Part shown: positions 1-64,000 of the stretch, one piece after another
Layout: each line of letters begins with the position of its first letter
Numbering within the stretch: position 1 is the stretch's first letter
Assembly: GCA_018672315.1 (NCBI GenBank)
Contig: CP076053.1
Coordinates: 2,715,827 to 2,779,826, forward strand
Length of the DNA stretch: 64,000 nt
Direction: 5' to 3'
From: Nocardioidaceae bacterium
GTDB taxonomy: Bacteria > Actinomycetota > Actinomycetes > Propionibacteriales > Nocardioidaceae
Notes under the pieces: model-generated
What the model saw: only the letters and a program-made list of their open reading frames with translations
What the model was told of the DNA's origin: nothing
The model's database searches: none
Translations under genes and position numbers: made by a program

Positions 1-309
1 CATGTCGACCCCGAGCGTCTCGACGCGCTCGTACGCGTCGTGTTCGCCGCCGCGCGGCCCGGTGCGGTGGTCGTGACGACGCCGAACCGGGAGTACAACG
101 ACCTCTACGAGCACCTCGACGGGCCCCGTCACCCCGACCACCGCTTCGAGTGGACGCGGGCCGAGTTCGCCGCCTGGTGCGCCCAGGTCGCGGGAGCCCA
201 CGCGTACGCCGTGACCCATCACGGCATCGGTGACGTCGACGCCGAGCGGGGAGCTCCGACACAGATGGGCGTCTTCACCCGCATCGAGGGGCAGGAGGCC
301 ACCGCATGA
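1..309 (+). CDS. hen1: 3' terminal RNA ribose 2'-O-methyltransferase Hen1 (C-terminal part)
   Basis: The frame is open from base 1, so the 5' end lies outside the window; about 102 C-terminal residues are present. They match the end of the bacterial Hen1 methyltransferase domain: VVVTTPNREYN strand/loop, then HPDHRFEWTRAEFAAW and a GAPTQMGVF terminus. Hen1 methylates the 2'-OH at the 3' end of RNA broken by ribotoxins, so that the repaired junction resists recutting. The stop overlaps the start of the next gene (ATGA). That gene is Pnkp, the known partner of Hen1 in bacterial RNA repair, which supports the call. The N-terminal half, which in this family stimulates the ligase of Pnkp, cannot be seen. 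Confidence 0.88.
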   Translation, partial: HVDPERLDALVRVVFAAARPGAVVVTTPNREYNDLYEHLDGPRHPDHRFEWTRAEFAAWCAQVAGAHAYAVTHHGIGDVDAERGAPTQMGVFTRIEGQEATA

Positions 310-2900
310 GCGAGGGCGTGAACGGGTCGGGGACCCACCGGGTCGGTGTCCCGCAGGCCGGTCTGGTGCTGCTGGTCGGTGTCTCCGGCAGCGGCAAGTC
401 CAGCTTCGCCGCCCGGCACTTCCTGCCCACCGAGGTCGTCTCCTCCGACACCTGCCGGGGCCTCGTCGCCGACGACGAGAACGACCAGTCGGCCACCCCC
501 GACGCCTTCGAGGTGCTCGAGTTCATCGTCGGCGTACGCCTGCGCCGCGGCCTGCTCACCGTCGTCGACGCGACCAACGTGCAGGGCCCGGCGCGGGCCT
601 CGCTGGTGCGGCTGGCGAAGAGCCACGACGTGCTCGTCGACGCGATCGTGCTCGACGTGCCCGAGCGCCTGGCGATCGACCGCAACCGGTCCCGCCCGGA
701 CCGTGCGTTCGGCGACCACGTCGTCACCCGTCAGCAGCGCGACCTGACGCGGTCGATGCGGCGGATCAGGAAGGAGGGGTTCCGCCGCGTCCACGTGCTC
801 CGCGGCGCCGAGGAGATCGACACCGTCACGATCGACCGGGAGCGGTCGTGGAACGACCGTCGCGACGAGAGCGGTCCCTTCGACGTCATCGGCGACGTCC
901 ACGGCTGCGCCGGCGAGCTGCGTACGCTCCTGGGCGAGCTCGGCTGGGAGCTGGACCTCGACGACGCCGGCCGCGCCGTCGGCGCCCGCCACCCCGAGGG
1001 CCGCACGGCCGTGTTCGTGGGGGACCTCGTGGACCGCGGCCCGCGGACGCCTGAGGTGCTGTCGCTGGTCATGGGCATGGTCGCGGCGGGCACCGCGCTG
1101 TGCGTGGCGGGCAACCACGAGGCCAAGCTCGTCCGTGCCCTCAAGGGGGCGAAGGTGCAGGTCAGGCACGGGCTGGCCGAGTCGCTCACCCAGCTCGAGG
1201 CGGAGACCGACGACTTCCGCGCCGAGGCGCTGCAGTTCATGGACCGTCTGGTCAGCCACTACGTGCTGGACGGGGGCGACCTCGTCGTCGCGCACGCCGG
1301 GTTGAAGGAGAGCTACCACGGGCGGTCCTCGGGCCGGGTGCGCGCGTTCGCGCTCTACGGCGACACCACCGGGGAGACCGACGAGTTCGGCCTGCCGGTG
1401 CGCTACCCGTGGGCCGCGGAGTACCGCGGTCGCGCCGCCGTCGTCTACGGCCACACCCCGGTGCCCGATGCCGAGTGGGTCAACAACACGATCTGCCTCG
1501 ACACCGGCGTGGTCTTCGGTGGCAGCCTCACCGCCTTGCGGTGGCCCGAGCGGGAGCTCGTGTCGGTGCCGGCGGAGCAGGAGTGGTACGAGCCGGCGCG
1601 ACCCCTCGCGCCCGAGCGCGACGCCTCGGTCGAGCGCGAACCGTCCGTCCTGCGCCTGGAGGACGTCGCGGGCACGCACTGGTTCGACGTCGCGCAGGGC
1701 ACCGCGTACGCCGGGCGCGTGAAGGTGCCGGAGGAGAACGCCGCCGCGGCGCTGGAGGTCATGAGCCGCTTCGCGGTCGACCCGCGGTGGCTGGTGCACC
1801 TGCCGGCGACGATGTCGCCTGTCGCGACCGCGTCGGGGGAGCAGGCCGAGGCGGGCTACCTCGAGCACCCGGCCCAGGCGTTCGAGGAGTACGCCGGGTG
1901 GGGCGTCTCACGGGTGGTGTGCGAGGAGAAGCACATGGGGTCCCGGGCGATCGCGGTGCTGTGCCGCGACGCCGAGGTGGCCGCGCGCCGGTTCGGGGTG
2001 GACGACGGCTCCGCCGGTGTCGTGCACACGCGCACGGGCCGTGCCTTCTTCGCCGGCGCTCTCGGGCATCGGCTCGTCGACGGCCTCCGCGAGGCGTGCG
2101 CGCGCGTCTTCGAGGAGCTCGACACCGACTGGCTCGTGCTCGACGGCGAGCTCCTGCCGTGGTCGGCGAAGGCGGGCGGGCTGATCCGCGACCAGTACGC
2201 CTCGGTCGGCGCCGCCGCCGGCCACGCGGTCCCGGCCGCCCTCGACGTACTGGACCAGGCGGCCGCCCGCGGTCTCGACGTCGCCGGCCTGAGCGCCCGG
2301 CTCGAGCGGCGCCTGGACAACGCGACCGCGTTCCGCGAGGCGTACCGCCGCTACGTGCGTCCCACCGACGGGCTGGACGGGGTGAGCTTCGCGCCGTTCG
2401 CCGTGCTGGCCGGTGAGGGGGAGGCGTACGCGGCGACGCGTACGCACACCTGGCAGATGGATCTGCTGACGCGACTGACCGGTCTGGGCCACCCGTTGCT
2501 CACGCCGACCCGCCACCGCTTCGTCGACCTCGACTCGGCGACCGCCCGCGAGGACGCCGTCGCCTGGTGGCGGGGGCTGACCGAGGCCGGGGGAGAGGGC
2601 ATGGTCGTGAAGCCCGCCGACGCGGAGCCGGTTGTCGAGAGTGGGCGCGGCGTGCAACCGGGCGTGAAGGTGCGGGGCAGGGAGTACCTGCGGCTCGTCT
2701 ACGGTCCCGACTACGTCGACAGCCTCGACCTGCTGCGTGATCGGCACCTCGGCACCAAGCGTCGCCTGGCGCGACGCGAGCACGGACTCGGCCTGGAGTC
2801 GCTGGCCGCATTCGTCGAACGGCGTCCTCTGTGGCAGATTCACCAGCTGGTCTTCGCCGTGCTGGCGCTGGAGTCCGAAGCCGTCGACCCGCGGCTGTGA
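306..2900 (+). CDS. pnkp: Polynucleotide kinase-phosphatase/ligase Pnkp (RNA repair)
   Basis: 864 aa, the usual size of bacterial Pnkp, with the three expected modules. An N-terminal 5'-OH kinase has the P-loop VSGSGKSSFAARHF near residue 25. A central metallophosphoesterase has GDVHGC, GDLVDRG and GNHE (about residues 195-275). A C-terminal ligase-type adenylyltransferase has lysine motif EEKHMGSR (about residue 545) and a late VKPADAEP/GVKVRGREYLR region. It heals and seals RNA broken by ribotoxins, together with Hen1 encoded just upstream; the start overlaps the hen1 stop by 4 bp, so the pair is probably translationally coupled. No toxin or target tRNA gene is nearby. Confidence 0.93.
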   Translation: MSEGVNGSGTHRVGVPQAGLVLLVGVSGSGKSSFAARHFLPTEVVSSDTCRGLVADDENDQSATPDAFEVLEFIVGVRLRRGLLTVVDATNVQGPARASLVRLAKSHDVLVDAIVLDVPERLAIDRNRSRPDRAFGDHVVTRQQRDLTRSMRRIRKEGFRRVHVLRGAEEIDTVTIDRERSWNDRRDESGPFDVIGDVHGCAGELRTLLGELGWELDLDDAGRAVGARHPEGRTAVFVGDLVDRGPRTPEVLSLVMGMVAAGTALCVAGNHEAKLVRALKGAKVQVRHGLAESLTQLEAETDDFRAEALQFMDRLVSHYVLDGGDLVVAHAGLKESYHGRSSGRVRAFALYGDTTGETDEFGLPVRYPWAAEYRGRAAVVYGHTPVPDAEWVNNTICLDTGVVFGGSLTALRWPERELVSVPAEQEWYEPARPLAPERDASVEREPSVLRLEDVAGTHWFDVAQGTAYAGRVKVPEENAAAALEVMSRFAVDPRWLVHLPATMSPVATASGEQAEAGYLEHPAQAFEEYAGWGVSRVVCEEKHMGSRAIAVLCRDAEVAARRFGVDDGSAGVVHTRTGRAFFAGALGHRLVDGLREACARVFEELDTDWLVLDGELLPWSAKAGGLIRDQYASVGAAAGHAVPAALDVLDQAAARGLDVAGLSARLERRLDNATAFREAYRRYVRPTDGLDGVSFAPFAVLAGEGEAYAATRTHTWQMDLLTRLTGLGHPLLTPTRHRFVDLDSATAREDAVAWWRGLTEAGGEGMVVKPADAEPVVESGRGVQPGVKVRGREYLRLVYGPDYVDSLDLLRDRHLGTKRRLARREHGLGLESLAAFVERRPLWQIHQLVFAVLALESEAVDPRL

Positions 2901-2957
2901 CGGGGAGCAGGCCCGCCCGCGGGGGTGTCGACGACAGGAGCTCGAGAGAGGAGCAGG

Positions 2958-4415
2958 ATGCCGACGCAGGTCATCGCAGGCCGCTACCGCCTGGAGCGTG
3001 AGATCGGACGCGGCGGGATGGGCAGCGTCTGGCTCTGCCGCGACGAGAGGCTCGGCCGCGACGTCGCGGTCAAGCAGCTCGGAGGCATGCCGGGCGAGTC
3101 GACCACGCAGGTGGCCCGTGCCCTGCGCGAGGCGCGGCACTCCGCGGCCCTGAACCACCCGAACGTGGTCTCGGTCTTCGACGCCGTCGAGGAGGACGAC
3201 CAGGTCTGGTTGGTCATGGAGTACGTCCGCGGCCGCACCCTGGCGGACCTGATCAGGTCCGGTGAGCGGCTGCCGACCGACCAGCTCGCGCGGATCGGGG
3301 CCCAGGTCGCCGACGGGCTGGCGGCAGCCCACGCACGCGGCACCGTGCACCGTGACGTGAAGCCGGGCAACATCCTGCTGCGGGACGACGGCGTCGCCAA
3401 GATCGCCGACTTCGGCATCGCCCGCACCCTGGGGCAGGAGCACCTGACGCGCACCGGCCTCGTCACGGGCACCCCGGCGTACTTCTCACCGGAGCTGGCG
3501 CGCGGCGAGGACCCCTCGCCCGCCTCCGACGTGTGGGCGCTCGGCGCCTCCCTGTACGCCGCCGCCGAGGGCGAGGCGCCGTACGCCGAGCAGGCGAACG
3601 CCATCGCGATGCTCACCACCATCGCCTCGCAGGCACCGCGCCCGCCGCGGCGCGCAGGTGACCTGGCACGCCCGATCGCGAGGATGATGGAGTCTCGCCC
3701 CGAGGACCGGTGGACCATGCGGCAGGCCGCGGACGAGCTGCGCCGGGTCCACGAGGGCGACGCGGGTGTCGCGGGTGTCGCGCGGGACGCCGGAGAAGCC
3801 ACGGTGGCGATGCCGGTAGCGCCTCCCCGGTCGGTGGGACCGGTCATCCCCGACGAGGGCAGCGGCAGACGCCGCCCCGGAGGTCTCGCTGTGGGCGCTC
3901 TGGTCGCCCTGCTCGCCCTCGCTGCTCTCGTCGTCGCGGGCGGGTGGCTCATGACCCGGGACGACACCCCGACCGCTGCCGAGGGTCCGGCCGCGACCGC
4001 GCCGTCGTCGAGCGCTCCGACCTCAGCCGCGCCGTCGTCGAGCGCACCGACCACGGAGGAACCGTCGTCGAGCGCACCGACCTCGGAGGCGCCGTCGCGA
4101 GCTCCGAGCGAGGCGCCCTCGGGCACCCGGGCGGACTTCATCGAGGGCTACTACTCGCTCCTCCCGGACCGCATCGACGCGGCGTGGGCCCAGCTGTCCG
4201 CCGGGGAGCAGGCCAGGATCGGGTACGACACCTACCGTGGGTTCTGGTCGACCATCGATGCCGTACGCGTCGACGGCACCCGCCCCTCGGACGGCGGCAG
4301 CGTGCTGGTGGACCTGACGTACGCCACGGCGGGAGGGTCGCAGTCCGAGACCCGGCAGATCGAGGTGGGTCGCTCGGGTGAGAGCTACCGCATCACCGGC
4401 GACCAGGTGCGCTGA
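2958..4415 (+). CDS. Transmembrane serine/threonine protein kinase (PknB-like)
   Basis: 485 aa from the ATG preceded by a GAGAGGAGC ribosome-binding site; an upstream in-frame GTG at 2925 is less likely. The cytoplasmic kinase domain (about residues 8-265) has glycine loop GRGGMGSVW, lysine in AVKQL, catalytic loop HRDVKPGNILL, DFG in IADFGIART and GTPAYFSPE. A single membrane helix follows (about 308-332), then a low-complexity Ser/Pro/Ala linker made of repeated PSSSAPT units, and a roughly 95-residue extracytoplasmic domain with no PASTA signature. It probably signals from the envelope; the ligand is unknown. It is convergent with the hydrolase gene downstream, with only 5 bp between them. 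Confidence 0.93.
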   Translation: MPTQVIAGRYRLEREIGRGGMGSVWLCRDERLGRDVAVKQLGGMPGESTTQVARALREARHSAALNHPNVVSVFDAVEEDDQVWLVMEYVRGRTLADLIRSGERLPTDQLARIGAQVADGLAAAHARGTVHRDVKPGNILLRDDGVAKIADFGIARTLGQEHLTRTGLVTGTPAYFSPELARGEDPSPASDVWALGASLYAAAEGEAPYAEQANAIAMLTTIASQAPRPPRRAGDLARPIARMMESRPEDRWTMRQAADELRRVHEGDAGVAGVARDAGEATVAMPVAPPRSVGPVIPDEGSGRRRPGGLAVGALVALLALAALVVAGGWLMTRDDTPTAAEGPAATAPSSSAPTSAAPSSSAPTTEEPSSSAPTSEAPSRAPSEAPSGTRADFIEGYYSLLPDRIDAAWAQLSAGEQARIGYDTYRGFWSTIDAVRVDGTRPSDGGSVLVDLTYATAGGSQSETRQIEVGRSGESYRITGDQVR

Positions 4416-4420
4416 GTCGG

Positions 4421-5953
4421 TCAGCGCGTCGCCAGCGCGACCCGCACGTCGCTGAACTGCATGACTGACGGCGTCCGGCTGCCGAACCCGGCGAACATGT
4501 CCGCCAGCGGCGACGCGAGCAGGAACAGGGACTGCCCCTTCGGCACCTTCACCGCCACCGAGGGCAGCTCGACGCGTACGCGCTTGTCGCTCACGACCCT
4601 GTCGATCCGCACCGGCAGCGAGTTGTTCTGCACGATGCGGGCGTCCAGCGGGGTGCGTCCTACGGCGAGCGCCAGGAAGGCGCGGTTGCCGCGTGCCAGT
4701 GTCGTCACGTCCGCGGCGAGGCGACTGCGCCCCGCCACGGTGATCGGTCCGCGCGCGATACGGGTCGAGACCGGAGGTCCGGCCACTGTCGGCACCGTGA
4801 AGTCGGCGACGTCGAACCGTGCGTCGGGACGCACGGAACGGGTCGTCACGCAGCGGTCGTCGTTGGTGGCGAGGTGGAACCGGTCGAAGCCCCGCAGACC
4901 GCGGTCCTTGCCCTGCAGGTTCTCCTCCATGAACCGCAGCGCGAGGTCGCCGAACTCCTCGCTGCCCAGCCGCTGGCTGCACGGGTCCGCCGAGACCTGC
5001 ACGCCGAGCGGGAACAGCGACGGCAGGGTGTGGCCACCGTTGTACCCGACGAAGATGCTCTTCCTGCGCGCTCTGTCGGTCAGCGCCTTCTGCCAGTTCT
5101 GCAGGCCCTGCCGCAGCGGGAAGAGGTTGTCGGTGGCTCCCTGCCCGAACAGCACGGGGATGTCGAGCCGGCGGCCCTGGCTGACCTGCCACTTGGGGCC
5201 GTTGCGGAGGAAGAAGCGGTCGAGATCGGCGCCCCCGGGCACCGCGCCCTGCGGCCAGGTGCCGGCGGCGGCCCCCTCGAGGAGGGAGACGTACACGCCG
5301 GTAGGGAGCGCGTCGCTCGGCAGGCCGGCGGCGCTGAGCGCGGCCACCCACTCGGTGCGGACCAGCTCGCTCGGCGCGAGGCTCTGCTTGAGGTCCCACC
5401 AGGTGATCTCGGGCGCCAGGGCGTCCAGGACCGGGGTGCCCTTGGTGCGGAGGTGCTCGAAGGCCGCCAGGAACTGGTAGCCGCCGCCGTAGGACCCGCC
5501 GATCGCGCCCAGTCGCGGGTCGCCCGGTGCGTCCTTGCGCACCCACGGCCGCTGGGCGACGAAGCGGACGAGCCGTCGCACGTCACGACCCTCGTACGCG
5601 GGGTTCATCACGTGGGCCTTGCCGCCGCTGTCGCCGAAGCCGCGCTGGTCGAAGGAGAGCACCCCGATGCCGGCGTCGAGGTAGTCCTCGAACTCGGCGG
5701 CATCGGTGGTGCGGCTGCCGCCCCACCCGTGGCTGTGCAGCACGACCGGCGCCTTGGCCCGCCGGCTCGCACCCGCGGGCTTGAAGAGCGTGTAGCAGAT
5801 GCGGACGCGCTGGTCCGATCCCGGCTCGGGGCGGCTCGAGACGCAGCCGTCGCGCGAGGCCGGCGCCGCGACGGCGGGCGAGGCCGTGAGGACCGACGCC
5901 GGGGCGACGAGCGCGACGGTGGTGAGCACGGCAGCGAGCCTCGATGACCTCAT
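4421..5953 (-). CDS. Secreted alpha/beta hydrolase, X-Pro dipeptidyl-peptidase (S15/CocE)-like
   Basis: 510 aa. The ATG chosen gives a clean signal peptide (MRSSRLAAVLTTVALVAP, cleavage near AVAAP); the frame stays open further upstream but that part is antisense to the next gene. The alpha/beta-hydrolase core has HSHGWGGSR (oxyanion region), FDQRGFGDSGG, nucleophile elbow GGSYGGGY, a GATDNLFP acid region and a late GYNGGHTLP histidine. These are the order and spacing of S15/CocE-type acyl hydrolases. The C-terminal third (VADFTVPTVAGP onward) looks like the beta-sandwich of that family. The substrate cannot be inferred; it is exported and probably cleaves esters or peptides. Confidence 0.82.
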   Translation of the reverse strand: MRSSRLAAVLTTVALVAPASVLTASPAVAAPASRDGCVSSRPEPGSDQRVRICYTLFKPAGASRRAKAPVVLHSHGWGGSRTTDAAEFEDYLDAGIGVLSFDQRGFGDSGGKAHVMNPAYEGRDVRRLVRFVAQRPWVRKDAPGDPRLGAIGGSYGGGYQFLAAFEHLRTKGTPVLDALAPEITWWDLKQSLAPSELVRTEWVAALSAAGLPSDALPTGVYVSLLEGAAAGTWPQGAVPGGADLDRFFLRNGPKWQVSQGRRLDIPVLFGQGATDNLFPLRQGLQNWQKALTDRARRKSIFVGYNGGHTLPSLFPLGVQVSADPCSQRLGSEEFGDLALRFMEENLQGKDRGLRGFDRFHLATNDDRCVTTRSVRPDARFDVADFTVPTVAGPPVSTRIARGPITVAGRSRLAADVTTLARGNRAFLALAVGRTPLDARIVQNNSLPVRIDRVVSDKRVRVELPSVAVKVPKGQSLFLLASPLADMFAGFGSRTPSVMQFSDVRVALATR

Positions 5954-6026
5954 GGACCGGTATGAGATCACGCGGTGTGCCCCCGCGTCTGCCCTTCGAG
6001 ACGTATGGGCGGCAGGGGAGGGCCGT

Positions 6027-7409
6027 TCAGGCGGCGATGAGTGCCGCGAGGTGTGTCTCCGCAGGGCTGCGGCGGGGTGAGGGAGCCGGCGCGGGTGCTC
6101 GCCCGGGTGGTCGGTGCACCGGGGTGGGGCTGAACCAGCTGTGACCGGTCGGTCCGCGCACGGTGGTGCCGGTGGCCTCCGGCCGGTGCGACCAGCCGTC
6201 GAGCTCCTTGGCGTAGTTGCACCGGGCGCACAGACCTTGCCCGTGGGCGTACGTGGTCTGCCCGCCGTCGCTGACGGCAGTGGCGTGGTCGAGGTGGCGT
6301 ACGGGGGCGTCGCACCACGGCGTACGGCAGGTCTGGTCGCGCAGCACCAGGAGGCGGCGGAGCGCGCCGCGGAACTCGCGGGCACGGGAGTCGGTGGCGG
6401 CGAGCTGTCCGGTGACGGGGTCGGTGAACAGCCGTCGGAGCCAGACGCGGTCGGAGTCCCGGACGATCCGGCGGGCGAGCCAGGCGGGGATGGGTCCGTA
6501 GCCGTCGAGGTGCGCCGCGGTCTCGGCGGCGGCTTCGTGGGCCGAGGGCGGTGCGTCGGTGGGGGCGGCCAGCAGCGCCTGCTGGTCCATGACGAGGTGC
6601 AGGGCGACGGGGGTGCCGGTCGCGGGGGCGACACCGGTGACGCGTTCGACGAGCAGGTCGGCCATGAGCTGGCTCCGGGTGCGGTCGTCGCCGGCGGCCG
6701 TAGCGGCGTCGGCGGCCCGGGTGAGCGCGGTATGGCAGGCGACGCCGTCCTTCACCGGGAGGAAGCCGGTCAGGTGGGTCATGGTGTCCGGTGCCGGTCG
6801 CACGGTGACGCAGCGGTCGGCGTGCGCTCCGCGTACCCGGCGCAGGCTCGAGCCGGGGTCCAGCCGGTAGCCGATGGCACGGGCCGCGGCGCCGGCGCGG
6901 CGGTCGCCGAGGTCGGGGAGCCGGTCTGCGAGCTCGCCGTCGACGGTGCGACGGTGGGCTGCGGTGAGCACTGCGGTCTCCTTGACCACGACGGTGGCGC
7001 GCCACTCGGTGACGTCACCTCGCTGGAGCGCCGCGAGCGGGTGTGGCATCTCCTCGACGAGCGCTCGGGCCAGTCCGAGCAGCCGGGATCCTTTGTGGGG
7101 TGACTCGCGGCGGGCGAGGGCGATCTCGGAGGCGAGGCCGCGGCCGCGTTGTGCCTGCGGGACCCCGCCGGCTTCCTCGCGACGGCAGCGCTTGTTGTGC
7201 AGTGTCGCGCTCGCCCGTGCCTGCAGGGCGGCGAGTGCGGACTTCGCGCGCTCGGCGGAGCCGATCAGCTCGAGCAGCGCGGACTCGTCGAGGGCCTCGA
7301 CCTCGTGCGTCGACAGCAGCGAGGGCAGCGAGGGCAGCACCGCGGGCAGGTCGGACACGGGGACCGTGGTCGGCCCCGTCCAGCCGTCCGGCTTTCCCTC
7401 GATGCGCAT
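6027..7409 (-). CDS. DUF222 / HNH endonuclease domain protein (13E12-repeat type)
   Basis: 460 aa. The N-terminal two thirds is a DUF222-like helical domain, rich in Ala, Arg and Glu. The C-terminal HNH module has CRTPWCDAPVRHLDHATA and GLCARCNYAKELDGW, giving the zinc Cys pairs and the HNH His-Asn pattern. Such proteins are abundant and often multicopy in actinobacteria, and several are under LexA control. Here a perfect LexA palindrome overlaps the -10 element immediately upstream of the ATG, and the ATG follows that -10 (TATGTT) by 6 nt without a ribosome-binding site. This suggests a leaderless mRNA induced by DNA damage. The biological role of the family is not established. Confidence 0.88.
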   Translation of the reverse strand: MRIEGKPDGWTGPTTVPVSDLPAVLPSLPSLLSTHEVEALDESALLELIGSAERAKSALAALQARASATLHNKRCRREEAGGVPQAQRGRGLASEIALARRESPHKGSRLLGLARALVEEMPHPLAALQRGDVTEWRATVVVKETAVLTAAHRRTVDGELADRLPDLGDRRAGAAARAIGYRLDPGSSLRRVRGAHADRCVTVRPAPDTMTHLTGFLPVKDGVACHTALTRAADAATAAGDDRTRSQLMADLLVERVTGVAPATGTPVALHLVMDQQALLAAPTDAPPSAHEAAAETAAHLDGYGPIPAWLARRIVRDSDRVWLRRLFTDPVTGQLAATDSRAREFRGALRRLLVLRDQTCRTPWCDAPVRHLDHATAVSDGGQTTYAHGQGLCARCNYAKELDGWSHRPEATGTTVRGPTGHSWFSPTPVHRPPGRAPAPAPSPRRSPAETHLAALIAA

Positions 7410-7412
7410 GAG

Positions 7413-7428
7413 TCGAACATACGTTCGA
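7413..7428. promoter_or_regulatory. LexA/SOS box upstream of the HNH gene
   Basis: TCGAACATACGTTCGA is a perfect match to the actinobacterial SOS box TCGAAC-N4-GTTCGA. On the minus strand the central TATGTT (7416-7421) is a good -10 hexamer ending 6 nt before the ATG at 7409, so bound LexA would block the promoter directly. Confidence 0.88.
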
Positions 7429-7547
7429 CCACCGACACTTCGTGGGAGGCGCACCGAGATCGTTCCGAGCGGTACCCGATGACATGTGTGGGAGCCGCGT
7501 CCGCGCGGGTAGGCGCGGGTCACCACCCACCGACCCGAGGAGTCCCG

Positions 7548-8696
7548 ATGGACCTCAGCGCCCTGCGACCGGTCTTCGAGCACGCCGGCCCCTTCACCAC
7601 CGTCCATGTCGACGTCAGTCGCGACGTCGAGGACGCCGACCACCGCATCGACATCCGCCGCCGCGACGTCGAGTCCGACCTGCGCGAGGCCGGGGTCGAC
7701 GACACGTTGGTCGAGGAGATCGGGCGTCGCATCGCCGAGCAGTCCGGGCTGCAGGGATCCGTACGCCGCACGCTCGTCGCCACGGACGGTCAGGTCGTGC
7801 TCGACACCGTGCACGCGGGTGTCGAGGACTCGGGCCGCACCGTCGACCACGGTCCGCTGCCCCACCTGCTGCCCTGGGTGACCGTCGAGGACCGTGCGGT
7901 CTCCTTCGTGCTGGCGGTCGCCGACCGCACCGGCGCGGAGGTCTCCGCCTACCGCGCAGCGGCCGGCGACCCGGAGTCCTCGACGACCGTCGAGGGAGGG
8001 GAGACGTACTACATCTCCAAGGTCGACGGCGTCGGCGGCGAGGCGGAGAACCGCGTCGAGCGACTGGCCGAGGAGAACTGGAAGGCCAACGCCCGCGAGA
8101 TCGCCGAGGAGGTCGTCAGCCAGAGCAGGTCCCTCGGTGGACGCCCGCTCCTGCTCCTGGCCGGCGAGGTCCAGATGCTCACCGAGCTCGTCGCCGCCGT
8201 CGAGCACGTCGACGCGGGCGCGGCGGAGCGCGTACGCCAGCTCGAGTCCGGAAGCCGCGCCGACGGCGCGTCGGAGGAGGCCATGTGGTCCGAGGTGCAC
8301 GAGGTGCTGCAGCGGGCCGCGGTCGAGCGTGACGGCGGCCTCGGCAACGACCTCGACATGGCACGCGGGCGCGACGAGGGCTCACGCGAGGGTGCTGACG
8401 ACGTGCTCACCGCACTGACCAAGGCACAGGTCGAGACCGTGCTGGTCGAGCCCGGCCTGCTCGAGGACGCGACGGTGGACCCGTCCGCGTTCACCGGTCT
8501 GCCGCTGCCGATGGGCGCGGTCGAGGCCGGCGAGCTCCCGCTCGGTCGTGTGCTGCTGGCCGCCGCGTGCCTCTCGGGCGCCGACATGAGCGTGGTGCCC
8601 CGCGGCTTCGCCGGACCCATCGGTGTCGCGGCGCTGCTGCGCTGGGCCGAGAACCCGCCCGTGTCGGAGGCCGGTCGGGACCAGAACCCGGTCTGA
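7548..8696 (+). CDS. Rv2629-like protein, bacterial archaeo-eukaryotic release factor family
   Basis: 382 aa, soluble and acidic, starting at an ATG after CCGAGGAGT. The sequence, from LRPVFEHAGPFTTVHVDVSRD to PRGFAGPIGVAALLRWAENPP, matches the Rv2629/baeRF layout as I know it from mycobacterial homologues: an N-terminal domain with YYISKVDG and a central Vms1/eRF1-like domain with RPLLLLAGEVQM. The family is related to eRF1 and Vms1 and is thought to act on stalled ribosomes or peptidyl-tRNA, but the activity of this branch is not proven. No signal peptide or membrane segment. A strong hairpin follows the stop. Confidence 0.78.
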   Translation: MDLSALRPVFEHAGPFTTVHVDVSRDVEDADHRIDIRRRDVESDLREAGVDDTLVEEIGRRIAEQSGLQGSVRRTLVATDGQVVLDTVHAGVEDSGRTVDHGPLPHLLPWVTVEDRAVSFVLAVADRTGAEVSAYRAAAGDPESSTTVEGGETYYISKVDGVGGEAENRVERLAEENWKANAREIAEEVVSQSRSLGGRPLLLLAGEVQMLTELVAAVEHVDAGAAERVRQLESGSRADGASEEAMWSEVHEVLQRAAVERDGGLGNDLDMARGRDEGSREGADDVLTALTKAQVETVLVEPGLLEDATVDPSAFTGLPLPMGAVEAGELPLGRVLLAAACLSGADMSVVPRGFAGPIGVAALLRWAENPPVSEAGRDQNPV

Positions 8697-8732
8697 TCTC
8701 ACAGCCCACCCCGTAGCAACACCGCCGGCAAC

Positions 8733-8770
8733 ACAGCGGGCCCGCACCCCCGAGGGTGCGGGCCCGCTGT
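8733..8770. terminator. Bidirectional intrinsic-type terminator hairpin
   Basis: A perfect 17-bp stem with a 4-nt loop (left arm ACAGCGGGCCCGCACCC, 8733-8749; right arm 8754-8770). It lies between the convergent Rv2629-like and csbD-like genes and has no U tract, as is common in high-GC actinobacteria. Confidence 0.85.
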
Positions 8771-8787
8771 CGCGTACGGAGTGCGGC

Positions 8788-8958
8788 CTACTTGAAGACG
8801 TCCTTGACCTTCTCGCCGGCCTGCTTCAGGTCGGACTTGGCCTGGTCGGCGCGGCCCTCGTCCTTCATCTCCTGGTCGTCGGTGGCTTCACCGACGCCCT
8901 CCTTGACCTTGCCCTTGGCCTCCTCGGCCTTGTTGCTCGCCTTGTCGTCCAGTCCCAT
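8788..8958 (-). CDS. CsbD family general stress protein
   Basis: 56 aa small gene. The translation starts MGLDDKASNKAEEAKG and continues with GVGEATDD and DLKQAGEKVKDVF, the typical CsbD-like pattern of a short, very charged, Lys/Glu/Asp-rich helical protein. An AGGAG ribosome-binding site stands 6 nt before the ATG. CsbD proteins are induced by general stress, but their molecular role is unknown. It lies downstream of an SRPBCC gene on the same strand with a 66-bp gap; that gap carries short imperfect GGTCGATCTGT-type repeats. Confidence 0.88.
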   Translation of the reverse strand: MGLDDKASNKAEEAKGKVKEGVGEATDDQEMKDEGRADQAKSDLKQAGEKVKDVFK

Positions 8959-9024
8959 GCGTTCTCCTGTGTCGATCGATGGTCGGTCTGTGGTCGATCT
9001 GTGGTCGGTCGTGCCAGGTGAGGC

Positions 9025-9462
9025 TCAGAGCCCGTCGAGGGTCTTCTGCAGGCTGTCCGCCACGCGCGAGGCGAGCACCTGCAGCCCCGGTGGCATCAGG
9101 GGAGTCGCCAGCTTCGCGGCACCCTGCGGCATGAACTCGGCGTGGTAGGTCACGTCGGTGCCGCCGTCCGCGCTCTCGGCGAGGGTGATGGTGTCGCGCA
9201 GCTGCAGCGAGTCACCGGCGTCGCCGGCGAGCTGGAAGCGCTGGTACTCGACGAAGTCGACCACCTCGAAGGTGACCTCCTGCTGCTGTCCGAGCAGCTC
9301 GGAGACGTTGCGGTACGTGGTGCCCAGACCCCCGTCGCCGGAGATGCGCTCGCACGAGACCGTCGGCGGGTCCCACTCGGTGGCGTTGCTGAAGTCGTGG
9401 AGGTACTCCCACACGCGGGTCAGCGGGGTCGTGGTGGTCACGGTGCGTTCGACGTCCGGCAC
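9025..9462 (-). CDS. SRPBCC (polyketide cyclase/START-like) family protein
   Basis: 145 aa from a GTG preceded by AGGAG; the ORF is open further upstream but only as antisense of the next gene. It starts with the family pattern VERTVTTTTPLTRVWEYLHDFSN, where the START-like fold begins, followed by WDPPT and GLGTTYRN, and ends in a long helix (LQVLASRVADSLQKTLDGL). SRPBCC proteins bind hydrophobic ligands in a deep cavity; the ligand here is unknown. Transcribed towards csbD. Confidence 0.82.
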   Translation of the reverse strand: MPDVERTVTTTTPLTRVWEYLHDFSNATEWDPPTVSCERISGDGGLGTTYRNVSELLGQQQEVTFEVVDFVEYQRFQLAGDAGDSLQLRDTITLAESADGGTDVTYHAEFMPQGAAKLATPLMPPGLQVLASRVADSLQKTLDGL

Positions 9463-9515
9463 GGCGTCTCCTGAGGGCTGGGGGTGACGCCCGGTCCGGG
9501 CGCCCGTGTCCTCGA

Positions 9516-9536
9516 CGCTAGGCAGGCCACCTAGCG
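9516..9536. repeat. Short hairpin overlapping the GT2 stop codon
   Basis: CGCTAGG-CAGGCCA-CCTAGCG, 7-bp arms with a 7-nt loop, containing the TAG stop of the glycosyltransferase ending at 9531. Read on the minus strand it also includes TAGCGT, a possible -10 for the SRPBCC gene, so it could act as an attenuator or simply be a promoter element. Confidence 0.45.
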
Positions 9537-10391
9537 CCGCGCAGGTCCGGAGGGGTGGGCGTAGCCGCCGTCGGGCGTACGGACCACGAGACCCTGGTCG
9601 GCCAGCGCGTCGAGCCACCCCCGCATGGGCCACCGCCCCCAGCGGTCGGCGTACACGGCGCCGTTGCGCAGCATCGCCTCCAGGTGCTGCACCGGCGGGT
9701 CGGACGTCGGGTGCCACTGGTGGTAGCCGCGGGCCGACCCGTCCCACCCGAGGCGCAACCCGGCGGACAGCACCAGCCGGGCGAAGTCGGTGTCCTCGGC
9801 GCCGTAGCCGCGGTAGGTCTCGCAGAACCCGCCCGTGGCGCGCCAGGCCGACGCGGAGAGTGCGAAGGACAGCGACCAGAACAGGTCGGGGTCCTCGAGC
9901 GGTTCGCGTACGCCGGGGCTCGTCGTGGGCCGCGCCGGGTGCGGTGCGTCGTGGTCGGGCAGGTCGGCGACCGGCACCCGGTCGTGCTGCTGCTCGAGGT
10001 AGGTCACGGGTCCCGACCACACGGTGTCGGGGTGCTCGCGGCAGGCGGCGGCGTACGCCTGCACCAGGCCGGGGCCCGCGACGACGTCGACGTCGAGCAT
10101 GACGAGCACGTCGGCGCCCGTGGCCAGAGCCTGCGCCGCGCCGGCGTTGCGGGCCGCGGCGATCGCCAGCGGTGCCCCGAGGCGCTGGTGGACCACCGTG
10201 ACCCGCGGGTCGGCGAGGTGCCGCCGCAGCGCCGCGGAGAGCCGGACCAGGTCGTCGTCGACCGCCACGACCACGACGCGGTCGGGGGCGCGGTCGCCGT
10301 GCAGCAGTCCCTCGAGGCAGCGCGCGAGATGGCGGTGCCGACCGTGCACGGGCACCACCGCGCCCACCGATCGGCGGCCGGGCGTGCTCAC
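9531..10391 (-). CDS. Family 2 glycosyltransferase
   Basis: 286 aa from a GTG whose GTGA overlaps the stop of the upstream gene. GT-A signature: VGAVVPVHGRHRHLARCLEGLL at the N-terminus (nucleotide-binding strand), VLMLDVDVVAGP as the DxD motif, and a second half with ATGGFCETYRGYGAEDTDFARL, the acceptor-side motif (GG..E...G.EDxDF) of galactosyl/chondroitin-type GT2 enzymes. No membrane helix. It is the last gene of a three-gene glycosyltransferase operon, probably making an envelope glycolipid or polysaccharide. The product is not identifiable. Confidence 0.85.
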   Translation of the reverse strand: MSTPGRRSVGAVVPVHGRHRHLARCLEGLLHGDRAPDRVVVVAVDDDLVRLSAALRRHLADPRVTVVHQRLGAPLAIAAARNAGAAQALATGADVLVMLDVDVVAGPGLVQAYAAACREHPDTVWSGPVTYLEQQHDRVPVADLPDHDAPHPARPTTSPGVREPLEDPDLFWSLSFALSASAWRATGGFCETYRGYGAEDTDFARLVLSAGLRLGWDGSARGYHQWHPTSDPPVQHLEAMLRNGAVYADRWGRWPMRGWLDALADQGLVVRTPDGGYAHPSGPARR

Positions 10392-11455
10392 AGCGCCGCC
10401 TCGACCAGGCGTACGAACCGCCCGGTCGCCCGTCCGTCGTTCCACCGCGACCAGTCCGAGGCGTCCAGGCCTGCGGCCTGCTGGAGCACGCCCGACCAGT
10501 CGGCGCCCGCCGGGTCGTCGACCACCACGGCGGGCAGCCCGAGGTCTGCCAGGGCGCGGGCGGTGGCCCGCTGCTCGTCGTGCGGTCGAGCCGCCGGCAC
10601 CACCACGCAGGGTCGACGCAGGGCGGCCACCTCGGCGAGCGCGTTCTGACCGGCGTGCGTCACCACCACGTCGGCCGACCGGACGACGGCCCGCGGGTCG
10701 GCGTGCCACCGTCCACCGATCTCCGGAGGGCCGAGCACGGTCCACGACCAGTCCGGGGTGAGCTCGCGAGCCCGGTCGACGGTCGGCGGGGGCCAGTCGT
10801 CGCCCCCGCGCCCGGCGAGCAGCACCACGCTGCGACGCGGTGACGCGGTGCGTACGCCGCGATCGGCCCCGGGCGCCGCGACGTCGGCGTCGTGACGGCT
10901 CACCGCGCCGAGGGCCCGCAGGCGCCTCGCGGTGGAGCTCGGAGCGCGCATCAGCGACGGGGTCGCGGCCTCGGGCCAGAACCCGACGAGGGCCTCGCTC
11001 ACGTCGTGGCCGAGCACGTGCGCGGCGTCGTCACGCTCGCCGGGGACGACCACCGAGACCACCGGCACCCCGTGAAGCCGGGACAGCAGGGTGACCTCGA
11101 CGGAGACGTCGACGACCATCAGCCGGGGCGCCGACTCGTGCAGGTACCGCGTGATCATCGCCCCACGCGCCGCGAGTCCCCGGTGATGGCGCGGCACCCA
11201 GTGCAGCCTGCCGCTCGCCGTGACGTCGTCGCGCTCGGCCGTGTCGGCCGTGTCGGCCGTCTCGGCCGGCGCGTCGTGGGGGAGATGCAGCCACCGGCCG
11301 GGCCACCCGCTCGGCGCCGGCGCCGAGGACAGCCCCGTCACGCTCACGCCGAGGACGTCGACGAGCCCCTGGGCCAGCGTCGTCGCACGGTGCAGGTGTC
11401 CGGCGCCCTGGTGGTGCACGTACCAGCCGATCTCCGCCGCCCCACCGGCGCTCAC
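10388..11455 (-). CDS. MurG/UGT-like (GT-B) glycosyltransferase
   Basis: 355 aa, GTG start chosen at VSAGGAAEIGWYVHHQGAGH, where the GT-B Rossmann fold begins (strand plus GxGH loop). The C-terminal half has the donor-binding pattern ADVVVTHAGQNALAEVAALRRPCVVVP followed by RPHDEQ, as in MurG/UDP-glycosyltransferases. An internal 9-bp tandem repeat (GTGTCGGCC three times, 11241-11267) codes for TADTADTAE in a loop. It sits between a GT4 and a GT2 gene with 7-bp and 4-bp junctions. A role in sugar addition to a lipid or secondary metabolite is inferred. Confidence 0.8.
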   Translation of the reverse strand: MSAGGAAEIGWYVHHQGAGHLHRATTLAQGLVDVLGVSVTGLSSAPAPSGWPGRWLHLPHDAPAETADTADTAERDDVTASGRLHWVPRHHRGLAARGAMITRYLHESAPRLMVVDVSVEVTLLSRLHGVPVVSVVVPGERDDAAHVLGHDVSEALVGFWPEAATPSLMRAPSSTARRLRALGAVSRHDADVAAPGADRGVRTASPRRSVVLLAGRGGDDWPPPTVDRARELTPDWSWTVLGPPEIGGRWHADPRAVVRSADVVVTHAGQNALAEVAALRRPCVVVPAARPHDEQRATARALADLGLPAVVVDDPAGADWSGVLQQAAGLDASDWSRWNDGRATGRFVRLVEAAL

Positions 11456-11462
11456 GAGGCGC

Positions 11463-12590
11463 TCACGCGGCGCGCTCGCGCCCGACGACGTCGAGGTAGA
11501 GGCCCTCGTACTCGTCGACCATCCGCTCCGCCGAGCAGCTGCGTACGGCCGCGGACCGCACCAGGTCCCGGGGCAGCATGGCGGCGCGCGCCGTCGCCGC
11601 GGCCAGGGCACCGATGTCTCCGGGAGGACAGACCACGCCGCCGTACCGGGTCACGACCTCGCTCAGGGCGCCCCTGTCGTACGCCGCGACCGGGGTCCCG
11701 CAGGCCATCGCCTCGGCTGCGACCAGACCGTACGGCTCGTCCCACCGGGGCGTCACGAGCGCGACGGCGGACTCCCCGACGAGGCGTACGAGCTCGGGGT
11801 GACGCAGGTGACCGAGGTACTCCGCGTCCGGGCCCAGGAGGGGACGCACGCACGCCTCGACGTACGCCGCGTCGGTGACCGGTCCCGCGAGCCGGATCCG
11901 GCGACCGGCGGCGCGCGCGGCGAGGATCGCCTCGTGGGGCGCCTTCTCGGCGGTGAGGCGCCCGGTCCACACGAGGTCCTCGCCGCCCGGTCCCGGTGTC
12001 CACCGCGCGGTGTCGACCCCGTTGCGGACGACGGCCGCGTCGACGCAGTGGCGCCAGGCCGTACGACAGGTGCCGCTGACCGCGGAGAACCGTGCCCCCG
12101 GCCCGGCCAGTGCGACCGCCGACTCCAGCCACGGCAGCGGCGGCGTGTGCAGCGTGGTCAGCACCGGCACGTCCACGGTGGGAGCCATCGCGACCGGCAG
12201 GTGGTGGAGGCTGTTGTCGTGCACGACGTCGAAGTCGCGTTGCGCGCCGCGGGCGAGGTCGAGCATCGCCCCGAGGTAGGTGTGGTGGTCGGCCATCCAC
12301 TGTGCGGACGGCGCGTTGACGTCCTCGGCGGCGGCCGGGCTCGGGACGAAGCGTGGCGCTGCGACCACGGTGACGTCCAGACCCGGGTCGGCTCCGGCGG
12401 GGGCCAGCAGCGTCACCTCGTGGCCACGCGCGGCGAGCAGACGCGCGAGGAGATGGGTGTGCGACTCCAGACCGCCGGTGAACGGTTCACGGACCGGGTT
12501 CGTCGAGGCCGCGAGCAGCAACACCCGCAGTCGGTCGGGGCCGCCCGTCGGATGGTCGACGTCGGTGGTCCAGGGAGAGCTCCTCACCAC
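11463..12590 (-). CDS. Family 4 glycosyltransferase
   Basis: 375 aa. GT-B fold of the GT4 type: RVLLLAASTNPVREPFTGGLESHTHLLARLL at the N-terminus, and the donor-site motif EPYGLVAAEAMACGTPVAAYDRGAL at about residue 300 with the conserved Glu pair. It is the first gene of the three-glycosyltransferase operon that runs to 9531. The GTG start at 12590 lacks a clear ribosome-binding site and the true start may be slightly downstream. The sugar donor and acceptor are unknown. Confidence 0.87.
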   Translation of the reverse strand: MVRSSPWTTDVDHPTGGPDRLRVLLLAASTNPVREPFTGGLESHTHLLARLLAARGHEVTLLAPAGADPGLDVTVVAAPRFVPSPAAAEDVNAPSAQWMADHHTYLGAMLDLARGAQRDFDVVHDNSLHHLPVAMAPTVDVPVLTTLHTPPLPWLESAVALAGPGARFSAVSGTCRTAWRHCVDAAVVRNGVDTARWTPGPGGEDLVWTGRLTAEKAPHEAILAARAAGRRIRLAGPVTDAAYVEACVRPLLGPDAEYLGHLRHPELVRLVGESAVALVTPRWDEPYGLVAAEAMACGTPVAAYDRGALSEVVTRYGGVVCPPGDIGALAAATARAAMLPRDLVRSAAVRSCSAERMVDEYEGLYLDVVGRERAA

Positions 12591-12658
12591 CGCCAGGTTT
12601 CCGAGAGCGCCCTCGGTCAGTCACACCCGTGGGGGCGGGCGGGCCGCAGGGGACTGCC

Positions 12659-13303
12659 TCAGGTGTCGATGCGACGCACGCGGTCGGGCCGGAAGCCGTG
12701 GTCGACGCCCCACAGGATGGCGTTGGGCCGGTCGTCGACGCCGATCTTGCGGTAGAGGTTGCGGATGTAGCCCTTGAGGGTGTTCAGCGTGATGTACGTG
12801 CGGCTGCAGATGTGGTCGTTGCTGAACCCCTGGCAGATCAGCGCGAGCACCTCGCTCTCGCGCGGGGTCAGCCCGTGCTGCTGCCCCGGCCAGTCGCCCA
12901 CGTCACCGTCGACGGTGTCGTGCTGGTCGACCTGGGGGCGCACCTGCTCGCCGGCGTGCACACGCTCGAGCCGGTCGACCAGGTCCGCGCCGCTCACCGA
13001 CTTCTCCACGTAGCCCGCGGCCCCGGCCTCGAAACTGGCCTCGACCAGGTCGGGGTCGTGGTTCCAGGAGTAGACGACGACCTTCGTGGCCGAGCCCGGG
13101 GTGACGACGTCGGAGATGTTCAGCTCGGCGCCCTGGGGCTGGCCGAAGGTGTCGTACAACGCGATGTCGACGTCGGAGACGACGCGCATGCGGCTGTCGA
13201 CCTCGACGACGTCGATGCGGTCACCGAACCGGCCGAGCATGGCGGCGAGACCCTGCACGACGAGCTCGTAGTCGTTGACGATGGCGACGCGGATGGCGGA
13301 CAC
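12659..13303 (-). CDS. NarL/LuxR-type response regulator, copy 1
   Basis: 214 aa from GTG 13303, chosen because TATGCT (13311-13316) ends exactly 7 nt upstream, the geometry of a leaderless transcript; an ATG 12 nt further upstream lies inside that -10. Receiver domain: IRVAIVNDYELVVQG, with phospho-acceptor Asp in DIALYDTFG and a late K in YVEKSVSG. C-terminal LuxR helix-turn-helix: LTPRESEVLALICQGFSNDHIC and TLNTLKGYIRNLYRKIGV. No sensor kinase is adjacent. A paralogue of identical length lies about 0.5 kb upstream on the same strand. Confidence 0.9.
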   Translation of the reverse strand: MSAIRVAIVNDYELVVQGLAAMLGRFGDRIDVVEVDSRMRVVSDVDIALYDTFGQPQGAELNISDVVTPGSATKVVVYSWNHDPDLVEASFEAGAAGYVEKSVSGADLVDRLERVHAGEQVRPQVDQHDTVDGDVGDWPGQQHGLTPRESEVLALICQGFSNDHICSRTYITLNTLKGYIRNLYRKIGVDDRPNAILWGVDHGFRPDRVRRIDT

Positions 13304-13316
13304 GCGCCGCAGCATA
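13304..13316 (-). promoter_or_regulatory. Leaderless-type -10 element of response regulator 1
   Basis: TATGCT (13311-13316 read on the minus strand) and a 7-nt spacer to GTG 13303. Copy 2 has the same hexamer and spacing, and an upstream CTGCAC element is also shared. Confidence 0.6.
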
Positions 13317-13360
13317 GTGACGCCACGAGCAGGGGTGCAGCCCGCGGGGTGGGGTAGTGC

Positions 13361-13756
13361 GTGCAGATGACGTCGTACGACTTCCGCTTCTCACCCGTCT
13401 ACCTCGCCGCCGGCCTGCCCTTCGGCATCACCCCGATGACCAGTGGCGTGGTGCTCGACGGGGAGGGGCTGCGGGTGCGCTACGGGCCGTGGAGGCTGCG
13501 TACGCCGCTGGCCAACATCACCGGTGCCACCCTGACCGGCGACTTCGCGTTCCTGAAGACCGCCGGCCCGCCCCACCTGTCCTTCAGCGACCGCGGGGTG
13601 AGCTTCACTCCCAACGGCGACCGGGCGGTGTGCCTGACCTTCCGCGACCCCGTGGCGGGCATCGACCCGACGCGGGTGATCAAGCACCCGGGGGCGACGC
13701 TCGGGATCCGCGACGTCGAGGGCTTCGTACGCCACTGGGAACGGCTCGCACCGTGA
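13361..13756 (+). CDS. Conserved hypothetical protein
   Basis: 131 aa (129 if the ATG at 13367 is the start). Not recognised with certainty. It begins YDFRFSPVYLAAGLPFGITP, then has alternating strands (GVVLDGEGLRVRYGPWRLRTPLANITGA) and GPPHLSFSDRGVSFTPNGD, and ends with a helix (VEGFVRHWERLAP). It looks like a small all-beta PH-like domain that is common as a stand-alone gene in actinobacteria. No signal peptide or membrane helix. Transcribed divergently from response regulator 1 (58 bp between starts) and convergently to copy 2. That placement suggests linked regulation but no function can be given. Confidence 0.7.
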   Translation: MQMTSYDFRFSPVYLAAGLPFGITPMTSGVVLDGEGLRVRYGPWRLRTPLANITGATLTGDFAFLKTAGPPHLSFSDRGVSFTPNGDRAVCLTFRDPVAGIDPTRVIKHPGATLGIRDVEGFVRHWERLAP

Positions 13757-13758
13757 AC

Positions 13759-13806
13759 CAGGGCTCGCGTCAGGGCTCGCGTCAGGGCCCGCGTCAGGGC
13801 TTGACG
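13759..13806. repeat. 12-bp tandem repeat across the stop of response regulator 2
   Basis: Units CAGGGCTCGCGT at 13759 and 13771, CAGGGCCCGCGT at 13783, and a partial CAGGGCTTGACG at 13795. The TGA stop of the regulator (read on the minus strand, 13794-13796) sits at the junction of the last two units, so copy number could shift the 3' end of the gene and the short gap to the convergent neighbour. Confidence 0.75.
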
Positions 13807-14438
13807 TGCCTGACCTGGTCGGGCCGGAAACCGTGGTCGACGCCCCAGAGGATGGCGTTGGCGCGATCGGCGACGCCGATCTTGCGGTAGAGGTTGCGGA
13901 TGTAGCCCTTCAGCGTGTTCAGGCTCAGGTGCGTACGCCCGCAGATGTCGTCGTTGCTGAAGCCCTGGCAGATCAGGGCCAGCACCTCGGACTCGCGCGG
14001 GGTCAGCCCGATGTCCTGACCGGGCCAGGCGCCGACGTCCCCGACGATCTCGGAGCGGTCGGGCTCGGGGCGTACGTGCTCGCCGGCCTGGACGCGCTCG
14101 ATGAGGGCGACGAGCTCCTGCCCGGAGACCGACTTCGGCACGTAGCCGTGGGCGCCGGTCGTGAAGGAGGTGTCGATCAGGTCAGCCGAGACGTTCCAGG
14201 AGTAGACGACCAGCTTGGCCTCGCCCGCCCCGGCCAGCACCGTGCTGGGGTCGAGCTGGGCGCCCTGGGGCTGGCCGAAGGTGTCGTAGAGGACGACGTC
14301 GACCTCGGAGATCACCGGCAGGTTGCTGTCGAGCTCGACGACGACGACCCGGTCGGAGAAGGACTCCAGCATGGCGGCGATGCCGCGCACGACGATCTCG
14401 TAGTCGTTGACCACGGCGACGCGGATGGGGGACGGCAC
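13794..14438 (-). CDS. NarL/LuxR-type response regulator, copy 2
   Basis: 214 aa from GTG 14438, again 7 nt after a TATGCT hexamer. It is clearly a duplicate of copy 1: IRVAVVNDYEIVVRG, VVLYDTFGQPQGAQL, GYVPKSVSGQELVALIERV, LTPRESEVLALICQGFSNDDIC, LNTLKGYIRNLYRKIGV and a shared AILWGVDHGFRPD terminus. The receiver Asp in VLYDTF and the LuxR helix-turn-helix are intact. The helix-turn-helix recognition part is almost unchanged, so both copies probably bind similar DNA, while receiver surfaces differ. No kinase is adjacent. The stop overlaps a 12-bp tandem repeat. Confidence 0.9.
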   Translation of the reverse strand: MPSPIRVAVVNDYEIVVRGIAAMLESFSDRVVVVELDSNLPVISEVDVVLYDTFGQPQGAQLDPSTVLAGAGEAKLVVYSWNVSADLIDTSFTTGAHGYVPKSVSGQELVALIERVQAGEHVRPEPDRSEIVGDVGAWPGQDIGLTPRESEVLALICQGFSNDDICGRTHLSLNTLKGYIRNLYRKIGVADRANAILWGVDHGFRPDQVRHVKP

Positions 14439-14451
14439 GGTCAAGAGCATA
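14439..14451 (-). promoter_or_regulatory. Leaderless-type -10 element of response regulator 2
   Basis: TATGCT (14446-14451 on the minus strand), 7-nt spacer, GTG 14438; the same layout as at 13304-13316. Confidence 0.6.
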
Positions 14452-14500
14452 GTGATGCGGCGGACGGGGGCGTGCAGAACGCCACCCGCCCGCCGAGTCG

Positions 14501-16078
14501 TCAGCCGAAGTAGTAGCTGCCGCGGGTGCGGACGTTCTCGTCGATGTCACCGATCTGCTCGACGATCACCTTGCGACCGCGCGGGGTGGTGACCAGCTGG
14601 ATCTTGCGTCGCGACTCGTTGTTGGTCGTGTCGGACTCCACGAGGTTGCCCAGCGGGTTGGCGATGGTGGCGACGTAGTACACGCCGTCCGGCAGGTCGC
14701 TGATGCGGAAGGCCTGGCCGGCGCGGTACTGGTGGTAGGTGTCGCCGGAGCCGGAGTCGAGCACCTCGCGCACCGAGAGGGCGGACAGGTCGCCGCAGGC
14801 GGTGGAGAGATCGGTGTTGTACGGGTTCCAGTTCGCCCCCGGCACCGTGTAGTCGACCATGTCGGTGTTGGCCAGGCAGAACGAACGCTTGGCGGACTTC
14901 ACGACCTGCTCACCGTCGGCGTCGAGCAGGACGTACTTGGCGAAGTCGTCGAGGTGCCAGTGGTTGTGGTTGGCCGCGTGCCAGCGCATCTCACCGACCT
15001 GCTGGTAGCCGACCTGCTCCTCGCCGTCGAAGAAGTACTGGTACGTCGTCATCCGCTTGCGGTTGTCGGAGTCGCGGAAGCCGTCGATGACCAGAGGGCT
15101 CTCGCCGGCGTTCCAGACCGTGGCGCCGAAGCGCAGCACGGTGCCCTCGCGGTTGAGCTGGATCTGCCACGCGGGGAGCGACCGCAGGTCGGGCACGGGC
15201 GTGCCGGCGGGCGGCGTCGAGACCGGCCGCACCGGCTCGTCGCCGGGGGCCGACTGGTCGGCGAGCGTCTGGTCGGCCTGCGCCTGCCGGGCGTACCTCA
15301 TCCAGCTGCTGCGGACGGTGCGACCGCGGCGGGGCTCACGGATCCGCAGCCGGGTCGTGGTCGTCGCGTCCTCGGGGGAGAGACCCATGATCTCGCGCCA
15401 GCGCGGGTTCACGCTGATGGTCATGTCATAGCGCCCCGCGTCCGCCTTGAGGCGTCGCAGCGGCGGCTCCATGCGGGTGGACCAGCCGCCCTCGATGCCC
15501 ATCACCGAGCCGAGGGAGTACGGCCCGCCGCCGCAGCCCTCGGGGTAGTCCGAGGTCGGGGCCGCGTCGGGACGGATGCGCGTGCTGCCCCAGCCGGAGG
15601 ACAGGCACATCGAGCGCACCGTCTCCAGCACCGGACGGCGCTTGCCGACCTCGGTGACCGTCACGCTGAGGAAGCCCGGCAGGGCGCCGAAGCGCTTCAG
15701 GACGCCCGGGGGCAGCTGCGTGGCGCCGTCGTCGGTGCGCAGGTGGGTGATGATCGGGTCCTCGTACGACGCGCGCGCCGACCACAGGGCGACCCCGCTG
15801 CCCGGGGCGGTGAGCGAGAAGCCGGTGTCGAGCCAGCGCACGTACCCGCGCTTGTTGGTGCTCGTCGTGACGCGCTCGAGCGAGTCGAGCACCAGCAGCG
15901 AGCCGTCCTGGGCGGAGGGCTCGACGGCGGCGAGCGTGGCCTCGTGGACCCGGTGGCCCGGATGGGCGGCCGCCGTCGAGGCGGTGCCGACGGAGACGAG
16001 CGAGGCGGCGAGCGCCAGGGAGAGCGAGCCGGCGGCGCGGCGTACGTGACGACGGGTGGAGCGGTGGCGGTGGGACAC
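14501..16078 (-). CDS. Secreted lysyl oxidase-like copper protein
   Basis: 525 aa from a GTG that gives a basic n-region (SHRHRSTRRHVRRAAG) and a hydrophobic signal with likely cleavage at AAAHPGH. The C-terminal third carries the lysyl oxidase copper motif NHNHWHLDDFAKY (three His) followed by YTVPGANWNPYNTDLS and VESDTTNNES, typical of bacterial lysyl-oxidase-domain proteins. The N-terminal 300 residues are a separate beta-rich region with an SSGWGS/YPEGCGGGPY pair of cysteines and no assigned function. It may oxidise amines on surface proteins or free substrates outside the cell. Monocistronic by appearance. Confidence 0.82.
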   Translation of the reverse strand: MSHRHRSTRRHVRRAAGSLSLALAASLVSVGTASTAAAHPGHRVHEATLAAVEPSAQDGSLLVLDSLERVTTSTNKRGYVRWLDTGFSLTAPGSGVALWSARASYEDPIITHLRTDDGATQLPPGVLKRFGALPGFLSVTVTEVGKRRPVLETVRSMCLSSGWGSTRIRPDAAPTSDYPEGCGGGPYSLGSVMGIEGGWSTRMEPPLRRLKADAGRYDMTISVNPRWREIMGLSPEDATTTTRLRIREPRRGRTVRSSWMRYARQAQADQTLADQSAPGDEPVRPVSTPPAGTPVPDLRSLPAWQIQLNREGTVLRFGATVWNAGESPLVIDGFRDSDNRKRMTTYQYFFDGEEQVGYQQVGEMRWHAANHNHWHLDDFAKYVLLDADGEQVVKSAKRSFCLANTDMVDYTVPGANWNPYNTDLSTACGDLSALSVREVLDSGSGDTYHQYRAGQAFRISDLPDGVYYVATIANPLGNLVESDTTNNESRRKIQLVTTPRGRKVIVEQIGDIDENVRTRGSYYFG

Positions 16079-16210
16079 GAGACCTCGGTTCAGGACAGGG
16101 CGCGAGAGGACGAGCCCACGGACGTGATGCTCGTACTCGCAGTATCGAGAGCAGAGGTTTAAGACGTCAACAACCGCCACGTGTCGATTCGGAAACGCCT
16201 GTCGGCATCC

Positions 16211-17536
16211 TCATTGCGCCGGCATCGCGTCGAAGACCAGCTGCACGGTCTCGTACGCGTCGGGCCCAGCGGCCAGTCCTTCGGCGAGGCCCAGCGCCGC
16301 GGCCGGGTCGATGAGCTCGACGGTGCCGAAGGCGTGCCAACGCTCGTCGATCTCGACGAGCCGGGCGGCGACGACGTCGCCCTTGCGTACGCCCGCCAGG
16401 CTGCGGGAGTCGACCTCGACCGACTCGGTCGGTTCACCGGGGGTGCCGGCGACGGGGCGTACGCGCACCGTGCTCGACCCGGGGACCTCGACGTCGAGGA
16501 CCTGCCGCGGGGCCGCGACGAGCCGTGCCGCGAGCTCGCTCTCGTCGTCGGGGAGCAGCGCGCCGCGCTCGTGCAGGTAGACCTGGAGACCGGCGCCCTC
16601 GAAGAGCACCGCGTCGCGCAGCAGCGGGTCCGCGAGGGCGTCGAGCTGCGCCTCGGGCTCGCGCTGCCCGTCGGTCCACCAGGCCGCCACCGCGTGCAGG
16701 AGCACGCCCGCACCGCCGTAGGTCAGGTGCAGGTCGGCCTTCGCGACCAGCCAGGGCAGGCGCTCGGCCAGGGTGAGGGTCTCGCGACCTCGGTGGCAGG
16801 CCTTGTACTTGCGGCCCGACCCGCACCAGCAGGGGTCGTTGCGGCCGATGTCGGTGCGGTCCCGGGGGACGAACCGCTGCAGGGTCTCGACCAGCACGTC
16901 GTCCTCGCGGGCCCGGCTGCGGCGCAGCAGCGACAGGGCCCGGACGGCGTCGCCGCGGTCGTTCGCGACGCGGGCGAGGTCATAGAGCGCCGGCGACCAG
17001 TCGGGGTCGGAATCGAGGGCGGCCTCGTGGAGGCGCTCGGCCTCCTCGGTGTCGGCCAGCGCCTCGGCAGCGCGCGCCCAGAGCCAGTGCAGGGCCGGGC
17101 GTGCCTCGACCGGCGCCTGTGGCACCAGAAACTCCGCGAGGGTCCCGAGTCCGAGGGCGGCGGCGCGTACGGCCTCGTGCCCGCCCTCGGGGTCGAGCGT
17201 GTTCAGGGTCTGGCTCAGCGTCGCCTCGGCGACGTCCGGATCGCGGAGGTGGGGGAGAATCTGCAGCAGCGTCTCCGCGTCCAGTCCCTCGCCCGGGTCC
17301 TCGTCGCCGCCGGCGGGGGAGGAGAGCACCTCCGTGGCGTACGCCTGCAGCTCCTCGCCGCCGCTCGCGAGATCCGACCCCTCGGCGTCGAGGCGCTCGA
17401 GGACGACGTCGCCGACCTCGTGCGCCAGGCTCGCCACCATGACGGCGGCCATGGCCTGGTCGTCGTCGAGATCGAAGGCATCGGCCAGGGCGTCGAGCTG
17501 CTCCGCGAGCCACTCCTCGACGGGTTGCTCGCTCAT
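16211..17536 (-). CDS. SEC-C motif (zinc-binding) protein
   Basis: 441 aa. Near residue 245 it has DIGRNDPCWCGSGRKYKACH, a full SEC-C zinc finger (CxCx8CH) as found at the end of SecA and in many stand-alone proteins. The first half is helical and acidic with a TPR-like stretch (ALHWLWARAAEALADTEEAERLHEAAL). The second half is a mixed domain of unknown type (VPGSSTVRVRPVAGTPGE, then RSLAGVRKGDVVAARLVE). The ATG overlaps the stop of tetR by 4 bp, so both are likely one transcript. The role is unknown; SEC-C usually mediates protein or ribosome contacts. Confidence 0.82.
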   Translation of the reverse strand: MSEQPVEEWLAEQLDALADAFDLDDDQAMAAVMVASLAHEVGDVVLERLDAEGSDLASGGEELQAYATEVLSSPAGGDEDPGEGLDAETLLQILPHLRDPDVAEATLSQTLNTLDPEGGHEAVRAAALGLGTLAEFLVPQAPVEARPALHWLWARAAEALADTEEAERLHEAALDSDPDWSPALYDLARVANDRGDAVRALSLLRRSRAREDDVLVETLQRFVPRDRTDIGRNDPCWCGSGRKYKACHRGRETLTLAERLPWLVAKADLHLTYGGAGVLLHAVAAWWTDGQREPEAQLDALADPLLRDAVLFEGAGLQVYLHERGALLPDDESELAARLVAAPRQVLDVEVPGSSTVRVRPVAGTPGEPTESVEVDSRSLAGVRKGDVVAARLVEIDERWHAFGTVELIDPAAALGLAEGLAAGPDAYETVQLVFDAMPAQ

Positions 17537-18204
17537 GCCGGCCGGTCGGCCATCGCGTGAGCCGCGGAGCTCATCGCGCCCTTCACGAAGACGCGGAAGT
17601 AGTGCTCGACCGCCTCGCGCGGCAGGTCCGGCCGACGCAGCCACCAGCGCCCGAAGGAGTCCGCGATGCCGGAGACGGCGTTCGCGAAGGCGTCTAGGGC
17701 ATCGCGGTCGGCGCCGGGCACGAACTCCGCGGCCAGCTCGCCCATGCGGTCGACCGCACCGAAGCGCAGCTCGCTCATCTTCTCTGCCAGGGGACCGCCC
17801 TCGGTCAGCGTCGCGCCGAAGAGCAGCGCCCAGGCGCCCGGATGCTCCACCAGCAGGTCGAAGAGCACGGAGGTGCCGAGCTCGATGAAGGCGACGAGGT
17901 CACCGCCCGCCTCCTCGCGGGCAACGGTGAGCTGGTCCATGAACTCCGCGCTGACCTGCTCGACGCAGGCCAGGTAGATGCCGTCCTTGGACCCGTAGTG
18001 CTGGTAGATCACCGGCCGGGTGACGCCGGCGGCACGGGCGATGTCCTCGATCGAGACGTTCTCGTAGCCGTGGGAGGTGAACAGGGTGCCGGCGATCTCG
18101 AGCAGCTGGGCCGCCCGCTGGTCGTGGGTGAGGCGTACGCGCTTGCGACGCGGCCGCGCGGTGCCGTTGTCGGTGGCGGCGGGGGACTCGGAGCTGGTGC
18201 TCAC
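17533..18204 (-). CDS. TetR family transcriptional regulator
   Basis: 223 aa from the GTG preceded by AAGGAAG. Helix-turn-helix: QLLEIAGTLFTSHGYENVSIEDIARAAGVTRPVIYQHYGSKDGIYLAC, canonical TetR. The C-terminal ligand domain has EHPGAWALLFGATLTEGGPLAEKMSEL and a final DSFGRWWLRRPDLP region. Its own gene follows the membrane-protein pair (21095-18324) after a terminator. A palindrome TTACTGAGAGTAA in the promoter of that pair (21781) is a plausible operator. The natural ligand is unknown. Confidence 0.9.
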   Translation of the reverse strand: MSTSSESPAATDNGTARPRRKRVRLTHDQRAAQLLEIAGTLFTSHGYENVSIEDIARAAGVTRPVIYQHYGSKDGIYLACVEQVSAEFMDQLTVAREEAGGDLVAFIELGTSVLFDLLVEHPGAWALLFGATLTEGGPLAEKMSELRFGAVDRMGELAAEFVPGADRDALDAFANAVSGIADSFGRWWLRRPDLPREAVEHYFRVFVKGAMSSAAHAMADRPA

Positions 18205-18248
18205 GGCTTCCTTCGGCACGTAGACGGGACGGCGAGCGCGTGGGACGC

Positions 18249-18290
18249 GGACGGCGGCCGCGGGGTTCGATGCTCCCACAGCCGCCGTCC
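18249..18290 (-). terminator. Hairpin downstream of the xxxLxxG-repeat gene
   Basis: GGACGGCGGC (18249-18258) and GCCGCCGTCC (18281-18290) form a perfect 10-bp stem with a 22-nt loop between the 924-aa surface protein gene and tetR. Confidence 0.6.
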
Positions 18291-18323
18291 TCGTTCCTTC
18301 TGGAGTGACGTGTCGATCAGGTG

Positions 18324-21098
18324 TCAGATGCCACGGCGGCGGAGCCACAGGACGCTGCCTGCGGCACCGAGCAGCGCCAGGCCGGCTGCACCGTTGCGGA
18401 TGTTGCGACCGGTCGCGCCGTCCTCGCCCTCGAGGGTGAAGGAGTACGCGGCCAGACCGACCGAGTCGGACGGAGCGCCCACGACCATCTTCTCGCCGTT
18501 GGCGCGCTCGGAGCCGGCCTCGAGCACGGCGTACAGCTCACCGAAGTTCTGAGCCGTGTCCTTGCCCGCCTCGATCAGCTGCGAGGTGCCCTCGTCGGAG
18601 AGCCGCTGCGCGCCGTCCACCAGCTGCGGGGCACCCTCGGCGGCCTCACCGAGGCCGTCGGAGAGCCGCACCGAGCCGGTCGCCGCGTCGCCGAGGCCGT
18701 CCGCGAGCTCGCCGGCGCCGTCGGCCAGCTGACCAGAGCCGTCGGCGGCGTCGCCGATGCCCTGGGAGAGCTCGCTCGCGCCGTCGGACAGGCGGGCCGA
18801 ACCGTCGGCCGCGTCACCGATGCCGTCGGAGAGCTGACCGATGCCGTCGGCGAGCTGCGCCGACCCGCCGGCGGCGTCGTCGATGCCGCTGCTGAGGTCG
18901 GAGGCGCCGGCCGCGAGCCGCGCGGAGCCCGCGGTCGCGTCACCCGTGCCGGCCGCCAGACGACCGGCGCCCGCGGCGAGGTCGCCCGCACCGGCGTCGA
19001 GCTGCGAGATGCCCGCGGTGAGGTCGCCCGCGCCGGTCTCGGCGCTGGCCGCGCCGGCCTGCAGGGCGAGCACGCCCTCGACCGCGGAGGCGAGACCGGT
19101 GGAGAGCTGCGTGAGACCGCCGTCGACCTGCTGCGTGCCGGCCTTCAGCTGCTGGGCACCCGCGGTGACGCGGGTGGCGCCGGCCTGGGCCTGACCGATG
19201 CCGCCCTGGAGGGCCTGAGCGCCCGGGATGAGCTGGGTGCTGAGGGCGCCGATCGCCGTTCCGAGGCCGGAGGAGACAGCGCCGAGGCCGGCCGATGCCT
19301 CGCCGAGCTTGCTCGCGGACTGACGTGCGTTGGTGGCGAGCTGCGTGACAGTGCCTACACAGACTGCGTCACTTGCGCACCCAGGGTTCGTCTTGAGCGA
19401 GTCCAGCGTCGTGATGAGCTGAGCCGTGCTCCCAGCGGCCGCATCGAGGCCGGCCTTCACGTCGTCGACACCACCCTTCGCCGTGGGCAGGCCGCCGTTG
19501 AGCTGCTGGAGCCCACCGACGAGCTGACCCGCCCCGGTGTTCAGCTGCGCCAGGCCGCCCTCGAGCTGGGCGAGACCGCCGAGCAGGGTGGTCGGCTCGG
19601 ACGCGGAGCCGAAGCCGGCGAGCAGGGCGTCCACGCCACCCTGCAGCTGCTCGATGCCCGCGGCCGCGGCGCCGAGACCCTCGACGCCGGAGAGCTGACC
19701 GAGGCCCGCACGCAGCTGCGTGAGACCGGCCGTGAGCTTCTGCGACCCGGTCAGGGCGGCACCGGAGCCGGCCTTGAGGCGGGTCGCGCCACCGGCGAGC
19801 TCGCCGGCGCCGGCGTCGAGCTGACGCAGACCGGAGTCGAGGTCACGGGCACCGTCGGCGAGCTGGCGCGAGCCGGGGAGGGCGCGCGTACGCAGACCCT
19901 CGGTGAGCTCGAGCGAGCCGTCGACCAGCAGGCCGGTGCCGGTCACGGCACCACCGAGACCGTCGGCGAGCTCCGAGGCGCCGTCTGCGACCTGCGCGGC
20001 ACCCGGGGCGGCGCGGCCCTGCAGGCCCTCACGCAGCTCCTCGGCACCCTCGGCCAGCTGGATCGACCCCGGGGCGGCACTGCCGGTCAGACCCTCGGAG
20101 AGCTCGGCCGCGCCGTCGCGCAGCTGCACCAGACCCGCGAGCAGGTCGGCGGCACCGTCGCGCAGCTTGAGCAGGTTCGAGTCGATGGTCGAGGCGCCCT
20201 CGGCGAGCTCGGCACCGGTCTCGGCGCCACCCTCGTAGGAGGTCGCCGCGGACTTGAAGGTCGGCACCGACAGCGGGTCGACCGGCAGGGCGGTCAGCTC
20301 GGCCTTCGGCAGCTCGCCGTCGGTCAGCGTCGCGGTGTAGCCGACGGTCGCGGTGTCGGACCCGATGGGGGGCAGCAGGGTCATGGTGAAGGAGACCCGC
20401 GTGCCGCCACGGCCGTCGCCGGCGAGGTTCGCGGCCTCGGAGCGCACGTCGGTGAAGCTCGACGGCAGCGTGGTGGTCAGCGAGCCGACCATCGGCACGG
20501 GCACGTCGACGGTCTTGGTGATGGTGCCGCCCTCGCCGTCGGCGAAGGTGAGCTCCTGCGGCTTCGCGGTGACGTTCTTGACCGTGTAGGTCACCGACAG
20601 CTCACCGGTGGCGCCGACGAGGTCGCCGGGGGAGACCTCCTGGCCGTCGAGGATGTAGGTCACCGAGATGTCCAGGGGCAGGTCGCCCTCGTAGTCGGAG
20701 ACGGTGCGGAGGTTCTCCTTGCCCTCGACGTCGGCGCGGACGACCTGCTGGCCGTCCTCGACCGAGACGCCGCCGAAGCCGTCGAGGTTGCGCAGGCCCT
20801 CGGTGACGACCGGGTTGAGCAGCGCGACCTGGCCGTTGCCGGTCAACGAGAGCTGCTCGTAGAGGCTCTTGGACTGGACCGCGCCGGTGGCGTCGGCGAC
20901 GACCTGCACGGTCTCGGTGTTGACCACGTCGACGGTGCCGGTGTTCTCACCGTCGGCGGCGAACGCCGCGCCGGCGAAGGGTGCGCTGACGCTCAGCGCG
21001 AGCAGGGGTGCCACGGCGGTGGTGGCCAGACGCGTACGACGGGCGTGGCGCGACCGGTCCGCGCGGTGACGCGGGGTGGCGGTGAGAGAGGTGCTCAT
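18324..21098 (-). CDS. Large exported xxxLxxG heptad-repeat protein, C-terminally anchored
   Basis: 924 aa from an ATG that overlaps the upstream gene by 4 bp. A signal peptide (ATTAVAPLLALSVSAPFAGA, cleavage near AFAADG) is followed by a roughly 240-aa beta-rich domain (DISVTYILDGQEVSPGDL, PPIGSDTATVGYTATL). Then come about 550 residues of repeats of the form L-x-x-G-x-x-x-L such as QLADGAGELADGLGDAA, the TIGR03057-type repeat seen in YhgE/Pip and MmpL ectodomains. It ends in one membrane helix (AAGLALLGAAGSVLWL) and RRRGI. The repeats probably form a long helical rod or sheath. It is coupled to a 5-TM protein. One Cys pair interrupts the repeats (CASDAVC). Confidence 0.85.
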   Translation of the reverse strand: MSTSLTATPRHRADRSRHARRTRLATTAVAPLLALSVSAPFAGAAFAADGENTGTVDVVNTETVQVVADATGAVQSKSLYEQLSLTGNGQVALLNPVVTEGLRNLDGFGGVSVEDGQQVVRADVEGKENLRTVSDYEGDLPLDISVTYILDGQEVSPGDLVGATGELSVTYTVKNVTAKPQELTFADGEGGTITKTVDVPVPMVGSLTTTLPSSFTDVRSEAANLAGDGRGGTRVSFTMTLLPPIGSDTATVGYTATLTDGELPKAELTALPVDPLSVPTFKSAATSYEGGAETGAELAEGASTIDSNLLKLRDGAADLLAGLVQLRDGAAELSEGLTGSAAPGSIQLAEGAEELREGLQGRAAPGAAQVADGASELADGLGGAVTGTGLLVDGSLELTEGLRTRALPGSRQLADGARDLDSGLRQLDAGAGELAGGATRLKAGSGAALTGSQKLTAGLTQLRAGLGQLSGVEGLGAAAAGIEQLQGGVDALLAGFGSASEPTTLLGGLAQLEGGLAQLNTGAGQLVGGLQQLNGGLPTAKGGVDDVKAGLDAAAGSTAQLITTLDSLKTNPGCASDAVCVGTVTQLATNARQSASKLGEASAGLGAVSSGLGTAIGALSTQLIPGAQALQGGIGQAQAGATRVTAGAQQLKAGTQQVDGGLTQLSTGLASAVEGVLALQAGAASAETGAGDLTAGISQLDAGAGDLAAGAGRLAAGTGDATAGSARLAAGASDLSSGIDDAAGGSAQLADGIGQLSDGIGDAADGSARLSDGASELSQGIGDAADGSGQLADGAGELADGLGDAATGSVRLSDGLGEAAEGAPQLVDGAQRLSDEGTSQLIEAGKDTAQNFGELYAVLEAGSERANGEKMVVGAPSDSVGLAAYSFTLEGEDGATGRNIRNGAAGLALLGAAGSVLWLRRRGI

Positions 21099-21688
21099 CG
21101 GGTCTTCTCCAGGGAGGTCGTGCCGGTGGTGCCGGTCGCGGTGGGGGAGTCGGTGGACTGCGCGGGCACGTGGCCCTGCGGGCCGTCCGCGGTCGGGGCG
21201 AGCGAGCGGGTCGGCTCGGTCAGCACCGCGACGAGGTAGCCGATCGCGAAGGCGGGCAGCAGCGCGAAGAGGGTGCTGAAGGAGGTGGTGAGCACCTGCG
21301 GCGGGTTCGCGACGTACGCGGCCTCGTACACGGCCGAGAAGGTGCCGGCGCCCAGCAGCGTCGACCACAGCGGCATGCGGCCGCGCGTCGCGACGGCGGC
21401 CAGCGTCACCAGGACCACGATCAGCCCGAAGGCGACCGCCCGGCCGGCGGTGATGTCGGGCAGCACAGCAGCCCGCACGACGTAGCCGATCAGGCCGAGC
21501 ACCGTGCCGACGATGAAGCCGACGGCGCGCAGGCCGGGGTTGCCGGCCGGGATGAGGGCGACGGCGCCGCCGACGGCGACGCCGGCGAGAGCCAGTGGCA
21601 GGAGGTCGAGCTCGAGGACGCTGCTCAGGGCGACCGTCAGGGCGACGGCGACCGCGAGCGCGCCGCCGGCGAGGGCGTGGCTGCGCAT
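21095..21688 (-). CDS. Small integral membrane protein (about five TM helices)
   Basis: 197 aa, ATG 10 nt after AAGGAA. Hydrophobic segments at about residues 5-25, 28-48, 53-75, 80-100 and 115-140 (for example LAGGALAVAVALTVALSSVL and AVGFIVGTVLGLIGYVVRAA), then a polar Thr/Ser/Pro tail. It has no family signature that I recognise. It is the first gene of an operon with the 924-aa repeat surface protein, with a 4-bp overlap, so the two probably act together in the envelope, perhaps as a YhgE-like export or scaffold pair encoded as two proteins. A TetR-type palindrome lies about 95 bp upstream. Confidence 0.72.
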   Translation of the reverse strand: MRSHALAGGALAVAVALTVALSSVLELDLLPLALAGVAVGGAVALIPAGNPGLRAVGFIVGTVLGLIGYVVRAAVLPDITAGRAVAFGLIVVLVTLAAVATRGRMPLWSTLLGAGTFSAVYEAAYVANPPQVLTTSFSTLFALLPAFAIGYLVAVLTEPTRSLAPTADGPQGHVPAQSTDSPTATGTTGTTSLEKTR

Positions 21689-22073
21689 GGGTGGGTTCCT
21701 TCGGTGGGTGCAAGGGGCCCTGGGGAACGCGGGCCGAGGTGGCCGACTGGCGAGTGCCTGATTTGTCGGATACGAGCGGGTTACTGAGAGTAAGTTACGG
21801 CCAGAAACCTGTGACCTGCAAGTAAACGTCAGCGTGTCGGGCGTCACACCTCAGAAGTAGTGCCGAACGGCCCTGTGATCCACCGGGCCGAAAGTCCCGG
21901 GCCGCGCCGCGGGGTGCGCGTGTGAACGGAGTGAGAAATCCGTGTGACGACGACGCGCGCGGTGCGATCCACCATGGCGGCGACCGATTCGTCCGCTTAG
22001 GGTCACCTCGGCGTCGGTCCACCTGGTCGGCGTCGCGACACATGCCGTCCGAGACTGATCTCTAGGAGCCCCT
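21689..22073. other. Divergent intergenic region, 385 bp
   Basis: No convincing gene on either strand. It holds the promoter of the membrane operon with palindromes TTACTGAGAGTAA and GTAAGTTAC (21781-21798), a locally AT-richer stretch, a TAGGGT hexamer (21998-22003) usable as a -10 for the rightward gene, and its CTAGGAGC ribosome-binding site near 22061. Confidence 0.6.
21781..21798. promoter_or_regulatory. Candidate TetR operator upstream of the membrane operon
   Basis: TTACT-GAG-AGTAA (21781-21793), a perfect 5-3-5 palindrome, overlaps GTAA-G-TTAC (21790-21798). Its size fits TetR operators, and a tetR gene lies in the same leftward gene group. Confidence 0.5.
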
Positions 22074-24059
22074 GTGCCCTCTCGCACCACGACGCGCGCA
22101 CCGCGTCGCCACCGGTCCGGCCTCGCCGCCGCCGCCGTCACCGCCCTGACCGCCGGAGTGCTCGCGGTGCCCGCCGCCGGCACCGCCGCGCCCGCCCCGA
22201 CGTCGCCCGTGCCGACAGCCGGCACCACGACCGCGGCGGCCGCAGCGACGGCACTCGAGCGCCGCGCGAAGAAGGACAAGTCGAAGGGCAAGAAGAAGGG
22301 CGAGAACAAGCGCCAGGGCCAGGCGCTGCGCCTGACGATCCTGCACAACAACGACGGTGAGTCCCAGCTGCTCGGTGCCCCCGGCGCCGAGGACTTCGGC
22401 GGCATCGCGCGGTTCAAGACGCTCTCCGCGCAGCTGAAGAAGGAGGCGCGTACGGGCCGCAGCGCCCGACAGGGCGGCCTGAAGCGTGCAGCCGTGATGC
22501 TCTCCTCCGGCGACAACTTCCTCGCCGGTCCGGAGTTCACCGCGAGCCTGGAGAAGGGCGTCCCGTTCTACGACTCGATCGGTCTCGACGCGGTCGGCTA
22601 CGACGCGATGGCGATCGGCAACCACGAGTTCGACTTCGGTCCCGACGTGCTGGCCGACTTCATCACCGGATTCGGTGCCGACGCCGAGGACCGTCCGCCG
22701 TTCGTCTCGGCGAACCTCGACGTGAGCGAGGAGGCCAGTCTGGCCGCGCTCAAGGCCGACGGCACCATCGTCAGGCGCACCGTGGTCAAGAAGCGCGGCG
22801 AGCGCATCGGCATCGTCGGCGCCACCACCCCGGCGCTGCGTTCGGTCTCCAGCCCTCGTGACGTCGTGGTGCGTCAGGCCGTCGCCGCGATCGTGCAGAA
22901 CCAGGTGGACGCGCTGAGCGCCAAGGGCGTCAACAAGGTGATCCTCATCAGCCACCTGCAGAGCATCCTCGAGGACCAGGACCTGGTCTCGCGGCTCCAG
23001 GGCGTCGACATCGCCATCGCCGGCGGTGGCGACGAGCTGCTGGCGAACGAGGGCGACCTGCTCGTCCCCGGTGACGAGATCTCGGTCGGTCTCGACGGCG
23101 AGCCGCTGTCCTACCCGCAGTACGCCACCGACGCGACCGACACCGAGGTGCCGATCGTGACCACGGCCGGTGACTACAAGTACGTCGGGCGGCTGATCGT
23201 GAAGTTCAACCGCAAGGGCGAGCTCGTGAAGGTCGGCGAGCGCAGCGGCCCCGTGCGCGTCTCCGGCGTCGCGCCGGACGCTGTCGCCCCGAACCCCTTC
23301 GTGCAGCGCGCGGTCGTCGAGCCGGTCCAGGCGTACGTCGACCAGCTGGCCGAGACGGTGCTCGCGGACGCCGAGGAGCCGCTGGACGGCACCCGCAACG
23401 CAGTCCGCAGCATGGAGACGAACCTGGGGAACCTGCTAGCCGACGCCCTGCTCTACGCGGGCCGGCAGAACGCCGCGGAGTTCGGCGTCGTCGAGCCCGA
23501 CGTCGCCCTGCAGAACGCAGGCGGCATCCGCAACGGCGCCGTGCTCGAGCCCGGTGACTTCACCGCGCTCGACGCGTTCGACGTCGCGCCGTTCACCAAC
23601 TTCGTCTCCGTGGTGCCGGGCGTCAGCCGTTCGCAGTTCAAGGAGATCCTGGAGAACGCTGTCTCGGCCCCCGCGGGTGAGACGGGCATCAGCCCCGACG
23701 GGCAGTTCGCGCAGGTGGCCGGCTTCTCGTTCGTCTACGACCTCTCCGGCCAGGCTCAGGAGGTCAACGACGCGGGCGACGTGCTCACGCCGGGCACCCG
23801 GGTGCAGACCGTCACGCTGGACGACGGGACCGTGCTCGTCGAGAACGGCCAGGTCGTCGAGGGCGCCCCGATCGCGGTCGCGACGAACGACTTCTCCGCG
23901 CGCGGTGGCGACCAGTACCCCTTCCGTGGACTGGACTTCACCACGGTCGGCGTCACCTACCAGCAGGCGCTCGCCGACTACGTCGCCGAGGGTCTGGGCG
24001 GCGTCGTCACGGCCGAGGACTACCCGGCCGGCGGGGAGGGCCGCATCACCGCCCAGTGA
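22074..24059 (+). CDS. Secreted 5'-nucleotidase / metallophosphatase-like protein
   Basis: 661 aa, GTG after CTAGGAG. Signal peptide (GLAAAAVTALTAGVLAVPAAG), then a Lys-rich linker. The calcineurin-like domain runs from LRLTILHNNDGESQLL through GDNFLAG and GNHEFDFGPDVLADF to VILISHLQS. The 5'-nucleotidase C-terminal domain has ETNLGNLLADALL, NAGGIRNGAVLEPGD and a TNDFSARGGDQYPF nucleotide clamp. Two usual metal motifs differ: the first (normally NDxHG) reads NDGES, and the late GHxH reads AGGGDELL. This matches a recognisable secreted subfamily but the metal chemistry may differ. Probably releases phosphate from nucleotides outside the cell. Confidence 0.85.
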   Translation: MPSRTTTRAPRRHRSGLAAAAVTALTAGVLAVPAAGTAAPAPTSPVPTAGTTTAAAAATALERRAKKDKSKGKKKGENKRQGQALRLTILHNNDGESQLLGAPGAEDFGGIARFKTLSAQLKKEARTGRSARQGGLKRAAVMLSSGDNFLAGPEFTASLEKGVPFYDSIGLDAVGYDAMAIGNHEFDFGPDVLADFITGFGADAEDRPPFVSANLDVSEEASLAALKADGTIVRRTVVKKRGERIGIVGATTPALRSVSSPRDVVVRQAVAAIVQNQVDALSAKGVNKVILISHLQSILEDQDLVSRLQGVDIAIAGGGDELLANEGDLLVPGDEISVGLDGEPLSYPQYATDATDTEVPIVTTAGDYKYVGRLIVKFNRKGELVKVGERSGPVRVSGVAPDAVAPNPFVQRAVVEPVQAYVDQLAETVLADAEEPLDGTRNAVRSMETNLGNLLADALLYAGRQNAAEFGVVEPDVALQNAGGIRNGAVLEPGDFTALDAFDVAPFTNFVSVVPGVSRSQFKEILENAVSAPAGETGISPDGQFAQVAGFSFVYDLSGQAQEVNDAGDVLTPGTRVQTVTLDDGTVLVENGQVVEGAPIAVATNDFSARGGDQYPFRGLDFTTVGVTYQQALADYVAEGLGGVVTAEDYPAGGEGRITAQ

Positions 24060-24081
24060 GTCACCTGAGTCGAAGCTGACC

Positions 24082-24119
24082 CGTACGGGGCCGTCCGCTG
24101 CTGCGGGCGGCCCCGTACG
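24082..24119 (+). terminator. Terminator hairpin after the nucleotidase gene
   Basis: 17-bp stem with one G-U pair and a 4-nt loop (left arm CGTACGGGGCCGTCCGC, 24082-24098; right arm 24103-24119), 22 nt after the stop. Confidence 0.85.
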
Positions 24120-24198
24120 CGTCCCGCCTTGGCCAGCCAGGCCCCTCAGGCCCACCCGTGCCACCCGTGCGGGCCTGACCTGCGGCGCCGGGGCTCTC

Positions 24199-24204
24199 TA
24201 GCGT
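24199..24204 (+). promoter_or_regulatory. Leaderless-type -10 of the acyl-CoA dehydrogenase-like gene
   Basis: TAGCGT, 8 nt before ATG 24213, with no ribosome-binding site in between. Confidence 0.5.
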
Positions 24205-24212
24205 CGGGAACG

Positions 24213-25295
24213 ATGCCTGATCACGACACCTACCCGAGCCCGCTGACCCCGCCCGCGATCGACCTGCTCCGCCTGGCCCGTGACGACGATGACCTCCCGG
24301 TGCCCGCCCTGGCCGTCTGGGCGCGGTCGTGCCGCGGTGGCGAGGACCCGGTCGGCACGGCCCTGTCGTCGCTGGACCAGGTCGCGGGGGACGTCGACAC
24401 CGGGCTCCGCGGCCCGGCCTCCCGGTTGCGGCGCTGGAGCGTGCTGGCGGCCATCGGGGCGGGCGACCTGACCGTCGCCCGTGCCGTGGAGCCCCACCTC
24501 GACGCCCGGGCCATCCTGGCCGAGGCCGAGATGTCGGCAGGCCCGCCGGAGCGCCGCTGGGGCGTGTACGCCGCGGGAGGCCCCGGTCGCCTGGAGGTGG
24601 TCGACGGCCCGGACGGGTCGGTGCTGACGGGCACGAAGAGCTGGGCGTCGCTGGCCGGGCGCCTGCAGGCCGCCCTGGTCACCGCTCGCGACGACGACGG
24701 CGCCGACCGGTTGCTCGCGATCGAGCTGGACGCACCCGGCGTACACCCCGAGGACGCGGTCTGGGTGCCGCGCGGCCTCGAGCTCATCGACACCCCCGAC
24801 CTGTCCCTCGAGGACGTGGCGGCGACGCCGGTCGGCGGCGCGGACTGGTACGTCCGGCGGCCCGGCTTCGCCGCCGGCGGCGTCGGTGTCGCCGCGGTCT
24901 GGTTCGGGGCGGCCGTCGCCATCGCCGACGCGCTCGTCCGCGCGGCCGCGCTGCGTACGCCCGACCAGGTCGCCCACCTCCACATCGGCGCCTGTCGGGT
25001 GGCGATCGGCAACGCCCGCAGCCAGCTGATCTGGGCGGCCGAGGCGCTGGAGCGCGCGCTGGACCAGGACGGCGACGAGGCCGCCGCGGTGGCGTACGAG
25101 GTGCGCTCCTCGGTCGCTGCCGCGTGCGAGGAGGTGATGACCCGCGTCGGGCACGGCCTGGGTCCCGGGCCGCTGGTGCGCGACCCCGAGCACGCGCGGC
25201 GCGTCGCCGACCTGACCGTCTTCCTGCGCCAGCACCACGCGGAGCGCGACCTGGCCGCGCTCGGCGCGCTGCACCTGGCGGGGGCGCACGGGTGA
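24213..25295 (+). CDS. Acyl-CoA dehydrogenase-like protein
   Basis: 360 aa. It follows the acyl-CoA dehydrogenase plan: a helical N-domain, a middle beta-domain with AEMSAGPPERRWGVYAAGG and LTGTKSWASLAGRLQAALVTAR (the flavin-contact GTKxW region), and a C-terminal four-helix region (GVAAVWFGAAVAIADALVR, then VRDPEHARRVADLTVFLRQHH). The usual catalytic base is not obvious, so it may act on an unusual substrate or be non-catalytic. It is the first gene of a three-gene operon with a deacetylase/methyltransferase fusion and a GT2, with a GTGA overlap to the next gene. Confidence 0.75.
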   Translation: MPDHDTYPSPLTPPAIDLLRLARDDDDLPVPALAVWARSCRGGEDPVGTALSSLDQVAGDVDTGLRGPASRLRRWSVLAAIGAGDLTVARAVEPHLDARAILAEAEMSAGPPERRWGVYAAGGPGRLEVVDGPDGSVLTGTKSWASLAGRLQAALVTARDDDGADRLLAIELDAPGVHPEDAVWVPRGLELIDTPDLSLEDVAATPVGGADWYVRRPGFAAGGVGVAAVWFGAAVAIADALVRAAALRTPDQVAHLHIGACRVAIGNARSQLIWAAEALERALDQDGDEAAAVAYEVRSSVAAACEEVMTRVGHGLGPGPLVRDPEHARRVADLTVFLRQHHAERDLAALGALHLAGAHG

Positions 25296-26710
25296 GGGCG
25301 GTCGGCTCCTTCACCCACGACCGTCCGGGCTCGGGGTGCTTCGCCTGGCGTACGCAGGACGCGTGGCGTGAGCTCGACGAGCTCGAGACGAGCGGCTGGC
25401 ACCGCGCCGTGGTCGTCGCGGCGCACCCCGACGACGAGACGCTGGGCGCCGGTGGCCTGGTCGCCCGCCTCGTCGGCGCCGGCACCCCGGTCGACGGCGT
25501 CGTCCTCACTCGCGGTGAGGGGTCGCATCCGCACTCGCCGACGGTGACGAGCGAGGACCTGGCGGCGCGGCGTACGACCGAGAGCCGCGCTGCGTGGGAC
25601 GCCCTGGGCGCCGACGCCGCCCGACTGCGGGTGCTCGAGCTCCCCGACGGCGGACTCGAGGACCGGGTCGACGAGATCACGGCGAGGATCGTCGAGACCG
25701 TGACGGCCGGCGCCTGCGCGGACCCGGGCGACGCTGCGCTGCTCGGCCGGTGTGTGGTCGTCGCCCCGTTCGCCGCGGATGGGCACCCCGACCACGAGGC
25801 GGCGGCCCTGGCCGCGGCGCGGGCGGCACGGCGTACGGGGGCGGACCTGCTGGAGTTCCCGATCTGGTGGTGGCAGTGGGCCGACCCCCAGGCCGGGTTC
25901 CCGACCGGCTTCGTGCGGATGACGCTGAGCGAGCAGGAGCTCGCCCGCAAGTCCCGCGCGGTGCACTGCCACCGCACCCAGGTCGAGGCGCTGTCCTCCG
26001 CTCCGGGGGACGAGGTGATGCTCGGGCGCCACGTGCTCGAGCACGCGCTGGCCGACGAGGAGGCCTTCCGGCTCACCGCCGCCGGCGATGCCGCGCCCGA
26101 CTCCGCTCTGGACGACCTGCACCGTCTGCACGAGGAGCCGTGGGGGGTGGACACGAGCTGGTACGAGATCCGCAAGCGCGGTCTGCTGCTCTCGATGCTG
26201 CCGCGCCGTCGGTACCGCCACGGCGTGGAGGTCGGCTGCTCCACCGGGGCGCTGTCGGCGGCCCTGGCGCACCGGTGCGACGCCCTCAGCGTCATCGACG
26301 CCTCGCCGCACGCCCTCGCGGCGGCCGAGCGACGTCTGCTCGGGTCCGGCGCGACCGCCTCGGTCGAGGCGCTGCTCGGATCCGCGCCGGCGACCTGGCC
26401 GACCGACCCGGTGGACCTGGTCGTGATCTCCGAGGTCGGCTACTTCCTCAGCCCGCAGCAGCTGCGCTCGCTCGTCGAGCGGCTCGTCGTCGAGCGGCTC
26501 GTCGCCGAGCGGGAGCGTCAGCGGGACGCCGGGGGTCTCACGATCCTGCTCGCCCACTGGCGCCACCCGATCGACGGCTGGCCGATGGACGCCGCCGACG
26601 TGCACGCCGCCTTCACCGGGCACCCGCAGCTGCCGCCGACGGTCGCGGAGTACCGGGACACCGACGTCGAGGTGCTCGTGCTCGCCGACTCGGGCTGGTG
26701 GGACTCCTGA
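25292..26710 (+). CDS. PIG-L deacetylase fused to a NodS-like methyltransferase
   Basis: 472 aa from GTG overlapping the previous stop. The N-terminal half is PIG-L/LmbE: AVVVAAHPDDETLGAGGL with the zinc motif HPDDE, and the second site APFAADGHPDHEAAA. The C-terminal half (from about residue 275) is a class I SAM methyltransferase of the NodS type: SWYEIRKRGLLLSMLPRRRYRHGVEVGCSTGALS, then DASPHALAAAE and VISEVGYFLS. A DHP(M)-like WRHPIDGWP follows. Both catalytic motifs look intact. The enzyme should remove an N-acetyl group from a sugar and methylate a nearby position. Neighbours are a dehydrogenase-like and a glycosyltransferase gene. Confidence 0.85.
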   Translation: MRAVGSFTHDRPGSGCFAWRTQDAWRELDELETSGWHRAVVVAAHPDDETLGAGGLVARLVGAGTPVDGVVLTRGEGSHPHSPTVTSEDLAARRTTESRAAWDALGADAARLRVLELPDGGLEDRVDEITARIVETVTAGACADPGDAALLGRCVVVAPFAADGHPDHEAAALAAARAARRTGADLLEFPIWWWQWADPQAGFPTGFVRMTLSEQELARKSRAVHCHRTQVEALSSAPGDEVMLGRHVLEHALADEEAFRLTAAGDAAPDSALDDLHRLHEEPWGVDTSWYEIRKRGLLLSMLPRRRYRHGVEVGCSTGALSAALAHRCDALSVIDASPHALAAAERRLLGSGATASVEALLGSAPATWPTDPVDLVVISEVGYFLSPQQLRSLVERLVVERLVAERERQRDAGGLTILLAHWRHPIDGWPMDAADVHAAFTGHPQLPPTVAEYRDTDVEVLVLADSGWWDS

Positions 26711-26757
26711 GTCCCTCCGGTCGCATACCGGCCGTCGACACCGTCCGCGTCGACACC

Positions 26758-27456
26758 GTGTGGGTCGTCGTGCCCTGCAACGACGAGGCCGAGCTGGTGG
26801 GCGGCTGCCTGGCGTCGGTCTGCGCGGCCCGCGCCCGGTTGCTGGCAGTGCGACCGCAGCTCGACGTACGCCTCGTGCTGGTGCTCGACGCCTGCACCGA
26901 CGACTCGGCCGCCGTCGCAGCGACCGCCCCCGACGTCGCGACGGTGCGGGTGACGCACCGCAGCGTCGGGCGCGCACGGGCCGCCGGGGTCGAGTGGCTG
27001 CGCCGGGCCGGCGGTGAGGAACCGGGACGGACGTGGGTCGCGTGCACCGACGCCGACAGCGCGGTGCCGGCGGACTGGCTCACCACCCATGTCGCGCTCG
27101 CCGACGCGGGTGCGGACCTGCTGCTCGGCACCGTCGAGCCCGACGCCGCCGGCCTCGACCGGGCCGGCCTCGCGGAGTGGCACCGGCGGCACCCGGTGGG
27201 CGGTCCTCACGAGCGGGTGCACGGGGCGAACCTCGGCGTCCGGCTGGGTGCGTACGACCGCGTCGGCGGGTTCGCACCCCTGACCCACGACGAGGACGTC
27301 GCCCTGGTGACGCGCCTGCGCGCGCTGCGAGACGTGGTCGTCGCGACCACGCACCGTGCCCCTGTCCGCACCTCCTCACGGCGCAGCGGTCGGGCGCCGG
27401 CGGGTTTCGCCGGCTACGTCGCAGAGCTCGAGGGGGGCCTCGCGGCGAGCCCGTGA
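26758..27456 (+). CDS. Family 2 glycosyltransferase (PIG-L cluster)
   Basis: 232 aa if started at GTG 26758 (VWVVVPCNDEAELVGGCLASV, the first GT-A strand). A rare CTG at 26707, overlapping the previous stop as CTGA, would add 17 residues. The DxD-like motif is CTDADSAVPADWL; the acceptor-side motif is ERVHGANLGVRLGAYDRVGGF followed by HDEDVAL. No membrane helix. It is the last gene of the operon with the acyl-CoA dehydrogenase-like and PIG-L/methyltransferase genes. Its 3' end overlaps the convergent tetR by 43 bp. Confidence 0.78.
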   Translation: MWVVVPCNDEAELVGGCLASVCAARARLLAVRPQLDVRLVLVLDACTDDSAAVAATAPDVATVRVTHRSVGRARAAGVEWLRRAGGEEPGRTWVACTDADSAVPADWLTTHVALADAGADLLLGTVEPDAAGLDRAGLAEWHRRHPVGGPHERVHGANLGVRLGAYDRVGGFAPLTHDEDVALVTRLRALRDVVVATTHRAPVRTSSRRSGRAPAGFAGYVAELEGGLAASP

Positions 27457-28094
27457 GCGTGCCCGGCTGAGCCGAGGTGCGCAGCGGCACGCGCTCCGTC
27501 GAGCATCCCGGCCACCGTGGTGATCGCCTGCTCCACCGCCCCGGCGACGTCGACGTCGACGTCGGGGGAGAGCATCACGTCGTCGAGAGCCAGTCCGAGC
27601 CCGGCGAAGCCGCCGGTGGCGATGCCCACCAGCGGGTGCTCCCGCGGGAGGTCGAGGTCGGCGGCCACGTGGGGGAGGGCGACACGGTGCAGTTCGTCCA
27701 GGCGTGCCTCGCGCACGGCCGCACGGACCCGCGGGTGGCTGGACTCGATGCGTACGCGGAGCCTGCGTCGCTCGGCGTGCTCGCCGACGCTGGCGACCCA
27801 GTGGGACGCGCTGGCCCGCAACGCGGCGACGAACCCGGCGTCCCGGTGAGCCTCGAGACCCGCGGCGAGGTCGCGCAGGTCGTCGTTGGCGCCGTGGGCG
27901 ACGACGTCCTCCTTGCTGGCGAAGTGGGAGAAGAACGTGCGCCGCGAGATGCCGCTCTCGGTCGTGAGCCGCTCCGCGGTGACCGCGTCGAAGCCCTCGT
28001 CGGCGAAGAGGCGCAGCGCGCGCGCCGCGACATGCGCGCGAAGCTCGACGCGGCGGCGCTCGCGGAGCGAGGGTTCCGGGGCGGAGCTGGTCAC
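27414..28094 (-). CDS. TetR family regulator of the carotenoid operon (predicted)
   Basis: 226 aa from GTG 28094, which follows TACCGT (28101-28106 on the minus strand) by 6 nt; an ATG at 28136 is in frame but precedes that -10. Helix-turn-helix: LRLFADEGFDAVTAERLTTESGISRRTFFSHFASKEDVV. The C-terminal domain has the AcrR-like LRASASHWVASVGEHAERRR and EARLDELHRVALPHVAADLDL. The 62-bp divergent region to the first gene of the crt operon contains a 15-bp palindrome over that operon's -10 and start codon. So repression of the crt operon is likely; the ligand is unknown. Confidence 0.87.
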   Translation of the reverse strand: MTSSAPEPSLRERRRVELRAHVAARALRLFADEGFDAVTAERLTTESGISRRTFFSHFASKEDVVAHGANDDLRDLAAGLEAHRDAGFVAALRASASHWVASVGEHAERRRLRVRIESSHPRVRAAVREARLDELHRVALPHVAADLDLPREHPLVGIATGGFAGLGLALDDVMLSPDVDVDVAGAVEQAITTVAGMLDGARAAAHLGSAGHAHGLAARPPSSSAT

Positions 28095-28142
28095 GTCACC
28101 ACGGTAGAGGCGCGATGACGTGTCGCGGTGCGCCATGGTGCA

Positions 28143-28148
28143 TATACT
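28143..28148 (+). promoter_or_regulatory. -10 element of the carotenoid operon
   Basis: TATACT followed by a 7-nt spacer and GTG 28156, the leaderless layout; no ribosome-binding site. Confidence 0.65.
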
Positions 28149-28161
28149 GCACTGAGTGCAG
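28147..28161. promoter_or_regulatory. Palindromic operator over the crt operon start
   Basis: CTGCACT-G-AGTGCAG, a perfect 7-1-7 palindrome. It covers the end of the -10, the predicted transcription start and the GTG codon. A third TGCA half lies 10 bp upstream (28139), so a second overlapping site GTGCA-N5-TGCAC is also present. Confidence 0.7.
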
Positions 28162-29145
28162 ACTGCTGGGACATCGTCACGACCTGTCGCGATCCTCGGT
28201 GCGAGCGGCAACGTCGGCTCCCAAGCCCTCGATCTGTTGCGTCGGCAGCACCTCGACGCACGCCCCCTCAGCAGCCGCCACGAGGTCGTGCAGTCCTGGC
28301 GCCGCGACGGACTCGACGCGCGTCGCGTGGACCTGGACGACCCCGACGCCCGCACCGCCCTGCGCCACGCCCTGACCGGCGTCGACACCCTGCTGCTGAT
28401 CGTCGCCGCCTCGCCGCGTCAGGCGGCGCAGGGCCGCCTGGCGGTGGAGGCCGCCGTCGAGGCGGGCGTACGCCGCGTCGTGCACCTCTCCTCGGCCGAC
28501 GGCCGCGTCGGCTCCCCGGTGCCCTGGGCCGACGCGTGTGCGCGCACGGACGCGCTGATCCGCGCCTCCGGACTGACCTGGACGATCCTGCTGCCCACCG
28601 CCTTCGACGTCGACCTGCTCGAGCTGGCCACCCCGGTCGGTCTGGGGTGGCTGCCGCAGGTCGCCGGCGACGGGGCGGTGGGATGGGTCGACGTCGGCGA
28701 CATCGCCCGCGTCGCGACCGAGGTGATCACGGCGTCCATGCCCCCGGGCGGTGCGTACGACGGTCGCACCCTCACCCTCACCGGGCCCGAGCTGCTGGGC
28801 TTCGGCGAGGTGGCGCAGATCATGAGCTCAGTGCTCGATCGGCCGGTGCGGCACGTCGACCTGCCCGTGCCGGTGTTCCGTACGCTCCTGCGGCTCGCCG
28901 GGCAGGACCGGTGGACCACCGAGGCCGTGATCGCGCAGTTCGCCGACGTCGTCCGGCACGGCAAGGACGGCGCCGACGTCCTCACCGACACCGTCCGCGA
29001 GGTCACCGGACGGGACCCGGTGCCGCTGGCCGCCTTCGTGGACGCTCACCGAGACCGGTTCGGGCGGCCGTCGCCGGCGAAGAGCCTGGTGAGCGGGGCG
29101 GCCCGTGCGCTGCGTGGTGTGGTGAGCAAGACTCGGGCCTCGTGA
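28156..29145 (+). CDS. NAD(P)-binding NmrA/SDR-like protein, first gene of the crt operon
   Basis: 329 aa. Atypical short-chain dehydrogenase/NmrA fold: VAILGASGNVGSQALDLL (GxxGxxG), then VDTLLLIVAASPRQAAQG, VVHLSSADG and SGLTWTILLPTAFDVDL. The catalytic Tyr-Lys pair of classical SDRs is not seen, so it may be a redox sensor or a non-classical reductase. The GTG start lies in the palindromic operator, and the mRNA is predicted to begin at or near this codon. It is translationally coupled to a SRPBCC gene (GTGATG overlap), so it belongs to the carotenoid transcript. Confidence 0.83.
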   Translation: MQTAGTSSRPVAILGASGNVGSQALDLLRRQHLDARPLSSRHEVVQSWRRDGLDARRVDLDDPDARTALRHALTGVDTLLLIVAASPRQAAQGRLAVEAAVEAGVRRVVHLSSADGRVGSPVPWADACARTDALIRASGLTWTILLPTAFDVDLLELATPVGLGWLPQVAGDGAVGWVDVGDIARVATEVITASMPPGGAYDGRTLTLTGPELLGFGEVAQIMSSVLDRPVRHVDLPVPVFRTLLRLAGQDRWTTEAVIAQFADVVRHGKDGADVLTDTVREVTGRDPVPLAAFVDAHRDRFGRPSPAKSLVSGAARALRGVVSKTRAS

Positions 29146-29654
29146 TGCTCGCGCCCCCACGCCACGCGTTCCGTCGTGGCATCACCGCGAGCGCCGACCT
29201 GCCCGGTGACTGCGAGGCGGCGTACGCGCTGCTGTGCGACCCGGGGTTCGTCGGGCGCAGCGCCCCGTTCATCCGACGCATCACCCCGCTCGCCGAGGAC
29301 CTGTGGCGCTGGGAGGTCGGCGGCATCAGCTACCCCGGCGGCAGCTTCGCCGCCGGGTTCACCCAGCGCATGACCTTCGATGCGCCGCACGCCATCTCGT
29401 TCCATCACGACCCGGCGGCCGCCGCACGGGGCGCTCGCGGAACGCGGCGCGCCGAGCTCGCGGGGGCCGAGGGTGTCTTCCGGGTCGCGCCGCGACCGGG
29501 CGACGGCGTCCGCGTGGACCTGGAGATGTCGGTGGAGGCCCAGGTGCCCGCCCCACGGGCGGCCGCGCCGATCGTCGAGTCCGCGATGGGGGCGGTGCTG
29601 GTGCTGATGCGCGACCGGTTCACCGCCGCCCTGCAGCAGGAGCTCGCACCGTGA
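29145..29654 (+). CDS. SRPBCC-like protein in the crt operon
   Basis: 169 aa from ATG (TGATG with the previous stop; a GTG three bases earlier is also possible). It has the SRPBCC look: an N-terminal strand RGITASADLPGDCEAAYALLCDPGFVGR, WRWEVGGISYPGGSFAAGF, and a long C-terminal helix (ESAMGAVLVLMRDRFTAAL). It is not a recognised carotenoid enzyme. A hydrophobic-ligand cavity would suit binding or delivery of a polyprenyl or carotenoid intermediate, which is inference from the operon only. Its stop overlaps crtE by GTGA. Confidence 0.68.
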   Translation: MLAPPRHAFRRGITASADLPGDCEAAYALLCDPGFVGRSAPFIRRITPLAEDLWRWEVGGISYPGGSFAAGFTQRMTFDAPHAISFHHDPAAAARGARGTRRAELAGAEGVFRVAPRPGDGVRVDLEMSVEAQVPAPRAAAPIVESAMGAVLVLMRDRFTAALQQELAP

Positions 29655-30772
29655 CCGCGCTCGCCGGGGCGACAGGCATCCGGGCCGTCCCCGATCCTGA
29701 GTTCCTCGCCCGCGTCGACGACCTCGTCGCCCGGCGCGTCGAGGAGGTCGTCGCCCTGCTGGGCGAGGTGGGCGGGGACCCCGCGGCGTACGGCGGCCAC
29801 GGCGTGGACCTCGGCGAGCAGCTGCGGCTGCGCACCCGGGTGCCCGGCAAGCGCGTACGCCCTCGTCTCGCCGCCGCCGGTCACGCCGCGGCAGGAGGTG
29901 GGGCCGGTGGCGGATCCGGGCGCGAGGAGCTGGTGACGCTGGGGGCCGCCCTGGAGATGCTGCACCTCTTCGCGCTCGTGCACGACGACGTGATGGACCG
30001 CTCGGCGCACCGCCGCGGTCTGGAGACCGCCCACCACCTCGCCGCCCGCCGCCACCGGGCGTCCTCGGCGCGCGGTGACGCGGACCGCTACGGCGACAGC
30101 GTCGCGATCCTCCTGGGCGACCTGCTGCTCACCGAGGCCTCGGACCTGGTCGCCGACCTGCCGGGCCGCGTACGCCCTGCCTGGCGCGCCATGGTCGTCG
30201 AGCTCGTGCACGGGCAGCTCCTCGACGTCACGGCGACCGCCTCCCCGCACGCCTCGCGGCCTGCCGGCAGCGCGCTGGTCGCACGGCTGAAGACGGGGCG
30301 CTACACGGTGCGGCGTCCGGTCGAGCTCGGGGCGCTGCTCCTCACCGACGACCCGTGCCTGCTCGAGGCGCTCGCGACCTGGGGCGACCACGTCGGCGAC
30401 GCGTTCGGGCTGCGCGACGACGTGCTCGGTGTGTGGGGCGACCTCGCCGTCACCGGCAAGCCGGAGCGGCAGGACCTCTGCGACGGCACCGCGACCCGGC
30501 TGCTCGCGTGGGCTGCCGAGGTGCTCGCCGGCCCCGACCTCGTGCTGCTCGACCGCTGCCGTGACCGCTGCCTGGACGACGCCGGCGCGCGGCGCCTGGC
30601 CGACGCCATGGCCTGCGCGGGAGTCCCGGCCCGCGCCGAGGTCGAGATCGACCGCCTGCTCGCGGCGGCCGACGGCGCGCTCGTCGGCACCGGTGGCCCC
30701 GCGCCGGTCGCCCCCACCCACCGCACCCACCTGGGCGACCTCGCGGTCGCCCTGTCGAGGAGGACCCGATGA
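29651..30772 (+). CDS. crtE: Polyprenyl (geranylgeranyl) diphosphate synthase
   Basis: 373 aa, GTG overlapping the previous stop. Trans-prenyltransferase: GKRVRPRL substrate Lys/Arg, first Asp-rich motif LVHDDVMDRSAHRRG, GDLLLTEA, and the second Asp-rich site GLRDDVLGVWGD, with KTGRYTVRRPVELG. It condenses IPP with allylic diphosphates, most likely to geranylgeranyl diphosphate for the phytoene synthase downstream. The second Asp motif reads DDVLG where DDxxD is usual, which occurs in many actinobacterial homologues. Its stop overlaps crtI by ATGA. Confidence 0.9.
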   Translation: MTALAGATGIRAVPDPEFLARVDDLVARRVEEVVALLGEVGGDPAAYGGHGVDLGEQLRLRTRVPGKRVRPRLAAAGHAAAGGGAGGGSGREELVTLGAALEMLHLFALVHDDVMDRSAHRRGLETAHHLAARRHRASSARGDADRYGDSVAILLGDLLLTEASDLVADLPGRVRPAWRAMVVELVHGQLLDVTATASPHASRPAGSALVARLKTGRYTVRRPVELGALLLTDDPCLLEALATWGDHVGDAFGLRDDVLGVWGDLAVTGKPERQDLCDGTATRLLAWAAEVLAGPDLVLLDRCRDRCLDDAGARRLADAMACAGVPARAEVEIDRLLAAADGALVGTGGPAPVAPTHRTHLGDLAVALSRRTR

Positions 30773-32301
30773 GCGGACCCCGCCGCGTCGTCGTGATCGG
30801 CGCCGGCCTCTCGGGCCTCGCGGCTGCCTGTCACCTGCGTGGCGCCGGGCACGACGTGCTCGTGCTCGAGCGCGAGGACCAGGTCGGCGGTCGCGCCGGC
30901 ACCTGGGAGACCGGGGGGTACCGGTTCGACACCGGCCCGGTCGTGATGACGATGCCGAACCTGCTCGCCGAGCCGCTGGCGGCCGTCGGCGCCGACCTGG
31001 AGTCGACCGTGCCGATGCGACGGCTCGACCCGAGCTACCGGGCCCACTTCGCCGACGGCAGTCGGCTCGACGTACGCGCCGACATGGCCGACCTCGAGGC
31101 CGAGGTCGCCCGCGTCTGCTCCCCGGCCGAGGCGGCCCGGCTGCGGGGGCTGTTGGCGTGGCTCGAGGAGCTCTACGACACCGAGATCGACGCGTTCCTC
31201 GATCGCAACTACGCCTCGCCGTTGGGACTCGCGAGCTCCCCTCGCGACGCGCTGCGGCTGCTGCGCCTCGGCGGTCTCGGCAGCCTGGACCGCGCCATCT
31301 CCCACCGGCTGCACGACGAGCGGCTGCAGAAGGTCTTCAGCTTCCAGGCGCTCTACGCGGGGGTCTCCCCGCAGGCGGCGCGTGCGGTGCTGGCGGTGAT
31401 CGCGCACATGGACGTGGTGCGTGGCGTGTCCTATCCCGAGGGCGGCATGCACGCCGTGCCGCGCGGCATGGCGCGGGCCTTCGAGGCGGCCGGCGGCGAG
31501 ATCGAGACGGGTGTCGAGGTCGCCGGCTTCACCCACGACGCGACCGGGGCGGTGACGGGCGTACGCCGGGCCGACGGACGCACCGAGCGCGCCGACGCCG
31601 TCGTCTGCACCGTCGACCTGCCCGTGGCGTACGAGCGTTTCCTGCCGGAGCTTCGCGCCCCGCGGGGGGTGCGCAAGGGCTCCTACTCGCCCTCGGCGGT
31701 CGTCTGGCACGTCGGCACCCGGACGCCGGTGCCGGCCGGGACCGCCCACCACAACATCCACTTCGGGGCCGACTGGTCGGGCGCGTTCGACGCCCTGATC
31801 GGGTCCCAGCAGCTGATGCCGGACCCGTCGCGACTGGTCACGGTGCCCTCGGTCAGCGACCCCGGCGCGGCCCCCGGGGGCGGCTCGACGCTGTACGTGC
31901 TCGAGCCGGTGCCACACCGTGGCAGCACGCTGGACTGGTCGCGGGAGACCGCGGCGATGCGCGAGCGGCTGCACGCGTTCGTGGAGGAGGCGGGCTACCT
32001 CATCGGATCCTCCGACATCGCGGTCGAGCGCCTCGTGACCCCTGAGGACTGGGAGGCCGCCGGGATGCACCTGGGCACACCGTTCGCGCTGGCGCACACC
32101 TTCGGGCAGTCGGGTCCGTTCCGGCCGGCGAACGTCGACCGGCGGGTGCCCGGGCTCGTGTTCGCCGGCTCGGGCACGACCCCGGGCGTGGGCATCCCGA
32201 TGGTGCTGATGAGCGGCAAGCACGCGGCCTGGCGCGTCACCGAGCACCTCGGGGGGCGTACGCGCCGCACCGCTGCTGCTCGACTGAGGCGGTCGGCGTG
32301 A
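30769..32301 (+). CDS. crtI: Phytoene desaturase
   Basis: 510 aa, the standard CrtI size. FAD-binding N-terminus VVVIGAGLSGLAAACHLRGAGHDVLVLE, then GGRAGTWETGGYRFDTGPVVMTMP, and the CrtI C-terminal motif GSGTTPGVGIPMVLMSGKHAA. A YPEGGMHAVPRGMARAFEAAG substrate-region motif is present. It converts phytoene stepwise to lycopene. ATGA overlap with crtE and GTGA overlap with the crtB-idi fusion, so translation is coupled. Confidence 0.95.
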   Translation: MSGPRRVVVIGAGLSGLAAACHLRGAGHDVLVLEREDQVGGRAGTWETGGYRFDTGPVVMTMPNLLAEPLAAVGADLESTVPMRRLDPSYRAHFADGSRLDVRADMADLEAEVARVCSPAEAARLRGLLAWLEELYDTEIDAFLDRNYASPLGLASSPRDALRLLRLGGLGSLDRAISHRLHDERLQKVFSFQALYAGVSPQAARAVLAVIAHMDVVRGVSYPEGGMHAVPRGMARAFEAAGGEIETGVEVAGFTHDATGAVTGVRRADGRTERADAVVCTVDLPVAYERFLPELRAPRGVRKGSYSPSAVVWHVGTRTPVPAGTAHHNIHFGADWSGAFDALIGSQQLMPDPSRLVTVPSVSDPGAAPGGGSTLYVLEPVPHRGSTLDWSRETAAMRERLHAFVEEAGYLIGSSDIAVERLVTPEDWEAAGMHLGTPFALAHTFGQSGPFRPANVDRRVPGLVFAGSGTTPGVGIPMVLMSGKHAAWRVTEHLGGRTRRTAAARLRRSA

Positions 32302-33887
32302 CGGGCCTGGCCACCCCCACCGCCGAGGGGTCACTTCTCGCGGAGGGCTACCGCCGCGCCGCCCGGATCACGCGGCAGCACGGCACCACGTACTACTGGG
32401 GCGCCCGGCTGCTGCCGCCGGACCAGCGCAAGCACGTGTTCAGCGTGTACGGGCTCGCCCGCCTCGCCGACGACATCGTCGACGAGCCGCAGGCGCTGGG
32501 CGTGCGAGGCTCGGCGGGGGTCGCGGCCCGCCTCGACGCCTTGGAGGCCGACTTCGTGCGTGCCGTGGAGACCGGAGGCGACGAGGGGTCGGTCGACCCG
32601 GTGGTGCTGGCCGCGGCCGCCACGACCCGTGAGCGGGGGATTGACCTGGAGTGCTTCACCCGGTTCTTCGCCGCGATGCGGCAGGACCTGACCACGACCT
32701 CGTACGCCACGTGGGAGGACCTGCTCGGCTACATGGACGGCTCCGCCGCGGTGATCGGCGAGATGATGCTGCCGGTGCTCGACCCGCCCGACCGGGCCGG
32801 GGCGGTCGACGCGGCCCGTGCGCTGGGGTTGGCGTTCCAGCTGACGAACTTCCTGCGCGACGTGGGGGAGGACCTGGACCGGGGTCGGGTCTACGTGCCG
32901 GCCGAAGACCTCGACCACTTCGGTGTCGACCCGCACGCCGTGCGTGACCAGGCGGTGCGCGGTGCCGGGGTGGGGCAGGAGTGGCGCGCGCTGATGCGCT
33001 TCGAGATCGCCCGCAACCGCCGGCTCTACCGCGAGGCCGACGCGGGGCTCGCGGCGCTGCCGCTGGGAGCGCGCCGGTGCGTGACGACGGCGCGGCTGCT
33101 GTACGCCCGCATCCTCGACCGCATCGAGGACCGCGACCACGACGTGTTCACCGGACGCGCCCGCGTCGCCCGACGCCACAAGCTCGCCACCGCCGCGCGG
33201 GTGCTGCGCTCGCCCGACCCCGCCACCTTCGCCCAGAGGGCACAAAATCACGCCGAGAGGGCAGAAAGTCACGGCGCAACGTGGCCCGACGACGACGACG
33301 TCGTCCTCCTCGACGCGGCCGGCCACACGATCGGCACCGGCGCGAAGTCGGCCGTGCACCACGACGCGACACCGCTGCACCTGGCGTTCAGCTGCTACGT
33401 CGTCGACGCCGCCGGCCGGGTGCTGGTCACCACCCGGGCCCACGACAAGGCGAGCTTCCCGGGGGTGCTGACCAACTCCGTGTGCGGCCATCCGCGCCCC
33501 GGCGAGGACCTCGTCTCGGCCGTACGCCGCCGGGTGCACCACGAGCTCGGGCTCGAGGTCGAGCACGTACGCCTGGTGCTGCCCGAGTTCGCGTACGTCG
33601 CCCGCACCGACCACCTCGTCGAGCGCGAGACCTGCCCCGTCGTGGTGGCGACCGTCGCGCCCGGCGCCACCCTCGCGCCCCACCCGGCCGAGGTGGCCGA
33701 CGTCGCGTGGTGGGAGTGGTCGCAGCTGCTCGACGCGGCCACCGATCCCGACTCCGGGCTCTCGACGTGGGCGCGGCTGCAGGTGCCGCAGCTGGCGGCG
33801 CTGGGCGCCGACCCGCGGACGTGGCCCGAGGCGTCGTACGCGCTGCTGCCCCCTGCCCTCCGCGACCTGGAGGCCGGCCGTGCCTGA
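32298..33887 (+). CDS. Phytoene synthase fused to type I isopentenyl-diphosphate isomerase
   Basis: 529 aa in one uninterrupted frame. Residues 1-305 are squalene/phytoene synthase: GTTYYWGARLLPP, first Asp motif RLADDIVDE, LTNFLRDVGEDLDRGRVYVP as the second. Residues 330-529 are type I IDI of the Nudix fold: SAVHHDATPLHLAFSCY, LTNSVCGHPRPGED with the catalytic Cys, and VERETCPVVVA with the catalytic Glu. Both active sites look complete, so the chain should isomerise IPP/DMAPP and make phytoene. The linker (residues 313-327) holds a duplicated 7-residue unit, AQRAQNH/AERAESH. In most actinobacteria crtB and idi are separate genes. Confidence 0.92.
   Translation: MTGLATPTAEGSLLAEGYRRAARITRQHGTTYYWGARLLPPDQRKHVFSVYGLARLADDIVDEPQALGVRGSAGVAARLDALEADFVRAVETGGDEGSVDPVVLAAAATTRERGIDLECFTRFFAAMRQDLTTTSYATWEDLLGYMDGSAAVIGEMMLPVLDPPDRAGAVDAARALGLAFQLTNFLRDVGEDLDRGRVYVPAEDLDHFGVDPHAVRDQAVRGAGVGQEWRALMRFEIARNRRLYREADAGLAALPLGARRCVTTARLLYARILDRIEDRDHDVFTGRARVARRHKLATAARVLRSPDPATFAQRAQNHAERAESHGATWPDDDDVVLLDAAGHTIGTGAKSAVHHDATPLHLAFSCYVVDAAGRVLVTTRAHDKASFPGVLTNSVCGHPRPGEDLVSAVRRRVHHELGLEVEHVRLVLPEFAYVARTDHLVERETCPVVVATVAPGATLAPHPAEVADVAWWEWSQLLDAATDPDSGLSTWARLQVPQLAALGADPRTWPEASYALLPPALRDLEAGRA
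33235..33273. repeat. Direct repeat inside the CrtB-Idi linker
   Basis: AGAGGGCACAAAATCACG (33235-33252) and AGAGGGCAGAAAGTCACG (33256-33273), 21 bp apart, therefore in phase. The stretch is AT-richer than the gene. The 13-mer CGCCGAGAGGGCA of the second copy also occurs near 39032 inside the triple-fusion gene, so it may belong to a dispersed repeat. Confidence 0.7.
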
Positions 33888-34254
33888 CCAGTGGCAGTAC
33901 CTCGCCCTCATGGCAGCCTGCCTGCTCATCACGCTGCCGTTGGAGTTCTTCCCCGGCGTACGCGTCTGGCGCGCGCCACGTCGGCTCGCGGCGGCACTGC
34001 TGCCCGTGATCGCCGTGTTCGTGGTGTGGGACCTCATCGGCATCGCCCGCGAGCACTGGGACTTCAACCCTCGCTACGTCACCGGCCTCCAGCTGGGTCC
34101 GCTGCCGATCGAGGAGCTCGTCTTCTTCGTCGCGATCCCGATCTGCACCGTGCTCACGTGGGAGGCGGTGGGCTCGATCCTGCGGCTGGTCGGGGGTGCA
34201 CGAGGACGCGACCAGGCCCCCGATCGCGCCGAAGAGCAGGAGGGCGTGCGCTGA
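33880..34254 (+). CDS. crtYc: Heterodimeric lycopene cyclase subunit (CrtYc/CrtYe type)
   Basis: 124 aa from a GTG overlapping the end of crtB-idi by 8 bp. Three hydrophobic helices (LALMAACLLITLPLEFF, LLPVIAVFVVWDLIGI, ELVFFVAIPICTVLTW) and the domain signature LQLGPLPIEELVFF, the PIEE motif of the CrtYc/CrtYe half. A charged tail follows. With the next gene it should form the membrane cyclase that closes the lycopene rings. Symbol by family only; beta- versus epsilon-ring specificity cannot be told from the sequence. Confidence 0.85.
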   Translation: MPDQWQYLALMAACLLITLPLEFFPGVRVWRAPRRLAAALLPVIAVFVVWDLIGIAREHWDFNPRYVTGLQLGPLPIEELVFFVAIPICTVLTWEAVGSILRLVGGARGRDQAPDRAEEQEGVR

Positions 34255-34568
34255 TGGGGGAGTACACCTGGATGGCGCTGCTCTCGATGCCCGTCGTCGC
34301 GGTCATCGACCTCGTCGTGCTGCGTACGCGCGTGCTGCTGACCGCTCGCTATTGGCTCTCGATGACCATCGTGCTCGCGTTCATGGTGCTCGTCGACGGG
34401 TGGCTGACCAAGCTCAGCGCACCGATCGTGCTCTACGCCGACGAGGCCACCAGCGGGGTCCGGTTCCCGTGGGACATCCCGGTCGAGGACTTCGGATTCG
34501 GCATCTCGATGTGCACGTTGTCGCTCGCGCTGTGGGTCCGCGCGGGGCGTACGCGTGGTGTCGCTTAG
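34254..34568 (+). CDS. crtYd: Heterodimeric lycopene cyclase subunit (CrtYd/CrtYf type)
   Basis: 104 aa, TGATG junction with the first subunit and AGGAGGG upstream. Hydrophobic helices (WMALLSMPVVAVIDLVVL, WLSMTIVLAFMVLVDG) and the signature RFPWDIPVEDFGFGISM of the second cyclase half. It is the last gene of the operon. No lycopene elongase (crtEb/lbtBC) is present in the window, so C40 cyclic carotenoids such as beta-carotene are more likely than C50 products. Confidence 0.85.
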   Translation: MGEYTWMALLSMPVVAVIDLVVLRTRVLLTARYWLSMTIVLAFMVLVDGWLTKLSAPIVLYADEATSGVRFPWDIPVEDFGFGISMCTLSLALWVRAGRTRGVA

Positions 34569-34676
34569 GTCACCCTCAGGCCTCTGACCTGCGGCTTAGG
34601 GCAGCCTTCGCTTGCTGGAAAGCTGCGGCGAGCGGGTGCATGCTGGCGTCACCGTCAGCGATCCAGAAGGAATCCC

Positions 34677-34961
34677 ATGCCCACCATGCAGCTGCCCATC
34701 GTCAGCACGTGCTCGATCTCCGGGTGCTCCTACAACCACGACCAGGACTGCCACGCCGGCGCCATCACCGTGCTCGGCGACACCGGCTGCGGCACCTACG
34801 TCGCCGAGGGCCGCGGCGCCGGCACCGAGGGCCGCGCGCAGGTCGGTGCCTGCCACCGCTCCGCGTGCACGCACAACGAGAACCTCGAGTGCGCCGCTCC
34901 GAAGGTCGAGATCGGCGCCGGCGGCGACACCGCCGACTGCCTCACCTTCACCGCCGCCTGA
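34677..34961 (+). CDS. DUF1540 Cys-rich protein (two repeats)
   Basis: 94 aa, AGAAGGAAT upstream of the ATG. Two Cys-rich units: STCSISGCSYNHDQDCHAGAITV with a later C, and GACHRSACTHNENLECAAPKVEI with a later C. Each has the DUF1540 spacing and probably binds one metal ion. No signal peptide. Function unknown; the neighbouring zinc-responsive ribosomal operon makes a metal link tempting, but nothing shown here proves it. An inverted repeat follows the gene. Confidence 0.85.
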   Translation: MPTMQLPIVSTCSISGCSYNHDQDCHAGAITVLGDTGCGTYVAEGRGAGTEGRAQVGACHRSACTHNENLECAAPKVEIGAGGDTADCLTFTAA

Positions 34962-34980
34962 GACCTCCGCACCGCTGCGA

Positions 34981-35033
34981 ACGCCGGTGTCGCCGCCGGC
35001 GCCCGATCGGGCAGCGGCCGGCGGCACCGGCGT
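34981..35033. terminator. Hairpin between convergent DUF1540 and rpsN genes
   Basis: ACGCCGGTG-TCG-CCGCCGGC (34981-35000) pairs with GCCGGCGGCACCGGCGT (35017-35033) except for a 3-nt bulge; it can serve both strands. Confidence 0.7.
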
Positions 35034-35039
35034 CGTGCG

Positions 35040-35342
35040 TCACCACGAGGACTTCGTCATGCCCGGCAGCTCACCCCTGTGCGCCATCTCGCGCAGCCGG
35101 ATGCGGGACAGGCCGACCTTGCGCACGTACCCCCGGGGTCGGCCGTCGACCTGGTCCCGGTTGCGTACGCGGGTGGGGCTGGCGTCGCGCGGCAGCTTCG
35201 ACAGCGCCCGCACGGCCGCGGCGCGCTCCTGCGGTGTGTCGGCCGTACGCACCGCCTCCTTCAGCTCGGCGCGGCGCGCGGCGTAGCGCGCGACGACCTT
35301 CTTGCGCCGCTCGTTGGCGGCGATCTTCGACGTCTTGGCCAT
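35040..35342 (-). CDS. rpsN: 30S ribosomal protein S14, zinc-independent paralogue
   Basis: 100 aa, long-form S14 with no cysteines ([17 protein letters not shown] ... [20 protein letters not shown] ... LPGMTKSSW). The zinc form is about 61 aa with a CxxC-x-CxxC knuckle. Last gene of a run of five r-protein genes (S18, L36, L28, L33, S14) with 0-5 bp spacing or overlaps. It should replace zinc-binding S14 when zinc is scarce. Confidence 0.95.
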
Positions 35343-35343
35343 C

Positions 35344-35520
35344 TCAGCGCTCCTCGCGGAAATCGACGTGTCGGTGGATCGTCGGGTCGTACCTCCTCAG
35401 CGTGATCCGGTCGGGGTCGTGGCGGCGGTTCTTGCGGGTCACGTAGGTGAAGCCCGTGCCCGCGGTCGACCGCAGCTTGATGATGGGGCGGATGTCGGAG
35501 CCCCTTCCCTTGCCGGCCAT
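35344..35520 (-). CDS. rpmG: 50S ribosomal protein L33, zinc-independent paralogue
   Basis: 58 aa ([19 protein letters not shown] ... [21 protein letters not shown]). The zinc-binding Cys pairs of the C+ form are missing. The start overlaps the L28 stop by one base (TGATG) and one base separates its stop from the S14 start. Confidence 0.93.
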
Positions 35521-35756
35521 CAGAGGCGCTCCCCTCGGGCGAGGAGGTCCGCAGCCACAGCGTCGATGCCGCGCTGGTCGACGGTCTTGATGCCACGGGC
35601 GCTCAGCGTGAGCGTGACGTGGCGGCGCAGGGTCGGCACCCAGTAGCGCTTGCGCTGGATGTTGACGTCGAAGCGCCGCTTCGTACGCCGGTGCGAGTGC
35701 GAGACGTGGTGGCCGAAGCCCGGCTGGGCCCCGGTGACCTGACAGACACGGGACAT
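35520..35756 (-). CDS. rpmB: 50S ribosomal protein L28, zinc-independent paralogue
   Basis: 78 aa from the ATG at 35756 ([29 protein letters not shown]); a GTG at 35765 overlapping the L36 stop is in frame but would add a non-family MSG. One Cys remains, so the four-Cys zinc site of C+ L28 is absent. Typical length. Confidence 0.93.
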
Positions 35757-35761
35757 CCCAC

Positions 35762-35884
35762 TCACCGCTGCCTGGTCTTGAGCCGCGGGTTCAACTTGTT
35801 GATGACGTACGTGCGCCCCCGCCGGCGCACGACCTGCGAGCCCGGCTGCCTCTTCACGTCACGAATTGAGTTGCGGACCTTCAT
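35762..35884 (-). CDS. rpmJ: 50S ribosomal protein L36, zinc-independent paralogue
   Basis: 40 aa type B L36 ([19 protein letters not shown], then [19 protein letters not shown]), with no cysteines. Its ATG overlaps the S18 stop by 4 bp. Confidence 0.93.
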
Positions 35885-36165
35885 CGGTCTCCTCCTGTCG
35901 GGGTGGAGCGGCCGGACCCGCCCGGCACGCTGGTGTAGGGGAGCAGCGCCATCTCTCGAGCGTTCTTGACCGCCCGGGTCACTGCGCGCTGCTGTTGCGG
36001 GCTCAGCCCGGTGACGCGACGCGACCGGATCTTGCCGCGGTCGGAGATGAACTGCCGGAGCAGCGAGACGTCCTTGTAGTCGACCGACGTCACGCCCGGC
36101 GCCAGCAGCGGTTGGCGTGGCTTGCGGACGACTCGCGGGCCGCCCGTACGCCCCCGCGGGCTCAT
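35881..36165 (-). CDS. rpsR: 30S ribosomal protein S18, zinc-independent paralogue
   Basis: 94 aa ([58 protein letters not shown]), with no cysteines, so a C- copy. The ATG overlaps the L32 stop by 4 bp. The C-terminal tail [13 protein letters not shown] is extra and unstructured. Confidence 0.93.
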
Positions 36166-36368
36166 CGGTCGCCCCGGTTCACGCTGCCGTCGGTGCGGTA
36201 GGGCGACGGGTCGAGATGACCGCGCTGCACCGCGCGGATCAGACGCCGCGGCACGCGGTAGGACCGCCCCTCGACGGTGATCGGCACGAGGTCGGGGGCG
36301 GTCGCCTTCCACTGCGAGCGGCGGTGGCGGGTGTTGCTGCGGGACATGCGGCGCTTGGGTACGGCCAC
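36162..36368 (-). CDS. rpmF: 50S ribosomal protein L32, zinc-independent paralogue
   Basis: 68 aa from GTG 36368 after [27 protein letters not shown] is the L32 N-terminus; the C+ zinc ribbon is replaced by [16 protein letters not shown] without cysteines. It starts the second half of the zinc-starvation operon after a 78-bp gap that contains a dispersed repeat (36390-36424). Confidence 0.92.
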
Positions 36369-36389
36369 GGAGTCCTCCTGTCTGTCGTT

Positions 36390-36424
36390 GGTTGAGGAGC
36401 CGAGGAACGAGGCGTCTCGAAACC
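36390..36424. repeat. Dispersed intergenic repeat, copy 1
   Basis: GGTTGAGGAGC then CGAGGAACGAGGC and GTCTCGAAACC. Same family as copies near 43160, 48060, 48107 and 48153. It lies inside the zinc-starvation gene group, between the CobW-like gene and rpmF. Confidence 0.8.
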
Positions 36425-36446
36425 CGGTGGGCGACGTGGCGAGATC

Positions 36447-37532
36447 TCAGGCCGCGTCGCGGATGTCGCCGAGCCACGGCTCGAGGCCGTCCTCGACGAC
36501 GTGCCAGTACGACGCCGGCAGCGCCGACTCGCCCGGGGTGAGCAGCAGGTCTGCGAACGCCTCGCGCAGCTGTGCCGGCGGGGACCCCAGCCCGGTGACC
36601 AGCAGCCGCGTCTGCGGCGTACGACGGCCCCACGGGCGCCAGGCCCCGATGCTGAGCTGGCCCCCGGAACCGGCCCACTCGAGCATGTCGCCGGGCCGGG
36701 TCGGCACCCAGAAGCAGCCGCGGGAGCGGAACGGGCCGCCACCCAGCCGCTCGATGTCCTCCAGCAGCCGCTCGTGGTGGAACGCCCGCGGCGAGCACAG
36801 GTCCAGGCGCCAGGCCCTGCCGCCGACGAGGGTGGCGGGCGGTGCCTCCAACGGTGGGTCTGCCCAGGCGCGGGAGGCGAGGGGGGAGTGCTTCGCCGCG
36901 GCCAGCCGTGGTGCGTCGAGCTGCTCGACGCCGATGAGCACCTCGGCGTCGTGGCGCGCGAGGGCGGTGAGCAGGTCGCGTACGGACTCGCGCCCGGGAC
37001 CGGGGTCGTGGTCGACCACGACGACGTCGGCGCGTTCGACCTGCGCGCAGGCGACCTCGCCGACACCACGGTCGTCGTCGGGCCCGGTGTGCACGTCGCG
37101 CTCGCGGAGCAGGGCGTCACCGAGCAGGTCGCGCGGCACGTCCCCGGCGCTGAGGGCTGCGATGACCGAGGCGATCCTCAGGCGACGGGCCAGGCGGGTG
37201 TCACGGGCGATGACGTGGGTGAGCTGCTCGGCCCCGGTGCCGGTGGGCAGCGCGGAGACGATCGTCTGCCAGCGACCGTCGGTGGCCAGTCGGTCGAGCG
37301 TGGGCACGACGTCCTCGCGCAGGGCGCAGGAGGTGCAGGCGTGCTCGAGCTGGACGTGCTCGGTCTCGAGCAGGCCCGTGGCGTCGCTGACGGTGCGGGT
37401 GAGCACCTGGGCGTACGGGTCGATGCGATGGCGCACGAGGACCGCGCCGGGGAGGTCCCAGCCCAGCGAGACCATCGTGGAGTCCAGCGCGATCGGCTCG
37501 ACGCCGGTGACGACGAGCAGGGGCGTCCTCAT
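36447..37532 (-). CDS. CobW/COG0523-like protein (MRF-type, degenerate P-loop)
   Basis: 361 aa. It aligns by pattern with COG0523 proteins: [18 protein letters not shown] at the position of the GTPase P-loop, [21 protein letters not shown] at the CxCC metal motif, [11 protein letters not shown], and a C-terminal [19 protein letters not shown] domain. The canonical GxxGxGKT is missing and the metal motif is reduced to CTSC. In mycobacteria a CobW-like factor (MRF) encoded with the C- r-proteins recruits a hibernation factor to ribosomes under zinc starvation; this is the likely counterpart. ATGA overlap with rpmE2 upstream. Confidence 0.8.
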
Positions 37533-37810
37533 GACGCGGACCCTCCGGCGGCGCGCGCGGCGCCGGCGTAGCGACGCCTGAACTTCTCCACCCGGCCCTC
37601 GGTGTCGAGGGTGCGCGAGGTGCCGGTCCAGAACGGGTGGGAGTCGCTGGAGATGTCGACGTCGACGACCGGCACGGGAGTGCCGTCGACCTCGACGGTC
37701 TCGGTCGGGCGTGGGCTGTCGGCCAGCGTCGAGCGCGTCAGGAAGAGCTTGCCGGTCGAGCGGTCGCGGAAGGCGACGACGCCGTAGGCGGGGTGGATGT
37801 CGGGTTGCAT
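37529..37810 (-). CDS. rpmE2: 50S ribosomal protein L31 type B, zinc-independent
   Basis: 93 aa, ATG after [27 protein letters not shown] and [11 protein letters not shown] and [13 protein letters not shown] are type B L31 hallmarks; no CxxC pair. First gene after two Zur-like palindromes, coupled to the CobW-like gene. Confidence 0.95.
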
Positions 37811-37825
37811 GAGAACTCCTTGCTC

Positions 37826-37840
37826 TGAGAACGGTTCTCA
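37826..37840. promoter_or_regulatory. Zur-like palindrome 1
   Basis: TGAGAAC-G-GTTCTCA, perfect 7-1-7, 16 bp upstream of rpmE2. The position between zinc-free r-protein genes and a divergent gene fits Zur control; the sequence is GC-richer than classic TGAAAAT-type boxes. Confidence 0.75.
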
Positions 37841-37853
37841 ACTTAGCATTGGT

Positions 37854-37868
37854 CGAGAACCGTTCTCA
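37854..37868. promoter_or_regulatory. Zur-like palindrome 2
   Basis: CGAGAAC-C-GTTCTCA, 28 bp (centre to centre) from palindrome 1 and 18 bp from the start of the rightward small gene, so each divergent gene has its own proximal box. Confidence 0.7.
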
Positions 37869-37885
37869 ACTGATGAGGAGCAGAC

Positions 37886-38182
37886 ATGGGGCCGATCGCC
37901 GCGGTGATGGTGTGCGAGCACGGCGACTGCGCCCACGGGAGCAGTGACGTGGTCGAGGCGCTGCGGCCGCTCGTGGTGCGTACGCCCCGGGCGATGCTCG
38001 TGCGCACCGCCTGCCTGCACCCGGACGGTGGCTGCGGCCTCGACGAGGGTGGGGCAGGGAGCTGCTGGGTGCGGATGCAGCAGTGCACGGGCGACCTGCG
38101 ACCGATGGGTGCGTCGACGGCGGTGCAGGGGGCGGTCGCGGCGACCTATCGCGAGGTGGAGCGGTGGCTGGACCGCGCCTGA
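37886..38182 (+). CDS. Small Cys/His-rich protein divergent from the Zur boxes
   Basis: 98 aa, ATG after GAGGAGC. Not assigned to a named family. It begins AAVMVCEHGDCAHGSSDVVEAL and has further cysteines in TACLHPDGGCGLDEG and SCWVRMQQC, six in all after residue 9, with His next to several. The strand-helix alternation and Cys spacing recall thioredoxin-like [2Fe-2S] proteins. Its promoter contains a Zur-like box, so expression should rise when zinc is low. It may be a metal carrier or a zinc-sparing protein; this is inference. Confidence 0.7.
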   Translation: MGPIAAVMVCEHGDCAHGSSDVVEALRPLVVRTPRAMLVRTACLHPDGGCGLDEGGAGSCWVRMQQCTGDLRPMGASTAVQGAVAATYREVERWLDRA

Positions 38183-38229
38183 GGTGGACGACCCGGGCCG
38201 GCGGAGGCGGGCTCGGTCGGCCAGCACGC

Positions 38230-38246
38230 TGACAGCACCACTGTCA
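38230..38246. promoter_or_regulatory. Inverted repeat upstream of the triple-fusion gene
   Basis: TGACAG-CACCA-CTGTCA, 6-bp arms, 16 nt before the ATG at 38262; placed to act as an operator. Confidence 0.45.
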
Positions 38247-38261
38247 TGGTTGGGTGTCGTC

Positions 38262-41222
38262 ATGGCTGACCTGCGTACGCGTCTGTCCCGCGCCGCCTCC
38301 ACGGCGCGCACCCTCGCTCCGGTGCTCGCGCGCACGGCGCGCGACACCGCGGAGGACCTGGTGGGGAGAGTCCGTCCTCCCGCAGCCGACGACGGCGGGG
38401 CGACGGTGGAGGTGCCCGAGCCCTCCGGCACCGAGGACTTCGCGCGCCGGGTCCACGCCGTGCGCGAGGTGCCCGGCTCCGTCGAAGACACCGTGGCGCT
38501 GGTCTGCGACCTCGACCGCTGGCACGAGTGGCTGACGCTGCACCTGTCGTGGCGCGGTGAGCGGCCCTCGACGTTGAGCGCGGAGACGACCGGCGAGCAG
38601 TTCACCCAGCAGATCTCCCTGATGGACATCCCCGCCCAGGCCCGGTGGACCGTCGCCCGCGTCGGCACCGGTGACCACGCGGGCTTCGAGCTGCGCGGCA
38701 CCGGCCCGATGGGCATCACGGTCGGACTGTGGGCCACGGTCGTGCCCGCCGGCTCCGGGGCGGCCGTCCGCCTGGACGGGGCGTTGGACGGCCCACCCGT
38801 ACGCGGCCCCGTGGGACTCACCGCCCTCCGCAGCGTGGAGACCGCGGCACGCGAGTCCCTCGACCTGCTCGCCGGGCTGTTGGGTGGTGGCGCGTCGGCG
38901 CGCATCGCGGACGAGCCCGTACGCCACGAGGCCACCGGCCGCATGCTCGACCCGTCGACACCGGTGGTGGTCGGCGTCGGGCAGGCCGTACGCCGCCCCG
39001 GCCAGGACGACCCGGTCGAACCCATCGTCCTCGCCGAGAGGGCACTTCGCGCGGCGGCCGCCGACGCCGCCCCCGCCGCCGTGGACGCCGACGCCCTGCT
39101 GGGTCGGGCGGACGCGGTGTACGCCGTGCCGTCGGCGTCCTGGACCTACGCCGACCAGGCCGGACTCACCGCCGCACGCGTCGGCGCGTTCGACGTCGGA
39201 TCCGATGAGGAGTCGCGGCCCGAGACGGTGCAGACCTCCCCGTACGGCGGCGACGGCGGCCAGCTCGCGCTGAACGACGCGGCGCAGCAGATCGTCGACG
39301 GCCGCGCCCACGTGGTGCTCGTCAGCGGCGCCGAGGCGGGCGCCGCGATCGCCGCGATCCAGGCGGAGGGCCGCGACCCCGACTGGACCCAGGGTTCACC
39401 CGACGGAGCCACCGGACCCGACCGTGTCATCGGCGTCGACAAGCAGGCCAACAACGAGGCGGAGACCTCGGTCGGGTTGGGCGCGCCGATCTACATGTAC
39501 GCGCTCATGGAGTCCGCGCTGCGCCGCGCCTCCGGCCTCTCCGCCGCCGAGCACACCTCCCGCATCGCCGGACTGTGGTCGCGGCTGGCGCGGACGGCGA
39601 CGGTCAATCCGTACGCGTGGGACCGCTCGGGCCACACGCCCGGGGAGATCGCGGCGCCCACCGCCGACAACCGGATGGTCTCCGAGCCGTACACCAAGCT
39701 CATGTGCGCCAACCTGCAGGTCGACCTCGGCGCGGGCGTGATCCTCACCAGCGTCGCGGCGGCGCAGGCGCTGGGCATCGACCAGTCGCGCTGGGTGTTC
39801 CTGCACGCGGGGGCGTCCGCGGTCGACGAGTGGTTCGTCTCCGAGCGGGCGTCGCTGACCGAGTCGCCCGCGATCGCCGCGGCCGGTGCCGCGGCGCTGG
39901 CGCACGCGGGCGTCACGGCGCAGGACCTGGGGCCGGTCGACCTCTACTCCTGCTTCCCCTCGGCCGTGCAGATCGGCGCCGCGGCGCTGGGGCTGCCGAT
40001 CGACGACCCCGACCGGCCGTTGAGCGTGACGGGCGGGCTGACGTTCGCCGGCGGGCCGGGCAACGCGTACGGCCTGCACGGCGTCGCCACGATGGTGCCG
40101 ATGCTGCGGCATCGGCCCGAGGAGTTCGGGCTCACGACGTCGCTCGGCTGGTACGCCACCAAGCACGCCCTCGGCGTCTGGTCGGCGAGCCCTCCGGAGA
40201 AGGCGTACGCGAACCTCCACCCGATGGTCGACCGCCCCGCCCCCCGGCCGGTGTCGGTGGACCCGGACGTGCTCGACCAGGAGGGGAGCGTCGTCGAGGC
40301 CGTGACCGTCGCCCATGCCCGCGACGGGTCGGTCGAGGGGGCGATCGTCTCGGTGATCACCGCCGACGGCACGCGGGTGCTGCTGCGCCGCGAGACGGCG
40401 AAGGGCATCGAGCCGGGGGAGCGCACCCTCCCCGCACCTCCCGAGCCCCCGCTCCGGGTCACCCGCGCCGGCGCCGACGGCGAGATCGCGATCCTGACCC
40501 TCAACCGCCCCGCCAAGCGCAACGCCGTCGACCGGCGGATGGCGCTGATGCTCGAGCGTGCCGTCGACGACGCCGAGGCCGACGCGTCCGTCCGCGTCAT
40601 CGTCCTGACCGGCATGGGCGACCACTTCTGCGCGGGCATGGACCTCTCCGGGGCCAACCGGGGCGAGGTGCCCGTCACCGACCGCCGCGGCCCGCTCGGC
40701 CTCGCGGCCGAGCCGCCGACGAAGCCGACGATCGCCGCGGTCGAGGGGTCCGCGCTCGCGGGCGGCTTCGAGCTGGTGCTGTGCGCGGACCTGGTGGTAG
40801 CGGGGGAAACCGCCACGTTCGGGCTGCCCGAGGCCAAGCGCGGTCTGCTGGCGGCGGCGGGCGGCCTGCTGCGTACGTCGCTGCGCCTCCCACGTCCTGT
40901 CGCGCTGGAGCTGGCGATGACCGGGGACCCGCTGCCTGCCTCCCGGCTCCACGACCTCGGCCTGGTCAACCGCGTCGTCGACGACGGCGCGGCGCTCGAC
41001 GCCGCGCTCGAGCTGGCCGCGACGGTCGCTGCGAACGCACCCCTGTCCGTCCGCGTCGGCAAGCAGATCGTCGACGAGGCCCCCGGCTGGGTGAGCCTCG
41101 ACGACGAGGAGGCCTTCGAGAAGCAGAGCCAGATGGCGAGCCCGGTCATCCTCAGCGACGACGCGAAGGAGGGCGTGGCCGCGTGCGCCGAGAAGCGTCA
41201 GCCGACCTGGACCGGTCGCTGA
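38262..41222 (+). CDS. SRPBCC - thiolase-like - enoyl-CoA hydratase triple fusion
   Basis: 986 aa, one frame. Residues about 60-215 are SRPBCC (VREVPGSVEDTVALVCDLDRWHEW, GFELRGTGPMGITVGLWATV). Residues about 230-720 are a thiolase/acetyl-CoA acetyltransferase-like part (STPVVVGVGQAVRRPGQDDPV, HVVLVSGAEAGAA, DLYSCFPSAVQIGA, VTGGLTFAGGPGNAYGLHG) ending in an OB-like segment. Residues about 735-986 are crotonase (ILTLNRPAKRNAVDRRM, GDHFCAGMDLSG oxyanion region, VEGSALAGGFELVLCADLVVA). The thiolase Cys is seen as SCFPS. All are usually separate genes. A fatty-acid or sterol side-chain degradation step with channelled substrate is plausible. Confidence 0.85.
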   Translation: MADLRTRLSRAASTARTLAPVLARTARDTAEDLVGRVRPPAADDGGATVEVPEPSGTEDFARRVHAVREVPGSVEDTVALVCDLDRWHEWLTLHLSWRGERPSTLSAETTGEQFTQQISLMDIPAQARWTVARVGTGDHAGFELRGTGPMGITVGLWATVVPAGSGAAVRLDGALDGPPVRGPVGLTALRSVETAARESLDLLAGLLGGGASARIADEPVRHEATGRMLDPSTPVVVGVGQAVRRPGQDDPVEPIVLAERALRAAAADAAPAAVDADALLGRADAVYAVPSASWTYADQAGLTAARVGAFDVGSDEESRPETVQTSPYGGDGGQLALNDAAQQIVDGRAHVVLVSGAEAGAAIAAIQAEGRDPDWTQGSPDGATGPDRVIGVDKQANNEAETSVGLGAPIYMYALMESALRRASGLSAAEHTSRIAGLWSRLARTATVNPYAWDRSGHTPGEIAAPTADNRMVSEPYTKLMCANLQVDLGAGVILTSVAAAQALGIDQSRWVFLHAGASAVDEWFVSERASLTESPAIAAAGAAALAHAGVTAQDLGPVDLYSCFPSAVQIGAAALGLPIDDPDRPLSVTGGLTFAGGPGNAYGLHGVATMVPMLRHRPEEFGLTTSLGWYATKHALGVWSASPPEKAYANLHPMVDRPAPRPVSVDPDVLDQEGSVVEAVTVAHARDGSVEGAIVSVITADGTRVLLRRETAKGIEPGERTLPAPPEPPLRVTRAGADGEIAILTLNRPAKRNAVDRRMALMLERAVDDAEADASVRVIVLTGMGDHFCAGMDLSGANRGEVPVTDRRGPLGLAAEPPTKPTIAAVEGSALAGGFELVLCADLVVAGETATFGLPEAKRGLLAAAGGLLRTSLRLPRPVALELAMTGDPLPASRLHDLGLVNRVVDDGAALDAALELAATVAANAPLSVRVGKQIVDEAPGWVSLDDEEAFEKQSQMASPVILSDDAKEGVAACAEKRQPTWTGR

Positions 41223-41225
41223 CCC

Positions 41226-41672
41226 TCAGGTGCGTGCGGCCCGCACGACGGCACCGAGTAGGGCGCGCGTCACCAGGCCGACCGGGACGCGCTCGATCAG
41301 CGGCAGCCGCGGCCGGTACCGCAGCGTGTAGTCGATGCGGGTCCCGCCCGTGCCCTCGGTGAGCACGACCTCGCCGGAGTAGTCGCGGAAGGGGACACCG
41401 GAGACGGCGGCGTACCCGAAGCGGTGCGGCGCGTCGAAGGTGACGACCTCCTCCACGATCGCGGGGGCGGGGCCGGGCATCGCGATGCGGCGTACGGCAC
41501 CGACGCCATTGCGCATCGGCTTGCCGTCCTCCAGCAGCGTGACGCTCACGCCCGGTCCCCACGAGGACATGCCCTCGTGGTCGGTCAGCACCGACCAGAC
41601 ATGGTCGATCGACGCGGACACCGTCGCCGAGGCGGTCGTGGCGCGGAGGCGGGAGGGGTCGGGCTGGGACAT
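41226..41672 (-). CDS. SRPBCC family protein
   Basis: 148 aa, CAGGAG before the ATG. ATVSASIDHVWSVLTDHEGMSSWGPG start, VTLLEDGKPMRNGVGAVRRI, and EEVVTFDAPHRFGYAAVSG are typical of the polyketide cyclase/dehydrase branch. Convergent with the triple fusion, 3 bp between stop codons. Ligand unknown. Confidence 0.85.
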   Translation of the reverse strand: MSQPDPSRLRATTASATVSASIDHVWSVLTDHEGMSSWGPGVSVTLLEDGKPMRNGVGAVRRIAMPGPAPAIVEEVVTFDAPHRFGYAAVSGVPFRDYSGEVVLTEGTGGTRIDYTLRYRPRLPLIERVPVGLVTRALLGAVVRAART

Positions 41673-41791
41673 GGAGGCTCCTGGGGCTCGATCGATCGGA
41701 AGACATCATGCGACTCGCGCGGCTGCGACGGCAGCCTCGCACGGTCTGCCGTGTCCGTGCCCGAGTGCGTGGCCTCACGTGACGCGACAAC

Positions 41792-41804
41792 CGACACTGT
41801 GTCG
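41792..41804. promoter_or_regulatory. Palindrome in the SRPBCC-fic divergent region
   Basis: CGACAC-T-GTGTCG, perfect 6-1-6; position allows control of either neighbour. Confidence 0.4.
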
Positions 41805-41828
41805 TGCAATGGTTCTAGCTGCGTACAT

Positions 41829-41861
41829 AAGTGAAAGTATTAGTCACGCACAGTTTCACTT
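41829..41861. promoter_or_regulatory. Inverted repeat in the fic promoter
   Basis: AAGTGAAA (41829-41836) and TTTCACTT (41854-41861), perfect 8-bp arms 17 bp apart, ending just before the AAGGAGGAGG ribosome-binding site. A site for an autoregulator is likely, since the Fic protein itself ends in a winged helix. Confidence 0.55.
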
Positions 41862-41873
41862 GAAGGAGGAGGC

Positions 41874-43109
41874 ATGACGTCTCGACTCAGGTGGCCTGCG
41901 GTCACGAAGCAGACCGTGCCTTGGCAGACGAACCCTGATCAGCGCGGCCTCGGTGGGCGACGCCCGAATCGTGCGGATCGCGAGCTGTCCCAGATCATTG
42001 TCGAGGTGCCTCCTCAGATCGAGCCTGCCCGCGTGCACCTTCCGTCGGACCTTGCAGAGCTGTGCCGAGAGGTCGAGGCGGACGTGGTGCGGCTCGACAG
42101 TCGAGAGGGTCAGACGCTGTCGGGCCTGGGCTCTTTCCTGGTGCGCAGCGAGTCCGTCGCCTCCTCGCGTATCGAGCAGGTGTACGCCGACCTCGACGAG
42201 GTCGCGCGGGCGTCCGTCGACGCGGACGCGTCAGACGCGGCACGCACCACAGCAGCGGCTTCGGCCGCCATGCTGACGCTGCTGTCGGCTGTCGCACCGG
42301 GGCGACCCCTCACCGAGACCCTCCTTCTGGAGGGCCACCGTGCTCTCATGGCGGACGATCGGCTCGAGGGTACGTACGCCGGCCGCTATCGCGACATGCA
42401 GAACTGGGTGGGCGGCAGCGACTTCTCCCCGAGGGGGGCGGCGCACGTGCCTCCGCCTCCCGAGCGCGTGGCCGGCCTGATGACGGACGTGATCGCCTTC
42501 GCTGCGCGATCTGACGTCCCGCCGTTGGCCCAGGCAGCGCTGACCCACGGACAGTTCGAGGCGATCCACCCGTTCACCGACGGCAACGGTCGGATCGGCC
42601 GTGCCGTGATCGCCATGGTGCTGCGCTCTCGAGGGACGGCGACGTCGGTGGTCATCCCCTCGGCGTCAGCGATGCTGGCAGACGTCGACAGGTACTTCTC
42701 CGCGCTCGCGGCGTATCGAGCGGGTGACGCGGGTGTGCTCGTGCGGTACCTGGCGGAGTGCACCGCGCATGCGACGGCCGAGGCCGCCGTGTCCGCGACC
42801 AACCTCCGCCGGTTGGGACACGAGTGGGTCGAGCGCGTACGCCCCCGAGCGCGCTCGTCAGCCGCAGCGCTCGTCGAGGGGCTGCTCGTGAGGCCCGTGC
42901 TCGACATCGCGGCCGCTGGAGAACTCACCGGATCGACGCCTGCGCGCACGTACGAAGCGCTCGATCGACTGGTCGAGCACGACATTCTGCGCGAGGTGAC
43001 CGGTCGAGCGAAGAACCGGGTCTGGGTCGCCGGGGAGGTCATGACGGAGATCGCCGATCTCGATGAGCGCATCGGCCGGCGCATGTCTCCAGGCAGCGCG
43101 TGGCGGTAG
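41874..43109 (+). CDS. Fic family protein with C-terminal winged helix
   Basis: 411 aa, ATG after AAGGAGGAGG. Fic catalytic motif HPFTDGNGRIGR (about residue 235, with the His) preceded by the flap region. The N-terminal inhibitory helix is SVASSRIEQ, an S-x-x-x-E pattern in which the usual following Gly/Asn is Gln. The C-terminal part (LTGSTPARTYEALDRLVEHDILREV) is a winged helix, as in Fic-like proteins thought to bind DNA. It should transfer AMP or a related group to a target protein. The gene stands alone with a palindromic promoter. Confidence 0.92.
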   Translation: MTSRLRWPAVTKQTVPWQTNPDQRGLGGRRPNRADRELSQIIVEVPPQIEPARVHLPSDLAELCREVEADVVRLDSREGQTLSGLGSFLVRSESVASSRIEQVYADLDEVARASVDADASDAARTTAAASAAMLTLLSAVAPGRPLTETLLLEGHRALMADDRLEGTYAGRYRDMQNWVGGSDFSPRGAAHVPPPPERVAGLMTDVIAFAARSDVPPLAQAALTHGQFEAIHPFTDGNGRIGRAVIAMVLRSRGTATSVVIPSASAMLADVDRYFSALAAYRAGDAGVLVRYLAECTAHATAEAAVSATNLRRLGHEWVERVRPRARSSAAALVEGLLVRPVLDIAAAGELTGSTPARTYEALDRLVEHDILREVTGRAKNRVWVAGEVMTEIADLDERIGRRMSPGSAWR

Positions 43110-43132
43110 CGCGCCGACGGAGGTCGACAGCG

Positions 43133-43192
43133 TAGAACGAGCGTCCCGAAACCCTCGGCGGTTGAGGAGCGAGGAACGAGCGTCTCGAAACC
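43133..43192. repeat. Dispersed intergenic repeat, copy 2 with a partial copy
   Basis: A partial unit (GAACGAGCGTCCCGAAACC) ends at 43152 and a full one (GGTTGAGGAGC to GTCTCGAAACC) spans 43160-43192, between convergent fic and the secreted-protein gene. Confidence 0.75.
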
Positions 43193-43197
43193 ACCCG

Positions 43198-43791
43198 TCA
43201 GCCGCGCGCGACCCAGTCCTTCCGGGCGGTGCGCCCCACGTGCGCGACGTCGCTGTCGCCCCCGCCACCGACCTCGGTGAGCGCGGCGTACCGGATCGCG
43301 CCGTAGTCGCCACCCGCGAGGCAGGTCGAGGGCAGCACCATGCGGGCGAGACGGTCGTCGTCGCTCCAGGTGACGCGGTAGCCCGGGCACTCCACGGCGG
43401 GCGGCTCCTCCGGCTCGCCGTCGCCGTTGAACTCGGCGTCGGTGAACGCGCCGCGCACCACGGAGTCCTCGTCGATGGGTCGGTTGCGGCGCTGGCTGAC
43501 GAGGCGTACGCCCTCCCCGCCACGGGGGTCGATGCTGACGATGAGGAAGCCCTTGACCGAGCGCGCGAAGCGGGTGAGCACGACGACCGACCGGTCGCGG
43601 TTGCGCACGGTCACGCCGGTGATGTCCATGGGGCGTACGTTCGGTGCGCTCGAGGCGTCCCCGACCCGGTCGCGCGCAGAGTCGGTCGCCGCCGAGGCGG
43701 GGGAGAGCACGGCTCCGCCGAGCGCCAGGCCGGCAGTGGTGACCAGCGCGGCAGTCGTACGGGCGGCGGAGATCCTCGCGGTATCGGTCAT
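43198..43791 (-). CDS. Secreted hypothetical protein
   Basis: 197 aa. ATG 43791 follows TACCTT by 6 nt, a leaderless layout. Signal peptide TTAALVTTAGLALGGAVL, cleavage near SPASAATD. The mature part is short and polar: VRPMDITGVTVRNRDRSVVVLTRF, a beta-strand pair, then DDDRLARMVLPSTCLAGGDYGAIRYAA with a Cys pair (C in VECPGYRV and STCLAGG) that may form a disulfide. No known domain recognised. It looks like a small extracellular beta-sandwich. Confidence 0.72.
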   Translation of the reverse strand: MTDTARISAARTTAALVTTAGLALGGAVLSPASAATDSARDRVGDASSAPNVRPMDITGVTVRNRDRSVVVLTRFARSVKGFLIVSIDPRGGEGVRLVSQRRNRPIDEDSVVRGAFTDAEFNGDGEPEEPPAVECPGYRVTWSDDDRLARMVLPSTCLAGGDYGAIRYAALTEVGGGGDSDVAHVGRTARKDWVARG

Positions 43792-43830
43792 GAGCTGAAG
43801 GTAGACCTGTGGCGCGGCCGCGTCGAGAGG

Positions 43831-45511
43831 TCAGGGCCGCGGGTCCGCCGGCGGTGTCGGCTCCGGCGGGATGGTCGGCGGGTCCTCATCCAGGATCGAG
43901 GGCCGTTCGGGCGGGCACGTCGGGCCGGTGGGCTGGGTGGGCTGCTGGTTCCCGCGCGACGGGCCGTTGTTACCGCCGCCGTTGCCCTGACCGTTCCCGT
44001 TGCCCCCAGGCTGATCCGGGGACGGCGCCGGAGCCGGCGGCTGCTGCCGGCACTCCACGACCGCGGCGTCATAGCGTCGCTGCGCGCGCCGCTGATCGAT
44101 GAAGAACTGCTTGCGCGCCTCGATGGCGGCCTCGCGGGCGGCGAGCGCGGAGGCGTACGCGTCCCGCTCCGCCTGGATCTCCGCCCACGCTGCGGCGACG
44201 GCCGAGGCGTCCTCGACGTACGCGAGATAGGCCGGCGCCTGGGACTCGTAGGCGTCGTAGGCCTCCCAGTAGTCCGCCTGCTCCTCCTGCCACGTCCGCC
44301 ACTGCTGGCGCAGCGAGCGCTGCACCTCGGCGCGGCGCTCGAGGTAGATCCGCTCGGCCCGCTCGGCGTCGAAGCGCGGGGCGGCCTGACCGGTGAAGTC
44401 CCACCCGCAGCCGGGTCCGACCGGGTCCGGCACGGGCTCGCCGGCCTTGGCCTGCTCAGGGGCGGGCTCGGGCGCGGTCGGCAGCGCGGGGCGGACGACC
44501 TCGCTCGGCAGCGACGCCGGGAAGATCGGCGCGGCGGGCGGGTAGGGACGGTACGGTTGCTCGGGCAGCCCCAGGTCGGGCCCGGGGATCGGGATCGTCG
44601 GCGCGGTGGTCATCTCCTCCGCGGTCTCCCAGCCCGCCGGCACGTCCAGGCGTACGACGTGGAAGTCTCGACGACCCTCATAGCGCCCGGGCTCCAGGTG
44701 CGGTGAGCGCACCGATGCGTTCACGGGCGCCCGCTGGGCGGCGCAGGTCGTGGCGAGCAGCGCGCGGAGGCGCTTGTCGTACGCGTTCGCCCAGGGGGTG
44801 ACGGCGTCCAGGGAGCCCGGCCCGCCGGACTGCTGGAACGCCATCGACACCAGTACGTCCCCGCGCCGCCACACCAGGGTGGAGAGGTCGGAGGAGGCGA
44901 AGCCGAACGACTCGACCCCCACCTCGGGGGCCGAGGTCTCGTACGTCGACGCGCACGACGACACCGCACCCGACAGCTGGGCGAGTGCCAGCCCGCCGCC
45001 CCCGGCGCCGTACGCGCGCACCGAGACCGAGACGGTGCCCGCGACGTCGGTGGGGAGCGGACCGGTCGAGGCCACCCAGCTGCGCGAGCGTCCGACCATG
45101 GCGGTCGGCTTGTCCGGCGGGCTGCACCCGAAGGCAAGGCCGATGTCGGAGACACCCGTCGAGGACGACGTCTCCCGCCACGGCTTCCTGGCGAGCGCCC
45201 GGGGGGTGAACGCGGCGGCCTGGCGTACGACCTCCTCCGCGGGGGTCGACCCCTCCGGCACGGTGAGCGTGGGGGACGGTCGGCCGCTCCGGCGCCGCCG
45301 CGGTCGGACGGGTTTGACCCGAGCCGTCGTCGTCCCACAGGGTCATCCACGGGTACGCCTGCGCCATCGCCGTGAACGCCACGACGTTGAGCACGAGGAT
45401 GATGCCGACCAGTCCCGCGGCGAGCGTCAACCAGCCGCGACGCGTCAGACGCACCGGCAGGCGTCCGCGGGGGGAGGGGTCGACGTCGCTCACGTCGGCA
45501 TTCTCCGTCAT
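43831..45511 (-). pseudogene. Frameshifted membrane-anchored Pro/Gly-rich protein
   Basis: Two frames together make one gene. From ATG 45511 the protein has a polar N-terminus and one membrane helix (RGWLTLAAGLVGIILVLNVVA) and then leaves frame near 45271-45275, a run of five G on the plus strand. The other frame resumes at once (TVPEGSTPAEEVVRQ) and stays open to 43831, through a coiled-coil stretch (ERAERIYLERRAEVQRSLRQQW) and a Gly/Asn/Pro-rich tail. With four G the two would read through as about 560 aa. It could be a real indel, phase variation or a sequencing error. Family unknown; divergent from the PBP gene. Confidence 0.75.
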
Positions 45512-45595
45512 GGACCCACACGACCACAGGTGAACAACGTCCCATTCGACCGTCCTTGACCGGATCGTTCAGCCGGTCGGCACACTGGAGGTCTG

Positions 45596-48052
45596 ATGTC
45601 CGCTCGCTTCCCCTCCTCCGACGACTACACCGACGCCTCCGCCGACGAGGTGCTCGGCTGGTCGGCGACCCGCGAGGCGCCCCCCGAGGCGCCCGGGGCG
45701 AAGAAGCGCGCGGCGGCGGCGATGCTCGCGTTGTGCACCTTCATGGGGCTGCTGCTGGCGCTGACCACGGCGCCGCTGAGCGGGGCGGGTGCGATCACGG
45801 TGCGCGAGGGCACGGAGTACTGGGAGGACCTGCCCGCCGTGCTCCCCGACCAGCCGCTGCCGCGTCGCTCGGTGATCCTCGCGGCCGACGGCAGCCGGAT
45901 CGGGGAGTTCTACTCCGAGAACAGGGTGCTGGTGCCGCTGAGCCAGGTGCCCGAGCACGTGCAGGACGCGCTGCTCGCGATCGAGGACGCGCGCTACTAC
46001 GACCACCACGGCGTCGACCTGCGCGGCACCGTGCGGGCGGCGGCCAACAATGTGCTCACCGACAGCGTCCAGGGCGGCTCGACGATCACGCAGCAGTACG
46101 TCAAGCAGGTGCTCTTCAACGCCGCCACCGACGAGGCGGAGCGTGACGAGGTCACCTCGCAGTCCTCCTACCTGCGCAAGCTGCGCGAGGCGCGGCTGGC
46201 CACGGCGCTGGAGGACCGGCTGACCAAGCAGCAGATCCTCGAGGGCTACCTCAACATCGCCTACTTCGGCGACGGGGCGTACGGGATCGGTGCCGCGGCG
46301 CGGCACTACTTCGGCGTCGGCGTCTCCGAGCTGACCGTCGAGCAGGGCGCGCTGCTGGCGGGCATCGTGCGCAACCCCTCGGCGTACGACCCGACGGACA
46401 ACCCCGACGAGGCGGTGACGCGGCGCAACGTCGTGCTGACCCGGATGAACGAGCTCGGCGACCTCGACGACGCCGAGCTGCAGACGGCGCTGGAGGCGCC
46501 GCTGCGCCTGGACGTGACCGAGCCGGACAACGGCTGCACGGACGCGCGCTACCCGTTCTTCTGCCAGTGGGTCTACCAGCAGCTGCAGGACGACCCGGCC
46601 TTCGGCAAGACCCCGGCGGCACGCGAGCGGCTGCTCTACCAGGGCGGTCTCACGGTGCGTACGTCGCTGGACCCGAAGGCCCAGCGGCTCGCGCAGCGGT
46701 CGGTCGACGACGCGCTGGGGCGCGACAACCGGGTCGCCGCGGCGAGCGTGACGGTGGAGCCGGGCACGGGCGAGGTGGTCGCGATGGCGACGAACCGCAC
46801 GTTCGGGCAGAACGCCCGGCGCAACCAGACCGAGGTGCTGCTGCCGGTGGTGCCGGCGTTCCAGCCGGGGTCGAACATGAAGCCCTTCACGCTGGCGGCG
46901 GCGCTGGAGGAGGGCTATGACCTCTCGACGGTCTACAACGCGCCGGCGGCGTACGCGCCCTCGGGCTTCAACTATCCGCCGGGCGGCTTCAAGAACTCGG
47001 GGTCGGCAGCGTCGGGGCCGCTGACCGCGGCGCAGGCGGTGTGGCGCTCGTCGAACACGTTTTTCGTGCACCTGGAGACCCAGGTCGGGGTGCTCGACGT
47101 GGCGGACATGGCGGAGCGGCTGGGCATCACGAGCCTGCCGCGCACGGGGGAGCGGGCGATCGGTCCGGCGGACGCGGCGCTGACGCTGGGGGTGTACGAG
47201 GTCTCGCCGTTGGAGCTGGCGGGGGCGTACGCGACGTTCGCGGCGAGCGGGGTGCACTGCATCCCGCACGGGATCGTGTCGGTGACGGTCAACGACGACG
47301 AGGCGTTGCCGGTGCCGGACCCGGAGTGCCGTCAGGCGATCCCGGCGGGGGTGGCGGACACGATGGCCTCGATCATGCAGGGCACGATCGATGGGCCGGA
47401 CCCGGCGCGTACGGCCGCGGCGTTGTCGTTGGGTCGGCCGGCGGGTGGCAAGACGGGGACGACGCAGAACAACGCGGCGGTGTGGTTCTCAGGCTTCACG
47501 CCGCAGTACGCGACGAGCGTGTGGGTGGGGGACCCGCGGGGCGGCTTCGCCTATCCGTTGCAGAACTTCACGGCGTACGGGCAGTTCGTGTCGCGGGCGT
47601 ACGGGTCGACCGTGGCGGGTCCGATCTGGCAGCGGATCATGCTGGGCATCCATGAGGGGTTGCCGGTGAAGCAGTTCGCGCCGCCGGATGCGAACACCGG
47701 TGACGGGTACGCCGAGACGATGCCGGACGTGCGGGGGTTGACCCCGGAGCGGGCGTTGGCGGTGCTGCAGGACGCGCAGTTCGACGTGGCGGTCGCGCGG
47801 AGGACGGCGGAGCCGAACCGGTTGCTGGTGCCCGGTCGGGTGGCCTCGACGCGGCCGGCGGCGGGTGCGTCGGTGGCGTTGCACGAGCGGGTGGTGCTGA
47901 CGTTGACGGACGGGTCGCGTACGCAATGGCGGGTCAAGAACCCGGACTGGACGATCGAGCCGGAGGGTGAGGTGCCGGGTGGTGAGCCGGTGGGGCCTGC
48001 GCCGGGCACGAATGCTGACAGGGGTGGCGGGGTCGTCTCGAACCGTCGCTGA
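45596..48052 (+). CDS. Class A penicillin-binding protein with PASTA domain
   Basis: 818 aa, ATG after CTGGAGG. Short cytoplasmic tail, membrane helix (AAAMLALCTFMGLLLALTTA), then GT51 transglycosylase with EDARYYDHHGVDLRG (catalytic Glu) and GGSTITQQYVKQ. Transpeptidase: SxxK PGSNMKPF, SxN SSN, and KTG in GGKTGTTQNNA. A C-terminal PASTA domain (MPDVRGLTPERALAVLQDAQF to the end region) and a Pro/Gly tail follow. It polymerises and cross-links peptidoglycan. Divergent from the frameshifted gene by 84 bp. Confidence 0.95.
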   Translation: MSARFPSSDDYTDASADEVLGWSATREAPPEAPGAKKRAAAAMLALCTFMGLLLALTTAPLSGAGAITVREGTEYWEDLPAVLPDQPLPRRSVILAADGSRIGEFYSENRVLVPLSQVPEHVQDALLAIEDARYYDHHGVDLRGTVRAAANNVLTDSVQGGSTITQQYVKQVLFNAATDEAERDEVTSQSSYLRKLREARLATALEDRLTKQQILEGYLNIAYFGDGAYGIGAAARHYFGVGVSELTVEQGALLAGIVRNPSAYDPTDNPDEAVTRRNVVLTRMNELGDLDDAELQTALEAPLRLDVTEPDNGCTDARYPFFCQWVYQQLQDDPAFGKTPAARERLLYQGGLTVRTSLDPKAQRLAQRSVDDALGRDNRVAAASVTVEPGTGEVVAMATNRTFGQNARRNQTEVLLPVVPAFQPGSNMKPFTLAAALEEGYDLSTVYNAPAAYAPSGFNYPPGGFKNSGSAASGPLTAAQAVWRSSNTFFVHLETQVGVLDVADMAERLGITSLPRTGERAIGPADAALTLGVYEVSPLELAGAYATFAASGVHCIPHGIVSVTVNDDEALPVPDPECRQAIPAGVADTMASIMQGTIDGPDPARTAAALSLGRPAGGKTGTTQNNAAVWFSGFTPQYATSVWVGDPRGGFAYPLQNFTAYGQFVSRAYGSTVAGPIWQRIMLGIHEGLPVKQFAPPDANTGDGYAETMPDVRGLTPERALAVLQDAQFDVAVARRTAEPNRLLVPGRVASTRPAAGASVALHERVVLTLTDGSRTQWRVKNPDWTIEPEGEVPGGEPVGPAPGTNADRGGGVVSNRR

Positions 48053-48059
48053 CCGCGCC

Positions 48060-48190
48060 GGTTGAGGAGGCGACGAAGGAGCCGTCTCGAAACCAAGGCC
48101 CCCGTCGGTCGAGGAGCCAGCCGCTAGGCGAGCGTCCCGAAACCACGCCGGTGGTCGAGGTGCGAGCGGCTACGCGAGCCGCGAGACCCC
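48060..48190. repeat. Three tandem copies of the dispersed intergenic repeat
   Basis: Copies at 48060-48094, 48107-48144 and 48153-48190, each GGT(T/C)GAGG ... (G/C)GTC(T/C)CGAAACC-like; the last is more diverged. They fill most of the gap between the PBP stop and the oxidoreductase promoter. Confidence 0.8.
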
Positions 48191-48221
48191 GTGACGCCCC
48201 GGGAATGTTTCGTTGCCCTGA

Positions 48222-48239
48222 TGCTTTGAACTCGAAGCA
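48222..48239. promoter_or_regulatory. Imperfect palindrome upstream of the oxidoreductase
   Basis: TGCTTTGAACTCGAAGCA, arms TGCTT/AAGCA with a TTGA...CGAA core, resembling MarR-type operators; a marR gene follows two genes on. Confidence 0.45.
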
Positions 48240-48293
48240 ACTGCGGAAGCCTCAACCGGAGACCGACGCAGCCACACGAGAGCGAGCAACGAC

Positions 48294-49244
48294 ATGTTGG
48301 CAATGCGATTCCACGAGCACGGCGGTCCCGAGGTCCTCATCCTCGACGAGGTGAGCAACCCCGAGCCAGGCCCCGGTCAGGTGCGGGTCCGGGTGGCGGC
48401 GACCTCGTTCAACGCCGTGGACGGCAACATCCGGGCCGGCTTCATGACCGGGCCGTTCCCGGTCGAGCTGCCCCACACCCCGGGCTCGGACGTCTCCGGC
48501 GTCGTCGACGCCGTCGGCGACGGGGTCTCCGGTCACTCGGTCGGCGACCGGGTCGTCGGGTTTCTGCCCATGACGGAGCCCGGTGCGTCGGCTGAGTACG
48601 TGCTCGCTCCCGCCGAGGTGCTGACCGCGGCGCCGTCGAGCATTCCGCTGGTCAACGCGGCAGCGCTGCCGCTTGTGGGGCTGACGGCGTACCAGGCGCT
48701 CTTCACCCACGCTGGCCTCGTCTCTGGCCAGCGGATCCTCATCACGGGCGCCGGGGGAGCGGTCGGGGCGTACGCGGTGCAGCTGGCGAAGGCGGCCGGT
48801 GCGTACGTCATCGCCACCGCGAGCTCGCGCAGCAGTGAGCTCGTGCGGGAGCGCGGGGCGGACGAGGTGCTCGACCTCTCCGTCGACGTGGTTGAGGCGA
48901 TCTCGGAGCCGGTCGACGCGGTACTGAACCTGGCTCCGCTGGAGCCCGAGGCGTACGCCGCACTCACGGCGGTGGTGCGCGACGGAGGCGTGGTCGTCGG
49001 GACGACGGTGTGGATGCCGGCGCCGACGGACGAGGCGCGGGGTGTGCGTGGGGTCGACGTGTACGTCGAGTCGCGCGCTGACCAGCTGGCCGATCTCGTC
49101 GGTCGTGTCGACCGAGGCGAGCTGGTCGTCGACGTCGCGCAGCGGGTGGCGTACGAGGAGTCGGTGTCGGTGCACCGCGCGGCGAGCGAGGGCGGACTGC
49201 CGGCCGGCAAGACCGTCATCGTGGTCGAGCCCGAGCTGCGCTGA
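48294..49244 (+). CDS. NADP-dependent quinone oxidoreductase (MDR family, zinc-free)
   Basis: 316 aa; ATG 48294 or 48303. MDR fold: FHEHGGPEVLILDEVSNPEPGPGQVRV, HTPGSDVSGVVDAVGDGVSG, LITGAGGAVGAYAVQLAKAAGA (AxxGxxG nucleotide site). No structural zinc Cys cluster. Quinone-oxidoreductase-like, reducing quinones or enones with NADPH. A MarR gene follows by 30 bp on the same strand and a candidate operator precedes it. Confidence 0.88.
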   Translation: MLAMRFHEHGGPEVLILDEVSNPEPGPGQVRVRVAATSFNAVDGNIRAGFMTGPFPVELPHTPGSDVSGVVDAVGDGVSGHSVGDRVVGFLPMTEPGASAEYVLAPAEVLTAAPSSIPLVNAAALPLVGLTAYQALFTHAGLVSGQRILITGAGGAVGAYAVQLAKAAGAYVIATASSRSSELVRERGADEVLDLSVDVVEAISEPVDAVLNLAPLEPEAYAALTAVVRDGGVVVGTTVWMPAPTDEARGVRGVDVYVESRADQLADLVGRVDRGELVVDVAQRVAYEESVSVHRAASEGGLPAGKTVIVVEPELR

Positions 49245-49279
49245 AGCCGCCGCGGGCCGGTCGCGTCCCGGCTGATGAC

Positions 49280-49285
49280 TAGCAT
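49280..49285 (+). promoter_or_regulatory. Leaderless-type -10 of marR
   Basis: TAGCAT, 7 nt before GTG 49293. It lies inside the longer in-frame reading from ATG 49275, which argues for the GTG start. Confidence 0.5.
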
Positions 49286-49292
49286 CGCCGCT

Positions 49293-49811
49293 GTGGTGGA
49301 TGAGCCCAACGCGACCGGCCGAGCGGGCGCGGGGCTGACCGATGCGCAGCTCGGCACCTACTTCTCGCTGATCGAGGTCGTCAGCCTGCTGCGGCACGCG
49401 GTGGAGGAGCAGCTGAGGGACGCGGGCGGCCTGAGCTACGTGCAGTTCCAGCTGCTCGCGACGCTCGGGGACGCGGCGGACGGCCACTTGCGCATGACCG
49501 ACCTCGCCGACGGTGTCGTCTACAGCCGGAGCGGACTGACTTACCAAGTCGGATTGCTGGAGAAGCGCGGGCTGGCCGTGCGGGGGGCGAGCCCCGAGGA
49601 CGAGCGGACGGTCACGGTGAGCCTGACCGACGCGGGGCGGGAGGTGCTTGCGACGGTGTTCCCGGGGCACATCGAGGTCGTACGTCGGCTGCTGTTCACG
49701 GCGTTGAGCGAGGCACAGACCGAGCAGCTGGGCGGGTTGCTGGCGCCGGTGCGCGAGCAGATGCGGGCCGAGCCGCCGAGATCGGCGGGGGAGAGGCGCG
49801 GTCGGCGCTGA
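49293..49811 (+). CDS. MarR family regulator
   Basis: 172 aa from GTG 49293 (178 from ATG 49275). Winged helix: LSYVQFQLLATLGDAADGHLRMTDLADGVVYSRSGLTYQVGLLEKRGLAVR, then SPEDERTVTVSLTDAGREVL, the MarR wing. Downstream of the MDR oxidoreductase and probably its regulator, responding to a phenolic or oxidant. Confidence 0.9.
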   Translation: MVDEPNATGRAGAGLTDAQLGTYFSLIEVVSLLRHAVEEQLRDAGGLSYVQFQLLATLGDAADGHLRMTDLADGVVYSRSGLTYQVGLLEKRGLAVRGASPEDERTVTVSLTDAGREVLATVFPGHIEVVRRLLFTALSEAQTEQLGGLLAPVREQMRAEPPRSAGERRGRR

Positions 49812-49996
49812 GCCCGTCGGCTCTGATGTGCAGCGCTCCTGCCCGGTGCTAACAGATTCCAATTTCTCCACGTCGGGCATCTTGGTGTCCCGGGTAAGGG
49901 CGTCCGCGCGAGCGCGGTCGGACCGACGGTGTGCTCGAGGTCGAATCGTGACCGCTGAGAGAACACTGCTGACGCAGGACGGCGGTCGAGGTGCCA

Positions 49997-50008
49997 TGCC
50001 ACGTGGCA
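49997..50008. promoter_or_regulatory. 12-bp palindrome in the gap between marR and the RuvB-like gene
   Basis: TGCCACGTGGCA, perfect; the 233-bp gap otherwise shows nothing coding. Confidence 0.3.
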
Positions 50009-50044
50009 GCGCCGCTAAGTGAAGTCGCCGTTGAGCAAGGTCGA

Positions 50045-51211
50045 TCAGCTGGGACGTCCGCTGGCCGCTCGTGAGGCCAGGGACTCGACACGGTTGTCGC
50101 ACGCCTCGCGAAGTTCGGTTGCGCGCAGTGCCCCCAACGCAGTCATGACGACCTGGTCGCCGGCCCTTCTGATCAGCCCGAGAGAGCCGAGGCGGCGCTC
50201 GGCCCGCGCCACGACCTCGCGATGGAGGTCCAGCGAGGACGCCAGCTGTTCTGCGCTGAAGGGCACGACGGCGTCTTCGCCGTCCTGGCCGTAGAGCAAG
50301 GCGAGGAGGGACGCCTTGGCCAGGTAGTAGACCTCGAGTCCGTTGAGGCCGTCGGCCTGGAGGTGGGCGAGCGACAGCACCCGGTCCGGAGTCATCTCCT
50401 CACCTGCATCGTCGAGGTCGCAGGCGATGCGTAGGAGCCCTTCCATGACCGCGGGCGTCTCGCGGGCGGCTCCGGCCAGATGAGCCAGGAATTCATCGTC
50501 GAAGCCGTCCGACTTCTCCAAGGCGAACGACCGATCGACCCCGAGCCTGCATATGTCCGTCTCAGCGTACGGCTCGAGCGAGAGCGCCACGTCGAACCGG
50601 TCGATCAGAGTGTCGCCCAGCTCACGGGTGGAGTCGGTGGCAACTACGAGAGGGGTGGTACGTCCGTCGTCGAACAGCCCGATGACCTCCAAGGAGGACC
50701 GGTGGTCGCGCAGGTGGGCGCCGATCTCCTCGAGGAGCAGGACGTGCCCGTTCCTCCATGCGTCGATGACTGCGGCCTTCAGCGCCGATGGTCCCGCGTG
50801 AGGGGAGACCCAGACAACGTCGCGCTCGAGCTCCCGTGCCAGCACAAGAGCGATGCTGCGGCACCCGGCTCCGTGCATGCGAGCCTGGAGCAGGACGGAC
50901 AGTGGACCGCCACCGCGGGCGCTGTGTGCGCGTGCGGCAAGCCGCAGGCGCTCCACGACGAAGTCCTGGCCAAGGACGTCGTCCCACTCGACCGGACCAT
51001 GACGCCGGTCCAGGTCCATGGTCGCGACTACACGCACGGGTGGCGCCGCGTCGATCGCGTCGTCAGGCTTCTGCTCGCCGGCGGCGGCCGAGGAGATGCT
51101 GGCGACGATCCGGTCCGCCTGGCGGTCCTGGCCATGTCGGAAGAAGGCGTAGCCCGTGCCGAACGAGAGGGCGTCCTCGAAGGCACTGTCGTTGTCATGG
51201 AAAGCGTCCAT
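50045..51211 (-). CDS. RuvB-like AAA+ protein with a degenerate P-loop
   Basis: 388 aa, ATG 51211 8 nt after a TACCGT hexamer on the minus strand. The layout follows RuvB: WDDVLGQDFVVERLRLAARA at the N-terminus of the AAA+ module, LLLEEIGAHLRD (Walker B-like), VVATDSTRELG (sensor 1), RFDVALSLEPYAETDI, then the RuvB-type C-terminal DNA-binding winged helix (ERRLGSLGLIRRAGDQVVMTALG). The P-loop position reads ARMHGAGCRSIALVLA and lacks the GKT/S lysine, so it may not hydrolyse ATP. It is a diverged paralogue, not the Holliday-junction motor. Role unknown. Confidence 0.7.
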   Translation of the reverse strand: MDAFHDNDSAFEDALSFGTGYAFFRHGQDRQADRIVASISSAAAGEQKPDDAIDAAPPVRVVATMDLDRRHGPVEWDDVLGQDFVVERLRLAARAHSARGGGPLSVLLQARMHGAGCRSIALVLARELERDVVWVSPHAGPSALKAAVIDAWRNGHVLLLEEIGAHLRDHRSSLEVIGLFDDGRTTPLVVATDSTRELGDTLIDRFDVALSLEPYAETDICRLGVDRSFALEKSDGFDDEFLAHLAGAARETPAVMEGLLRIACDLDDAGEEMTPDRVLSLAHLQADGLNGLEVYYLAKASLLALLYGQDGEDAVVPFSAEQLASSLDLHREVVARAERRLGSLGLIRRAGDQVVMTALGALRATELREACDNRVESLASRAASGRPS

Positions 51212-51219
51212 GACCGATC

Positions 51220-51225
51220 ACGGTA
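51220..51225 (-). promoter_or_regulatory. Leaderless-type -10 of the RuvB-like gene
   Basis: TACCGT on the minus strand, 8 nt before ATG 51211. Confidence 0.5.
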
Positions 51226-51903
51226 GGCCGAGATCGCGATATGAGGACCCTTTTGGCAGCGCGCGACGGCGTGCCGCGAGATGGTCCTATGAAGCGCTGT
51301 CAACGGGAACACGCGCGTCGCGTTCGGCGGCTCCCCGCGGCCCCCGGATGCTGCTGTCGGAGTCCATCCGCAGTCGCGCAGTCCGCGAAGAAGCATCGCC
51401 AGAGGTCGAGCGGCGTCTCCCGGCGGTTCCCGTGAATGCGTAGCAGCGCGTGGCTGCGGGCCCCAGAGCCGAGGCGAAGGAGCCGGAGAGGGAATCTGCG
51501 TCCGTAGGGCGCGTAGGGGTGACCGACGCATTGAATTCCGCGCTCGCAGTCGTCAGCTTGCCGACGGCCGGAGTTGTGCGGCTTCGAGCAGATGAGTCGT
51601 CTGGCGAGGTCAGGTCCCGGATGTCCGCTGGACTCAGAAGGAAGGGCGCCGTGGACGCGATCTGGTTGGTCGCCGGCCTCTTCACAGGCGCGCCTTCTGC
51701 TTCGTCCCTCACCGTGGTCGTGGCGCAGAGGAGTTGGGTCGGGGACGCACGAACGGCTGAGGGAGCGACGGCGGCACGCGAGCGAAAGACCGGTGCACCT
51801 GAACCCATTTTGCAGAACGTGATTGCGAGCCGGGAGCGAGTGTCGCGGCGGCTCGGACGCGGAACGACTGGATCAGTGGGCGTCGAGCTGAGAAGCTGCT
51901 CGC
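51226..51903. other. Non-coding or degenerate stretch at the island border, 678 bp
   Basis: No reading frame here has the third-position GC bias or any family motif of a real gene; the open frames on both strands look like chance or decayed coding sequence. It marks the change from the host-like region to the defence island. No tRNA, integrase or clear att repeat was found. Confidence 0.55.
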
Positions 51904-52158
51904 ATGCACAAGTCCGACCTGCGGAGGTGCGTGCTCGAGGCCCTCGACGCTCTGGGCGGCTCAGGCACTGTCGTCGAGGTGTGCCGCGAGGTCTGGGATC
52001 GACATGAGCACGAGCTCCGTCAGTCCGGTGACCTGTTCTTCACGTGGCAGTACGACATCCGATGGGCGGCCCAGCAGCTGCGCGACGAGGGAAGTCTGCA
52101 GCCGTCCGGTAGGGGAAGGCAGAGCAGGTGGACGATGGCTCCAGGTCGAGTGCAGTAG
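51904..52158 (+). CDS. Small winged-helix-like protein at the head of the defence island
   Basis: 84 aa. Pattern MHKSDLRRCVLEALDALGGSG, TVVEVCREVWDRHEHEL, FTWQYDIRWAAQQLRDEGSL resembles the N-terminal winged helix of Mrr-type and other restriction-linked small proteins. It has no other domain. It is encoded just before Vsr on the same strand and may be a regulator or DNA-binding accessory. The call rests on fold pattern and context. Confidence 0.6.
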   Translation: MHKSDLRRCVLEALDALGGSGTVVEVCREVWDRHEHELRQSGDLFFTWQYDIRWAAQQLRDEGSLQPSGRGRQSRWTMAPGRVQ

Positions 52159-52223
52159 ACGACAGAACTCGAGGGCGGCCCGATCGACTTGCCGACGGTG
52201 CCGTGTGCCCTGAAGGCAGGCAG

Positions 52224-52688
52224 ATGGGGATCGTGCGGAGCAACATGGGCGCGCAGGTCGACAGCTCGAGAACTTCGTCCCCTGAGCCGTCATCGGCCGA
52301 GGTGTCCGCTCGTCTGAGTCGACAGTCGCGCCAGGGAACGGCCCCTGAGATGGCGATACGGCGTCGACTTCATGGTGACGGACTCCGGTACCGGGTGGGC
52401 TGGCCGGTGCCGGGGCGGTCGCGACGCAGCATCGACATCGCTTTCACGCGAGTGCGCGTGGGAGTGTTCATCGATGGCTGCTTCTGGCACGGGTGCCCGG
52501 ATCATGCGACCTCACCACGCGCCAACAGCGCCTGGTGGCGCGAGAAGTTGGACCGCAACAGGGCTCGAGATCGAGACACCAACGAGGCGATGTCCGAGGC
52601 CGGATGGGTCGCGTTGAGGTTCTGGGAGCACGAAGACTCCGACGAGGCGGCCGATCGAATCCGAGACGTCGTCCACAGCCGTCGGTGA
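52224..52688 (+). CDS. vsr: Very short patch repair endonuclease (Vsr)
   Basis: 154 aa from ATG 52224 after GAAGGCAGG; an ATG at 52245 is also possible. Vsr landmarks: RLHGDGLRYRVGWPV, catalytic Asp in RRSIDIAFTRVRVGVFIDGCFW, FWHGCPDH (zinc His/Cys), and WWREKLDRNRARDRDTNEAM with a final FWEHE. Vsr nicks next to T:G mismatches left by deamination of 5-methylcytosine. The two 5mC methyltransferases just downstream would create that need. It is in the same direction with 42 bp between. Confidence 0.93.
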   Translation: MGIVRSNMGAQVDSSRTSSPEPSSAEVSARLSRQSRQGTAPEMAIRRRLHGDGLRYRVGWPVPGRSRRSIDIAFTRVRVGVFIDGCFWHGCPDHATSPRANSAWWREKLDRNRARDRDTNEAMSEAGWVALRFWEHEDSDEAADRIRDVVHSRR

Positions 52689-52717
52689 GCCTGTCGGGGG
52701 CGTCCCCGATTTGGCTC

Positions 52718-52723
52718 TAGCCT
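52718..52723 (+). promoter_or_regulatory. Leaderless-type -10 of the first 5mC methyltransferase
   Basis: TAGCCT, 7 nt before GTG 52731. No ribosome-binding site. Confidence 0.5.
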
Positions 52724-52730
52724 GTCTGAC

Positions 52731-53783
52731 GTGGCTGGCGAAGCGAAAGTGATCGACCTGTTCGCGGGTTGCGGCGGGCTGACTGCGGGCTTCGAGTCCA
52801 CGGGCCTTTTCCAGTCGGTGGCCGCCGTCGAGTGGGACTTCGACGCAGCGGCAACGTACGCGCACAACTTCGGGGACCACGTCCACGTCGGCGACATCGC
52901 GGACTGGACGAGCGGTGCCATTCCGCACGGCGATGTCGTCGTCGGCGGGCCCCCGTGCCAAGGCTTCTCAGGCCTCGGCAAGCAGGATCCTGCGGACCCT
53001 CGCAACGCGATGTGGACGCATTACGTCGAGACGCTCGAGAGGGTCCGGCCAACGTTCTTCCTGCTCGAGAACGTCCCGCAGTTCCTCAAGTCCGGTGAGT
53101 TCTCGGATCTGACGCAGCTCGCCCGTCCCGGAGGGAAGTTGGGCGCCTACGAGCTGGAAATCCACCTGGTCAACGCGGCCGATCACGGCGTCGCCCAGGC
53201 ACGCCGTCGAGCATTCGTAGTGGGCCGGCCCCGGGGGACCCGCGAGACCGGGATGCCCGCACCTCGGTCGCCTCGCGACCTCCGCGATGCGTTGGAGCCG
53301 ACACTCGAGCCTGAAGTGACGCGCATCGATCTGCCGCAAAGCAAGGTCGAGTTCCGGGGCCGTCAGATCCCCGGTGCCTTCAAGCTTCGGCAGCTGCACG
53401 TCACCCGCACCAAGACCGAGCTCTCGCGACTTCGGTATGCCGCTATCCCTCCAGGTGGCAACAGATTCGACATCCCGGACGAGTTGCTCAGTCCGTGCTG
53501 GCGCAAGCACCGGTCAGGCTCCGGGGACGTCATGGGCCGGCTACGGTGGGATCGACCCGCCGTCACCATTCGCACCGAGTTCTTCAAGCCCGAGAAGGGG
53601 CGTTACCTTCACCCCGACGAGGACCGCCCGATCACCCACGCCGAAGCCGCTGTGATCCAGGGTTTCGCGGAGTCCTTCGAGTGGTGCGGCACCAAGGCAT
53701 CGATAGCCCGTCAGATCGGGAACGCCGTACCACCTCCGTTGGCTCAGTCGTTCGCCCTGTGGCTCGGAGAGCGCCTGCTCTGA
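52731..53783 (+). CDS. DNA (cytosine-5) methyltransferase 1
   Basis: 350 aa from GTG. C5-MTase motifs: I VIDLFAGCGGLTAGF, IV VVGGPPCQGFSGLG with the Pro-Cys-Gln nucleophile, VI LENVPQFLKS, VIII AQARRRAFVVG, X GNAVPPPLAQSF. The target-recognition area between VIII and X has REFRGRQIPGAFKLRQ-like and PEKGRYLHPDEDRPITH segments. It methylates a cytosine in a specific short DNA sequence. It has a close tandem relative at 53837-54940 and sits 43 bp after vsr. No cognate restriction nuclease of the classic type is adjacent. Confidence 0.93.
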   Translation: MAGEAKVIDLFAGCGGLTAGFESTGLFQSVAAVEWDFDAAATYAHNFGDHVHVGDIADWTSGAIPHGDVVVGGPPCQGFSGLGKQDPADPRNAMWTHYVETLERVRPTFFLLENVPQFLKSGEFSDLTQLARPGGKLGAYELEIHLVNAADHGVAQARRRAFVVGRPRGTRETGMPAPRSPRDLRDALEPTLEPEVTRIDLPQSKVEFRGRQIPGAFKLRQLHVTRTKTELSRLRYAAIPPGGNRFDIPDELLSPCWRKHRSGSGDVMGRLRWDRPAVTIRTEFFKPEKGRYLHPDEDRPITHAEAAVIQGFAESFEWCGTKASIARQIGNAVPPPLAQSFALWLGERLL

Positions 53784-53824
53784 CCCCACGGCGTGTACGT
53801 CGTCGCGAGCACGGACACTCCGCA

Positions 53825-53830
53825 TACGGT
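53825..53830 (+). promoter_or_regulatory. Leaderless-type -10 of the second 5mC methyltransferase
   Basis: TACGGT, 6 nt before ATG 53837. The second methyltransferase may thus be transcribed separately from the first. Confidence 0.45.
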
Positions 53831-53836
53831 CGATAG

Positions 53837-54940
53837 ATGCAACGCGTGCATGGCCTCTCGCCAATCCGGGTCATCGACCTTTTCGCCGGAGCCGGTGGGC
53901 TCTCACAGGGTTTCACACAGTCGAGCGAGCGTTATCAGGTCGCCGCAGCTGTCGAGCTGGACAAAGCGGCCGCGGCCACGTGGGCGGCCAATCACGGTCA
54001 CCAGATTTTCTGGGGATCCGTCGACGAGTGGCTCGACTCAGATTCGGTCCCATCGGCAGATGTGGTCGTCGGCGGACCCCCCTGCCAAGGGTTCTCGATG
54101 ATCGGTCGACGCGACCCGTGCGACCAGCGAAACAGCCTGTGGCGGTCCTTGATTGACACAGTGCTTGCCTCGGGCGCCAAGGCGTTCGTGATTGAGAACG
54201 TCCCCGCCTTCCTGAAGTCACCTCAATTCGAAGCGTTGTTGAACGAAGTATTACAAGGAATGCTGGCCGGTTTTAGGCTCAGCCACGCCGTGCTGAATGC
54301 AGCCGACTTCGGCGTGGCTCAAACCAGGAAGCGAGCTTTCGTTGTCGGCGTGCGACGCGATCTCGCCGACGTAGCTATCCCTCGCCCGACCGGGCAGATC
54401 AGGGCCACCGTGAGAGACGCGATCGGCGACGTCCGCCCATTCGCAGCCCGACGGGGACTCCCCAGTGGACGGGTCCGTTTCGAGGATGAGTGGTTACCCG
54501 GCCCCTTCACTACACCGAACCTGCACATCGGTCGTGACTACTCACCGCTGTCCCGTGCCAGGTTCCGAGCGGTGCCGTACGGCGGAAGCCGGCTCGACCT
54601 CCCGGATCATTTGTCCATGGATTGCTGGCGGCAGCATCCCAGGAGTGCGACGGACAGCCTGGGTCGGCTGACCTGGGAGAAGCCCGCAGGCACGGTCCGC
54701 ACCGAGTTCTTCAAGCCGGAAAAAGGACGTTTCCTTCACCCGACGCAGGACCGAGCGATGACCCACTTCGAGGCCGCTCGCTTCCAAGGCTTTCCCGACG
54801 ACTACCGATTCGTCGGCGATCTCGCTGACATCGCCAGACAGATTGGCAACGCGGTCCCACCGCCACTGGCGCGGGCAGTGGCCGACTGTCTTCTACCGGT
54901 GTTCGGCCAGGTCAGGACTCCGATCGGGGGCTCAGAGTGA
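53837..54940 (+). CDS. DNA (cytosine-5) methyltransferase 2
   Basis: 367 aa. Motifs I VIDLFAGAGGLSQGF, IV VVGGPPCQGFSMIGRRDP, VI ENVPAFLKS, VIII AQTRKRAFVVGVRRD, X GNAVPPPLARAVADC. Also PEKGRFLHPTQDRAMTHFEA, matching PEKGRYLHPDEDRPITHAEA in copy 1, so the two diverged from a common ancestor by tandem duplication or joint recruitment. Their different target-recognition parts (PGPFTTPNLHIGRDYS here) suggest they may methylate different sequences or the two strands of an asymmetric site. Followed by 102 bp and the GHKL-helicase gene. Confidence 0.93.
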   Translation: MQRVHGLSPIRVIDLFAGAGGLSQGFTQSSERYQVAAAVELDKAAAATWAANHGHQIFWGSVDEWLDSDSVPSADVVVGGPPCQGFSMIGRRDPCDQRNSLWRSLIDTVLASGAKAFVIENVPAFLKSPQFEALLNEVLQGMLAGFRLSHAVLNAADFGVAQTRKRAFVVGVRRDLADVAIPRPTGQIRATVRDAIGDVRPFAARRGLPSGRVRFEDEWLPGPFTTPNLHIGRDYSPLSRARFRAVPYGGSRLDLPDHLSMDCWRQHPRSATDSLGRLTWEKPAGTVRTEFFKPEKGRFLHPTQDRAMTHFEAARFQGFPDDYRFVGDLADIARQIGNAVPPPLARAVADCLLPVFGQVRTPIGGSE

Positions 54941-55042
54941 TTCCTGATCCTGTTGAACTGTCGCTGGTCTCGACTACCGTCTGACCCATCGACGACGACG
55001 AGGCGATCAGGTGCCGCGTCGGGGACAAGGAGTCTCCCAGCA

Positions 55043-58000
55043 ATGCAGAACGCGCTTGACGGATGGGTCACGGGCCACGAAGCCGATCTCGTCGGCGTGG
55101 TGGAAACTCAGACCAGGGTCTGCCTGGCGGTTTACGGGAAGGACGCCTCGCGCGTGGCGCAAGACGCAAGAAATGAGCGTCGGATCGCGCAAGGCGGCTA
55201 TTCAACTCGTCAGCTGGAGGAGCTTATTCAGAACGCAGTGGACGCGACGCGCGGCTCGGGCTCCCGAGTCGAGGTGCTTTTGACAGAAGAGTGCCTCTAC
55301 GTCGCGAACGACGGCGAGCCCTTCACCGAGGCTGGAGTGCGGGCCGTAATGGCCTCGGACATCTCAGCAAAAGAAGACGAGGAGATTGGCAAATTTGGTA
55401 TCGGCTTCAAGTCCGTGCTTGCGGTTTCGGACAGTCCGCAAATCTTCAGCAAAAGCGTAAGCCTCGGCTTCGACGGCCAGTGGTCGCGCGACAGGTTGAT
55501 TGCAGCTGGTTTTGAGGAGACGCACTACCCAGTCATGCGTCTGGGGCGAGTTCTCGACGCTGCTGAATGGGCGGCTAGGGATGCCGACCTAGCAGACCTG
55601 ATGGCCTGGGCGTCGACAGTGATCCGTTTGCCGCTGATCGAAGGGGATCTAGCGCTCGATAGACGACTCGCATCATTTCCCGCCGAGTTTATTCTCTTCT
55701 CCGACCACGTGCTGCGTGCCCGGTTTCGTGGCCGCGGTCGCGAGAAGACCTTCAGGGGAGACTGGGACGTCACCAAGCGGGCGGCCTCTGACGGATTCGT
55801 CGAGCTCGTGGCGGATGGCAAGGTCAGCCGATGGAAGGTGTGCGGCGTAAAACACCAACCCTCTGATCTCGCCCTGACTGACGGTGGGCACGCAGCTTCG
55901 CGGGAGGTCGTCGAAGTCAAGTACGCACTCAGGGTGCCGCCCAAGGTTTCGCTTGGGCGCTTCTGGGCGTTCTTCCCTACGTTTGATGAAACGACTTTGG
56001 CCGGGGTCGTCAACGCTCCCTGGAAGCTGAGTGACGATCGCACCCATCTCTTGGAAGGGCCTTTCAATAAAGAGCTCCTAGCCCTACTCCCTTCTCTGGT
56101 CGGAGACGCCATCGGTGTGCTTGGTGGTTCCGACGCGCCAATGGCGGCACTCGACGCCATGCCCGCACGCGGCAAGGAGGACCGCAATTGGGTGGACGGC
56201 TACATCAACGAGCCAGTCATGCTCAAGCTCAGTGGTCAACCGTGCATACCAGATGGGCGCGGACAGCTTCGCCGGCCCATTGAGATCAAGTGGGTTCCTG
56301 ATTTCAGTGAAGGTCCCGAAGCCAAGGAGTCGCTCGGCGATTGGCTCAAAGAGTGGGCGGAGTCGCCGGGGGCCCCGATCGAACAATGGTTGCACCCCGG
56401 GGCGTATGCGACTCCTGAGCGTCGGCACAAGATCCGCCGTCTGAAGCGCCTGAGTGGCGACGATGGGCGGGGCGCGGCAGACATTACGGAGTGGTTGGAA
56501 GCATTAGTTTCTAGCGGTAGCGCTGAGTCATCCCGAGCTGCCATAGCGCTCGCCGCTAAGATAGTTGGGGACAGAGAGAGCGGCCGACCCGGCGTCAGTC
56601 AGGCTTTCGCTGACGCCGCGCGAAAATCACGCATAATTCGATTGGAAGACGGCAGCTTCACGGCTCCTCGACGCGGGCGTGTGTTCGTGCGGAGCGGAGA
56701 ATCCAAAAGGCAGGCTGACGTGGCCTATGTCGACCCAGCTCTTGCTAGCAGTGATGATGTCAAGCGGTCTCTGTCTGTTCTCGGTGTCAGGGTCATGGAC
56801 CGTCGAGGGGAACTCGCCGCCCTTCTGGCGCGAACCCGGTCGGTAGACGCTGCTCGGAAGGGGGCCGTTTGGTCAGAGATTTGGCAGATCCTTCGGGAAC
56901 TGCCAAGTGCCACCGCGATCACAGTCCTACAAGAGGAACTGGGCGATAACCTTTCTGAGCTCGTGTGGCTGCGAACTGCAGAGGGTCGATGGGCTACGCC
57001 TGAGCACGCACTCTTGCAGGGGCGCATCATTTCTGGCGCTGACCCGAAAGACCGTGCCTTTTTGATTGATCCCGTGTTTCACGCTGCCGACGAAGATTTG
57101 CTGCGTAAGGTGGGTGCCGTGGATGCTCCTACTCGGCGCTACACCGTAAGTGAAGAGCCGTGGGTCTCAGAGTACAAGGCTCAGCTTCGGGCCGCATTCA
57201 TTGAGAATGCTCAGGGTCGTCCAGATCCAGGCAGTGTCATTGTCCGCGGGGTAGATCCGCTCTGGCCGCTAAGCATGATCGCGAAGCTCGGGGACGAAGG
57301 GCGTGCTAACGCTACAGAACACTTGATGACGCACGCGTCCGCCGAGCCCTGGACCGCGCGGCACAAGACTGTGAAGGCGCACAGGCCAATCCAGGGTCTG
57401 CATCCCGATATCTGGTTCATAAAGCGGCACGGAGTGCTGCGCACGTCTTTCGGTCTTACGCCGGTCAAGCACGCGATCGCCCCTGAGAGCGGGGTTGACT
57501 CTGACATATTTCCCGTGGCGAAGGCGACTTTCCAGAGCGCGCTTCTGGGTCTGAAAGCTTCTATCGATGACCTCACGTCGTCCGACTGGACGTGGATGAA
57601 GGCTCGCGTCGACCGTTGGCGGGATCCAGCAGACGAGCAGAGGCGGTACAACTTCTATGCCTGGTTTGCCTACTACAACGAGCCCACGGATCTACTCGTC
57701 CGCGTCGGCCGCGACAACCAGATGGCGGCCCCCAACGCCATCGGGGTCACACGGGACCGCGGTGTCTACGAGTCGATGCTGGAAGCGCACGTACCGGCCA
57801 TGTTCGTCGAGGACTCCGAGGATGCAGATGACGTCGCCTACCTGATCGAGAAGTGGGGGTTGGTCGATGCCAAGCAGTTGCTGCAGGAGGAAGTTGTCGT
57901 CGAGACATCCGGCGAGGCCGGCTACCTGCTCGATCTCTTCCCGCCTCTGAAGGCGCACCTGAACGACGTGGAGGACCACGACCTGCGGTTGCAGCCTTGT

Positions 58001-59812
58001 AGTCGCATCGTGCGGATGGTGGCGACGCCCCGAGGACAGGCGGCGCGACCCATGAAGCACCGGCGGGACGGCGAAACCCTCTTCGTCACGGCCGCCTCTC
58101 CGGAGGGCCGTCTGCAGCAGGTTTCAGACGAGCTGCAGCTCGGGATGTCCAAGGCGCACATTGATGCCGTTTTCGCGGACATGGAGAAGAAGAAGGTCAA
58201 TGCCACGCGGCGCGCCGTCCGCGACGCCGCGGACGACCTGGACCGCCTTGTTGCGGCGGTCGGCGAGCAACCGCTGCGTCGCTCCGTGCCGCGGCCCGCC
58301 CTCGATGCTCTCGAGAATGACGGTCCCTTGGATTCCCGTAGTGTCGCGAAACTGGCGTACTCGGTCCACGGTGTAGGCATTCTCAAGCAGCTTCGATCCG
58401 CGCTCGATGAAGCCGGTCTCGAGCCGCCCCGCGAGTGGTCCGGCCGGCGCACGACCCGTCAGTGGGTTGCTTCCTTGGGGTTCCCCCTGGACTGGGCGGG
58501 TTTCCCGTCCGCCGATCGTCCGGCTGTGGAACTAGTGGACGGTCCGGCCGTGCTTCCCCCGCTCCACGAGTATCAAGGGCAGGTCACGAGGCGGATCACT
58601 CACCTTCTCGAGGGAGGAGGACCCGACCGCGGCATGGTCTCGCTCCCCACGGGAGCAGGTAAGACCCGTGTGACTGTCGAAGCCCTGGTCCGCGCTTTCG
58701 CGGACGGCACACTCGACGAGTCCCGACCTCTGCTCTGGATCGCTCAAACCGATGAGCTGTGCGAGCAGGCAGCTGAGACGTGGGCCTACGTCTGGCGCGC
58801 AATAGGCCCGGGCAAGAGCTTGCGCTTGGGACGACTGTGGGCGAGCAACGAGGTGGCCGAAGAGCCAGGGACGCTGCAGATCGTCGTCGCGACGATCCAG
58901 AAGTTGAGCTCGGTGAAGGACCGCCCGGCGGACGACTACGACTGGCTGACCGATCCGTCCGTCGTCGTCATCGACGAGGCCCACACGTCCATCAGCTCCA
59001 GCTACACCCAGGTGCTCGAATGGACCCAACGGTCCACTCGAGGCCGTGACAAGGAGGCACGACGACCGCTGATCGGTCTCACGGCGACGCCGTTCAGGGG
59101 GATGTCGGAGGAGGAGACGGCGCGACTCGCCCGGCGATATGACAGCAACCGTCTCGACCGCAACGCCTTCCTCGACGATGACGACCCGTACGGCGAGTTG
59201 CAGGACCAGCAGATCCTGGCGACCGTGAGGCACGAGCTGCTCGATGGCGCGGACGTGCGCTTGTCGTCGAAGGACGTGGCGGAGATCGAAGAGTTCGGCC
59301 GGTTGCCGGCGGCCATCAGCGAGAAGCTGGGCGAGGACCTGAATCGCACGCAACGCGTGGTCGACTCGATAGCCCGGCTGCCCGAGGATTGGAGCGTGCT
59401 CGCGTTCGCCCCGTCGGTGGAGAACGCCCGTGTTATGGCGGCTCTGCTGACCAACGCGGGCGTGCAGGCCGTTTCGGTGTCCGCGAGCACCGAGCCAGCG
59501 GCTCGCAAGCACTACGTGGAAGAGTTCAAGGCTGGTCGCATCCGCGTGTTGACGAACTACAACGTGTTCACGCAAGGCTTCGACGCTCCGAAGGTCCGGG
59601 CGGTGTATGTGGCTCGTCCGACCTTCAGCCCCAACGTCTACCAGCAGATGATCGGCCGGGGGTTGCGCGGTCCGAGAAACGGTGGCTCCGAGGAGGTCCT
59701 GATCGTTAACGTCAAGGACAACCTCGACCAGTACGGTGATCGGCTCGCTTTCCAGGACTTCGAGTACCTGTGGGACCGCAAGCAGGGTGCCGGCGCGGAG
59801 AGCGATGTCTGA
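55043..59812 (+). CDS. GHKL (sacsin/Hsp90-like) ATPase - SF2 helicase fusion
   Basis: 1589 aa from ATG after CAAGGAG. N-terminal Bergerat ATPase: N-box LEELIQNAVDA (about residue 58), G1 VANDGEPF, G2 GKFGIGFKSVLAVSD, as in sacsin and other large bacterial defence ATPases. The middle (about 200-1130) is poorly conserved with no motif I can name. The C-terminal third is an SF2 helicase: PTGAGKTRVT (about 1201), VVIDEAHTSIS, LIGLTATPF, TNYNVFTQGFDAP and QQMIGRGLRGPRNGG. The first 3 kb is clearly lower in GC than the flanks. Likely the sensor/motor of the defence system. It overlaps the next gene by 8 bp. Confidence 0.85.
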   Translation: MQNALDGWVTGHEADLVGVVETQTRVCLAVYGKDASRVAQDARNERRIAQGGYSTRQLEELIQNAVDATRGSGSRVEVLLTEECLYVANDGEPFTEAGVRAVMASDISAKEDEEIGKFGIGFKSVLAVSDSPQIFSKSVSLGFDGQWSRDRLIAAGFEETHYPVMRLGRVLDAAEWAARDADLADLMAWASTVIRLPLIEGDLALDRRLASFPAEFILFSDHVLRARFRGRGREKTFRGDWDVTKRAASDGFVELVADGKVSRWKVCGVKHQPSDLALTDGGHAASREVVEVKYALRVPPKVSLGRFWAFFPTFDETTLAGVVNAPWKLSDDRTHLLEGPFNKELLALLPSLVGDAIGVLGGSDAPMAALDAMPARGKEDRNWVDGYINEPVMLKLSGQPCIPDGRGQLRRPIEIKWVPDFSEGPEAKESLGDWLKEWAESPGAPIEQWLHPGAYATPERRHKIRRLKRLSGDDGRGAADITEWLEALVSSGSAESSRAAIALAAKIVGDRESGRPGVSQAFADAARKSRIIRLEDGSFTAPRRGRVFVRSGESKRQADVAYVDPALASSDDVKRSLSVLGVRVMDRRGELAALLARTRSVDAARKGAVWSEIWQILRELPSATAITVLQEELGDNLSELVWLRTAEGRWATPEHALLQGRIISGADPKDRAFLIDPVFHAADEDLLRKVGAVDAPTRRYTVSEEPWVSEYKAQLRAAFIENAQGRPDPGSVIVRGVDPLWPLSMIAKLGDEGRANATEHLMTHASAEPWTARHKTVKAHRPIQGLHPDIWFIKRHGVLRTSFGLTPVKHAIAPESGVDSDIFPVAKATFQSALLGLKASIDDLTSSDWTWMKARVDRWRDPADEQRRYNFYAWFAYYNEPTDLLVRVGRDNQMAAPNAIGVTRDRGVYESMLEAHVPAMFVEDSEDADDVAYLIEKWGLVDAKQLLQEEVVVETSGEAGYLLDLFPPLKAHLNDVEDHDLRLQPCSRIVRMVATPRGQAARPMKHRRDGETLFVTAASPEGRLQQVSDELQLGMSKAHIDAVFADMEKKKVNATRRAVRDAADDLDRLVAAVGEQPLRRSVPRPALDALENDGPLDSRSVAKLAYSVHGVGILKQLRSALDEAGLEPPREWSGRRTTRQWVASLGFPLDWAGFPSADRPAVELVDGPAVLPPLHEYQGQVTRRITHLLEGGGPDRGMVSLPTGAGKTRVTVEALVRAFADGTLDESRPLLWIAQTDELCEQAAETWAYVWRAIGPGKSLRLGRLWASNEVAEEPGTLQIVVATIQKLSSVKDRPADDYDWLTDPSVVVIDEAHTSISSSYTQVLEWTQRSTRGRDKEARRPLIGLTATPFRGMSEEETARLARRYDSNRLDRNAFLDDDDPYGELQDQQILATVRHELLDGADVRLSSKDVAEIEEFGRLPAAISEKLGEDLNRTQRVVDSIARLPEDWSVLAFAPSVENARVMAALLTNAGVQAVSVSASTEPAARKHYVEEFKAGRIRVLTNYNVFTQGFDAPKVRAVYVARPTFSPNVYQQMIGRGLRGPRNGGSEEVLIVNVKDNLDQYGDRLAFQDFEYLWDRKQGAGAESDV

Positions 59813-61577
59813 TATCGACCTGGACAAGGAACAGATGCAGGTCGCCACGGCGGCGCCCGGCACCCGACAAGTAGTCATTGCCGGTCCTGGGAGCGGGAAG
59901 ACGGAGGTCGTCGCGGCCCTCATCGAGAGCCTCGTCGACGACCACGACGTCGATCCCGACGACGGCATCGTGATCATCAGCTTCTCCAACGCCGCCGTCA
60001 CTGCGGCACAAAGGCGGCTAGTCACTGCTGGCTTCACGACCGTGCGACCGCGCACGCTGGACTCCCTGGCGGCGGGCATTCTGGCCGACCTTGCGGCCGT
60101 CGACTGGGCACCTCTCGGCTTCGAGGACCGCATCCGCTTGGCGACCCGGCTCCTGTCTGAGGAGAACTGGGACGCCCTGGACGACATCGAACACCTGGTC
60201 GTCGATGAGATCCAGGACGTAGTCGGCACCCGCGCGCGATTTCTCTTGGCGTTGCTGGACAACCTGGACGACAGCGCGGGGTTCACCCTCCTGGGTGACC
60301 CGGCTCAGGCCATCTACGACTTTCAGCTTCGGGAGGCGGGTGACAAGCGTGACGCAGAACTGGGTTCCGATCGCTTCCTCGGCGAGGTTTTGGGCGACGC
60401 CGGGGTTCTCAGAGTCGTCCTCGAAGGTCAGTACCGCGCCAGGACACGCGAGGCTCGCGCAGCCGCCGACTTGCGGCATTACGTCGCCGAGTCGAGCAAG
60501 GCGCCCTACGCGGTAGAGGATTTCGAAGCCGACCTCATCCATGTCGGTGACGTCCAGCTGGCGGCATCTCTACTGCACGGTTGGGGTGGCGTCACGGCCT
60601 TCCTGGTCGAGAACAACGGTCAGGCGTTGCTGGTCGCAGACGAGTTGACCCGGTCGGGCATCGACGTGGAGCTGAGGCGGTCCGTGCACGAACAGCCGTT
60701 GCCGTCGTGGATCGCGCGCGAGCTCGCCGACAGCCCGGTCATCGGAGTGACACGCGAGGATTTTTTCAGGGCGTACGACGACGAGGAACTCGCTCAGGAA
60801 CGGTGGCGCGCGCTTCGTGGCATCACCGGGGCTCGTGGCAGAGAGCTGGATCTGCGACGTCTCGTAGAGCGGTTGGGACAGCCCGGTGTTGCGTCGATGC
60901 TTCCTCCGGACTCAGGTGCGCCCCCCGTCGTGGTCTCGACGGTGCACCGCGCCAAAGGACTGGAGTTCGACAACGCCGTGCTCGTCCGTTTCCCGGACAA
61001 GCCCTGGCTCGAGAAGATGCCTGAGCACGACAGGGTTCGGTTCGTCGCACTGACGCGCGCGCGCGGACGCATCGTGGTTGCCGACGGCCCCGACGACCGG
61101 CATGTCAAGCGACTGCAGCGGTCCCGGCGTGGACGCTGGATCAACGGCGGCCACAAGAAATGGATGACCTTCGGCGTTCAGGTGATGACGGACGACATCG
61201 ATCAGGGCCACCCTCCCGGCGACGACGCAGAGCAGGTCCAGCAATGGTTGCGTAGCGACAACGTCGCGGGCACGCAGGTCACTTTTGAGCTCGACGAGCG
61301 TCGCTCAGCGTCTGAGCGCCCGTGCTTTGCCCTGAAGCATGCCGAACTTGTCATCGGTCGCACCAGCCCGGAGTTCGGCGAAGAACTTGGACGGCGCATC
61401 ACAAAGCGACACCAGGACGGCAGTTTCGCGGCGCATCTGGGCGAGGCGACCATCGACAGGGTCGTGAGCGTGGCCGGGCCGCGTTGCGCGGAGATGCCCG
61501 GGGCCCACGGCCTGTGGCTGGCTCCCTCGCTGGCGTCCATGGTGCCCATCAGCTACACGACGGAAGAGGACGCATGA
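59805..61577 (+). CDS. Compact UvrD-like SF1 helicase
   Basis: 590 aa, ATG 8 bp before the previous stop. SF1 motifs in order: IAGPGSGKTEVVAALI (P-loop, about 27), LVVDEIQDV (Walker B, about 134), LLGDPAQAIYDFQ, VSTVHRAKGLEFDNAVL (about 379), and VRFVALTRARGRIVVA. It is shorter than UvrD/PcrA (about 720 aa), with reduced 1B/2B regions, and carries an extra C-terminal domain (about 470-590) of unknown type. The ATGA overlap with the following DrmA-type gene fixes the three as one translationally coupled unit. Confidence 0.87.
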   Translation: MSDIDLDKEQMQVATAAPGTRQVVIAGPGSGKTEVVAALIESLVDDHDVDPDDGIVIISFSNAAVTAAQRRLVTAGFTTVRPRTLDSLAAGILADLAAVDWAPLGFEDRIRLATRLLSEENWDALDDIEHLVVDEIQDVVGTRARFLLALLDNLDDSAGFTLLGDPAQAIYDFQLREAGDKRDAELGSDRFLGEVLGDAGVLRVVLEGQYRARTREARAAADLRHYVAESSKAPYAVEDFEADLIHVGDVQLAASLLHGWGGVTAFLVENNGQALLVADELTRSGIDVELRRSVHEQPLPSWIARELADSPVIGVTREDFFRAYDDEELAQERWRALRGITGARGRELDLRRLVERLGQPGVASMLPPDSGAPPVVVSTVHRAKGLEFDNAVLVRFPDKPWLEKMPEHDRVRFVALTRARGRIVVADGPDDRHVKRLQRSRRGRWINGGHKKWMTFGVQVMTDDIDQGHPPGDDAEQVQQWLRSDNVAGTQVTFELDERRSASERPCFALKHAELVIGRTSPEFGEELGRRITKRHQDGSFAAHLGEATIDRVVSVAGPRCAEMPGAHGLWLAPSLASMVPISYTTEEDA

Positions 61578-64000
61578 CACTCGACCCTTGGTACGAAGCC
61601 CGACGCCACATGGTCGAGGCTGTCCGGCTCGACCTGACGGGAACCTCGGATGAGGTCCTCGCTGAGGACCCGCTCGAGCGATTCGTCGTCGGGATCCTCC
61701 ACCCTCGCGTGGCGGACGGTTCGTCGGAGCCGATCGAGGTGGCCGACGACGCCGCCGACAACGATGCAGGCACACAACCCGACGCGGCGTACGACCCGGC
61801 CGTCTCGTTCGCACACCTGAGGTACCCCTCGTCGATGGGGCTGACCGTCGGCCTGAGCGAGGCGGCGCGGCACTTGAACGTCGAGGTGAGCGCCGACCGG
61901 TACGAGCGCTCGGAAGCCGGCAGGGACTGGGCGGTGGTAGCGGCGCGCCGCGTCGTCCGGGTCGACCTGGAGGACGTGCCGAAGGAGGGCTGGGAGGTAA
62001 CGGACGGACTCCTGCTCCGGGTCGTTTCGCGACGCGCACGTCAGGGCACTCGAAGCGTGACGCTGGTGATCGTGAACACGCAGCCCCGTCCCGACAAGGG
62101 ACGATCGGACGCCCAGTGCTGGTTCCGTCCTCGCATCAGCGTGCGCGCGACCGAGGGTGAGTTCGTCGACCGTGGGGGCCGAGCCTCGGTGGGTGGCGAG
62201 AAGGACCTTGAGACCAACGACCTGCTCTACCGGCGGCAGCGCAACGTGGCGGTCGGTCACGGAGTCTCGGTGACATGGAACGACGGGACCGTCATCGACG
62301 AGGTCAGCACGACGTTCTTCCCCGAGCACGACCTGCAGCTGGCGGACGCCTCGCGTGACGACGTACCCCCACTCGACATGGCCGCCCTCGCTGCCGGAGA
62401 CCTCGGGGCGGCTCACGCCTTGATTGCCGCGTACGCGAAGTGGATCGACGAACTTGATGACGGGCTCGCGGACCTCTCGTCGGAGCAGATGACCACGCTC
62501 GATCGCCACAAGTCGGACGCCCTCATCGCGCTGGAGCGGATGAAGCGGGGTCTGGCGTTGGTCGAAGAGGGAGTGGCGGCCACTGCGTTCTCGGCGATGA
62601 ACTCCGTCATGCGCGAGCAGCGCAGGCGCCAGGAGATGATTCGAAAGAATCTCGACCAGGCTCCTGAGGACGTCACGGCGGAGTGGCGGCCGTTCCAGTT
62701 GGCGTTCGTCCTGATGAACCTCGAAGGCTTGCTCGATCCGGCCTCAGACGAGCGAGACCTCGCTGACGTCCTGTGGTTCCCCACGGGCGGTGGAAAGACC
62801 GAGGCCTACCTGGGTCTGATCTCTTTCAGCCTCGTTCTGCGGCGTCTTCGAGCCGAGAGCGTGGCCGCGGGCGCCGGTGTCGGCGTCATCATGCGGTACA
62901 CCCTGCGCTTGTTGACCCTGCAGCAGTTCGAGCGAGCCGCCGGCCTCATCTGTTCGCTCGAGGACTGGCGCCTTCAGCAGGACCGCGAGATGGCTCCGTT
63001 CTCGATCGGGCTCTGGGTCGGCCAAGGCGCGACCCCGAACAACATCAAGAACGCAGCGTCCGCCCTCCGCAAGCGCCAGAACGACCAGCATCCCGGTGAG
63101 GACGGCGACCCCGTCCAGCTTCTGCGCTGCCCGTGGTGCGGGCACGAGCTGACACCGCACGACTACGAGGCCGACAAACTAGCGGACGAGCTGCGGGTCA
63201 GGTGCCCTCGGTCGACGTGCCGCTATTTCGGACGCGAGGGACTCCCCGTCCACCTCATCGACAGCGACGTCTACCGGGAGCGACCGTCTTTGGTGATCGG
63301 CACGGTGGACAAGTTCGCGATGCTGGCCTGGAATGAGGACAGCGGACGCATCCTGGGAGTCGGATCGTCGGCTCCGCCGGACCTCATCGTCCAGGACGAG
63401 CTGCACCTCATCGCAGGCCCTCTGGGCACGCTCGTCGGCCTCTACGAGACGGGCATCGACTACCTGGCCACCGACCGTGGGTCCGGCGTCCGACCGAAAC
63501 TGGTCGCTTCCACCGCCACGATCCGCAGGGCGCGCGAACAGGTCAAGGCGGTCTTCGATCGCGACGCGCGTCAGTTCCCTCCGCCCGGTCTGGACGCCGG
63601 CGACTCGTTCTTCGCGGTCGATGCTTCCGCCGAGGTGAAGGGCACCAGGAAGTACGTCGGCCTGATGGCGCCGAGCACGAGTCACGCCACGCTGCTGGTC
63701 CGCACGTACGCCGCGCTGCTTCAGGGTGCAGCGGACCTCGACGCGTCGGACGAGGTGAAGGACGCCTACTGGACCCTGCTGGGCTACTTCAACAGTCTCC
63801 GTGTGCTCGGCGCGGCCTACATTCAGTCGATCGACGACGTCGTCGACAGGATCAAGGTGGTGGCCCGGCGCTCCGGCTCGACTCCGCGCCCGATCAGCGA
63901 TCCGCGTGAGTTGACTTCGCGCAAGCAGGCCAGCGAGATCCCGGAGGAGCTTGCGGCCCTCGAGACCGCCATGACCGACGACGACTGCCCCGACGTCGTC
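61574..64000 (+). CDS. drmA: DrmA-type SF2 helicase (3' end beyond window)
   Basis: 809 residues are present; no stop before the window ends, and DrmA proteins are longer. Recognised by WRPFQLAFVLMNLEGL and then the P-loop VLWFPTGGGKTEAYLGL (about residue 400), a four-Cys zinc site (CPWCGHEL and CPRSTC, about 519-545), LIVQDELHLIAGPLGTLVGLYE (DEAH-like DELH, about 607) and LVASTATIRRA. These are hallmarks of the DISARM helicase DrmA. The N-terminal 390 residues are acidic and mixed. DISARM DrmA acts with DrmB on incoming DNA; drmB and drmC would be expected just downstream. Confidence 0.85.
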   Translation, partial: MTLDPWYEARRHMVEAVRLDLTGTSDEVLAEDPLERFVVGILHPRVADGSSEPIEVADDAADNDAGTQPDAAYDPAVSFAHLRYPSSMGLTVGLSEAARHLNVEVSADRYERSEAGRDWAVVAARRVVRVDLEDVPKEGWEVTDGLLLRVVSRRARQGTRSVTLVIVNTQPRPDKGRSDAQCWFRPRISVRATEGEFVDRGGRASVGGEKDLETNDLLYRRQRNVAVGHGVSVTWNDGTVIDEVSTTFFPEHDLQLADASRDDVPPLDMAALAAGDLGAAHALIAAYAKWIDELDDGLADLSSEQMTTLDRHKSDALIALERMKRGLALVEEGVAATAFSAMNSVMREQRRRQEMIRKNLDQAPEDVTAEWRPFQLAFVLMNLEGLLDPASDERDLADVLWFPTGGGKTEAYLGLISFSLVLRRLRAESVAAGAGVGVIMRYTLRLLTLQQFERAAGLICSLEDWRLQQDREMAPFSIGLWVGQGATPNNIKNAASALRKRQNDQHPGEDGDPVQLLRCPWCGHELTPHDYEADKLADELRVRCPRSTCRYFGREGLPVHLIDSDVYRERPSLVIGTVDKFAMLAWNEDSGRILGVGSSAPPDLIVQDELHLIAGPLGTLVGLYETGIDYLATDRGSGVRPKLVASTATIRRAREQVKAVFDRDARQFPPPGLDAGDSFFAVDASAEVKGTRKYVGLMAPSTSHATLLVRTYAALLQGAADLDASDEVKDAYWTLLGYFNSLRVLGAAYIQSIDDVVDRIKVVARRSGSTPRPISDPRELTSRKQASEIPEELAALETAMTDDDCPDVV

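What the first reader, a model, noticed from the sequence alone, without database searches (positions are those of the whole stretch)
38262..41222. SRPBCC-thiolase-crotonase triple fusion
Three lipid-handling modules in one 986-aa chain, with motifs for thiolase and crotonase intact. Order (ligand binder, C-C bond enzyme, hydratase) is unlike the classic trifunctional complex. A palindrome (TGACAG-N5-CTGTCA) precedes it.
Basis: partly seen in the sequence, partly recalled or inferred. Interest (0 to 1): 0.6.

Follow-up and report, generated by a model that had tools for sequence, protein, structure and literature searches.

The report
One-chain hydratase plus likely aldolase
One long bacterial protein joins a lipid-binding domain, a thiolase look-alike that has lost the thiolase machinery but keeps the residue pair of a recently described steroid-cleaving aldolase, and a water-adding enzyme, so it may shorten acyl chains by a route that skips the usual oxidation step.

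Summary
The 986-aa ORF is real, single and intact, and belongs to a conserved family: among 294 Nocardioidaceae genomes searched at least 48 (the window's own included) carry the complete triple fusion and one more is cut by a contig end; nine Nocardia loci carry it too. The crotonase domain keeps both catalytic Glu in 58 of 58 triple fusions. The nucleophilic Cys is Gly, GHP is GGP, CxG is LGW, NEAF is YSCF. In 166 of 166 aligned TLP domains Tyr562, Cys564 and Gly330 are invariant, three of only five invariant positions. Tyr and Cys match the catalytic pair Tyr302/Cys304 of the steroid aldolase CtSal. Best reading: a self-contained enoyl-CoA hydratase/retro-aldolase that needs no dehydrogenase; activity and substrate are untested. 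TLP-crotonase fusions and abutting gene pairs recur in separate TLP clades, but against this, TLPs in general lie beside crotonase genes no more often than ordinary thiolases do, and the fold comparison does not separate aldolases from thiolases. The palindrome is not conserved.

The parts
38262..41222 (+). the fusion gene, 986 aa: SRPBCC - TLP (thiolase-like) - crotonase
38448..38876 (+). SRPBCC / Polyketide_cyc2 domain (residues 63-205), closest solved relative MSMEG_5634 (7wa9)
38946..40388 (+). thiolase-like (TLP1-type) domain with its C-terminal add-on (residues 229-709)
39246..39251 (+). Gly329-Gly330; Gly330 stands where thiolases have the nucleophilic Cys (166 of 166 TLPs)
   Evidence: PMC3406046
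39945..39956 (+). YSCF motif (residues 562-565); Tyr562 and Cys564 are the proposed retro-aldolase pair
40050..40058 (+). GGP (residues 597-599) in place of GHP
40278..40388 (+). part of the TLP add-on domain that matches PF18313 (residues 673-709), below the family cut-off and shorter at its end than in relatives
40473..41219 (+). crotonase (enoyl-CoA hydratase) domain, residues 738-986
40770..40772 (+). Glu837, first crotonase catalytic Glu
40830..40832 (+). Glu857, second crotonase catalytic Glu
38230..38246 (.). palindrome TGACAG-N5-CTGTCA, present but not conserved; probably chance

Best explanation
A single-chain acyl-CoA shortening enzyme that needs no dehydrogenase. The SRPBCC domain holds or delivers a bulky or long acyl chain (inferred). 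The crotonase domain adds water to a 2-enoyl-CoA with Glu837/Glu857, giving a 3-hydroxyacyl-CoA (inferred from family and intact residues). The TLP domain cannot do thiolysis because it lacks the nucleophilic Cys (shown by sequence); it then breaks the C2-C3 bond by a retro-aldol step: Tyr562 takes the proton of the 3-hydroxyl, Cys564 protonates the CoA enolate, and an aldehyde or ketone plus acetyl-CoA (propionyl-CoA from a 2-methyl chain) leave (inferred by analogy with CtSal). This explains why hydratase and thiolase fold are joined without the 3-hydroxyacyl-CoA dehydrogenase that ordinary beta-oxidation needs between them. It would suit chains, such as 3-methyl-branched ones, whose 3-hydroxyl is tertiary and cannot be oxidised to a ketone.
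For: (1) Thiolase residues are gone: Gly330 at the nucleophile site in 166 of 166 TLP rows, no CxS/NEAF/GHP/CxGxG in the window domain, against 37/40/40/35 of 40 true thiolases. (2) Tyr562 and Cys564 are in 166 of 166 rows, and with Gly330, Tyr477 and Gly592 are the only 5 invariant of 520 positions, at a mean pairwise identity of 42%. (3) The TLP profile aligns its YSCFP with YDCFP of TbSLP (5ab4, E 8.1e-5); PMC12329534 equates TbSLP Y297DCF with CtSal Y302DCY, where Tyr302 and Cys304 are essential and the Cys-nucleophile site is Gly (passages and section 9 read). (4) Crotonase Glu837/Glu857 are intact in 58 of 58 triple fusions. (5) TLP-crotonase coupling recurs: split but abutting genes in the Nocardia sister group (crotonase next downstream in 5 of 5; tree), other TLP-crotonase fusions in distant TLP clades (at least 4 changes of the fused label forced by starred branches), and an overlapping pair in Pseudomonas SBV1 (ORF11/BvaB2, PMC4619459, table passage). 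(6) Unfused TLPs of seven Nocardioidaceae lie in a conserved cluster with aldehyde dehydrogenase (6 of 7), acyl-CoA dehydrogenase (6 of 7), and a ChsH2-type OB protein plus a second thiolase-like protein (5 of 7) (Pfam of one representative each).
Against: No activity is shown for any TLP. Neighbour test negative: a crotonase lies within about 8 kb in 10 of 40 actinobacterial TLP loci against 12 of 40 true-thiolase loci, abutting or fused in 6 of 40 against 4 of 40; HAD in 1 of 40 of each, so absence of HAD does not discriminate. In the proteobacterial samples 5 of 42 TLP loci are linked, one of them (L223) reached through a locus that already matched the crotonase. Fold comparison does not discriminate: CtSal 9myr Z 27.5 and Ltp2 6ok1 Z 28.3 lie among ordinary thiolases, and 7yvy (a thiolase, Z 32.2) and 4egv (31.8) rank higher. 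The model is weak just at the YSCF motif (model residues 346-350 below pLDDT 50). CtSal Gln352, thought to help Cys304, corresponds to Gly/Ala598 in TLPs (position inferred from the GHP alignment). Three of five crotonases in the distant 'double' fusions have lost the second Glu. MsTLP1 bound CoA only weakly (Kd 0.6 mM).
Confidence: 0.5

Rival explanations
1. The TLP domain is catalytically dead and acts as a CoA/acyl-chain holding scaffold for the crotonase; only the hydratase works.
For: Thiolase residues are gone; MsTLP1 is a monomer without thiolase activity (PMC3406046).
Against: Tyr562, Cys564 and Gly330 are kept in 166 of 166 sequences while 515 of 520 positions vary; many TLPs stand without a crotonase beside them.
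Confidence: 0.17
2. The crotonase half is not a hydratase but a related lyase (for example a CoA-dependent ammonia lyase acting on 3-aminoacyl-CoA, as BvaB2 does), with the TLP half acting on the product or its hydrate.
For: In Pseudomonas SBV1 the TLP gene ORF11 overlaps BvaB2, a crotonase-family enzyme shown to deaminate beta-valinyl-CoA (PMC4619459, abstract and passages). BvaB2's best solved relative there, 3r0o, is also a strong match of the window's crotonase domain (E 2.4e-58).
Against: The window's domain is closer to the EchA1 type (3trr, 6ldz) and to NF006100, and both hydratase Glu are kept, though BvaB2 keeps them too; no amino-acid ligase or transporter was seen next to the window gene.
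Confidence: 0.12
3. The TLP half catalyses another reaction through a CoA enolate (malonyl-CoA-type decarboxylation, or aldol condensation in the synthetic direction).
For: TbSLP, which has the same Tyr-x-Cys motif, decarboxylates malonyl-CoA slowly (reported in PMC12329534); the same residues could serve a condensation.
Against: CtSal did not decarboxylate malonyl-CoA (same passage); pairing with a hydratase fits cleavage better (inference).
Confidence: 0.13
4. An ordinary beta-oxidation fusion with an active 3-ketoacyl-CoA thiolase.
For: Thiolase fold and database name 'acetyl-CoA acetyltransferase'.
Against: No nucleophilic Cys and none of the other thiolase fingerprints; the family score is about half the curated cut-off; no dehydrogenase domain.
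Confidence: 0.02

Closest known systems
MsTLP1 (PDB 4EGV), thiolase-like protein type 1 of Mycobacterium smegmatis
   Same: Closest solved relative of the middle domain by sequence (profile E 1.9e-100) and by Foldseek; Gly at the Cys site, YSCF, altered GHP and CxG, extra C-terminal beta-barrel.
   Different: MsTLP1 stands alone and is a monomer of unknown function; here the domain is fused to SRPBCC and crotonase, with GGP/LGW where MsTLP1 has GGL/NGG, and a shorter add-on.
CtSal-Shy steroid side-chain aldolase/hydratase (PDB 9MYR, PMC12329534) and TcLtp2-ChsH2 (6OK1)
   Same: Thiolase fold without nucleophilic Cys; Tyr and (CtSal) Cys at the same motif; works with a hydratase and without a dehydrogenase.
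   Different: Those are separate subunits with a MaoC-type hydratase and a DUF35 partner; here the hydratase is a crotonase in the same chain, there is no DUF35, and the motif is YSCF, not YDCY or YDHF. No sequence hit to 9MYR at E <= 0.1.
Trifunctional beta-oxidation complex (FadA/FadB)
   Same: Joins crotonase and a thiolase-fold part.
   Different: No 3-hydroxyacyl-CoA dehydrogenase, no thiolase residues, other order.
ORF11-BvaB2 gene pair of Pseudomonas sp. SBV1 (PMC4619459)
   Same: A TLP gene (30% to 4EGV) directly followed by, and overlapping, a crotonase-family gene.
   Different: Two genes, no SRPBCC; BvaB2 was shown to be a CoA ammonia lyase; ORF11 has no assigned role in the passages I read.
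MSMEG_5634 (PDB 7WA9), acyl-AcpM-binding helix-grip protein (PMC9014085, abstract read)
   Same: Closest solved relative of the SRPBCC domain (E 1.9e-16).
   Different: A free-standing protein that binds acyl-AcpM with C36-52 chains; ligand of the fused domain unknown.

Membership tests
Classical / SCP2 thiolase | nucleophilic Cys in CxS | tested here: not met
   Gly330 in 166 of 166 TLP rows, window included; 37 of 40 true thiolases match CxS
Classical / SCP2 thiolase | NEAF, GHP and CxG fingerprints | tested here: not met
   window has YSCF, GGP, LGW; NEAF 40, GHP 40, CxGxG 35 of 40 controls
Thiolase-like protein type 1 (TLP1) | YSCF fingerprint with Gly at the Cys site and altered GHP/CxG | tested here: met
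   features as given in PMC3406046
Thiolase-like protein type 1 (TLP1) | additional C-terminal beta-barrel domain | tested here: inconclusive
   PF18313 match E 0.014, 15.7 bits under a cut-off of 26.1, 37 of 83 positions; profile of the group aligns with 4egv to residue 511; the window's end is shorter than in relatives
Thiolase-like protein type 1 (TLP1) | monomeric, no thiolase activity | not testable with these tools
   needs protein
Sal/Ltp2-type steroid aldolase | catalytic Tyr of the YDxF/Y motif and, for Sal, Cys two residues on | tested here: met
   Tyr562 and Cys564 in 166 of 166, aligned with TbSLP YDCF
Sal/Ltp2-type steroid aldolase | DUF35 partner domain | tested here: not met
   no PF01796 match in the whole genome at E <= 0.001; none in the fusion
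Sal/Ltp2-type steroid aldolase | retro-aldol cleavage of a 3-hydroxyacyl-CoA | not testable with these tools
   needs assay
Crotonase-type enoyl-CoA hydratase | two catalytic Glu (rat 144/164) | tested here: met
   Glu837 63 of 63, Glu857 60 of 63 (all 58 triple fusions; 2 Q and 1 H in the five double fusions)
Crotonase-type enoyl-CoA hydratase | family match above curated cut-off | tested here: met
   PF00378 156.8 against 27 bits; NF006100 313.5 against 282 bits
SRPBCC (Polyketide_cyc2) | family match above curated cut-off | tested here: met
   PF10604 38.7 against 27.4 bits
Trifunctional beta-oxidation enzyme | 3-hydroxyacyl-CoA dehydrogenase domain | tested here: not met
   no PF02737/PF00725 match among the six Pfam families at E <= 1

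The most novel reading that the evidence does not exclude
TLP1-type proteins as a whole, found in 34 of 296 actinobacterial, 47 of 289 alphaproteobacterial and 10 of 274 gammaproteobacterial genomes sampled and without a function since their 2012 structure, are a family of acyl-CoA retro-aldolases with a Tyr/Cys pair and a built-in OB-like domain in place of DUF35; the fusion is a one-chain hydratase-aldolase with its own lipid-binding domain, a dehydrogenase-free bypass of beta-oxidation for chains whose 3-hydroxyl cannot be oxidised.
Probability: 0.4. Interest if true: 0.78.

Novelty: new variant of a known kind. Interest (0 to 1): 0.6.

Why it matters
TLP1 is a widespread orphan family with a crystal structure but no function. 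The natural fusion to a hydratase, together with the invariant Tyr/Cys pair and the missing Cys nucleophile, gives it a concrete, testable reaction. If right, a group of genes now named 'acetyl-CoA acetyltransferase' would be renamed as aldolases, and one polypeptide would offer a two-step C-C cleavage (or, reversed, C-C bond-forming) biocatalyst.

Tried and rejected
Neighbour statistics as a test of the pathway: negative or uninformative. Crotonase within about 8 kb in 10 of 40 TLP loci and 12 of 40 true-thiolase loci; ACAD 6 against 13, SDR 9 against 18, ALDH 3 against 2, HAD 1 against 1; abutting or fused 6 against 4, fused 2 against 0. The 40 TLP loci are 40 of the 43 listed matches other than the window's (three second or third copies not fetched). 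The thiolase loci were chosen by me: best-scoring rows of 20 genomes and 20 low-scoring rows. Families there were called with HMMs built from few seeds, so counts may be low.

Palindrome as operator: absent in homologues. A different palindrome (AATAGTTCC-type, arms of 8 or more, spacer 2) stands upstream in 8 of 9 Nocardia triple fusions, beside a divergent TetR gene; not in the window.

Full-length structure model: weak (mean pLDDT 68.3, pTM 0.49), not used for fold search. TLP-only model: pTM 0.77, but low at the YSCF motif, so no geometry of the pair is claimed. Fold search does not separate aldolase from thiolase.

Steroid pathway as context: not supported by the genome's lack of PF01796; one group of six MlaD/Mce matches exists. 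No steroid marker gene was searched for.

First regular expressions for CxS and CxG were too narrow and were redone.

Literature: ten searches. In them I found no paper that assigns an aldolase role to TLP1 or describes this triple fusion; the library holds open-licence papers only. In PMC12329534 the words TLP, 4EGV, crotonase and fusion do not occur in the main text.

Rows dropped before counts: L001 and L014 (same contigs as L038 and L048 by length), L037 (the window), L023 (TLP in two frames), L085 from the SRPBCC count; the tree used every fifth triple fusion.
Full report
The ORF. Window 38262-41222 (+) reads as 986 aa from ATG without a stop in a one-contig genome of 3.6 Mb; no other full-length copy exists there, only crotonase-domain matches. 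Pfam and NCBIfam give SRPBCC (63-205), a thiolase-fold part that best fits PRK08257-type 'acetyl-CoA acetyltransferase' but far under its cut-off (229-708), and a crotonase of the PRK08252 type (738-986).

Distribution. A tree of 114 TLP domains puts them in one clade (SH-aLRT 98), together with L146, a further triple fusion from the phylum sample; the sister group is five Nocardia-type TLPs whose crotonase is a separate gene directly downstream (L009-L012, L149; L023, with a broken TLP, also has it). Other TLP-crotonase fusions, without SRPBCC, lie in distant TLP clades: L086-L090, L165, L217, L220, L262, and L223. On a tree of 121 rows the fused label needs six changes, at least four forced by starred branches.

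The thiolase part is not a thiolase. In MsTLP1, the solved relative, Cys89 of Z. ramigera thiolase is Gly102, NEAF is YSCF, GHP is GGL and CxG is NGG; no thiolase activity was found and the function was left open (PMC3406046, Results read in full). The window has GGD, YSCF, GGP and LGW. Over 114 TLPs and then 166 from actinobacteria, proteobacteria and plasmids, Gly330, Tyr477, Tyr562, Cys564 and Gly592 are the only invariant positions of 520; Gly598 stands in 160 of 166, Ala in 6. Forty true thiolases from the same genomes served as control: NEAF 40, GHP 40, CxS 37, CxGxG 35.

What it resembles. CtSal, a bile-acid side-chain aldolase with thiolase fold, uses Tyr302 and Cys304 of a YDCY motif; Y302F nearly abolishes and C304A/S/H abolish detectable activity, and the Cys-nucleophile site is Gly (PMC12329534: abstract, passages, section 9). 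The authors suggest that TbSLP (YDCF) is an aldolase too; they do not mention TLP1. The profile of the window's group aligns YSCFP with TbSLP's YDCFP and the GGD with its GGAG. So the pair is in the right place by sequence. Fold comparison places CtSal, Ltp2, TbSLP and ordinary thiolases alike at Z 26-32, which neither supports nor weakens the aldolase reading, and the model is unsure at the motif.

The crotonase part keeps Glu837 (63 of 63) and Glu857 (60 of 63; the three exceptions are double fusions). Its best solved relatives are EchA1-type proteins. A related crotonase next to a TLP gene in Pseudomonas SBV1, BvaB2, is an ammonia lyase (PMC4619459, abstract and passages), so hydration is likely but not certain. 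That cluster makes 3-methylcrotonyl-CoA; a hydratase plus retro-aldolase would turn it into acetone and acetyl-CoA. The authors propose the leucine route instead.

The SRPBCC part is closest to MSMEG_5634, which binds acyl-AcpM with C36-52 chains (PMC9014085, abstract). A role in holding long or bulky chains is an inference.

Context. The window's gene has no conserved metabolic neighbour. In 30 of 57 homologues the gene upstream is divergent and belongs to one of two clusters whose one tested member each is a TetR regulator. Unfused TLPs of seven Nocardioidaceae lie in a cluster with Mce/MMPL genes, a ferredoxin-reductase-like protein (7 of 7), a ChsH2-type OB protein and a second thiolase-like protein (5 of 7), aldehyde dehydrogenase (6 of 7) and acyl-CoA dehydrogenase (6 of 7). 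An aldehyde dehydrogenase is what a retro-aldol product would need. In six of ten plasmid-collection records with a TLP the crotonase is fused or abutting, but these were drawn by likeness to the window's TLP. In samples drawn by family the rate is 6 of 40 (Actinomycetota), 3 of 31 (class of L034, one of the three, L223, not independent) and 2 of 11 (class of L035), against 4 of 40 for true thiolases. Linkage frequency alone is therefore no argument; recurrence of actual fusions (none in 40 thiolase loci) is a modest one.

Judgement. Shown: one gene, three domains, conserved family, no thiolase residues, invariant Tyr/Cys/Gly, intact hydratase residues. Inferred: retro-aldol chemistry, order of the two steps, lipid-holding role, substrate class. 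I put 0.5 on the hydratase/retro-aldolase reading.

Noticed in passing
window 41226-41672 (-): A separate 148-aa SRPBCC protein (PF10604) ends 3 bases after the fusion gene, convergent with it; relation unknown.
   Followed up: partly
window 35043-37841: S14 and L31 ribosomal protein genes and a CobW_C-type protein, with a perfect palindrome TGAGAACGGTTCTCA at 37826-37840 (0 expected in shuffles) before them and before a 98-aa Cys-rich ORF at 37886-38182; looks like a zinc (Zur) regulon, a label recalled, not tested.
   Followed up: partly
window 32298-33887 (+): Phytoene/squalene synthase domain fused to a NUDIX domain in one 529-aa ORF, in a carotenoid-type cluster.
   Followed up: no
L086-L090: TLP-crotonase fusions without SRPBCC in which 3 of 5 crotonase domains have lost the second catalytic Glu.
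   Followed up: partly
L091-L097: Unfused TLP in a conserved Mce/MMPL, ferredoxin reductase, OB protein, thiolase-like, aldehyde dehydrogenase cluster; the thiolase-like neighbour has YENF.
   Followed up: partly
upstream of the fusion in L002-L005, L007, L008, L013, L015: Conserved palindrome of the AATAGTTCC-N2-GGAACTATT type between a divergent TetR gene and the fusion in 8 of 9 Nocardia loci; likely operator.
   Followed up: partly
window 40389-40472: The window's TLP add-on ends about 17 residues earlier than in close relatives, and its TLP sits on a long branch (0.45).
   Followed up: no
window 42084-43109 (+): Fic/DOC family protein (PF02661).
   Followed up: no
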